Source: Acidobacteriota bacterium
GTDB taxonomy: Bacteria; Acidobacteriota; Terriglobia; Acidiferrales; UBA7541
Direction: 5' to 3'
DNA length: 32,255 nt
Assembly (NCBI GenBank): GCA_003223215.1
Contig: QHYH01000228.1
Coordinates: 1 to 32,255, forward strand
Below are positions 1-32,255 of the stretch, piece by piece. Position numbers and translations under genes: made by a program. The first letter of the stretch is position 1. The number at the start of each line of letters is the position of its first letter. A model generated the notes under the pieces. It searched no databases. It was not told the DNA's origin and worked only from the letters and a program-made list of their open reading frames with translations.

Positions 1-1214
1 GGTCATTCTTTTTATCCATTTTATTGCTACCCTGGCGCGCTTGCTCGGTCCTGGCGGCGTCCGTTCCCTCGTCGCGGAGTCGCTTCTGCTCAAGCACCAG
101 ATCCTGATCTTGAATCGCTCCCGGAAACGATCTCCGAATTTACACGCGTCGGACCGGGTCCTTGCTGGCTTGATGGCGCTCTTGGTGCGTCCAACTCGTC
201 TGCTCCGTTCCGCAATCGTTCTGAAGCCTTCGACACTGCTAGCCCTTCATAAAGCCATGAGCAAGGGAAAGTACCGGATGCTGTTCTCCCCGGATCGCCG
301 CCGTCAGCCCGGCCCGAAAGGTGCGAGCGCAGAACTCATCCGTGCGGTCGTCGAAATGAAGCAACGTAATCCCAATTGGGGCTGTCCGCGAATCGCTCAA
401 CAAATGGCCTTGGCGTTCCATCTCCAAATCGACAAAGACGTGGTTCGCAGGATTCTCGCCCGTCACTACGGGCCAGGACAGCACCCCGATGGTCCTTCTT
501 GGCTGACGTTCCTGGGCCACATGAAAGACAGTCTCTGGAGTATTGATCTGTTCAGCTGCGAGTCGGCAACGTTGCGGACCCACTGGGTCCTGGTCATCAT
601 GGATCAATATACGCGGCGGATCATTGGCTTCGGCGTCCATGCTGGGAAGGTCGATGGTGTCGCACTTTGTCGGATGTTCAACCGCGCCATTCGAGGCCAA
701 CGCGGGATGCCAAAGTACCTAAGCTCCGACAACGATCCGCTTTATCGGTTTCACCAGTGGCAAGCCAACCTGCGGATACTGGAAGTGACAGAAATCAAGA
801 CCATCCCCTACGTTCCCCTGTCCCATCCGTTCGTCGAAAGGCTGATCGGCACCCTGCGGCGGGAATACTTGGATCACATGTTGTTCTGGACGACGGCAGA
901 CCTCGAAAACAAGCTGCTCGATTTCAGGACCTACTTCAACAACCATCGCGCGCATAACTCACGAGAAGGGCAAACGCCCGATACGCCCACGTCACGACCA
1001 CCAGCCAATCTGCGCTCGTTTAGATGGCAACCACACTGTCGAGCCCTCTACCAGACCCCGGTGGCTGCCTGATTTGTCAAAGACTCGCGCTCGCTGTGGT
1101 ATTAGTCGACCTCGCCAATACTTCCAAAGAAATCATTCGGTGTTTCTCAATTACAGCGCGTTTCGCGGGATCTCATCGTTCACTCCGACCGGATACGGCG
1201 CGATTGCCGGTACA
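1..1214 (+). mobile_element. IS-A copy 1, rve/DDE insertion sequence (left part outside window)
   Basis: Single-ORF insertion sequence whose left end lies beyond the window. The protein and about 100 bp of 3' flank match the second copy at 20047-21340. The probable right end is read as TGTACCGGCAATCGC on the minus strand at about 1200-1214, a diverged version of the TGTCTCTGGCGAATTG terminus of copy 2. TGT ends and one unshifted ORF fit an IS481/IS3-type element. The copies differ at many positions, so they are old relatives rather than a recent duplication. The exact right boundary is an inference from this weak terminal match. Confidence 0.7.
2..1072 (+). CDS. DDE (rve-type) transposase of IS-A, 5'-truncated by window edge
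   Basis: Transposase that would catalyse cut-and-paste or copy-out movement of IS-A. The reading frame is open from base 2 and encodes the same hydrophobic leader (VILFIHFIATLAR) seen in copy 2, so the TTG at 41 is not the true start; that should lie just upstream of the window. An HTH-like N-terminal region precedes an integrase core. Counting from position 41, the catalytic residues are D169 (WSIDLF), D230 (SSDND) and E266 (PFVERLIG), with exactly 35 residues between the last two, i.e. DD35E. The C-terminal NHR..NS and PPANLRSFRW blocks are typical of this group. No internal stop is seen. Confidence 0.88.
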   Translation, partial: VILFIHFIATLARLLGPGGVRSLVAESLLLKHQILILNRSRKRSPNLHASDRVLAGLMALLVRPTRLLRSAIVLKPSTLLALHKAMSKGKYRMLFSPDRRRQPGPKGASAELIRAVVEMKQRNPNWGCPRIAQQMALAFHLQIDKDVVRRILARHYGPGQHPDGPSWLTFLGHMKDSLWSIDLFSCESATLRTHWVLVIMDQYTRRIIGFGVHAGKVDGVALCRMFNRAIRGQRGMPKYLSSDNDPLYRFHQWQANLRILEVTEIKTIPYVPLSHPFVERLIGTLRREYLDHMLFWTTADLENKLLDFRTYFNNHRAHNSREGQTPDTPTSRPPANLRSFRWQPHCRALYQTPVAA

Positions 1215-1307
1215 ATCGGTTCCCGTAGCAATCCGCCAGAAGTGGGAATCGGCGGCTTTTTCGGGCGTAAGCGACACCAGCAAAGCCATTTATTTTGGGA
1301 TTTCACG

Positions 1308-1349
1308 CTGCTTGCAAAGCAGGTGCTCTCCCGGCTGAGCTACACGCCC
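1308..1349 (-). pseudogene. tRNA-Ala(TGC) 5' half
   Basis: On the minus strand this reads as acceptor-5', D arm (TAGCTCAGCCGGGAGAG) and anticodon arm CCTGC-TTTGCAA-GCAG with anticodon TGC. It stops right after the 3' side of the anticodon stem, where variable, T and acceptor parts should follow. It is a truncated tRNA, not a functional gene. Confidence 0.75.
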
Positions 1350-1408
1350 ACTGCAACTATATGATTCTAAAATATAGTAAGTCTAGTAGAATTTCGTCCG
1401 AATGAGCA

Positions 1409-1451
1409 CCTGCTCCATTAGTAGGTGCTCTCGCAAACTGAACTACACGTC
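1409..1451 (-). pseudogene. Degenerate 5' tRNA half
   Basis: The minus strand carries a D-arm-like stretch (TAGTTCAGTTTGCGAGAGC) followed by a roughly pairing stem CCTAC/GCAGG around a 7-base loop. Base 33 of the loop is not T and the 3' half is absent, so the isotype cannot be named. It lies 60 bp from the tRNA-Ala half, in the same orientation. Confidence 0.5.
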
Positions 1452-1826
1452 GATGGGGCGTAACTATCATCCTCCAAAAAGCTTACGCCGACTTCGTCGA
1501 TTGTTCCAACCGCGATTTTCGATCCATTCAGTCCAACGATGCCGTTTTCGATCGGAAATTTGAATCCGAAACCCATCCTCGGCCATGTTTTTTTTCGGCC
1601 CAAGAGACGAATGTTTGCGGGAGACAGCTTGAGTTCTAGAAGCCATTCCGTTTTCAAACACGGGCCCAATCATGTTATTGAATCCACTGTGCGAACCGAA
1701 CCCATGACGTCAACTTTCGTGCCGGATTCCACTTCTACGATTACGGCGTTGTAGCCGTGGCTTTGAAACCCAAACTATTTCCTAGCTCTTACACGCGTCG
1801 GTTTAGGCGGGCCTCAGGTCAGAGAC

Positions 1827-2330
1827 TTAATCGACCCTCTTTTCGAATCGAAAGTTCCGAATGCGGCCGGCGTTGAGGACCAAACCGGAGATGCGCTGCC
1901 TCGAATCACGCGTGAAGCGCACTGTGCCAATGTCCCCGGTAAAAACGTCGCGCACAGCTGGCCGAAGAACCTCTGCCTTCTTCTTGAGCCTCGTCAGACT
2001 CAAATTCCCGTCCTGCAGCACAATGCGGTAAACCGGGTCGATTTCTTCGCTGACCGTAAGCGCCCACATACTCACGCAGTTCCGTGCCGCTCGGCGTAAA
2101 CGCCGTCGCGGATTCAAATACAATATGTCCGGCTTTTCGCCCCCGAAGCTCTGCTCCAATCGGCGCGGATTTTCCGCGCTGGCGGGCAGGAATCGTATCT
2201 CCACCTGATCGCCCCAGGGAACGTCGGCAACGTGGAAGCTGGTTTCTCCGGCGGGCTTCAGCGTATGAAACTCGTCGCCGTCAACGTTGATCTGCAGCTT
2301 GCCATCCTTCACCAAGATTTTATGGTGGGT
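1827..2330 (-). pseudogene. C-terminal remnant of a serine hydrolase (beta-lactamase family)
   Basis: The translated segment matches the C-terminal tail common in beta-lactamase/penicillin-binding-type serine hydrolases: YRIVLQDGNLSLTRL, then VRFTRDSRQRISGLVLNAG and RNFRFEKR. The catalytic domain is missing because the DUF433/DUF5615 toxin-antitoxin genes lie directly upstream. Two compensating single-base indels are visible. Between about 2055 and 2120 the conserved reading (ELREYVGAY) lies in another frame, returning to the first frame at SEEIDPVYR. The long ORF across the segment is therefore partly out of frame. Function is lost; family assignment is from the tail only. Confidence 0.6.
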
Positions 2331-2335
2331 ATGGT

Positions 2336-2659
2336 CTAAGCGCCAATTCTGACGATTTGACCAGGCTGGATAGACTCGAGGCGAGCGAGACAAGTTGCTA
2401 CATGTGGCAGCAGGTCTTTCAATCGAATCGATTTCGCGCAGAGGATGAGAATCGCGATGTTCCGGTGACGCAAGTCTTGCTGGAACTCAATGCCCCGATC
2501 GACTGTTAGCAAGACATCGAACTTGGCGTTTTCCGCTGCCGTCAGGAGCGCGCCATTTTCTAGCCCCCCAAAGCCAGCGTACCGTGCCGTTTGACATTCG
2601 TGGCCGGCCAAAAAGTCCCTCAACCTCCGATCTATACACTCGTCGATCAGAATCCGCAT
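2336..2659 (-). CDS. DUF5615 PIN-like toxin
   Basis: 107-residue protein of the DUF5615/Mut7-C PIN-like family, probably the nuclease toxin of a type II toxin-antitoxin pair. It begins MRILIDECIDRRLRDFL, the usual opening with an acidic residue pair, and carries LLTVDRGIEFQQDL, where the D of TVDR is a conserved PIN-type metal ligand. The length is normal for the family. Its ATG directly follows the TGA of the DUF433 gene (2660-2662), so the two are translationally coupled with antitoxin first. Toxin activity is inferred from family and pairing. Confidence 0.85.
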   Translation of the reverse strand: MRILIDECIDRRLRDFLAGHECQTARYAGFGGLENGALLTAAENAKFDVLLTVDRGIEFQQDLRHRNIAILILCAKSIRLKDLLPHVATCLARLESIQPGQIVRIGA

Positions 2660-2875
2660 TCAGATCCGTGCGGACAATAGTTGTTTGGCTTCTTCGAGGG
2701 CGCGGATGGCCATCTCGCGCGAAACGGAGGGGTATCCATCTAAAAATTCTTCGAGCGTTTCTCCGCCTTCCAGGTAGTCAAATAGCGCTTGCAGGGGCAC
2801 GCGTGTTCCACGAAACACTGGGGCACCTCCCATAATCTGGGGATCCTTGACGATAACGTCATCGCTGGAAGTCAT
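2660..2875 (-). CDS. DUF433 antitoxin
   Basis: 71-residue DUF433 protein, the usual DNA-binding antitoxin partner of DUF5615 toxins. The family signature is clear: IMGGAPVFRGTRVPLQ followed by LEEFLDGYPSVSREMAIRALEEA. The ATG at 2875 is chosen because the homology begins there and a GGAG ribosome-binding site lies about 9 bases upstream; the longer open frame upstream has no family similarity. An extended -10 box lies just upstream. The gene abuts the toxin without a gap. Such antitoxins usually repress their own promoter, but no clear operator palindrome is visible here. Confidence 0.85.
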   Translation of the reverse strand: MTSSDDVIVKDPQIMGGAPVFRGTRVPLQALFDYLEGGETLEEFLDGYPSVSREMAIRALEEAKQLLSARI

Positions 2876-2896
2876 GGCGGGTCTCCATATCGAGCG

Positions 2897-2902
2897 AGTA
2901 TA
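2897..2902 (-). promoter_or_regulatory. Extended -10 of the DUF433/DUF5615 operon
   Basis: On the minus strand TGCTATACT gives an extended -10 (TGn-TATACT) about 20 bases before the antitoxin ATG. No good -35 is seen, which fits an extended -10 promoter. Confidence 0.5.
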
Positions 2903-3082
2903 GCATTTCTCTCTTCCGTTCGGAGTGAGGGGCGGTGACCTCGGTGACCTCGCGCAGAAGCGTGGTTTGTGGCTGAAGCCACATGCGGCGGCTGTAAAAA
3001 CGGTTGGCCAGTTGGCCAATTCCAGCCCGCTCCGAATTTCATAACTGACGCCAAAGCAACGACTTATCTATTCTTACCTGCA

Positions 3083-3105
3083 GCTGTTAACCGAAGGGTT
3101 GCAAA
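3083..3105 (+). pseudogene. tRNA-Asn(GTT) anticodon-arm fragment
   Basis: GCTGTTAACCGAAGGGTTGC matches the anticodon arm and variable region of tRNA-Asn, loop CTGTTAA with anticodon GTT. The 5' half is missing and the T arm does not follow. The same word recurs at 3515-3537. Confidence 0.6.
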
Positions 3106-3284
3106 GGCCCAGAAGCATCGGCGTAGGCTGTACGCCATTCCTGCCTTCGGTTGTGGGTTGCATCGCGGTACACACCGTTGGTCAATCTGCGCGGCCCACC
3201 GAAGTAGGAACATCTTAGGAACATATTTAGCCTCGTCGGAAATTCGGAAGCGCAACCAAAACAACGACTTAGATTGAATTTCCG

Positions 3285-3327
3285 CCTGCTTGCAAAGCAG
3301 GTGCTCTCCTGGTTGAGTTATCGAGGG
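3285..3327 (-). pseudogene. Second tRNA-Ala(TGC) 5' half
   Basis: The minus strand shows D-arm remnants (AACTCAACCAGGAGAGC) and the complete anticodon arm CCTGC-TTTGCAA-GCAGG. As at 1308-1349, similarity stops at the anticodon stem. The two Ala halves are 2 kb apart in the same orientation and their D arms differ. Confidence 0.7.
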
Positions 3328-3514
3328 AGGCATTGCGTCACTGCGGCGTAAGAGCTCTTGTTTTTGGTCCGACCCCAATCTCCCAATCTAGCTTGGTCGC
3401 TGGAGTTACTGAGTCAATTGCTGGTAGCCCAAGTAGCCCAACTGAGGGACTGAAAATCGGTCGTGTTTCCCGGTAAGCGACACACGATAAAGCATTTAGG
3501 ATTTCAACCACTTT

Positions 3515-3537
3515 GGCTGTTAACCGAAGGGTTCCAA
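3515..3537 (+). pseudogene. Second tRNA-Asn(GTT) anticodon-arm fragment
   Basis: Repeats the anticodon/variable-region word of 3083-3105 with one change (GGGTTCC instead of GGGTTGC). It is preceded by an arm related to the one before the tRNA-Ala half at 1308. No 5' half or T arm is present. Confidence 0.6.
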
Positions 3538-3694
3538 TTGTTAGCGCACGGCGAGGATCCGACATTGCGTTGCTTGTCGGAGATGCGGGATCCGTGACCG
3601 ACAACTTGTTGAGACCGTCGCCCACTCCGACTCTCTCTAGTTGCACAATTGCTGCCGAACGAGGGCTTTTTGGCACAACGCTTGCTGTGGCGAG

Positions 3695-3733
3695 CAGCCG
3701 ATTTTGGATCGGCTTGCTCTCCCGGTGACGTAG
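3695..3733 (+). pseudogene. tRNA-like fragment, Gln(TTG)-type anticodon arm
   Basis: GCCGA-TTTTGGA-TCGGC forms a perfect five-pair stem with a seven-base loop, T33 and anticodon TTG when read on the + strand. Bases to its right read as a D-arm remnant on the minus strand (CACCGGGAGAGC), so orientation is ambiguous and the piece may be a chimera. Confidence 0.45.
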
Positions 3734-4185
3734 TTTCCGCGGACAACGGACGGAGTACTCCTAAGTGACACTGAAGTGTCACGTTTTGCCACTTACAGCC
3801 AGTAAATGTTTATCGTCGCGGTTAATATGGCATTGTTGTGGAGGTTTTTCCGGGCCACTGGCAGCTAAACGCATGCTCGAGGCCAAAACGCGTAAACTCA
3901 AGACCTTGCGAAAGGAATCAGACAAAGTTAGAATCAACTTGCTATCTTTCTTTTGTCTGGTGCGCGATCGGATTCTCTTGGGCACGTCAGGAAAAGCGTG
4001 AGTGTTTCGGAAGCGGGAGCGTGGCGATCGCCGGTCAGCAGAGCACAGGATGGTTCCGAGCGGGGTGGTGCATTTCCAATCAGAAGTGAGGCAACGCAGT
4101 GCCTAAACCCAGAGAGGACGATGGAAGTGCAACGCAAGTTGTACGCAAGGGGTGAACCGGGGGAATAAGTCCTTTATTTTCAAGG

Positions 4186-4260
4186 GCCGAGGTAGCTCAG
4201 TGGTAGAGCAGCCGATTCGTAATCGGCAGGTCGCGAGTTCAACTCTCGCCCTCGGCTCCA
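4186..4260 (+). tRNA. tRNA-Thr(CGT)
   Basis: A complete cloverleaf. The acceptor GCCGAGG pairs with CCTCGGC; the D arm is GCTC-AGTGGTA-GAGC; the anticodon arm is GCCGA-TTCGTAA-TCGGC with T33 and anticodon CGT (reads ACG). The T arm is CGCGAGTTCAACTCTCG, the discriminator base is T, and CCA is encoded at 4258-4260. It is the only intact tRNA in a stretch crowded with partial ones, which marks it as the surviving anchor of an integration hot spot. Confidence 0.95.
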
Positions 4261-4300
4261 AAAACTCTAAGAAAACAAACGAGTTCCTGAAGCCAGTGAC

Positions 4301-4322
4301 CTACCGCTGAGCTAACCTGGCG
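4301..4322 (-). pseudogene. 5' tRNA D-arm fragment next to integrase end
   Basis: On the minus strand CCAGGTTAGCTCAGCGGTAG is a 5' acceptor/D-arm sequence without an anticodon arm or 3' half. The reading frame of the integrase remnant runs into it and stops on its TAG, the arrangement expected at an attachment-site junction. Confidence 0.5.
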
Positions 4323-4528
4323 TCAGGTTCCATCAAAGTTCCATCGCTCTTTTCGAGGGCATTCATGGCGTTCTGGATGTCTTTGGTTGCGACGATTGCG
4401 TAGCGTATGAAGACCGGAACGGGTCTTCCAGCCACCAATCGTCATAGCGACCGTCTCTGGCACCCGGCGTTAACCAAATTACGGGCACCAGAACGACGCA
4501 GATCGTGAATGAGCAATTCGGGGCACGT
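4301..4528 (-). pseudogene. Tyrosine recombinase (integrase), C-terminal fragment
   Basis: The minus-strand translation gives LLIHDLRRSGARNLVNAG, the HxLRR box of tyrosine integrases. It then gives VPETVAMTIGGWKTRS in a shifted frame, and FIRYAIVATKDIQNAMNALE back in the first frame, with the catalytic Tyr in IRY. One base is missing before VPET and one is gained after KTRS. The N-terminal half is absent. The missing preceding portion is found at 4534-4722 on the opposite strand, so this is half of a rearranged gene. It ends in a tRNA fragment. Confidence 0.75.
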
Positions 4529-4533
4529 GGGAG

Positions 4534-4722
4534 ATGGTGAGTGGTGACGCCACGACGATGACGCTCCCCGCCAAGATCGTGAAGAACAAGGAGCCAATCA
4601 CTCTCGCCCTCACGGCTGAACTGACAGCGGTGTTGAAGAAGCAGTTCCGGCAGACTGGTCAGCCTGTGTTCGACGCGACGAATCTCCGGCGCGAATGGGC
4701 CTCAGCGACCGTAGCAGGCGCG
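4534..4722 (+). pseudogene. Tyrosine recombinase (integrase), central fragment
   Basis: Encodes TMTLPAKIVKNKEPITLAL, then LKKQFRQTGQPVFDATNLRR and EWASATVAG, the strand and linker region that precedes the HxLRR box in phage-type integrases. The homology stops at 4722, exactly where a tRNA-Gly-like anticodon arm (4723-4739) begins. The segment points away from the C-terminal fragment at 4301-4528 although it should be continuous with it. Non-functional. Confidence 0.7.
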
Positions 4723-4739
4723 CCTGCCTCCCAAGCAGG
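4723..4739 (+). pseudogene. tRNA-Gly(CCC)-type anticodon arm
   Basis: CCTGC-CTCCCAA-GCAGG has five perfect pairs, a seven-base loop, T33 and anticodon CCC. It sits at the breakpoint of the integrase fragment. No other tRNA parts remain, so a chance hairpin cannot be excluded. Confidence 0.5.
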
Positions 4740-4809
4740 TGTGTTATCAGCAACGGTCTCGTAGACCTCCGCTAAGACTCGCGCGCGGGATGGCAACATC
4801 ACCCAACCC

Positions 4810-4826
4810 TTCGGTTGAAAGCCGAA
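4810..4826 (+). pseudogene. tRNA-Phe(GAA)-type anticodon arm
   Basis: TTCGG-TTGAAAG-CCGAA forms five perfect pairs around a seven-base loop with T33 and anticodon GAA. It is the weakest member of the series because only 17 bases match. I see no gene between 4740 and 4899. Confidence 0.3.
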
Positions 4827-4899
4827 AGGCTGCGTTGATTGATTGGTCGACGGGAAGAAGTTTCTGTACAGCGGACACCGGAGGCGGTGCGTAAGCAGC

Positions 4900-5190
4900 T
4901 CAAACTGATGGCTGAACGTGGTCTGTATCGAGACATAGATATGTCATGCCACGTAAGTCAAGGAACACGCGCTGACGAACACTTACTAGACGAAGGAGTA
5001 CGTGCTGGCAAACGGCGCATCGAGCCACGACGCCGGGACTTTGCATGTACGCATGCGCGTCGGCGAAACGCTTTCTTGCGCCGCAGTGTGCACACTGTCC
5101 TTCTGCGGCCGTAAGGTCCATAGCGAATATTCTGCTCAATTCGCCAGCGGCAGCGTTCCCGTCGAGGTAGTTGAAGGTAAGCGAAGTCAT
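4900..5190 (-). CDS. DUF6510 family zinc-ribbon-like protein
   Basis: 96-residue protein with the DUF6510 pattern: LDGNAAAGELSRIFAMDLTA at the start, then CAHC and CAVC (two CxxC pairs, likely a zinc ribbon), and VFLDLRGMTYL near the end. The role of the family is not established; its genes often follow an FAD-binding oxidoreductase, as here. The ATG at 5190 has an AGGAG site about 7 bases upstream. It overlaps the TGA of the oxidoreductase remnant as ATGA, so the two were translationally coupled. The gene looks intact although its partner is truncated. Confidence 0.8.
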   Translation of the reverse strand: MTSLTFNYLDGNAAAGELSRIFAMDLTAAEGQCAHCGARKRFADAHAYMQSPGVVARCAVCQHVLLRLVSVRQRVFLDLRGMTYLCLDTDHVQPSV

Positions 5191-5425
5191 TTTCGTTCTC
5201 CTGTGGAGCCAAAACGCTCCGTTCTGATCTTGTCGCGGTCGATGCCAGAGGCGCTGAGGAGGTCCGTTGCGCTTTCTACGAAGGATGTGGGGCCGCAGAC
5301 GTAGCAAGTTGGGGCAAGGGCTGACGGCCAAGTCGCGTTAGCAATCAAAGCGGCGTCGAGACGGCCTGGTGGCCGCGGCCAATCCTTGGGAGTTTTCCGC
5401 GTGTAGGCGTATGTGACGCCCACAG
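5187..5425 (-). pseudogene. FAD-binding oxidoreductase (ferredoxin reductase-like), C-terminal remnant
   Basis: The minus strand encodes VTYAYTRKTPKDWPRPPGRL, then APTCYVCGPTSFVESATDLL and IRTERFG. This is the NAD-binding C-terminus of ferredoxin-reductase-type oxidoreductases; CGPT is the conserved NAD(P)-contacting turn. The FAD domain and start are missing: similarity begins near 5425, where the CHAD gene starts on the other strand. It remains coupled to the DUF6510 gene by an ATGA overlap. Without its N-terminal half it cannot act as a reductase. Confidence 0.7.
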
Positions 5426-6287
5426 AATACTTATCGTGGGATAGCGTCTGCAAGTTGCGGAAATTTCTGAAGAAGGCTCCTAGCCGGCCCAATCCCGACG
5501 AAATCCACGATCTCCGCACTCGGATACGTCGTCTTGAGGCCGTGCTTGAGGCTTTGGATGTGAACTACAAGTGCAACGAGCGGCGCTTGCTGAGGCACCT
5601 AGGTCGCATACGGAAATGTGCCGGGAAGGTAAGGGACATGGACGTGCTCACTGGCTATGCGTCTACGGTAAAGGTGCACCAAGAGCGTGATTGTCTTGTT
5701 CAGTTGCTTGAATATCTGGGGGCCGAACGCTACCGGCGTGCTGAGCAATTGCACGCACGGATGGGCAAGTATGGTGCGAAACTTCGACGACTGAAGCGTA
5801 GTTTAGCCCGTCTTCAAAAACTCATTCCTAACCACAACAAGAAGAGTGCTGGCGACCGAAACACAGCACCAGCGGAGGCCATGGCTTTCGTGCTCAAGCT
5901 CTCCAGCGAACTAGCTGCTCCCGCCACTCTGAACAGAAAACATTTGCATGGCTATCGACTGAAAATCAAGGAGCTCCGCTACGTTCTCGAGATGGCGAAT
6001 GACCCCGGCAATCGGCAGCTCATCGAGAAGCTGGGTGAGATCAAGGAGCCATCGGCGAATGGCACGACTGGGAAGAGCTGATCGCGATTGCCGGGGACGT
6101 GCTCGATCATAAGGCGAATTGCAAACTGTTGCGTGAAGTGAAAGTGATTACCATCCGCAAATATGAAACCGCACTTTCTCTTACGAACAAAATGAGGCAG
6201 AGACTTTCTTCGTTTTTCAAACGAGTTAAGGAACGCGTGTCAACCGGCGAGCTTAGACCTGCCGAGGAGGATTGTCGATACGAGTGA
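5413..6287 (+). pseudogene. CHAD-domain protein, frameshifted
   Basis: CHAD domains are alpha-helical bundles that bind polyphosphate. The N-terminal motif EIHDLRTRIRRLEAVLEAL, the middle RDMDVL and the late HGYRLKIKELRYVLEMA match the family. At about 6047 one base is lost: LGEIK is followed by out-of-frame sequence, while the expected IGEWHDWEELIAIAGDVLDH continues in another frame to 6287. Together the two parts give a normal CHAD protein of about 290 residues. The start at 5413 is uncertain because no strong ribosome-binding site is seen. The indel could be real decay or a sequencing error. Confidence 0.75.
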
Positions 6288-6480
6288 AGAGAGTTCCGGG
6301 GACGCCGATGCAAGAACGGCTTCCCCGTTGTCGTCACTGTCTTACACCACGGAGCGGAGGTCAGTTGTTGTTCTCGTAAGAGCTTAGTGCGGGGCGCAAG
6401 TGCATTGGAGCAAAGAGCACGGAGCGGAGGAGGATCAGGAGTGCCAACATGGAGTTGGATGCATGGAAGAGGAGATGCAC

Positions 6481-6867
6481 ATGAACAAATTCGAATACAC
6501 GGTCACAACGAATAAGTCTTGCCCCGAGGCGGTGGAGGCGGTCGAAAAGAAAGCCGCTGAAGTGGGCTTTCGGGTTCTGCATACGCACGATCTCGCAGCG
6601 ACCCTGGCGGAAAAGGGATTTCCCCGGGAGCCACTGAAGCTCATTGAAATCTGCAATGCAAAGCACGCCAGCCGGGTTTTGGAGAAAGATGTGAAGCTTT
6701 CGCTGATGCTGCCCTGTCCCATCAGCGTTTACGTTCAGAGCGGCAAGACGCACATCAGCACTCTGCTCCCTACGTCGATAGTGCAGTTCTTCCCTCATGC
6801 GGGGATCGAGGGTATTGCCGAAGAGGTAGAGACTGCAGTGCGTAACATTGTGGACGCTGCCCGGTAA
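6481..6867 (+). CDS. DUF302 domain protein
   Basis: 128-residue single-domain DUF302 protein. The family pattern is visible: EAVEKKAAEVGFRVLHTHDL, then PLKLIEICNAKHASRVLEKD, LMLPCPISVYVQSGKTHIST and LLPTSIVQFFP. The function of DUF302 is unknown. The ATG at 6481 follows AGAGGAG by about 6 bases and begins at the start of the domain; upstream in-frame starts would add unconserved residues. No signal peptide is seen, so the protein is probably cytoplasmic. It lies 86 bases upstream of the L,D-transpeptidase gene in the same direction. Confidence 0.85.
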   Translation: MNKFEYTVTTNKSCPEAVEAVEKKAAEVGFRVLHTHDLAATLAEKGFPREPLKLIEICNAKHASRVLEKDVKLSLMLPCPISVYVQSGKTHISTLLPTSIVQFFPHAGIEGIAEEVETAVRNIVDAAR

Positions 6868-6953
6868 GACACAGGAAGAGGGAACGATTCTGCGCGCCTG
6901 AAAGCTTCAGTCCTGTGCCCGTTGCTACGTTAAGAGTGGACGAAAATAGACTC

Positions 6954-8693
6954 ATGAAATCAAGGGTATCGCATCTTCGAAGGGGTTTCCTGCTGCTCGC
7001 CTTATGCGCGACTGGCTGCAACAGTGACTCCAGTTCAATGGTCAGGCGCCTTCCCCAAGCGACCTCCCTGCTGGTAACGATCGGAAGACCTGATCAACTG
7101 AGCGTCGAAGGACAATCTTCCCTGCGTGCTGTGATTGAAGCCGCAGAACTCCGAGGCATGCGTTGGCCCGATTTCAGGGATTACCGGAAGGAAGTGACGA
7201 GGTTCTACGAGGCCTACAGTTACGGTCTTGCTTGGGTTCGCGACATGCAGCCAACCTCGCAGGCACGTGCGGCAATTGGTCTCCTATTGAAGGCCGATGA
7301 AAAAGGACTGTCCGCAGATGACTATGATGGTCCTCGCTGGGCGGATCGTCTTTCAAGACTGAAACCAGCGTCACAGCACCCGAAAGAATCAGATGCCATC
7401 GAATTCGATGTGGCCCTCACCGTTTCGATGATGCGCTTCCTGTCGGACCTGCACATAGGGAGGGTGAATCCGCAGCACCCCGACTTCGAAATTGATATTG
7501 AGGACAAGAAGTACGATTTGCCGGAATTTTTGAAAGAACAAATCGTCGACGGATCGGGAGATGCGAGCATCCTGTCGCGAGTTGAGCCTCCGTACCCCAT
7601 GTACCAGCGCACTATCCAGGCGTTGCGGATGTACATGCAGCTGGCCCGGCAAGACGATTATGAAGTTCTACCACCTGCCAAGAAGCCAGTTGCACCGGGG
7701 AATCTCTATCCGGGCGTGCCGCGACTCATTCGCTTTCTGCGGTTAGTGGGTGATCTCCCTGACGGCGTTGCTCTCCCAGCGAACAAAACTATTTACCAGG
7801 GCCCGCTGGTAGATGCCGTAAAGAGCTTTCAGCGTCGACACGGTCTTACAGCCGATGGCCGAATCGATGCGAGCACACTCTGGGCACTCAACGTTCCCCT
7901 GTACCATCGCGTGCGACAAATACAACTGACACTGGAGCGCTGGCGCTGGCTTCCCAGCGATTACCAGCATTCACCTGTCGTCGTCAATATTCCGGAATTT
8001 CGTCTCCGCGCCTATGGTGATCAATTCCACGTCGCCGTCATGATGAACGTCGTTGTAGGCAAGGCTTACGGGCACCACACCCCAATCTTCGCGAGCAAGA
8101 TTCGCTACGTTATCTTCCGGCCCTATTGGAATGTGCCGCCCTCCATCGCAAGGGCGGAAATCCTACCCGCCATACAGCGCGACCCCGACTATATGGCAAG
8201 AGAGAATTTGGAGATTGTGGATAGCCGTGAAAATGTAATCAGGGCGGCGAGCCTATCGCCCGAGATCCTCCAGCAGATTCGTTCCGGAGCGCTCTCCATC
8301 CGGCAGAAGCCTGGTCCGAAGAATTCACTTGGGCTGGTGAAGTTCGTTTTTCCAAACGAATACGATGTCTACATGCATGACACTCCCGCCACCGAGCTGT
8401 TTTCGAAATCGCGGCGCGACTTCAGCCACGGCTGCATTCGCCTTGAAAAACCTGCTGAACTTGCGGCATGGGTTCTGCGGGACAACCCCGGGTGGACTCC
8501 AGAGCGCATTCGCGCAGCAATGGATGGAGAAAAGACGCAGGAAGTGACCCTGACGCACCCGATTCCCGTGCTCATCGTCTATGGGACAGTCATCGTGCTC
8601 GAAGATCAGATTGTCCGCTTTTACGACGATATCTATGATCTGGATGCTGAGCTGGATCGCGACCTAGACAAGGGGTATCCGTACAGGCGCTAG
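6954..8693 (+). CDS. L,D-transpeptidase (YcbB/LdtD-like)
   Basis: 579-residue L,D-transpeptidase that would form 3-3 peptidoglycan cross-links in the periplasm. It begins with a signal sequence (RRGFLLLALCATGC) whose Cys could be lipidated, though the box ATGC is not ideal. A scaffold region follows, then a peptidoglycan-binding domain (AVKSFQRRHGLTADGRIDAS) and the YkuD catalytic domain with HDTP and SHGCIR, catalytic Cys494. Size and order match the YcbB/LdtD class. The ATG at 6954 is preferred over the frame start at 6915 because the signal sequence begins there. The gene is intact. Confidence 0.92.
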   Translation: MKSRVSHLRRGFLLLALCATGCNSDSSSMVRRLPQATSLLVTIGRPDQLSVEGQSSLRAVIEAAELRGMRWPDFRDYRKEVTRFYEAYSYGLAWVRDMQPTSQARAAIGLLLKADEKGLSADDYDGPRWADRLSRLKPASQHPKESDAIEFDVALTVSMMRFLSDLHIGRVNPQHPDFEIDIEDKKYDLPEFLKEQIVDGSGDASILSRVEPPYPMYQRTIQALRMYMQLARQDDYEVLPPAKKPVAPGNLYPGVPRLIRFLRLVGDLPDGVALPANKTIYQGPLVDAVKSFQRRHGLTADGRIDASTLWALNVPLYHRVRQIQLTLERWRWLPSDYQHSPVVVNIPEFRLRAYGDQFHVAVMMNVVVGKAYGHHTPIFASKIRYVIFRPYWNVPPSIARAEILPAIQRDPDYMARENLEIVDSRENVIRAASLSPEILQQIRSGALSIRQKPGPKNSLGLVKFVFPNEYDVYMHDTPATELFSKSRRDFSHGCIRLEKPAELAAWVLRDNPGWTPERIRAAMDGEKTQEVTLTHPIPVLIVYGTVIVLEDQIVRFYDDIYDLDAELDRDLDKGYPYRR

Positions 8694-8850
8694 TCGCAAT
8701 CGTGCTTATTCGTGGGGGCAAAGGGAAGGGGTGAAATGTCTCGGCATGCGATCCCGATCCGGTGGATCTTCGGCAGCGACGTGCTGTACTCTGCGGGCCG
8801 AGAAATCGTTAATTGCTATGCATCGTCCAGAACTTCGTCCTTCGAGTTGC

Positions 8851-9251
8851 CTAATGATTTTTCTCCGTAGCGAATTTGGACACCAGCTGATCCAGAAAAC
8901 CAGTCTGCCCGGCAAGCAGCTTGGCTTTGGCAACCTCAATTGGGAACCAGCCACCGCGATCGATTTCGGGGAATTCTTGCATTACCCCGGACTTTTTGGG
9001 CCACTCCATCGTGAACTTGTTGCTAAGAAGCTTCGACGGATCATAGTCACCCTCGAATGCCCAGGCCTTCACGAGTTTTCCGCCCGGTTGTTTGATCTCA
9101 GCTAAAGGGATCAGTTTTCCTTTCGGTCTCATTCCCGTCTCCTCCTCGAACTCTCGCCGCGCAGTTCCCAGTGGATTTTCGCCGTCTGCATATTCACCCT
9201 TTGGGATGGACCACGCGCCGAGATCCTTTTTTGCCCAGAAGGGACCGCCCT
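8851..9251 (-). pseudogene. NUDIX hydrolase, 5'-truncated
   Basis: The minus strand encodes GGPFWAKKDLGAWSIPKGEY, then the NUDIX box GEYADGENPLGTARREFEEE followed by TGM, and GKLVKAWAFEGDYD with a normal C-terminus. All catalytic Glu residues of REFEEE are present. The first beta-strand and start codon are missing: upstream of GGPFW the frame is closed by a TAG and the sequence belongs to a nitroreductase-like gene. A short protein from the ATG at 9132 would lack the NUDIX box. A two-gene deletion junction is the simplest explanation. Confidence 0.75.
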
Positions 9252-9608
9252 AACCACTGGCCCCCGCAGCGAGCATCAGGTTTCCAGCGCGCAGCCCAGG
9301 CCGATGTGCTGTTCCCGTAAATAAGGATCCAGGGCGCCCGTGTTCCGTGCCGTGGCCACGTACAGTTCGATTGACGAACTCGCGACCTTGAACAGCCATG
9401 GCTGTGTATTATGCGGACTTGCCGCCAGGATCGCCGCGCGCACTAGCCCGAGAGGTCCTTCGCTTGCAGAACGCCAGTCTTTCCATAGCTCGTACGCCGG
9501 ACCCTGACCCACACTGAATACGCGTTGATCCCAAGCCCGCCACACGCCGCCTCCGGCGACTAGCACGGACACAATTCCCGCGCCTCTTAAAAATGCCCTG
9601 CGCTCCAT
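9252..9608 (-). pseudogene. Acg-type FMN nitroreductase, N-terminal remnant
   Basis: Starts MERRAFLRGAG, a twin-arginine-like export signal, with an AGGAGG ribosome-binding site 7 bases before the ATG at 9608. It then encodes RAAILAASPHNTQPWLFKV and REQHIGLGCALE, the FMN-binding start of Acg-family nitroreductases. One base is missing after GCALE, so the frame ends early; the expected LMLAAGASG continues in another frame and then joins NUDIX sequence at about 9252. Most of the enzyme is missing. The good start region suggests it was an active gene until recently. Confidence 0.7.
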
Positions 9609-9737
9609 GCACCACCTCCTCATGGGTCGTCTCGGGTCGAAGACGATGCCATATTATCCGCTGCGGGATGAGTGCTGCGGCTTTCAGAGACTGGAGATGT
9701 CAGGCGCTCGAAGAGGCGAATATGTGAGTATATATGT

Positions 9738-10055
9738 CAGAGGTCTTAGCAAACAGCCACCTTCTCGCGCGTTTTAAGAAAATTTCTTGTGGGTCCTACT
9801 GGACATGGTAGCGGATCTACGAATCGCGAAATCGACTATGCTGCCCGGCACCTATGCGAGGACCTCAACCACATGCAGCCCGTAACCTTGGAACTGCAAC
9901 TCAAGAGCCGAAATGTGCCGCCTGCTCTTGAATCAGAAAACGGCCCGGCCGAAAACCCACAAGAAATTATTTTGGATTCTCCCTCGTGTAAGCGCTTATT
10001 TTTGTGGGACCTATGAAGACACGCTTTTCAGCGTGGCTGTTTGCTAAGACCTCTG
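9738..10055. mobile_element. 318-bp fold-back / MITE-like element
   Basis: Bounded by perfect 23-bp inverted repeats at 9738-9760 and 10033-10055 (CAGAGGTCTTAGC..., read inward). Inside them is a second perfect 14-bp inverted pair at 9781-9794 and 9955-9968 (AATTTCTTGTGGGT). A hairpin CACGCT-TTTC-AGCGTG at 10020-10035 overlaps the right terminus. I recognise no transposase. The internal ORF has no family resemblance. The element lies between gene debris and the TacA/TacT operon and ends 45 bp before that operon's promoter. No clear target duplication is visible. Confidence 0.7.
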
Positions 10056-10100
10056 TATGTAAAGGTCCATTCTGGATGGAAGCTTCAAATAATGGTGCTA

Positions 10101-10129
10101 TTGACTTGTCCGGCGATTCGCCGTACACT
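10101..10129 (+). promoter_or_regulatory. tacA/tacT-like operon promoter with operator in the spacer
   Basis: TTGACT (10101-10106) and TACACT (10124-10129) are separated by exactly 17 bases, close to the sigma-70 consensus. The spacer contains the palindrome CGGCGA-T-TCGCCG (10111-10123), ending next to the -10. A repressor bound there would block polymerase, which fits autoregulation by the antitoxin. Confidence 0.7.
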
Positions 10130-10151
10130 TCTGAGAGGTTGGGAGGAGACC

Positions 10152-10451
10152 ATGAGACGCGCTGCAGCCATTGATCGACGCTCACGGAAAGAGGAGCGTT
10201 TGGAGGCCCGGGTTACTCCGGAGCAGAAAAAAATGATCACGCGCGCGGCGGCTTTGCGCGGTTCTTCGGTGACGGAGTTCGTAGTTGCGAGCGCCCAACA
10301 GGCAGCGGCCGATGCGATCAAGGACTCCGAACTGCTCACGCTGCACGACGCGGCGCGCGACGTTTTTGTGAATGCGGTTTTGCATCCTCCCGCGCCCAAT
10401 GAAGAGGCGCGTAAGGCAGCAAAACGGTACAAGAAACAAATGGGTCGCTAA
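10152..10451 (+). CDS. DUF1778 (TacA-like) antitoxin
   Basis: 99-residue ribbon-helix-helix antitoxin of the DUF1778/TacA family. It would neutralise the GNAT toxin encoded next and repress the operon. The N-terminal DNA-binding part reads RLEARVTPEQKKMITRAAAL, then RGSSVTEFVVASAQQAA, as usual. The C-terminal tail (HPPAPNEEARKAAKRYKKQ) is the toxin-binding segment. The ATG at 10152 has a GGGAGGAG site ideally spaced. The gene ends at 10451 and the toxin frame starts at the next base. Promoter and a likely operator lie immediately upstream. Confidence 0.9.
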   Translation: MRRAAAIDRRSRKEERLEARVTPEQKKMITRAAALRGSSVTEFVVASAQQAAADAIKDSELLTLHDAARDVFVNAVLHPPAPNEEARKAAKRYKKQMGR

Positions 10452-10973
10452 TTGGCCGGCGAAGCAGAAAAGCCGCGTTTTGTTGTTGAGCCGCTCGGTT
10501 CGAAGCACGATCGAGCGGCTTTTTCCTGCGGGGTCGAGATTCTAGACGCCTACCTTCACAAACAGGCAGGCCAGGACCTAAAGAAGCGCGTCGCCGTTCC
10601 GTTTGTCATCACGCCGGACGGAACGACCATTGCCGGGTACTACACGCTGTCGCAATGCTCGGTACAACTGGACGAAATCCCCGCGGAGGTTGCGAAAAAA
10701 CTTCCCAAATATCCGATCGTCCCAGCGACACTTCTCGGCCGATTGGCCGTAAGCGTTGCATTTCGGGGACAGGGACACGGCGCCACGCTATTGATGGATG
10801 CGCTCTATCGAACCCTTCAGCACAGCAGGGAAGCGGCTTCCGCAAGTGTCATCGTCGACGCAAAGGATGCTGCTGCACTCCCGTTTTATACAAAGTATGG
10901 ATTTCTCGAGCTGCCCCGAATCGAGCGACGGCTCTTCCTGCCGATGGGTACCGTGGAACACCTCTTTCGATAG
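10452..10973 (+). CDS. GNAT acetyltransferase toxin (TacT-like)
   Basis: 173-residue GNAT protein of the TacT/AtaT-like toxin group, expected to acetylate aminoacyl-tRNA and stop translation. Typical features are AFSCGVEILDAYLHKQA near the start, VITPDGTTIAGYYTLS, the acetyl-CoA loop LGRLAVSVAFRGQGHGATLL (RGQGHG) and FYTKYGF, whose Tyr is the usual catalytic position. The start is a TTG directly after the antitoxin TAA, with no ATG at the expected place, so translation probably depends on coupling and would be low. Family length is normal and no disruption is seen. Confidence 0.88.
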   Translation: MAGEAEKPRFVVEPLGSKHDRAAFSCGVEILDAYLHKQAGQDLKKRVAVPFVITPDGTTIAGYYTLSQCSVQLDEIPAEVAKKLPKYPIVPATLLGRLAVSVAFRGQGHGATLLMDALYRTLQHSREAASASVIVDAKDAAALPFYTKYGFLELPRIERRLFLPMGTVEHLFR

Positions 10974-11186
10974 TCGCCGCATAGTCGCCGTATTGACTCT
11001 CCCCGCGTCCGGGCATAGCATCCTTCAATCCTTATCCTTTATGAGACAGGAATAGCCTGTTTCTCTGGCACAGCCCGAAGCATCTGGCGGCTGAAGGTCT
11101 GCCAGGACGCGCCAGCTTCTGGTGATGCCAAGTGGAGGTGAGTTGTGTTTCGCCACACAATTCCGATTGGGCGCGTCCTTGGAATA
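10974..11186. other. Intergenic stretch, no gene recognised
   Basis: Contains a short direct repeat (TAGTCGCCG at about 10971 and 10982) and an imperfect hairpin GAGACAGG/CCTGTTTCTC near 11042-11064 that is not followed by a T run. A minus-strand open frame at about 11040-11150 has no recognisable motif. It ends at the terminal repeat of the IS that follows. Confidence 0.4.
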
Positions 11187-11201
11187 CCGTATAGTCAAAA
11201 A
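11187..11201 (+). repeat. IS-B terminal inverted repeat, left
   Basis: CCGTATAGTCAAAAA. The same terminus occurs at 19869 in the truncated copy, which fixes the boundary. Confidence 0.75.
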
Positions 11202-11245
11202 AGTCGTGCGTAGGGCTGAACTCCTCAAAGGTCACCGTCAAGGTT

Positions 11246-11696
11246 TCAGGCGTGCTCTTGATTGAGGCCGCTGACAATCCGCGACCAGTACACAAACTGT
11301 GCCACCAGACTCAACATCCCAAACAGGACCACACCACCTCGAGTCTCCCCGAGCATAGCCAGAACCCCTTCCAGGCTTGTCCTTCGACTCGTCGCAACAG
11401 GTTGTCCAAAAACAGGAAGAAAAATAACAGCGCCGCTAGGTTGTACCCCTCCCTCGAATGCTTCTGCACGGTGGTAGGTTCCTCCTCATCTTCTTCCTGC
11501 TTCAGCCAAGAGAAGCATAGGAAGCCAGCCAGAGATACACCGCGTTGTGGCCCAGAAACGCCAGGAATGGCAGCATCACCCTCCACCACGACCAGTATCC
11601 CGCCACCGTAAGTTTCAAAACTGCCAGCACCACAGAAAGGAAGCCAAACACCCAGAACCCCATGGCCTGAATCGGATGTTCTTGTTTGCTGCTCAT
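11246..11696 (-). pseudogene. IS-B passenger: small four-helix membrane protein, frameshifted
   Basis: Starts MSSKQEHPIQAMGFWVFGFL; the ATG at 11696 overlaps the transposase TGA as ATGA. Joining frames gives about 146 residues with four hydrophobic helices: one from residue 12 (MGFWVFGFLSVVLAVLKLTV), one around WWRVMLPFLAFLGHNAVYLW, a third around NLAALLFFFLFLDNLL after an acidic loop (KQEEDEEE), and a last VVVLFGMLSLVAQFVYW. Copy 1 has a one-base loss near 11510 and two extra bases near 11336. The 3' part in the other copy (19928-20046) is in frame and shows the intended C-terminus. I do not recognise the family. Confidence 0.6.
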
Positions 11697-12761
11697 GCCG
11701 CCTCGCGCTCATAGTATTTCAGCAGGCCGCCCAGCCGCTCCCGACACCGCACCTTTTCCTGTTCTCCACGGACTGCTGGAGTTGGCAAAGGGAATAGCAA
11801 TACGTTGTTTTTGCCTTGGTGATTTCTCTCCTCATGATAGTGGGCTTCGTAGTGGCGCAGCGCGCGCGGCAAATGAGCCTTCGCCCAACAAGATCAGCTT
11901 CGCCAGGCATTCCTCCCTAACCGACCTTACCCAGCGTTCCGCATAGGCGTTCAGATTCGGACTTCTGGGCGGCAAGGCAAGGGTCTTCACACTCCCTGCT
12001 TCGATCACCTGACGAAACGATGAGCTGTATTTGCTGTCGTGATCATGCAGCAGGTACTTGCGATGGATCAGAAAACCAGAATCTTCCATCGTCACATTAC
12101 GCGCAATTTGTTCCATCCACTCTTGATCCGGATGATGTGTGATTCCGGCCAAGCATATCCTCCGGCTCTCCAAATGAATGAAAAACAGCACGTAGTACGT
12201 AATCAACCCTCTTAGCGTAAGCACTTCCACCGTGAAGAAGTCTGTCGCCGTCAACACCGCCATGTGAGCACGGATAAAGTCTTTCCAACTCGTCTGCTTC
12301 CGCTTGGGAGCCGGTGGAATATCATGGCGGCGGAGAATATTGCCCACCGTCTGATCCGAGAGCCGGTGACCTAGGTTGGCCATGGCGCCCACGATCCGGT
12401 CATAGCCCCACCCGGGATTTTCCTTCGCCATCTGCACCACCAACCGCTCGGTTTCCTCGTCAACTCGGGGACGACCCGAGGATTTGCGAAACTTCGATCC
12501 GTCGAACTTGTTGGCGATGAGCTTTCGGTACCAGGCCAGCAGCGTATCCGGTTTCGCGACAGCCGCCAATTCTTCCAAGACCTTCCGTTTGAGCCGGTGG
12601 GCGATCTCAGCCAACGTAGCTTTTTCGGCATCGGATAACAACAACCTGCCTTTGATTTGGGCTCTCAGGATGCGGTTCTCTGCGGCCAGATATTCGTTCC
12701 TGAGTAGTAGTTCCTGGTCTACGGTTCCGGTGATGTAAGCAAGCATGCGAGCCCAAATCAT
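11693..12761 (-). pseudogene. IS-B transposase (rve DDE), frameshifted near its end
   Basis: The ATG at 12761 follows a GGGAGG ribosome-binding site. The N-terminus ([20 protein letters not shown]) is followed by an HTH region and an integrase core: [11 protein letters not shown] (first Asp), [13 protein letters not shown] (second) and [16 protein letters not shown] (Glu). After [14 protein letters not shown] an extra base in a T run at about 11871-11873 shifts the frame. The conserved ending [20 protein letters not shown] continues in the other frame to the TGA at 11693. The N-terminal catalytic part is complete, so activity may be reduced rather than lost. The stop overlaps the start of the passenger gene. 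Confidence 0.85.
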
Positions 12762-12881
12762 TCCAGAGCCTCCCTAGACTTGATTGTCGAACCCAGATTG
12801 TACATGCTCTTGAGGTTTCAGAAAGCAGCTGTGCGAAAAAATTACGAGACCGGAAACCAAGCCTTTTCAATACGTTTGAGA

Positions 12882-12896
12882 TTTTTGACCACACGG
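12882..12896 (-). repeat. IS-B terminal inverted repeat, right
   Basis: Minus strand CCGTGTGGTCAAAAA, two mismatches to the left terminus. TonB-receptor coding sequence resumes directly outside it. Confidence 0.7.
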
Positions 12897-13639
12897 GGTG
12901 ACAGCCTGCAAAAAACGATTGGTAACGCCAATTACAACGCGTTGGAAGCCACCGCCACTGCACGGGCAAGCAGCTGCAATTCCTTGCCAACTACACGTAT
13001 AGCAAGTGCATTGATAATTCGTCCTCTCTGGGAGAAGAGGTCATGGCTACGAATCTGAGCTACACCAGGGCGCTTTGCTCGTACGATCTGCGGCACAACT
13101 TCGTGGTCACCTACCAATTCGATCTGCCTGTCGGTGAACTTTTCAGCAGGCATGACCGGCTCACCGATGGATGGAGTGTCTCTGGCACGACACGCCTGAG
13201 CACCGGTCTGCCGGTCACCATCTATGACAATAGCGACGACTCTCTTTTGGGCACTAACCCGAACGGCGTAAACAATAACTATCTGGATCGGCCGAACGTC
13301 GCGCCGGGTCCACTGAACCTAAATTACGACCCGGCAAAGGGACCGGCCTTCAACACCTCACTGTTTAGCCAAGAGATCTTGGGCACGCTCGGCGATTCGC
13401 CGCGACGATTTTTGTACGGGCCAGGTTTCATTAACTTCGATGTGGCCGTTCTGAAGGTCATCCCCCTGAATGAACGCAAATCCCTGCAAGTCCGGGCCGA
13501 GGCTTTCGACGTTTTCAATCAAGCCCAGTTTTTTGGTGCGACATCGGTGAACGGGACCTTCGGCAGCCCGCAATTCGGCAGAATTGTGAGTGCCATGCCG
13601 GCAGGGATCATGCAAATGGGCATCAAATTTTTCTTTTGA
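12897..13639 (+). pseudogene. TonB-dependent receptor (Oar/CarboxypepD_reg type), C-terminal remnant
   Basis: Outer-membrane beta-barrel fragment. TIGNANYNALEAT starts directly at the IS-B terminus. After one frameshift near 12953 it continues GKQLQFLANYTYSKCIDNSS, then SYDLRHNFVVTYQFDLPVGE, RAEAFDVFNQAQFF and FGRIVSAMPAG, ending with the aromatic KFFF that barrel proteins need for insertion. These are hallmarks of the very large TonB receptors of Acidobacteriota. About three quarters of the gene, including the plug, is missing. A peptide from the ATG at 13043 could not be a functional receptor. Confidence 0.85.
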
Positions 13640-14343
13640 GAATCCTCGCGCCAATTACCGAAGACCAACAACCTTGGGGATTTGTAGACTTTTCCCGTAA
13701 TATCGATCGACGAGATCCCACCTCGTAGTTAATCTCATCGGATGTTTCTTGCGACGGATTGAGCAATTCACGCCAAACCGCCTGGTCGTCTTGCCGGATT
13801 GGCCGGATTGGTGTGGGAGGCGCGGGACCAATATATACATGACCTTGACTCCCAAAAATGACCAGTTCAGACAATTGCGGGGTCTCGATACACCAGTGAT
13901 GCCTCTCACCGAACGTGATACGGTGTCCGGTCCAGTTCTCCACAAGACAACAAGCGCCGCCATCCAGAAAGTGACAAGGAAGAATCCGAACGCATACGAC
14001 CGCGCAACGGCTCCGAGCAAACGCGCGGGGAGCGTGTTCGATCCACTCCGGCACGGCAATCAGCGCGCGGAGTTCTCCCACCCTGTTCTCGTTGCCGACC
14101 ATGACGAATAGCCCCTCGGCTTCTTGAAACGCAAACTACCTGCCCTGCGGTTACTTGTACATGCCAAAAAAAAAGAAAACCCTCGAGAACAGCGGCTTGG
14201 TGCCGCAATCGCCCAAGGTACTATTGACATGCATTCTGCCTTCCCGTAGATTTCCTCCCTATTCACTCCGGAAGTAGGTCCCGCCCCTGAATTCCTCCCG
14301 GTGCCCAGGCGCAATTTCCGATCCATTTCTCGACTTAGGGACT
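13640..14343. other. Unresolved stretch, probable gene debris
   Basis: On the minus strand overlapping open frames (about 13655-14102, 13655-14059 and 14060-14326) look like one decayed gene broken by indels. One frame has a hydrophobic segment AYAFGFFLVTFWMAALVVLW-like (about residues 22-41 of the 13655-14059 frame); another reads MVGNENRVGELRALIAVPEW. None has a ribosome-binding site or a family I recognise, so I do not call a gene. Confidence 0.35.
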
Positions 14344-14937
14344 GTGGAGGTGGTCGAAAGAAGCAATCGAACCCAAGCGTCCAACGCTGCAGCTCTTTGC
14401 AAGAAGCTCTTCCTCATAGACCTCAAAGCCGTCCAAGCGCGTGCAGCGTACCAGAGATTCCCCAGAGGAGGCCGTGTGCGCACACTGACATCTCGTACTC
14501 GTAATTCTCATACCACCTTGGAAAGAGGAAGTGGGGCAGACCCAATTGCCCCCGAGGTGGGCCGGCCACGTCCTAGCGTCACCCTGGCTTTCCCATTGAG
14601 GCCCGCGATTCTGGATGAGCGCGTAAAAAGGATCGTGCGAATGGTCGAGTCCGGTACAACGTTCGCGATCCGCGATCTGGCCCTCGAATTCCACCTGAGC
14701 CCCTCGTACCTCCAGCGACTGTTCAAGCACCAGACCGGTGTTTCCATGGGCGAGTGGTTAAACGAACAAAAGCTTCAGAGAGCAGCGAGCCTCCTCTCGA
14801 GCAGCCATATGAGTGTGAAAGAGGTTGCCTACAGCATTGGCTATGGGCATGCTTCCAGCTTCATCCGGGCATTTGAACGGCGCTTCACACAGGCTCCGGC
14901 GCGATACCGAAAACAGAGTGACGACGCAAAATGCTAA
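14344..14937 (+). CDS. AraC-family transcriptional regulator
   Basis: Cytoplasmic DNA-binding protein with an AraC/XylS double helix-turn-helix at the C-terminus. The first HTH is in FAIRDLALEFHLSPSYLQRL, followed by GVSMGEWLNEQKLQRAASLL; the second is VKEVAYSIGYGHASSFIRAF, ending APARYRK. The domain occupies residues 90-195. The N-terminal 85 residues show no known effector domain and the start (GTG at 14344) is uncertain; a shorter protein starting nearer the HTH is possible. It points toward the exported-protein genes 200 bases downstream and could control them, but no direct evidence links them. Confidence 0.8.
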   Translation: MEVVERSNRTQASNAAALCKKLFLIDLKAVQARAAYQRFPRGGRVRTLTSRTRNSHTTLERGSGADPIAPEVGRPRPSVTLAFPLRPAILDERVKRIVRMVESGTTFAIRDLALEFHLSPSYLQRLFKHQTGVSMGEWLNEQKLQRAASLLSSSHMSVKEVAYSIGYGHASSFIRAFERRFTQAPARYRKQSDDAKC

Positions 14938-15000
14938 CGAAAGACCAGCTAAGCTAACTTTTTTTTCTTGCGGTTTCTTCGCGGCACGTTGTAAGAGAAA

Positions 15001-15039
15001 TGTAAGCCGGAGCACAAACAGCATCTCAGGTTGCTTACA
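15001..15039. promoter_or_regulatory. Inverted repeat upstream of the di-heme peroxidase gene
   Basis: TGTAAGC at 15001-15007 and GCTTACA at 15033-15039 form a seven-base inverted pair, each followed by a CCGG word. Spacing of 25 bases suits a regulator site or loop rather than a terminator. It lies about 100 bases before the start at 15138. Low confidence. Confidence 0.3.
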
Positions 15040-15137
15040 TCCGGCACGGGATTCCGCAATCCCTAATACGACTGCTGTGTGGAAGTGTGTCAACCAGGAG
15101 GGGATGGGGTGCACCTCCGAGGCCAAGGAGGTCAGCA

Positions 15138-16559
15138 ATGAAAACAACAAAGCTCGCTCTGGTTCTGGCATTTCTAACGGCGCTGCGATTTCCCGGAATC
15201 GCGCTTGCCCAGACCGATCCAGGAGTACGCAGCAACACAGGCATAAACGCGGGCCAGCCGCTCGCTTCGGTCAGCGCCAATCCAAACGACCTGGCTTTTT
15301 TTCAAACTGGACTCGCGCAGTTCAATGAGCACCAAACTGTCACCGGAGACAACCCAGGTCTGGGACCGCGGTTCAACTTGGATTCGTGCGGGGCGTGTCA
15401 CTCGCAACCCGCCTCGGGCGGAACGAGTCCGTCGTCCGGTATTTTTCCTAATGTCGGGCCGAACCCCCAAAGTCAGGTGATCGCGAACGGCATCGTGAAT
15501 GGCAGCACGAATGCCATTCCCTTCTTTGTCCTAGTCAACGGCCCGGTGCGCGAGGCGCGCTTCCCGTTCTTCTTTGACCAATTCGGGAATGCCAATCCGA
15601 ACGCGCCGAACGGTGGAGTAGAAGATCTGTTCACCGTCTCAGGCAGATCCGATGCCGGAAGCTGCAGCCTGCCGCAGCCTAGCTTTAACGCTGCCCGCGC
15701 AGCAAACAACATCATCTTTCGCATTCCCACACCGACGTTTGGCACGGGGCTCATGGCAAACATTGACGACTCAACTTTGCTTGCCAACCACGCGGCACAG
15801 GCAGGCAATAATTTGGGGATTAGCGGCACCTTCAACCACAACGGAAACGATGGCACCATCAGCCGTTTTGGCTGGAAGGCGCAGAACAAGTCGCTGATGA
15901 TCTTCGCCGGTGAGGCCTACAACGTGGAGATGGGCATCTCCAACGAACTGTTTCCGCAAGACCGGCCGCTGCCGGGTGAGGACCAATTGGGAAGCGGGCT
16001 TCCCGCCAATTGCCTGAACCTGGCGGGGATCGGCTACCCGGAGGACATTACCCACTCGGGTGGTACCAGCGCTTCCACAGTGACCAGTGACGTTGGGCTG
16101 TTCGTTGCGTTCATGCAGTTCCTCGACCAGCCCACACCCTCCACTACTTCTCCGGGAGGAGCGACCTCGATCGCTAACGGCCGCAGGCTCTTTAGCGCAA
16201 TCGGCTGCGCCACCTGCCATACGCCGTCGCTCGCCACCCAGCCCTCTAATTTAACGCCAGGGTTGGGCAACGCTACTGCCAGCTTGTTCTCGGACATCGA
16301 GATCCACCACATGGGTACGGTATTGGCAGACAACGTCTCCCAGGGCGGCGCCGGCGGCGACCAGTTCCGCACAGCCCCCTTGTGGGGCCTGGGCCAGCGC
16401 ATCTTCTTCCTCCACGACGGTCGTTGCAGCGACCTGCTCTGTGCTATCGAGGCGCATGAGAGCAACGGTGGGGAAGCCACCACCGTGGAGGCAATCTTCG
16501 ACCAACAGCTGACCCCCAGCCAGCAGCAGGACATTCTGAACTTCCTGCGCTCGCTGTAA
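15138..16559 (+). CDS. Di-heme c-type cytochrome, DHOR/CcpA-MauG-like peroxidase
   Basis: 473-residue exported protein with a cleavable signal peptide (residues 1-25, ending GIALAQ). It has two c-type heme sites: C84-G-A-C87-H88 in FNLDSCGACHSQPASGG, and C357-A-T-C360-H361 in IGCATCHTPSL. The architecture and the ending (TAPLWGLGQRIFFLHDGRC then LTPSQQQDILNFLRSL) match the di-heme oxidoreductase group related to cytochrome c peroxidase and MauG. It would work in the periplasm as a peroxidase or oxidase; the substrate is unknown. The ATG at 15138 is fixed by GGAGG 6 bases upstream and by the signal peptide. Two exported-protein genes follow in the same direction. Confidence 0.9.
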   Translation: MKTTKLALVLAFLTALRFPGIALAQTDPGVRSNTGINAGQPLASVSANPNDLAFFQTGLAQFNEHQTVTGDNPGLGPRFNLDSCGACHSQPASGGTSPSSGIFPNVGPNPQSQVIANGIVNGSTNAIPFFVLVNGPVREARFPFFFDQFGNANPNAPNGGVEDLFTVSGRSDAGSCSLPQPSFNAARAANNIIFRIPTPTFGTGLMANIDDSTLLANHAAQAGNNLGISGTFNHNGNDGTISRFGWKAQNKSLMIFAGEAYNVEMGISNELFPQDRPLPGEDQLGSGLPANCLNLAGIGYPEDITHSGGTSASTVTSDVGLFVAFMQFLDQPTPSTTSPGGATSIANGRRLFSAIGCATCHTPSLATQPSNLTPGLGNATASLFSDIEIHHMGTVLADNVSQGGAGGDQFRTAPLWGLGQRIFFLHDGRCSDLLCAIEAHESNGGEATTVEAIFDQQLTPSQQQDILNFLRSL

Positions 16560-16640
16560 TTCTTGGCTACGATTCATCGGGGCGAGACACGAACTGCCTC
16601 GCCCGCTTCGTTTCTGTTCTTAAACAAGGGCGCTCTAAAT

Positions 16641-17651
16641 ATGCACATCAAATGCGTGCGTTCCCTGCTACTGTTTGGTCTATCTGCACCGCTGCTTGCC
16701 GGTGCGCAAGGCGCCCCTCAGAACGGGGGCGATTTTTCTGACAATTCCCCAACGAAAAAGCTGCCCACGGACGTCATCCTTGTCAAAGGTGCGTGGCCAA
16801 GTTCCAGCGATTTTGCAACTCCCCTCCCAGAAGGCGGGAGACTCGCCGACGGCGTTTACAAGAATCAATATTTTGGTCTCACGTACGCACTACCCACGGA
16901 TTGGACGGAAAAATACACCGGTCCACCGCCGTCGGACACCGGCTACTACGTTCTCGCGCAAATCCGGCCCGCGGACAAATTCAAGGGGAAAAGCAAGGGC
17001 AGTATCTTGATTGTTGCTCAAGATCTGTTTTTCACGCTTGCCCCGGCTGGGAACACGCTGGACCTGATCTATCTCCACAACAAAGGTTTGAGCGCGGACT
17101 ATAGGGTGGAACAACCACCGACGCTTGTCAGGATCGCCAATCACTCCTTCGTCCGCTTTGACTACGGTTCGCCCGTCGCCGAGCTGCATTGGCGCGTATT
17201 GGCGACGCAAATCCGCTGTCACGTGGTCCAGTTTGTGTTTATTGGTCGGGATATAAAACTGACCGAGGATCTCATCGAGGAAATGAACAAGATGAGCTTG
17301 CCGGAGGAGGCCGGCCCCGTTTCGGGGAGGGGCGGCGGTGATGTTCCGGTTTGCATAAAGGACTACGCAAACGGTGAAAATGTTACAGAAAGAGTTGATC
17401 CGCTGTTCGCTGAACGGAGATTCAACCCGGTTCCAGTCCGCATCATTATCGATAAAGAAGGCAAGGTGAAGCACATTCATTTTCTCAGCGCATTTCCCGA
17501 TCAAGCAAAAGCCATTACGGATGCGCTGTCCCAGTGGCGGTTCCGGAGGTACCTGCGCGACGGAAAGCCGCTGGAAGTGGAAACCGGCATCATGTTTGGA
17601 CATGCGCCTCGTCCGATGACATCCACAGCCAAGAATGCGGCAACCGAATGA
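16641..17651 (+). CDS. Exported protein with TonB C-terminal-like domain
   Basis: 336-residue protein with a signal peptide (RSLLLFGLSAPLLAGAQG). The middle, from YFGLTYALPTDWTEKY, resembles PsbP/DUF1795-type secreted domains. The C-terminal 80 residues (PVPVRIIIDKEGKVKHIHFL, then AITDALSQWRFRRYLRDGKP) have the TonB_C fold pattern used in acidobacterial exported proteins that are not true TonB. The ATG at 16641 is chosen for the signal peptide; the upstream frame start at 16563 would bury it. The last bases overlap the next start as ATGA. Function unknown; probably periplasmic. Confidence 0.75.
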   Translation: MHIKCVRSLLLFGLSAPLLAGAQGAPQNGGDFSDNSPTKKLPTDVILVKGAWPSSSDFATPLPEGGRLADGVYKNQYFGLTYALPTDWTEKYTGPPPSDTGYYVLAQIRPADKFKGKSKGSILIVAQDLFFTLAPAGNTLDLIYLHNKGLSADYRVEQPPTLVRIANHSFVRFDYGSPVAELHWRVLATQIRCHVVQFVFIGRDIKLTEDLIEEMNKMSLPEEAGPVSGRGGGDVPVCIKDYANGENVTERVDPLFAERRFNPVPVRIIIDKEGKVKHIHFLSAFPDQAKAITDALSQWRFRRYLRDGKPLEVETGIMFGHAPRPMTSTAKNAATE

Positions 17652-18838
17652 TGAAGCTTCGTACATTCGGAAAGAGATTCGCGCGAAAGCTGTTCACCAG
17701 CTTGATCCTGCTTGCATGTTTTTCAGAGGGAGCACTCCCGGCGGGACGCGTCACCGGCTCGGTCCGCAATCAGAGCCGCGGCGAGCCCGCTGCCGCTGAT
17801 GAAGTGATCCTCATTCGGTTGGATCGAGCAATAGAGGCGGAAGCACGCGCGAAGACCGACGCACAAGGAACGTTTGCACTCCGTGTGCGATACCCTGACA
17901 AACCGTATCTGGTGCGTGTCATTCACCAAGGAGTCAGTTACGATCAGCAGGCTTCCATGGGTCAGGCCCTCTCCATCGAGGTGTTTGACGCAGCTCGGCG
18001 AGTGCGTGGTGTTAGCGGCAGCATCGAAATCCTCCGTTTTGTTACCAACGGAAGCCTGCTTCATGTCTCTGACCTCGTCGAAGTCAAGAACGAATCCACC
18101 CCGCCCCGGACGAAGGCCGGTGCGCGCACGTTTGAAGTGTTCCTGCCGGCAAATGGCAGGCTTGATTCTGTTCTGGCGGCGGGTCCGGGGGAGACCGGCC
18201 TTGTGATCTCTGCGGCTCCTGTGCGCGGTGAGCCTGGGCACTATACTCTGAATCTGAATTTCCCATTGCGTCCGGGAGCTACAAAGTTTGCCTTCAACTA
18301 CGATGTACCCTACGATGGCCACGCTGCCTTTCAAACAAGACATGCGTATCCGCTGCGGCAATTGGCGATCATGATTCCACTGACCATGAAATTCTCTTCT
18401 CGCCAGCCGACCTTCCAATTGCTGTCAACCGGTAACGCCGGCTATCAAGTCCAGACTGCCTACCAATTAAGCGCAGGGGAAGGGCCAAGCTTTGAAGTCT
18501 CTGGGACGGGGACACTTCCAGCGCTCGGTGAGCAAGCCAAATTCCAGGCGCCATCACAATCGCCAACTCTTCCCAATCCAATCGTATCGGCTGCAGGGCG
18601 CTCCGCTTTGCCACTTTTGGCCATCGTCGATTCACGGCCGAAGCAAACACAGACACCAGCACAATCGCTAGTCTTGGATGGAGTAACTTCCATCCTTCTT
18701 GCTGCATGCGCGCTGAGGGTTTGGCAGTTACGCAGAGGTCGGAAGTTCTCAGCCGCCCGAGGAATTACACCAGGGGCGCTCCCTTCAGGGACCCTTCAGG
18801 GAGGGGAGGATGTCAAGAAGAGCGCGACGACCTCGTAA
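17648..18838 (+). CDS. Carboxypeptidase-regulatory-like exported protein with C-terminal helix
   Basis: 396-residue protein with a signal peptide (LFTSLILLACFSEGALPAG). A beta-rich CarboxypepD_reg-like domain follows (GRVTGSVRNQSRGEPAAADE to about residue 110), then a beta domain of about 170 residues and a hydrophobic helix near residue 350 (VLDGVTSILLAACALRVW) with a positively charged tail, giving a periplasmic protein anchored in the inner membrane. The start is fixed by the ATGA overlap with the previous gene. The last 43 bases overlap the end of the antisense glycosidase remnant. No specific function can be named. Confidence 0.75.
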   Translation: MMKLRTFGKRFARKLFTSLILLACFSEGALPAGRVTGSVRNQSRGEPAAADEVILIRLDRAIEAEARAKTDAQGTFALRVRYPDKPYLVRVIHQGVSYDQQASMGQALSIEVFDAARRVRGVSGSIEILRFVTNGSLLHVSDLVEVKNESTPPRTKAGARTFEVFLPANGRLDSVLAAGPGETGLVISAAPVRGEPGHYTLNLNFPLRPGATKFAFNYDVPYDGHAAFQTRHAYPLRQLAIMIPLTMKFSSRQPTFQLLSTGNAGYQVQTAYQLSAGEGPSFEVSGTGTLPALGEQAKFQAPSQSPTLPNPIVSAAGRSALPLLAIVDSRPKQTQTPAQSLVLDGVTSILLAACALRVWQLRRGRKFSAARGITPGALPSGTLQGGEDVKKSATTS

Positions 18839-19868
18839 TCGGCAAGGTTTGGAAGATCGAAGCTAACGGTCTCGGCTTGTTGCTGAAACTTTAGTGTGGC
18901 TGCCGAACGCAGGGCGCGAACATTCCTGACTACCCGATCGCTGCCGACCCGAAAACGCACGTGCTGCGCTCCGAGTGTATAGGTATGACGGATGGCTCCA
19001 TGCGTCATATTGGGATTCGCGTAGTTCAGCAGATGCAGCGCGTATCCGGGTTCAGTCTCCCACGCAAATGCCTCAATAAGCCCCTCGCCAGTGATCGAAA
19101 CACGGGGCGCTGGCCCGCGCACCCACCTGATCGCGTTCTGTAAAAGCTGACTGATGTCGCTGTTTCCGGACCGCCAACAAGTACGGTCAATGTCTCCGGC
19201 GAAATAGACGATGCGTGATTTTCCTTTCTCATGGAAAACTGCGGCCGGCTCGGTCGTCCGTGGGGTCCGGGGATAAACCATTTCTGGCGGGAAGGCCGGG
19301 TACGCGGGAACCACGCTCAACGTTAGCGGAACCGCCGTACTGATCGGTACGCGATTCTCGGCTCCGGGAAGCAGAGCAGTATCATTGAAGCCTTCGAGGA
19401 CCGGATGCCGAGCCTCTATGCGTGCGTAACTGTTCCCATGTGGACCGATGACGTCGCCCGTCACATGCGCGTCAAAGAGATCAGCCAGTTGGAAATCATT
19501 TCGCGGTTCTCCCCACTCCGAATAGCGTGAACTTTCAAAAGTGGCGAGAAGCGAACCGCCATCCTTCACATACTGCCGGATGGCTTCACGCTGAGCTTCG
19601 CTCAGATACGCAGCGTTAGGCAAAAGGGCAAAAGTAAGACGCGATATTTTTTAAGATTCGCCGCGTCGAGGTTTCCTTCGTGTACCAAATCGAAGAAGAA
19701 ACGGCCTTCGAGCAGCGCGTAGTAAAGTCCTTGCAAATAATCGATGGGACCACAGCGATAACGTGGCCGCTTTGACTCTGGCCGCGAGTAGAATGCTACC
19801 GTGCGCTGAGGATAGAGAACGGCCACATCAGCAATCGTGCGGCGGTTGCGGAAGTGCACTTCGTTTGC
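18796..19868 (-). pseudogene. Glycosidase-like protein with beta-galactosidase trimerisation domain, C-terminal part
   Basis: The minus strand encodes NRRTIADVAVLYPQRTVAFY, LKKYRVLLLPNAAYLSEAQR, GGSLLATFESSRYSEWGEPR and a late CWRSGNSDISQLLQNAIRWV. These are features of the GH42-type trimerisation region found in large putative glycosidases. The gene begins abruptly at 19868, where an IS-B fragment ends, so the catalytic N-terminal half is absent. An exact 8-bp tandem duplication (GGCAAAAG twice, 19619-19634) shifts the frame inside the conserved LLLPNAAYL motif; removing one copy restores it exactly. The start at 19623 is therefore not a real start. Confidence 0.75.
19619..19634. repeat. 8-bp tandem duplication causing a frameshift
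   Basis: GGCAAAAG occurs twice in direct contact. Deleting one copy rejoins the two halves of the glycosidase-like remnant at a conserved motif, so the duplication is the inactivating or late event. Confidence 0.8.
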
Positions 19869-20046
19869 CCGTATAGTCAAAAAAGTCGTGCGTAGGGCTG
19901 AACCCCTCAAAGGTCACCGTCAAGGTTTCAGGCGTGCTCTTGATTGAGGCCGCTGACAATCCGCGACCAGTACACAAACTGTGCCACCAGACTCAACATC
20001 CCAAACAGGACCACCACCTCGAGTCTCCCCGAGCATAGCCAGAACC
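19869..20046 (-). mobile_element. IS-B fragment (178 bp, 3' end)
   Basis: Nearly identical to 11187-11366, including the terminal CCGTATAGTC. It carries the last 39 codons of the membrane passenger (19928-20046) in frame, ending VSGLNQEHA. Compared with the longer copy it lacks two bases at the site of that copy's frameshift, so this version preserves the ancestral reading frame. One side abuts the glycosidase remnant; the other is cut by IS-A. Confidence 0.8.
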
Positions 20047-21340
20047 TGTCTCTGGCGAATTGATACGGTGGCAGTGAAACGATCGGATCCGCGAAACGCG
20101 CTACGCTTCAGAACTCAAATACCGAATGATTTCGTTGGGAGCTTGTGCCGACGTTGACCGGATACCGCAGCGAGCGCGAGTCTTTGACAAATCAGGCAGC
20201 CACCGGGGTCTGATAGAGGGCTCGACAGTGTGGTTGCCAGCGAAACGAGTGGAGATTGGCTGGTGGCCGTGACGTGGGCGTATCCGGCGTTTGCCCTTCC
20301 AGCGAGTTATGGGTGCGATGGTTGTTGAAGTAGGTCCTGAAATCGAGCAGCTTGTCTTCGAGGTCTGCCGTCGTCCAGAACAACATGTGATCCAAGTATT
20401 CCCGCCGCAGGGAGCCGATCAGCCTTTCTACGAATGGATGGGACAGGGGGACGTAGGGGATGGTCTTGATTTCTACCGTCTTCAGTATCCGCAGATTGGC
20501 TTGCCATTGGTGGAACCGATAGAGCGGATCATTGTCAGAGCTGAGGTACTTCGGCATCCAGCATTGCCCACGAATGGCGCGGTTGAACATCCGACAGAGT
20601 GCGGCACCATCGACCGTTCCCGCATGCACGTCCAATGATCCGGCGCGTGAACTGATCCAATCCATGACCACCAGGACCCAGTGGGACCGCAAGGTGGCGG
20701 GCTCGCACCTGAATAGATCGATACTCCAGAGGCTGTCTTTCATATGCCCAAGGAAAGTCAGCCAGGAAGGACCACCGGAGTCCTGCCCCGGCCGGTAGCG
20801 CTGCGCGAGAATCCTGCGAACCACGTCTTTGTCGATTTGGATCTGAAACGCCAAGGCGATCGGTTGAGCGATTCGCGGACAGCCCCAGTTGGGATTCCGT
20901 TGTTTCCTTTCGACTACCGCCCGGATGAGCTCCGCACTCGGCCCTTTCGGGCCGGGCTTCCGACGGCGATTCGGGGAGAACAGCATCCGGTACTTTCCTT
21001 TGCTCAAGGCTTTATGAAGGGCTAGCAGTGTCGAAGGCTTCAGAACGATTGCGGCACGGAGCAGGCGAGTGGGACGCACCAAGAGCGCCATCAAGCCGGC
21101 GAGGATGCGGTCCGAGGTGCACAAATTCGGCGATCGTTGCCGGGATCGATTCACGATCAAGAGTTGGTGCTTGAGGATAAGGAACTCGGCAACTATGGAA
21201 CGGACACCGCCAGGACCGAGCAAGCGGGCCAGGGTAGCAATGAAATGGATAAACAGAATGACCAGATTGCTCATCGCAGAATCGTAGCAGGAAGGGAAAT
21301 CCCAAGGAAATATGGGCAAAACAACAATTCGCCAGCCACA
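20047..21340 (-). mobile_element. IS-A copy 2 (1294 bp)
   Basis: Complete insertion sequence with terminal inverted repeats TGTCTCTGGCGAATTG at 20047 and TGTGGCTGGCGAATTG on the minus strand ending at 21340, 14 of 16 matching. It carries one transposase gene. The left flank is the IS-B passenger gene and the right flank is a DinB gene, with no duplicated target bases, so the insertion was followed by a deletion or recombination that joined two loci. Confidence 0.85.
20192..21274 (-). CDS. DDE (rve-type) transposase of IS-A, copy 2
   Basis: 360-residue transposase starting MSNLVILFIHFIATLAR at 21274. The much longer open frame upstream reads through the IS end into DinB sequence. Catalytic residues are D186, D247 and E283, with DD35E spacing. 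A 5-bp tandem duplication (ATCCA twice at 20655-20664) together with a 5-base loss about 25 bases away replaces ten residues after D206 (WISSRAGSLD instead of QYTRRIIGFG in copy 1). The frame is preserved but a core strand is scrambled, so this copy is probably inactive. Confidence 0.85.
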   Translation of the reverse strand: MSNLVILFIHFIATLARLLGPGGVRSIVAEFLILKHQLLIVNRSRQRSPNLCTSDRILAGLMALLVRPTRLLRAAIVLKPSTLLALHKALSKGKYRMLFSPNRRRKPGPKGPSAELIRAVVERKQRNPNWGCPRIAQPIALAFQIQIDKDVVRRILAQRYRPGQDSGGPSWLTFLGHMKDSLWSIDLFRCEPATLRSHWVLVVMDWISSRAGSLDVHAGTVDGAALCRMFNRAIRGQCWMPKYLSSDNDPLYRFHQWQANLRILKTVEIKTIPYVPLSHPFVERLIGSLRREYLDHMLFWTTADLEDKLLDFRTYFNNHRTHNSLEGQTPDTPTSRPPANLHSFRWQPHCRALYQTPVAA

Positions 21341-21755
21341 CGAAGCGATGGCGCGAAGCATCTTTCGCGAAATCTTCTTCTGATACGGCCGTGTGCCGCT
21401 GGAGCCAGTCGGACCACGACATTTTCTCAAACCCCTTCCACAATTCACCGTTTACGGTTTTCCATACCTGGCGAACCTGTTCGTGCGACGGAATGGCGGC
21501 TTGGGACTTGTCGGGATTAGAGACGAAGGCGACATCGAACTCGGGATGAAACCGATCTCCGAGCCCCAACAGCGGCAGCATCGCGTCATGCATCGCCGTG
21601 AGATGTCCCCACAAGTAAAGCAGCCTGTTTCGACCCGGCGCTATTTCCCGCAGGACCACCTCGGACGAGAGTCCTCCAAAAAGCTTGTCCGCCCGGTCGA
21701 GTTGTGCCTTCCATACCTTCAGCCCGAGAGCCACATAAGAGCCTTCGTTTGTCAT
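21341..21755 (-). pseudogene. DinB-family protein, C-terminus removed by IS-A
   Basis: Encodes about 138 residues of a DinB-like four-helix-bundle metal-binding protein: LWGHLTAMHDAMLPLLGLG with a first His ligand, then EDFAKDASRHRF, after which the IS terminus begins. The final helix with the remaining metal ligands is lost. The ATG at 21755 follows an AGGAA site and lies 18 bases after the SnoaL-like gene, so this is the last gene of the efflux operon. The frame continues through the IS end for many codons, giving a chimeric tail. Confidence 0.75.
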
Positions 21756-21773
21756 AGCTTCATTTCCTCAACA

Positions 21774-22295
21774 CTACGGCAGGTTCACCGCGTCGAAACT
21801 CAAGTCATCGGAAGTTAGGGGGCCCCCGCTCTGCTGCTCGTCATAGTGATGCTCGTACACTACCCGCGAACCGTTCCATTTCCGGAGGGCCCGCCAAGTC
21901 ACCGTGCACGTTCTGCCGGACACGCCGACCAAGTCGAGCGTCCACGCGGAATGCGTCTCGCCTGCAACATCTCCAGGAATGGCGGTCTGTCGAATGGATA
22001 TCGATAAACCACCGACTTCGGCCATCACGTGAAGCGGAACCAGGAAGGTGGCCAAGAGTGAGCGCACTCTGTCCTTTCCACGAATCGGTTCTTCCGCGGT
22101 TTCGCTGCTTACCTCGATATCGTCGGCGTAAAAGGCCTCGAAGATCTCAAGATACTCTTCGAAGCTTTCGCTGATCTCAGCCCGGACGATCGCCGAGTTT
22201 AGGGCGCGTTCTCGAGTCCGAGAACTTGCGTATAGATCGCGATCAGAATAATCGCCGGCGACGAAGCTATGTTCCCTGGTCATTGCCCTGTCCAT
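21774..22295 (-). CDS. SnoaL-like / NTF2-superfamily protein
   Basis: 173-residue protein with a SnoaL/NTF2-like cone fold: EYLEIFEAFYADDIEVSSET, then EPIRGKDRVRSLLATFLVP and a late WRALRKWNGSRVVYEHHYD. Such proteins are ligand-binding or small enzymes; no catalytic set can be assigned. The start is uncertain between 22295 and 22283; the longer frame would overlap the efflux ORF, which ends at 22328. It sits between the RND pump ORF and DinB in one transcription unit. Its role with the pump is unknown. Confidence 0.7.
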   Translation of the reverse strand: MDRAMTREHSFVAGDYSDRDLYASSRTRERALNSAIVRAEISESFEEYLEIFEAFYADDIEVSSETAEEPIRGKDRVRSLLATFLVPLHVMAEVGGLSISIRQTAIPGDVAGETHSAWTLDLVGVSGRTCTVTWRALRKWNGSRVVYEHHYDEQQSGGPLTSDDLSFDAVNLP

Positions 22296-22327
22296 AGTTG
22301 GTTTTTGTTTCTGCCCTTCCAGCTCCC

Positions 22328-25300
22328 TCATTTCACCGCAGCGATGGACGGGTTGCTGCGTACGTCCCACCCGCCGCCAAGTGCGCGGAAGGTACGCACG
22401 GCAGCGCGGGCCGCATCCGCTCGGGTGCTCTCCACGTCATTTCGTGCAACAAGAAGTTGACTATCCGCGTTCAGAACGTCGGTCAGCGGAATTGCGCCGG
22501 CCTTGTAGGCCCGCTCTGAAAGATCGCGAGCCCGCGTAAGCGAGGTAACTTCACCTTGCAACTCCTCTAGGCGGACCTGCGTCTGCGCAAGCTCCATCAA
22601 CGCATTCTCGACATCTTCCGCGGCTCTCAAGGCGGCTTGCCGATACCCGGCAAGCGCTTCGGCATACGCGCCGCGCGATTGCGCGACTTCGGCTGCGACC
22701 TTTCCAAAATCGAAAAGCCGCCATCGCAGCGCTCCCGTCCCGATGGGCTGGAACGCTTTCCCGTTGAAAAGAGTGCCTCCGCTGGTGCTGTCGAAACCAA
22801 GCGCGCCGGAAAGCGAAACCTTCGGGTAGTAGTCCGAAATCGCAACACCGATTCGTTCGTTCGACGCGGCAAGCCGGCGCTCGGCCGCGATGATGTCGGG
22901 TCGGCGGCGCAGGACATCCAGAGGCTGGTCGGCACCGGTGATTGCGGGGATTCCGGGAATTGCGCCTGACTTGGAAAGCTCTTCGGCGTACGTTCCCGGC
23001 TGAGCGCCCATGAGGACGTCGAGACGGTTCAGCTGGGCTTCAAGGGCCACACGCAAGGAGGGCACCGTCGACTTGGCTTGCTTGAGAAGTGCTTCCGCCT
23101 GGGCAACTTCCCGATCGTCCGCCACTCCCACCCGTCGACGCACTTCGACTAACTCCAGAAGATGTGTATCGGTATCTATGAGTTGCTGCGCAACCGCAAG
23201 CCTCGCCTGATACTCCCTCACCTGAAGGTAGGCGTCCGCCGCCTCGGCGGCGACGGTGATTCGAGTTCCGACTTGGTCGGCCTGCGCAGCCTGGAGTTCG
23301 TCAGCAGCCGCAGCTTTGCCGCGGCGCAGCCCCCCGGAAAGATCGATTTCCCAACTCGCCGCAGCTCCAACTGTGTACTCACGTTGATCGCGGCTGTACC
23401 CGGGAAAACTATTCGCTACAGAACCTAGTGGACTCACGACGCTCTGGTGCAGAGCCGTGCCCGTCGCCTCCAAATCAGCCGTCGGCAGAAGTTGCGCGCC
23501 CGCCGCTGCTGCTGCCGCTCGCGCCTGGCGGACACGCGCAAAGGCAGCGGCAAGATCCAGATTTTGGTCCAGGGCGCGCTGCACGACAGTCACGAGCATC
23601 GGATCGTTGAAGCCTGTCCACCAACTGTCGAGAGGCGGTGCCGGAAATTCCGGCTTCGCCGCACTGGCCCCGACGAGATTGTGAAATGGAGCAAGATTGG
23701 TGGTGGGCTTCACATAGCGTGGACCCACGGCACAACCACCTGCAAATAGGCTGAAGGCAAGAACGATCGCCGTCGCTTTGAGCGCGGCTTGACTCAATTC
23801 GCGTTCCTTACGGTCACGGCCGAAATTGCGGATGAAAGTGTAAAAGGCGGGTGTGAAAAGAAGACCAAAGCAGGTCACGCCCAACATCCCGAACAGTACC
23901 GCCGTGCCCAGTGACCGCCGCATTTCGGCAGCTGCTCCCGTTGCGACTGCCAGCGGGGCAACCCCCAGGATGAACGCAAAGGACGTCATCAAGATCGGCC
24001 GGAGGCGCGTACGTGCGGCGTGCACGGCGGCTTCACCGGCGGCCGCGCCCTCTTCTTCTTTCTGCCGCGCGAATTCAACAATCAGGATCGCGTTTTTGGC
24101 GGCCAGGCCGACAAGTACGACGAAACCGATTTGTGCCAGGATGTCGATCGGCAAGCCGCGTGCCCGCAGGCCGCTTACCGAGGCGAGGAGACACATCGGC
24201 ACAATCAGAACGATCGCCATCGGCAACTTCCAGCTCTCGTATTGAGCCACGAGCACGAGGAACACGAAGAGGGCCGCTGCGCCGAAAACAGCCAGCGTGG
24301 GAGTTCCATGCTGCTGCTCCTGGAAGGAGAGATCCGTCCATTCGAACCCGATACCTTGCGGAAGAACGTGGTGGGCAAGCTCCTCCATGCGGAGCAGCGC
24401 GGTACCAGAGGCGACACCCGGAGCAGCGACGCCTTGGACCTCGGCGGCCGGAAAAAGATCGTAGCGCGGCACACGGTACGGGATCGTGTTGTCCTTCAAT
24501 TGTGCCACCGTCCCAATCGGCACCATTTCACCGGACGTATTGCGAACTTTCAGTCGCGTGATGTCCGGCTGGTTGCGTCTATATTGGCCGTCGGCTTGCA
24601 CGACCACTTCGTACGTCCTGCCCAGTAAGTTGAAGTCGTTCACGTATTGAGAGCCCAGATAGACTTGCAGCGTCGAAAACACGTCGGTCGGGGTGACCCC
24701 AACCTTCTCCGCCTTCACGCGATCGATGTCCGCATAGACGGAGGGTGATCCTGTGTTAAACAACGTGAACGCCCCGGCGAAATGTGGATCCTTGTTCGCG
24801 GCAGCGACGAGATCATTCGCCGCCCGCACAACGGCGTCCGAACCAAGCCCGGCACGGTCCTCCAGCATCATCTTGAAACCACCGGCACTGCCGAGGCCCT
24901 GTACCGGAGGAGGCGGAATGGTCAGCACACGCGCATCCTTGATCACGGAAAGACGCTCACGCAGGTCGGCCAATACTGTGTTCGCGTTTACGCCGGGAAT
25001 TTCATGGTTGTAGAGCGAGGGCAGGCTGGAAAAAATCGTCGCGGAATTCGACGCTACCGTCGATGTCGTCGCATCGAGGCCCGCGAAGGGCGCAACGTGT
25101 TCAACGCCGCGCGTAGTGAGGATGATATCGGTCGCCTGCTTCACTACCTCCTCTGTCCGTGCGAGCGTCGCTCCGGGAGGAAGCTGAACGATGGTGATCA
25201 GGTATCCCTGATCCTGCTCCGGAATGAAACCCGTTTGCGCTCGTGAGAACTCCAGCCCGGCAAGGCCGATCAGCGCGACGTAGATCACGAGAACAATAGC

Positions 25301-26938
25301 CACTCCTGCCACCAGACGGCGTGTCAGATTTCCATATCCGTTCGACAAATTCTCGAAGCCGCGATTAAACCAGCCAAACCCCGAATGGAGAAAACGACCC
25401 ACCAGGCCGTGCGACGAAGCACCTTGTGGATCGTGGTCTTTGAAGAGCACCGCGCACAGAGCCGGGCTCAACGTCAGCGAGACGAAGCACGATATGACTG
25501 TCGACGCTGCGATCGTCACGGCAAACTGGCGAAAGAACAGTCCGGAGATTCCCGAGAGGAAAGCAGACGGAACGAAAACGGCGCACAACGTGAGCGCGAT
25601 CGAAATCAGTGCTCCACCGACTTCGTCCATCGTCTTGTGAGCGGCATCCGACGCCGACATGCCGGAGCGCATATTGCGCTCGACGTTTTCGACAACAACG
25701 ATCGCGTCGTCGACGACGATGCCGACCGCGAGAACCAAGCCAAATAGCGAAAGATTGTTCAGTGATATCCCGAGCGGATAGAGAACCGCAAACGTCCCGA
25801 CGAGAGAGACCGGAATTGCGATCACCGGGATGATCGAGGCTCTCCAATTTTGGAGAAACAGGAACACGACGCCGAGCACGAGAAGGATTGCGATGAAGAT
25901 TGTGAGGACCACCTCGCGGACCGATTTGGCGATGAAGGTCGTCGGATCGTAGATGATTTTGTAATCGACGCCTTGGGGGAATTCCCTTTTTAGGTCTTTC
26001 ATCGCCGACAAGACTTCATGTTCAACCGCGAGCGAGTTTGCACCCGGCTGGGCGTAAATCAGGAGCGCCGTCGCGTCGCTGCGATCCATGTATGCAGTTG
26101 ATCCATAATCAGCGGCACCCACCTCGACGCGGCCGATGTCGCGCACCCGGGTCACCCTTCCTTGTTTATCCGATTTGACGACGATGTCACCGAATTGCTC
26201 GGGTGTGGAAAGCCTGCCGAGTGCCTCCACGTTGATCTGATAAGCCTCGTGCGCCGGGGCGGGCGGCTGATTCAGAATCCCAGCCGAGACCTGCAGGTTC
26301 TGGGCGCGCAGTGCCACGAGCACCTCACTGCCGTTGAGATTGTTCGCCGCAACCTTGTCGGGTTCGAGCCAGATGCGCATGGCGTACTCGCGGCCGCCCT
26401 GGAACTGCACATCTCCAACACCTTCGAGGCGCGCGAGAATGTCCTTTACGTGCAAGGTTGTGTAGTTTGAGAGATACAGGTTGTCACGCGAACTATCCGG
26501 CGAGTAGACGTGAATGGCCAGGAGTATGCTCGGTGTCGCCTTCCTCACTTGTACACCGAGACGCTGTACGTCTTCCGGCAACCGTGGCAAAGCGTCCTGG
26601 ACACGGTTTTGCGTCAGCATCTGTGCGACGTTCAAGTCGGTGCCGATGCGGAAGGTAACCGTGATCGTGAGCCTGCCGTCTCCGGTCGACTGACTGCTCA
26701 TGTAGAGCATGTTCTCGACGCCATTGATCTGCTGTTCGAGCGGCGTCGCTACGGTGCGCGACACCGTATCCGCGGATGCGCCCGGATACACCGTGGTGAT
26801 CTGCACTGTGGGCGGGACGATTTCCGGGTACTGTGCGACCGGCAGAATCGCGAGCGCACCAAGCCCGAGCAGTGTCACGAAAGCGCTTAGTACGATCGCG
26901 AAGCGGGGGCGTTCGATAAAGAAATGTGTCAGGCGCAT
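22328..26938 (-). CDS. Fused RND efflux pump (HAE1) and NodT-type outer-membrane factor
   Basis: A single 1536-residue ORF. Residues 1-1047 are a complete HAE1-type RND pump with N-terminal FFIERPRFAIVLSAFV, proton-relay Asp pair in VGIVVDDAIVVVENVERNM and the relay Lys in GLAAKNAILIVEFA. It ends with the twelfth helix at TPAFYTFIRNFG. A basic stretch (RDRKERELSQAALK) leads into a hydrophobic run and Cys1069 (SLFAGGC), a lipoprotein-type signal. A complete outer-membrane factor follows (AVGPRYVKPTTNLAPF to RTFRALGGGWD). These are normally separate genes. A TTG at 23797 after AAGGA could start the second part on its own. The ORF begins 14 bases after the adaptor gene. Confidence 0.9.
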   Translation of the reverse strand: MRLTHFFIERPRFAIVLSAFVTLLGLGALAILPVAQYPEIVPPTVQITTVYPGASADTVSRTVATPLEQQINGVENMLYMSSQSTGDGRLTITVTFRIGTDLNVAQMLTQNRVQDALPRLPEDVQRLGVQVRKATPSILLAIHVYSPDSSRDNLYLSNYTTLHVKDILARLEGVGDVQFQGGREYAMRIWLEPDKVAANNLNGSEVLVALRAQNLQVSAGILNQPPAPAHEAYQINVEALGRLSTPEQFGDIVVKSDKQGRVTRVRDIGRVEVGAADYGSTAYMDRSDATALLIYAQPGANSLAVEHEVLSAMKDLKREFPQGVDYKIIYDPTTFIAKSVREVVLTIFIAILLVLGVVFLFLQNWRASIIPVIAIPVSLVGTFAVLYPLGISLNNLSLFGLVLAVGIVVDDAIVVVENVERNMRSGMSASDAAHKTMDEVGGALISIALTLCAVFVPSAFLSGISGLFFRQFAVTIAASTVISCFVSLTLSPALCAVLFKDHDPQGASSHGLVGRFLHSGFGWFNRGFENLSNGYGNLTRRLVAGVAIVLVIYVALIGLAGLEFSRAQTGFIPEQDQGYLITIVQLPPGATLARTEEVVKQATDIILTTRGVEHVAPFAGLDATTSTVASNSATIFSSLPSLYNHEIPGVNANTVLADLRERLSVIKDARVLTIPPPPVQGLGSAGGFKMMLEDRAGLGSDAVVRAANDLVAAANKDPHFAGAFTLFNTGSPSVYADIDRVKAEKVGVTPTDVFSTLQVYLGSQYVNDFNLLGRTYEVVVQADGQYRRNQPDITRLKVRNTSGEMVPIGTVAQLKDNTIPYRVPRYDLFPAAEVQGVAAPGVASGTALLRMEELAHHVLPQGIGFEWTDLSFQEQQHGTPTLAVFGAAALFVFLVLVAQYESWKLPMAIVLIVPMCLLASVSGLRARGLPIDILAQIGFVVLVGLAAKNAILIVEFARQKEEEGAAAGEAAVHAARTRLRPILMTSFAFILGVAPLAVATGAAAEMRRSLGTAVLFGMLGVTCFGLLFTPAFYTFIRNFGRDRKERELSQAALKATAIVLAFSLFAGGCAVGPRYVKPTTNLAPFHNLVGASAAKPEFPAPPLDSWWTGFNDPMLVTVVQRALDQNLDLAAAFARVRQARAAAAAAGAQLLPTADLEATGTALHQSVVSPLGSVANSFPGYSRDQREYTVGAAASWEIDLSGGLRRGKAAAADELQAAQADQVGTRITVAAEAADAYLQVREYQARLAVAQQLIDTDTHLLELVEVRRRVGVADDREVAQAEALLKQAKSTVPSLRVALEAQLNRLDVLMGAQPGTYAEELSKSGAIPGIPAITGADQPLDVLRRRPDIIAAERRLAASNERIGVAISDYYPKVSLSGALGFDSTSGGTLFNGKAFQPIGTGALRWRLFDFGKVAAEVAQSRGAYAEALAGYRQAALRAAEDVENALMELAQTQVRLEELQGEVTSLTRARDLSERAYKAGAIPLTDVLNADSQLLVARNDVESTRADAARAAVRTFRALGGGWDVRSNPSIAAVK

Positions 26939-26952
26939 GTTTTGGTCTCTCT

Positions 26953-28194
26953 TTAGTCCTGACCGCCATCAGAACGGATCGTGCCGTCCTGGGTGGCGAC
27001 TTTGGTTCCGGGCGCGGCGTGCAGTAGCCCATCCAAGATGACTCGGTCGTTCGGCGCGAGCCCGGACCGGATCACTCGCAAACCGTCGCGAATCTCCCCT
27101 ACTTCCACTCGCTTTGGCGCGACCCTCCCGTCCGCCGAAACCGTCATAACCATGTGTTGCGATTGGTCAGGCAACACTGCAGTGTCCGGCACGAGGAGCG
27201 TCGGTGAAGGAGGAGCGACGACCAGTCGAACACGAGCGAACAGGCCAGGAGTCAAAACCAGATCGGAATTCGCAACCATAGCCCTGGCGTGGATTGTGCC
27301 GCTCGAACGGTCAAGGACATTGTCCAGGAAATCGAATACGCCGCTTCGCGCGTACTGATTGTCGTCGCCGAGCGCAACCTCAACCTTTTGGACATGCCCT
27401 CCCTTGAGGGGCCCGCGATACTTGGAGTACGCGAGGAAATCAGACTCGCTCATATCAAAGTCAAGGTAGATCGGATCAAGCGAAACGAGCGTCGCGAGCA
27501 GTGTCGTCGGACTCGTCGCTGTGCGACTGCCAGCAATTAAATTGCCTACCGAAACGAGATGCGTGCCCATGCGCCCTGTGAACGGCGCCGTAATCCGGCA
27601 ATGGTCGAGGTCGAACTGTGCATCGCGGATTCGGGCTTTGGCCTCTTCGACAGCAGCGCGCGCCGACCGCTGATCGGATATGCGCTGGTCAACGTTTTCG
27701 ACTGATCCAGCATTGCTTTGCTCCAGATCCTTGGCACGGTCAAGTTGCCGTTCAGCCAGTTGCAGTCGAGCCGCAGCAACCTCAAGCTGGGCGTTCGCTT
27801 CGGCAAGTGTGATTTCGTAGGGTCGAGCATCAATTGTGAAAAGGAGGTCGCCCTTCCGAACAATGTCCCCGTCCTTGAAAAATATTCCAGTAAGCGTACC
27901 GCCTACTTGCGCGCGCAGTTCGACTTGCGAAACCGCCGCGAATTGGCCAAGGAAGCCCAACCGCGTATCGATGTCTTGCGCCAGCGGCTTGCTCACCACG
28001 ACTTGTGGAAGTGCAGCAGGCGCAGCACCGGCGGAACTTCCACTCGCCCCAGGCGAATACTTGAGCCATGCACCCACAAACACTATCCCTGCCAGCCCAG
28101 CGGCAACCCACAGCTTGGCCGACGTTCGTCCACTGATCCGCCGCCCCTTGTTATCCGCCCGCTCGTCCGACGCCAGTTCCGTTTCCGTCAGCAT
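26953..28194 (-). CDS. RND efflux periplasmic adaptor (membrane-fusion protein)
   Basis: 413-residue adaptor that would link the inner-membrane pump to the outer-membrane factor. A single N-terminal helix (LWVAAGLAGIVFVGAWL) anchors it. The lipoyl halves flank a hairpin: VELRAQVGGTLTGIFFKDGD before, a coiled coil around LEVAAARLQLAERQLDRAKD, and ITAPFTGRMGTHLVSVGNLI after. A beta-barrel and membrane-proximal domain with VPDTAVLPDQ complete it. The ATG at 28194 has AGGAG upstream; the frame start at 28236 would place coding sequence over the likely operator. It is the first structural gene after the Rrf2 regulator. Confidence 0.92.
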   Translation of the reverse strand: MLTETELASDERADNKGRRISGRTSAKLWVAAGLAGIVFVGAWLKYSPGASGSSAGAAPAALPQVVVSKPLAQDIDTRLGFLGQFAAVSQVELRAQVGGTLTGIFFKDGDIVRKGDLLFTIDARPYEITLAEANAQLEVAAARLQLAERQLDRAKDLEQSNAGSVENVDQRISDQRSARAAVEEAKARIRDAQFDLDHCRITAPFTGRMGTHLVSVGNLIAGSRTATSPTTLLATLVSLDPIYLDFDMSESDFLAYSKYRGPLKGGHVQKVEVALGDDNQYARSGVFDFLDNVLDRSSGTIHARAMVANSDLVLTPGLFARVRLVVAPPSPTLLVPDTAVLPDQSQHMVMTVSADGRVAPKRVEVGEIRDGLRVIRSGLAPNDRVILDGLLHAAPGTKVATQDGTIRSDGGQD

Positions 28195-28220
28195 TTTCTT
28201 AGTTCTCCTGATGTACTGTT

Positions 28221-28243
28221 CTTTTAATATGCACAATTAAAAG
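28221..28243. promoter_or_regulatory. Palindrome between regulator and adaptor genes (candidate Rrf2 operator)
   Basis: CTTTTAAT and ATTAAAAG form a perfect eight-base inverted repeat around a seven-base centre, between the Rrf2 stop and the adaptor start. The minus strand reads AATTGTGCATATTAA. A related half (AATTGTGTTTTTAA) lies upstream of the Rrf2 gene. No T run follows, so a regulator site is more likely than a terminator. Confidence 0.55.
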
Positions 28244-28252
28244 CAAAAAAAG

Positions 28253-28681
28253 TCAATGCGTCTTGTGCCGGATCTGACCAACCAGATTAGCCAAGGTGAT
28301 TTTCGCGAGCGAGCTCTCGAAGCTGTTCTGAGCCTGAGAAAGTAGCTCCGACATGCACTCCTTGAGGTGGCAGCTGACCGGACACCTCTTTTCCACAGGA
28401 TAGGAGTGAATCGCAAACGCCGGTGGTGCCGCACTTGCACGGTATATGTCGAGCAGCGTGATTTGTCGCGGAGAACGCGAAAGCATGCTCGCTCCGCTCT
28501 TGCCCCGCTTTGTTACGACCAAGCCCGCTTTCGAGAGCTTGGAGAGCGACTTTCGAACGAAAGTAGGATCGGCGTTCACACTGTCGGCCAGGATCGTCGA
28601 CGAGATTTCCTCGCCGGGGAAGTAACCCAGGGCAGCCATAATGTGCGCGGCAACCGCAAATTGGACGCTTTTCACTGACAT
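28253..28681 (-). CDS. Rrf2-family transcriptional regulator
   Basis: 142-residue winged-helix regulator of the Rrf2 family (relatives of IscR, NsrR and the YwnA-like group). The N-terminal part reads SVQFAVAAHIMAALGYFPGE, the recognition helix lies in NADPTFVRKSLSKLSKAGLV and the wing in RGKSGASML. Cys100, Cys104 and Cys109 (RCPVSCHLKEC) could bind an iron-sulfur cluster or sense oxidation, although spacing differs from IscR. The ATG at 28681 follows AGGAG closely. It heads the efflux operon on the same strand, and two AT-rich sites upstream and downstream fit self-control and control of the pump. Confidence 0.88.
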   Translation of the reverse strand: MSVKSVQFAVAAHIMAALGYFPGEEISSTILADSVNADPTFVRKSLSKLSKAGLVVTKRGKSGASMLSRSPRQITLLDIYRASAAPPAFAIHSYPVEKRCPVSCHLKECMSELLSQAQNSFESSLAKITLANLVGQIRHKTH

Positions 28682-28705
28682 AACTTCTCCTGCACGCTAT
28701 GTGAT

Positions 28706-28722
28706 GCTTAAAAACACAATTG
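28706..28722 (-). promoter_or_regulatory. Second candidate Rrf2 site, upstream of the regulator
   Basis: The minus strand CCAATTGTGTTTTTAAGC shares AATTGTG...TTAA with the palindrome at 28221-28243. It lies about 25 bases before the Rrf2 start, where it could overlap the promoter. Confidence 0.4.
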
Positions 28723-28969
28723 GTTATACTTCTTTTGTTCCCAGGTGCCAGCCTTCCGATTCCTGAACGATCCGCAGAATGAGTTAAATGAACCGCGGGA
28801 TTACGCCCCAGGCATCCGATAACCGCGACCTTTATCTAAGCCCTATCCCGCTGGCGCAACTCGAAAACTCGAACCCCCGGCGAGGGTCTGCTAACTAGCC
28901 GTCGTGCAATTCTGTCATGAGGGCGCCAGGCAGGCATTTCATGCTTGGGCCATGATGCCTTGCGCATAC
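28723..28969. other. Intergenic stretch, nothing recognised
   Basis: No supportable gene. It presumably contains the promoter of the minus-strand efflux operon at its left end. A T-arm-like sequence around 28870-28885 did not fold into a convincing tRNA. Confidence 0.4.
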
Positions 28970-29142
28970 GGACCTCCGTTCCTCTCCGCGCATCGCAGCG
29001 TAGCGTGCCTCTTCTCGGCTCATGCCGGCGCGGCTATTTGGTGTTCGAGATGAAATTGAATCTCATCATGTAATCGTTTAGCGCTTCGATTGCGACCGAA
29101 CAAAGTCTGCAACCTGAGCCAGAATCGCTGAACCCACAACAT
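28970..29142 (-). pseudogene. ADOP-type ABC permease, N-terminal remnant
   Basis: Starts MLWVQRFWLRLQTLFGRNRS at 29142, then RLHDEIQFHLEHQIA, the conserved cytoplasmic opening of acidobacterial duplicated orphan permeases. An in-frame TGA at 29020 interrupts it, and MSREEARYAAMR follows in another frame. Nothing of the FtsX/MacB domains remains. The gene sits 12 bases after the PadR stop, the usual PadR-ADOP order, which is good evidence for an acidobacterial host. Confidence 0.7.
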
Positions 29143-29154
29143 GACATCTCACTC

Positions 29155-29477
29155 CTACGTCGTTTCTACTACCAGGTTGATTGCTGCGGACAAGCGACTC
29201 CAATTCTCCGCTTCCTTCTCAAGCTGTGCGCGTCCCGCGGCGGCCAACGAATAAATTTGGCTTTCCTTCCCGTCTTGGTTTCCTTCCATTTGGCCTTGAT
29301 CCACGCTCGCTGTTCCAACCGATGTAAAGCCGGGTAGAGGGATCCTTGCTGGACCTGAAGCACTTCACCGGAGATTTGTTGAATGCGCTTGGCAATCGCC
29401 CAGCCGTGCTTGGGTTCGAGCGAGACCGTCCTCAAAAGGTCGAGTGTTCCTTGGACCAAATCGTTTGGCTTCGCCAT
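29155..29477 (-). pseudogene. PadR-family regulator, frameshifted
   Basis: Winged-helix PadR regulator: LVQGTLDLLRTVSLEPKHGW, then VLQVQQGSLYPALHRLEQRA and WIKAKWKETKTGRKAKF. One base is missing near 29251-29256; the expected continuation YSLAAAGRAQLEKEAENW lies in another frame and ends at 29155. Restored, it is a typical short PadR protein of about 107 residues. It normally controls the ADOP permease that follows, here also broken. The first 75 residues, including the DNA-binding wing, remain in frame from the ATG at 29477. Confidence 0.8.
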
Positions 29478-29559
29478 ACTATGGTTATCTACAATAAGAA
29501 TTGTAGATTGTCAAGGGGTGGCTATTCGGCAATGGTCGCTACTACGATACTTGGGAGAT

Positions 29560-29605
29560 CAGCGTGACTGGACTGGATCCCGCGACCTCCTGCGTGACAG
29601 GCAGG
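29560..29605 (-). pseudogene. tRNA-Asp(GTC) 3' half
   Basis: The minus strand starts at the anticodon arm CCTGC-CTGTCAC-GCAGG (anticodon GTC), then AGGTCGCGGGATCCAGTCC, a mutated variable/T-arm region, and a degenerate acceptor. The 5' half is missing; unrelated sequence begins at the anticodon stem. It lies just upstream of the Fic module. Confidence 0.65.
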
Positions 29606-29717
29606 AGTTCGTTGCCACTTAATTGGGGTCTGGCGTGGAGCGGTGAATCAGGGACAGGCCGCTCTGGTATAATAAAGGTACAGCATAGTCGATTGTCTCG
29701 GCTCTGGAGGTAGAGCG

Positions 29718-29924
29718 ATGAGTGTGTTGCGTTCCCAACCGATCGCTGAACAGGGAGCCCGTGCTTGGCGCGAGCGGTTCGTTGAGAACGCTGTGGCCAA
29801 TGTCCGCCTCGAAGGGCTGGAACCAAGTCCGAAGGCGCTGGAGATTTGGCAAAGGTACATTGAGGGTGAGGTCTCTGTTGAACAAGTCGGAGAACTGATT
29901 CGAGCCCTCCCGACAGGTGTGTAG
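29718..29924 (+). CDS. VbhA-like antitoxin of a Fic toxin
   Basis: 68-residue small antitoxin. VANVRLEGLEPSPKALEIWQ and YIEGEVSVEQVGELIRAL match VbhA-type proteins, which place an inhibitory helix (S/TxxxEG/N) over the ATP site of their Fic partner. Here that motif reads NVRLEG, with Asn in place of the usual Ser or Thr while Glu-Gly is kept. The gene lies 8 bases before the Fic start in the same direction. The ATG at 29718 follows CTGGAGG by about 6 bases. A regulatory antitoxin role is inferred from family and neighbourhood. Confidence 0.8.
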   Translation: MSVLRSQPIAEQGARAWRERFVENAVANVRLEGLEPSPKALEIWQRYIEGEVSVEQVGELIRALPTGV

Positions 29925-29932
29925 TTTCCTCG

Positions 29933-30566
29933 ATGAGTTCCGACCCGTACGTTTATCCGGGTACAACGGTCCTCAAAAACATTCCTGGGATTCGTAATCA
30001 GGAAATACTAGACCGCTTTGAAGCGGACCGAGTGGGACAACGGTCCTTAGAGCTTATAGAACGTCCGCTATCCGGGCTCTTCGATATTGAACACCTGCAA
30101 GGAATTCACCGTTACCTGTTCCAAGATGTCTACGAATGGGCCGGAGACTTTCGAACGGTCGACATCGCAAAAGGGAATTCATACTTTGCCCACGTGCCTT
30201 ACATCGAGTCTACGTTGAAAGGCCTATTTTGGGGAATTGTCCGAGGAGCGACATCTTCGTGGCTTAAATCAAGAGCGGTTTGCCAGTCGCTTGGCACAGA
30301 CTCTAGGAACACTGAACGCCGTGCATGCTTTTCGAGAAGGAAATGGAAGAGCGCAGCGAGAATTCGTGCGAGAGCTCGCGTACAAGAACAGCTATTGGAT
30401 TGATTGGAGCAAAGTTTCACGAGAGGAACTGTACCAGGCGAGCGACGCAAGTTTCATGCGTGGTGACAACACGTTTTTCGAGAAGTTGCTAAGGCGAGCA
30501 ATCGAGCCGATTGACCGAGACAAGCTCCCACCACCGGGCGCAAGGAGGACCTTGCGCGTGACGTGA
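29933..30566 (+). pseudogene. Fic-family AMPylase (VbhT-like toxin), frameshifted
   Basis: Fic enzymes transfer AMP to target proteins. The N-terminal part (PGIRNQEILDRFEADRV, FDIEHLQGIHRYLFQDVYEW then AGDFRTVDIAKG) and the catalytic motif HAFREGNGRAQREF, with the active His encoded at 30324, are both present but in different frames. One extra T in the T run at 30227-30230 separates them; removing it gives GLFGELSEERHLRG and a full protein of about 210 residues. As written the toxin would lack its Fic motif. Sequencing error is possible. Confidence 0.8.
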
Positions 30567-30736
30567 CGTCGGAAATCGGCTCCTAAGAATAACGAACCAG
30601 GGGAAGTAATCGTACGCAAATGCTTGGAATTACGGTGGGAGCGATGACACTCACCTAGGTCGACCGTGACAGTGTAGGATTCTAACCAATCGCGCTGGTT
30701 AGTTTACTCAACAAGCAGTAAATTCCAGGTCATGCT

Positions 30737-30759
30737 AAAACCCTGCAAATAAGGGTTTT
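30737..30759 (+). terminator. Hairpin downstream of the Fic gene
   Basis: AAAACCCT and AGGGTTTT form an eight-pair stem around a seven-base loop, 170 bases after the Fic stop. The stem's own T-rich 3' side could serve as a terminator, but no longer T run follows. A smaller hairpin TAACCA/TGGTTA lies near 30683-30701. Confidence 0.4.
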
Positions 30760-31271
30760 GCAAGATTCGCATACAGCGCACTGGCTGCCTGCTACGCCCC
30801 TGACTGCAGACGCTTCTTGGACCGCCAATAATCCGCCAACAAAAGTCGGTGCGCTCATGCGAAATTCATACTAACGCAGATACGCCCCTTCGTCATGCTC
30901 ACCCACGGAACTTGTCACGCACGGAATTCTCTTTTTTCCAAGCGCCAATGCGCACTTATGGCGAGCAGGGAATCGCTGGGAATTGCTGAAACCAGCTGTG
31001 TCCGGCCCGGCTGAGCTGGCGACATGATCTGAAGAACCTCCGGCGCCGTTAACTGAAGATCCCGCTGTGGCCGTGTTTGCAGTCAATTTCTCCGAAGACA
31101 CACCCGCCGCGTGGCGCGCGCTGCAACCCGCCGGCACGGACACGGGGCGCGACACGTCGCCAGTGAATTGACCTGTTTCCCCACGTGCAACCACAGCCGG
31201 TAGAGAAGATGACCCGGCAACCCTCCGGTTGTGCCTCCGCCTCAGCTTCGGAATTGTAGAACAGGTGCAAG
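30760..31271. other. Gene-free stretch
   Basis: No ORF here has a ribosome-binding site or recognisable motif. The longest (30871-31194, minus) is low-complexity Ala/Gly/Ser sequence. I see no RNA gene. Confidence 0.4.
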
Positions 31272-31300
31272 TTGACCCAATGCCGTAATTAGCGTATATA
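31272..31300 (+). promoter_or_regulatory. Promoter of brnT/brnA-like operon
   Basis: TTGACC (31272-31277) and TATATA (31295-31300) are separated by 17 bases. Transcription would begin around 31306-31308, at the GTG start of the toxin, leaving almost no leader. Confidence 0.6.
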
Positions 31301-31307
31301 CAGTAAT

Positions 31308-31586
31308 GTGTTCTCTTGGGATGCGCGCAAAGCCCTCGCTAACCTCAAGAAGCACGGAGTCTCTTTTGAGGAGGCGGCTACTGTCTTCGCCGATCCCAAT
31401 GGGCTGGACTACGATGACATTGAACACTCGGAGTCGGAGCTTAGATTCGTACGAATCGGTTTCTCCCCTATCGGCCGAATCGTCTTTGTTGTTTATACGC
31501 GACGAGTGAAGTATGACAAAGAAACGATTCGCATCATCAGCGCACGCCAGGCAACGCGCAAAGAACGCGCGGCATATGCCGGATAG
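31308..31586 (+). CDS. brnT: BrnT-family toxin
   Basis: 92-residue BrnT ribonuclease toxin, a RelE-fold protein that cleaves mRNA. The family signature is clear: FSWDARKALANLKKHGVSFE, EEAATVFADPNGLDYDD, then RIVFVVYTRR and IRIISARQATRKERAAY. GTG at 31308 matches the conserved start; there is no ribosome-binding site, consistent with the promoter placing the transcript start at the same point. An ATG two bases upstream is in another frame. The 3' end overlaps the antitoxin gene by 74 bases. Confidence 0.88.
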   Translation: MFSWDARKALANLKKHGVSFEEAATVFADPNGLDYDDIEHSESELRFVRIGFSPIGRIVFVVYTRRVKYDKETIRIISARQATRKERAAYAG

Positions 31587-31827
31587 CATGCTCGACCTGA
31601 CGGATATTCCCGAAGCGACAGATGCTCAGCTCCGCCGTGCTCGCCGTGTCGGGCGCCCATCTACTGGAAACGCTAAACAACTGATCGCCATCCGGATCTC
31701 TCCGAAGGTGCTCGCGCGCCTCCGCCGCCTCGCCGCCAAACAGCACAAGCCCTACCAAACCTACATTCACGAACTCCTCGAACAAGCCGCCGGCAAGAAG
31801 GTCGCCTATTGCTCTCACATAAAATAA
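31513..31827 (+). CDS. brnA: BrnA-family antitoxin
   Basis: 104-residue ribbon-helix-helix antitoxin for BrnT. MPDSMLDLTDIPEATDAQL is the toxin-contacting segment; LIAIRISPKVLARLRRLAAK then HKPYQTYIHELLEQAA is the C-terminal DNA-binding domain. The ATG at 31513 lies inside the toxin gene; a later in-frame ATG at 31576 would give a shorter protein starting at MPDSM and cannot be excluded. Toxin-first order is normal for BrnTA. The antitoxin would repress the promoter at 31272. Confidence 0.8.
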   Translation: MTKKRFASSAHARQRAKNARHMPDSMLDLTDIPEATDAQLRRARRVGRPSTGNAKQLIAIRISPKVLARLRRLAAKQHKPYQTYIHELLEQAAGKKVAYCSHIK

Positions 31828-31863
31828 TGCAATAATGGGATCTCCGCATGACTAGAGGTCCCT

Positions 31864-32118
31864 GTGCGACCCAAGGGTTCGGCCGACTTGCTGTCCGACC
31901 GGCGCAGGCGTGCGCTGAAACTTCTTCGCGCGGAATTGTCCCTGAACGAAGTGGCTCGACGCATCAGGTGCGCGGCCAGTTCCGTGATGCGGTGGCGGAA
32001 TGCGTGGCGACGACACGGCGCCGATGCCCTCAAGGTGCGATTTTCTCCGGGCCGCCCGAGAAGACTCACCCGCCGGCAAGAGAAACGGCTGGTCCGCATC
32101 TTGCTCCGCGGAGCCCTA
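31864..32118 (+). pseudogene. IS630-family transposase, N-terminal fragment
   Basis: Encodes an HTH-type N-terminus: LSDRRRRALKLLRAELSLNE, then VARRIRCAASSVMRWRNAWR and RHGADALKVRFSPGRPRRLT. This is typical of IS630/Tc1-like transposases. The GTG at 31864 is the probable start. After about 85 residues another insertion sequence begins (32119) and the catalytic DDE part is missing, at least within the window. Confidence 0.75.
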
Positions 32119-32255
32119 GTGTACTGTCCCGTAATTGATTAGACACATAGTCCCACTTATAAGTAGACAGAGTGGCACCTCTGTGCTATGTATCTCCCCA
32201 TGGCGAAAGTTCCTCCCATCGTTAACTTATCCGCAGAAGATCAGGCGCAATTGGT
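32119..32255 (+). mobile_element. Second IS630-type element, left end (truncated by window)
   Basis: Begins GTGTACTGTCCCGTAATTG directly after a TA dinucleotide (32117-32118), the usual IS630 target, inside the first IS630 transposase fragment. A hairpin ACAGAG/CCTCTGT at about 32168-32184 lies before the ORF. The rest is outside the window. Confidence 0.6.
32200..32255 (+). CDS. IS630-family transposase, N-terminus only
   Basis: MAKVPPIVNLSAEDQAQLV opens like other IS630-type transposases and runs off the window. The position fits an ORF close to the element's left end. Only 19 codons are visible, so the assignment rests mainly on context. Confidence 0.55.
   Translation, partial: MAKVPPIVNLSAEDQAQL

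Follow-up and report, generated by a model that had tools for sequence, protein, structure and literature searches.

Translation of the window (the whole 32,255-nucleotide stretch of Acidobacteriota DNA analysed here) reveals a single open frame of 1536 codons at 22328-26938(-), without interruption, in which two efflux proteins follow one another: an HAE1-type RND pump (residues 1-1047; 23798-26938(-)) and a NodT/OprM-type outer-membrane factor (OMF; residues 1069-1536 and the stop codon; 22328-23734(-)). Residues 4-1036 match Pfam ACR_tran (1038.7 bits); residues 5-1037 match NCBIfam RND_permease_1 (HAE1, NF000282) over its full length, at 1290.6 bits vs. a cut-off of 1250; the pump half also exceeds the cut-off of TIGR00915 (HAE1; 1097.3 vs. 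940.35 bits); and residues 1061-1523 align with positions 2-460 of the 460 of outer_NodT TIGR01845 (301 bits vs. a cut-off of 210.05), Pfam OEP matching the same half. The HME pump profile TIGR00914 gives 318 bits against a cut-off of 701.45, and the sequence relatives of the pump with solved structures include 7wlv, MexB and AcrB. As both halves match full-length profiles, the frame contains two complete proteins, and we reject a long frame that arose by chance. The preliminary description of this locus, which reported an uninterrupted 1536-codon frame joining a full pump to a full NodT-type factor, is thus correct on both counts, by translation and by profile scores above the curated cut-offs.

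The fused gene is preceded by an ORF for a periplasmic adaptor of the HlyD/AcrA type (26953-28236(-); Pfam HlyD_D23 and HlyD_3) and, 16 bases before that ORF, by the apparent first gene of the operon, an Rrf2-family regulator (28253-28681(-); Pfam Rrf2, 92.2 bits). In each of the nine named loci compared (L038, L041, L042, L043, L045, L052, L056, L085 and L103), a related adaptor is encoded upstream of the pump, and regulator, adaptor and fused gene apparently form a complete tripartite operon. The end of the fused gene is overlapped by an ORF at 21774-22370(-) that has no Pfam match and an inner ATG near 22295, from which it would start after the OMF. Flanking the efflux operon, and found repeatedly in the contig, are transposase-like genes (rve and/or HTH_32) at 20192-21755, 2-1072 and 11832-12761; two of these ORFs, 20192-21448 and 21012-21755, overlap in different frames. 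The flanking transposases, taken together with pumps of 76-83% identity in Proteobacteria, suggest that the operon moves between distant bacteria. Elsewhere in the window, a TacA-like antitoxin followed by a GNAT acetyltransferase (10041-10973) makes up a typical toxin-antitoxin pair, and near the contig end there are a BrnA-like antitoxin (31513-31827) and a short ORF whose match to Fic is sub-threshold (29933-30403).

The two halves are joined by a linker of 21 residues (1048-1068; 23735-23797(-)) that reads as a lipoprotein signal peptide by lipobox pattern and hydropathy and leads directly to Cys1069 (23732-23734(-)), the predicted acylation site and the first residue after a predicted signal peptidase II cut. 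The lipobox fits a PS51257-like pattern, and by sequence pattern the Cys stands directly after a lipoprotein signal as in OMFs of the TIGR01845 type, here internally and not at the N-terminus. The signal begins exactly at a TTG codon (Leu1048; 23795-23797(-)), a candidate internal start for the OMF, and seven bases before this codon lies a Shine-Dalgarno-like AAGGA (23805-23809(-)), whose duplex with the anti-Shine-Dalgarno sequence amounts to −6.1 kcal/mol. Translation shows no Met between residues 1048 and 1069. Both features of the junction noted in the preliminary description, namely a Cys preceded by a signal-like stretch that lacks Met and a TTG at 23797 with AAGGA seven bases upstream, therefore stand.

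Comparison with relatives indicates where this internal start came from. Among 80 named loci, the most similar pumps with an adjacent OMF are those of Paraburkholderia LEh10 (83% identity), P. caledonica (83%), Caballeronia (82-83%), Acidisoma (81%), Pseudomonas SLFW (77%) and Pseudomonas Bc-h (76%); Rhizobiales dw_265 and Bradyrhizobium lablabi have pumps of 81-82% identity without an adjacent OMF. A scripted test found no fusion among the 80 loci, many of which lack an adjacent OMF or are cut. The two-gene operons of P. caledonica, Acidisoma and Pseudomonas sp. SLFW (pumps 77-83% identical) share with the window the order adaptor, pump and OMF, but differ in having a pump stop codon and a separate OMF start. 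In seven of the 13 separate junctions examined (L038, L041, L042, L045, L056, L085 and L125), the pump stop and an ATG in frame with the OMF share bases as ATGA; AAGGAG precedes this ATG in L038, L042 and L085, although in L042 and L085 the OMF may truly start further down. The AAGGA and TTG of the window occupy the same place as the AAGGAG and ATG of these unfused relatives; from this shared position we infer that the TTG is the ancestral OMF start and that a small change in length joined the two frames. The fusion in the window looks young, as pump and OMF are separate genes in its closest relatives that have the OMF next to the pump (pump 76-83%). No second fusion was found among the loci translated from its own genus (36 genomes, of which 27 gave a match at E<=1e-200); together with the unfused close relatives, this means that the fusion is not one proven by time. 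A nearer relative, L124/L177 (pump 78-81%, OMF 81%), likewise has pump and OMF unfused, and its own frames contain breaks; such breaks occur within the pump gene of two close relatives, L103 (Caballeronia glathei) and L177.

An alternative is that an indel introduced in sequencing or assembly has joined two genes that overlap briefly in the actual genome, as they do in the relatives. The distance from Shine-Dalgarno sequence to start differs between the window and the AAGGAG...ATGA relatives by a number of bases not divisible by three; the internal start is intact; and two other RND pump genes of the same genome (L219 and L220) have broken frames, one of which, with 158 bases for 53 residues, fits a slip of a single base; the other lacks about 55 bases. 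Against such an artefact, homopolymers of seven or more are absent near the junction and the window contains no N, both broken pumps may be true pseudogenes, and the same fusion is present in other genomes, in one case (G330) on a contig of 6.8 Mb. We consider an artefact improbable and the frame in the window probably real, with a confidence that would be higher if one of those other pump genes did not fit a single-base slip.

The fusion is not confined to this genome. The search for it in related genomes that the preliminary description proposed covered 399 genomes of the same class, 237 of one family and 396 of the phylum, and yielded at least 15 further stop-free frames in 14 genomes; with the window, this makes at least 16 HAE1-OMF frames, all checked by translation, from 15 genomes within that class or phylum (G000, G386, G330, G059, G340 with two, G102, G291, G188, which is cut by a contig end, G400, G635, G766, G785, G888, G889 and G975). 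These counts are lower bounds and give no rate, as they come from the best-scoring matches and from the subset of loci that was translated. Pfam confirmed OEP in the six latest fusions. Thirteen extra loci, taken because their match pointed to a long frame or to have them checked, were translated, of which two are fused (G889 and G975) and ten have a stop soon after the pump; G074 was left out of the count, its pump frame being lost before the end of the pump. The view that the fusion is an oddity unique to the genome of the window is rejected by its occurrence across class and phylum. Two overlapping genes at the junction, which the preliminary description held would speak against a fusion if all homologues had them, are indeed found in several of the closest relatives, but not in all homologues.

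A quick-method tree (LG+G4) was built from 87 pumps whose genes adjoin an OMF; it includes ten fusions and not the six found later. It requires at least six changes between the fused and separate states, also when only starred branches are counted, and does not tell six gains from fewer gains combined with losses. A single fused lineage is accordingly unsupported, though losses are possible. The sister of the window on the tree is the unfused L041 (support 93); likewise, L122 pairs with the unfused L056 (97) and L123 with the unfused L125 (82). One clade is entirely fused (L126, L173 and L128), with L126 and L173 being two copies in one genome.

The fusions share an export signal; most have no strong internal ribosome site. 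All 16 linkers resemble export signals, as read by pattern, hydropathy or eye: 11 are of the lipoprotein type with a Cys equivalent to Cys1069 in a lipobox, and five (G766, G785, G888, G889 and G975) are of the signal peptidase I type, with a hydrophobic core and a small-residue site recognized by eye. Net positive charge precedes the hydrophobic core in all ten HAE1 linkers scored. The HAE1-OMF fusions with a signal-peptidase-I-like linker include loci L244, L245, L246, L253 and L255, with OEP by Pfam. We scored ribosome sites crudely, as the anti-Shine-Dalgarno pairing of the best in-frame ATG, GTG or TTG located 15-42 codons before the Cys (in the six later fusions, before either the Cys or the putative type I site), after removing identical pumps and dropping the 18 of 87 rows that lacked a clear Cys motif. 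Separate genes have a median of −7.4 kcal/mol, and 48 of 59 reach −5 kcal/mol or better. The fused genes on the tree have a median of −2.95, and only two of ten reach that level (the window at −6.1 and the second G340 copy at −5.7; Fisher p = 3e-4); with G635 (−6.5) and G975 (−5.8), four of all 16 fusions do so (p = 5e-5 vs. separate genes), these p values serving as a guide only, since related rows are not independent. Random positions in the pump have a median of −2.3, with 15% of 710 at −5 kcal/mol or better. In G975 the candidate start is a GTG that lies within the hydrophobic core. No ATG, GTG or TTG occurs 15-42 codons before the site in G766 and G889; the other 14 fusions do have one, and genes with a weak Shine-Dalgarno sequence may start without one.

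A signal that is retained after the internal start is lost is what a cut precursor predicts. The alternative is that the window still holds two genes in function: the OMF would be made from the TTG by its own ribosome site, and the read-through chain would be a tolerated by-product. The AAGGA, its spacing of seven bases from the TTG, its pairing of −6.1 kcal/mol and its homology to the AAGGAG...ATG of unfused relatives all fit this alternative, as does a signal that starts right at the TTG. However, in a frame with no stop, a ribosome reaching the end of the pump always continues into the OMF, so that the fused chain has to be handled in any case, and a strong internal ribosome site is absent from 12 of the 16 fusions. 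We regard this alternative as unlikely. The preliminary description had left two routes of release, by signal peptidase II or by independent translation from the TTG: the recurrence of the fusion, the signal in 16 of 16 fusions and the absence of a strong site in 12 of 16 favor the signal peptidase as the general solution, whereas the TTG route is also intact here, and both routes may operate in the window gene.

Our proposed mechanism begins with the pump and OMF of a tripartite efflux operon, recently fused in frame. The C-termini of AcrB-type pumps are cytoplasmic. The chain would insert as a pump of 12 helices whose C-terminus stays on the cytoplasmic side; given this location and the net positive charge before the core, the core would insert N-in/C-out, and the basic-hydrophobic signal would become a thirteenth segment that ends at the cleavage site. 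Lgt would then acylate Cys1069 and LspA would cut before it, releasing a lipoprotein OMF that travels to the outer membrane and leaving the pump with a short tail; in the type I-like fusions, signal peptidase I would free the OMF instead. In the window gene, the ancestral Shine-Dalgarno sequence and TTG probably yield additional free OMF; with so good an internal start, cleavage is not required for this gene. The preliminary description also suggested that a polyprotein gives 1:1 supply; a strict ratio is not to be expected here, as the TTG start provides a second source of OMF. We assign a probability of about 0.57 to this reading as a whole, i.e. a recent in-frame fusion whose pump-channel precursor would be cut by signal peptidase, with extra free OMF probably made from the TTG.

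In principle, an uncut chain could function as a trimer in which pump and channel are covalently joined; since both parts are trimeric, their ratio would fit. In OprM and CusC, the lipid-anchor end of the OMF lies at the outer membrane. In the window gene, the hydrophobic segment is followed directly by the lipid-anchor Cys as the first residue of the OMF part, and one chain could hardly span the periplasm from that end; moreover, an uncut chain would have no need to keep export signals. We consider a covalent trimer highly improbable.

A parallel to the proposed precursor exists among the metal pumps of Bacteroidota. Sinomicrobium has two CusA-type pumps in frames of 1459 and 1474 codons that run into an OMF-like part; of the 100 genomes from its family, 64 gave a match at E<=1e-250, and among the matches listed all but three reach into the OMF part and none has a stop. 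Pump-OMF fusion is common among these metal pumps. The linkers of the 31 best-scoring loci (L183, L184 and L190-L218) all combine a net positive stretch with a hydrophobic core, and all have a Q after a small residue, a count that is partly built in, as the sites were located by searching for A/G/S-Q. An ATG precedes the core in 16 of the 31 linkers and is lacking in 15; any ATG, GTG or TTG is present in 20 and absent in 11. Like the window, these genes encode pump and then OMF in one frame (~1440-1490 codons) with a signal-like linker; unlike it, they belong to the metal pump class (CusA/CzcA, HME-RND), have a type I signal before the Q and are common in the family, whereas the window fusion is of the HAE1 drug-pump class, has a lipoprotein signal and looks young. 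The window gene may work like the CusA-type fusions, but is not a member of that group. A further parallel is fbcH of Bradyrhizobium, a cytochrome b-cytochrome c1 precursor that is cut at an internal signal: here too a polytopic membrane protein is followed by an internal signal, and signal peptidase cuts the product, but fbcH serves a respiratory complex, is processed by signal peptidase I and involves no lipoprotein step. The Q sites of the Bacteroidota linkers agree with the Q-rule described for Bacteroidetes in PMC5837995. Two plasmid records (Spirosoma oryzicola and Chryseobacterium balustinum) treat a frame of this kind as a single coding sequence, named 'CusA/CzcA family heavy metal efflux RND transporter', and the architecture is therefore already known to databases; the CusA/CzcA name stands under 23 of the 25 matches listed, with another CzcA name in one and none in one. 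As these two records illustrate, annotation as a pump alone makes the channel part of such genes easy to miss.

In conclusion, our results raise an evenly balanced prospect that bacteria repeatedly turn tripartite-pump operons into polyproteins processed by signal peptidase (LspA or LepB), possibly fixing the ratio of supply. Making an inner-membrane pump and its outer-membrane partner as one chain would then be a general mode; the parts of the open-access literature consulted (including PMC8277102, PMC5837995, PMC4827864 and PMC11213822) contain no description of RND-OMF fusion or processing. If so, an internal signal placed after a 12-helix transporter serves as a substrate of signal peptidase II, and an envelope-spanning pump is built from a polyprotein. 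The fusions offer natural cases in which to ask whether pump and channel are supplied in matching amounts and how a lipoprotein signal functions when it is not N-terminal.
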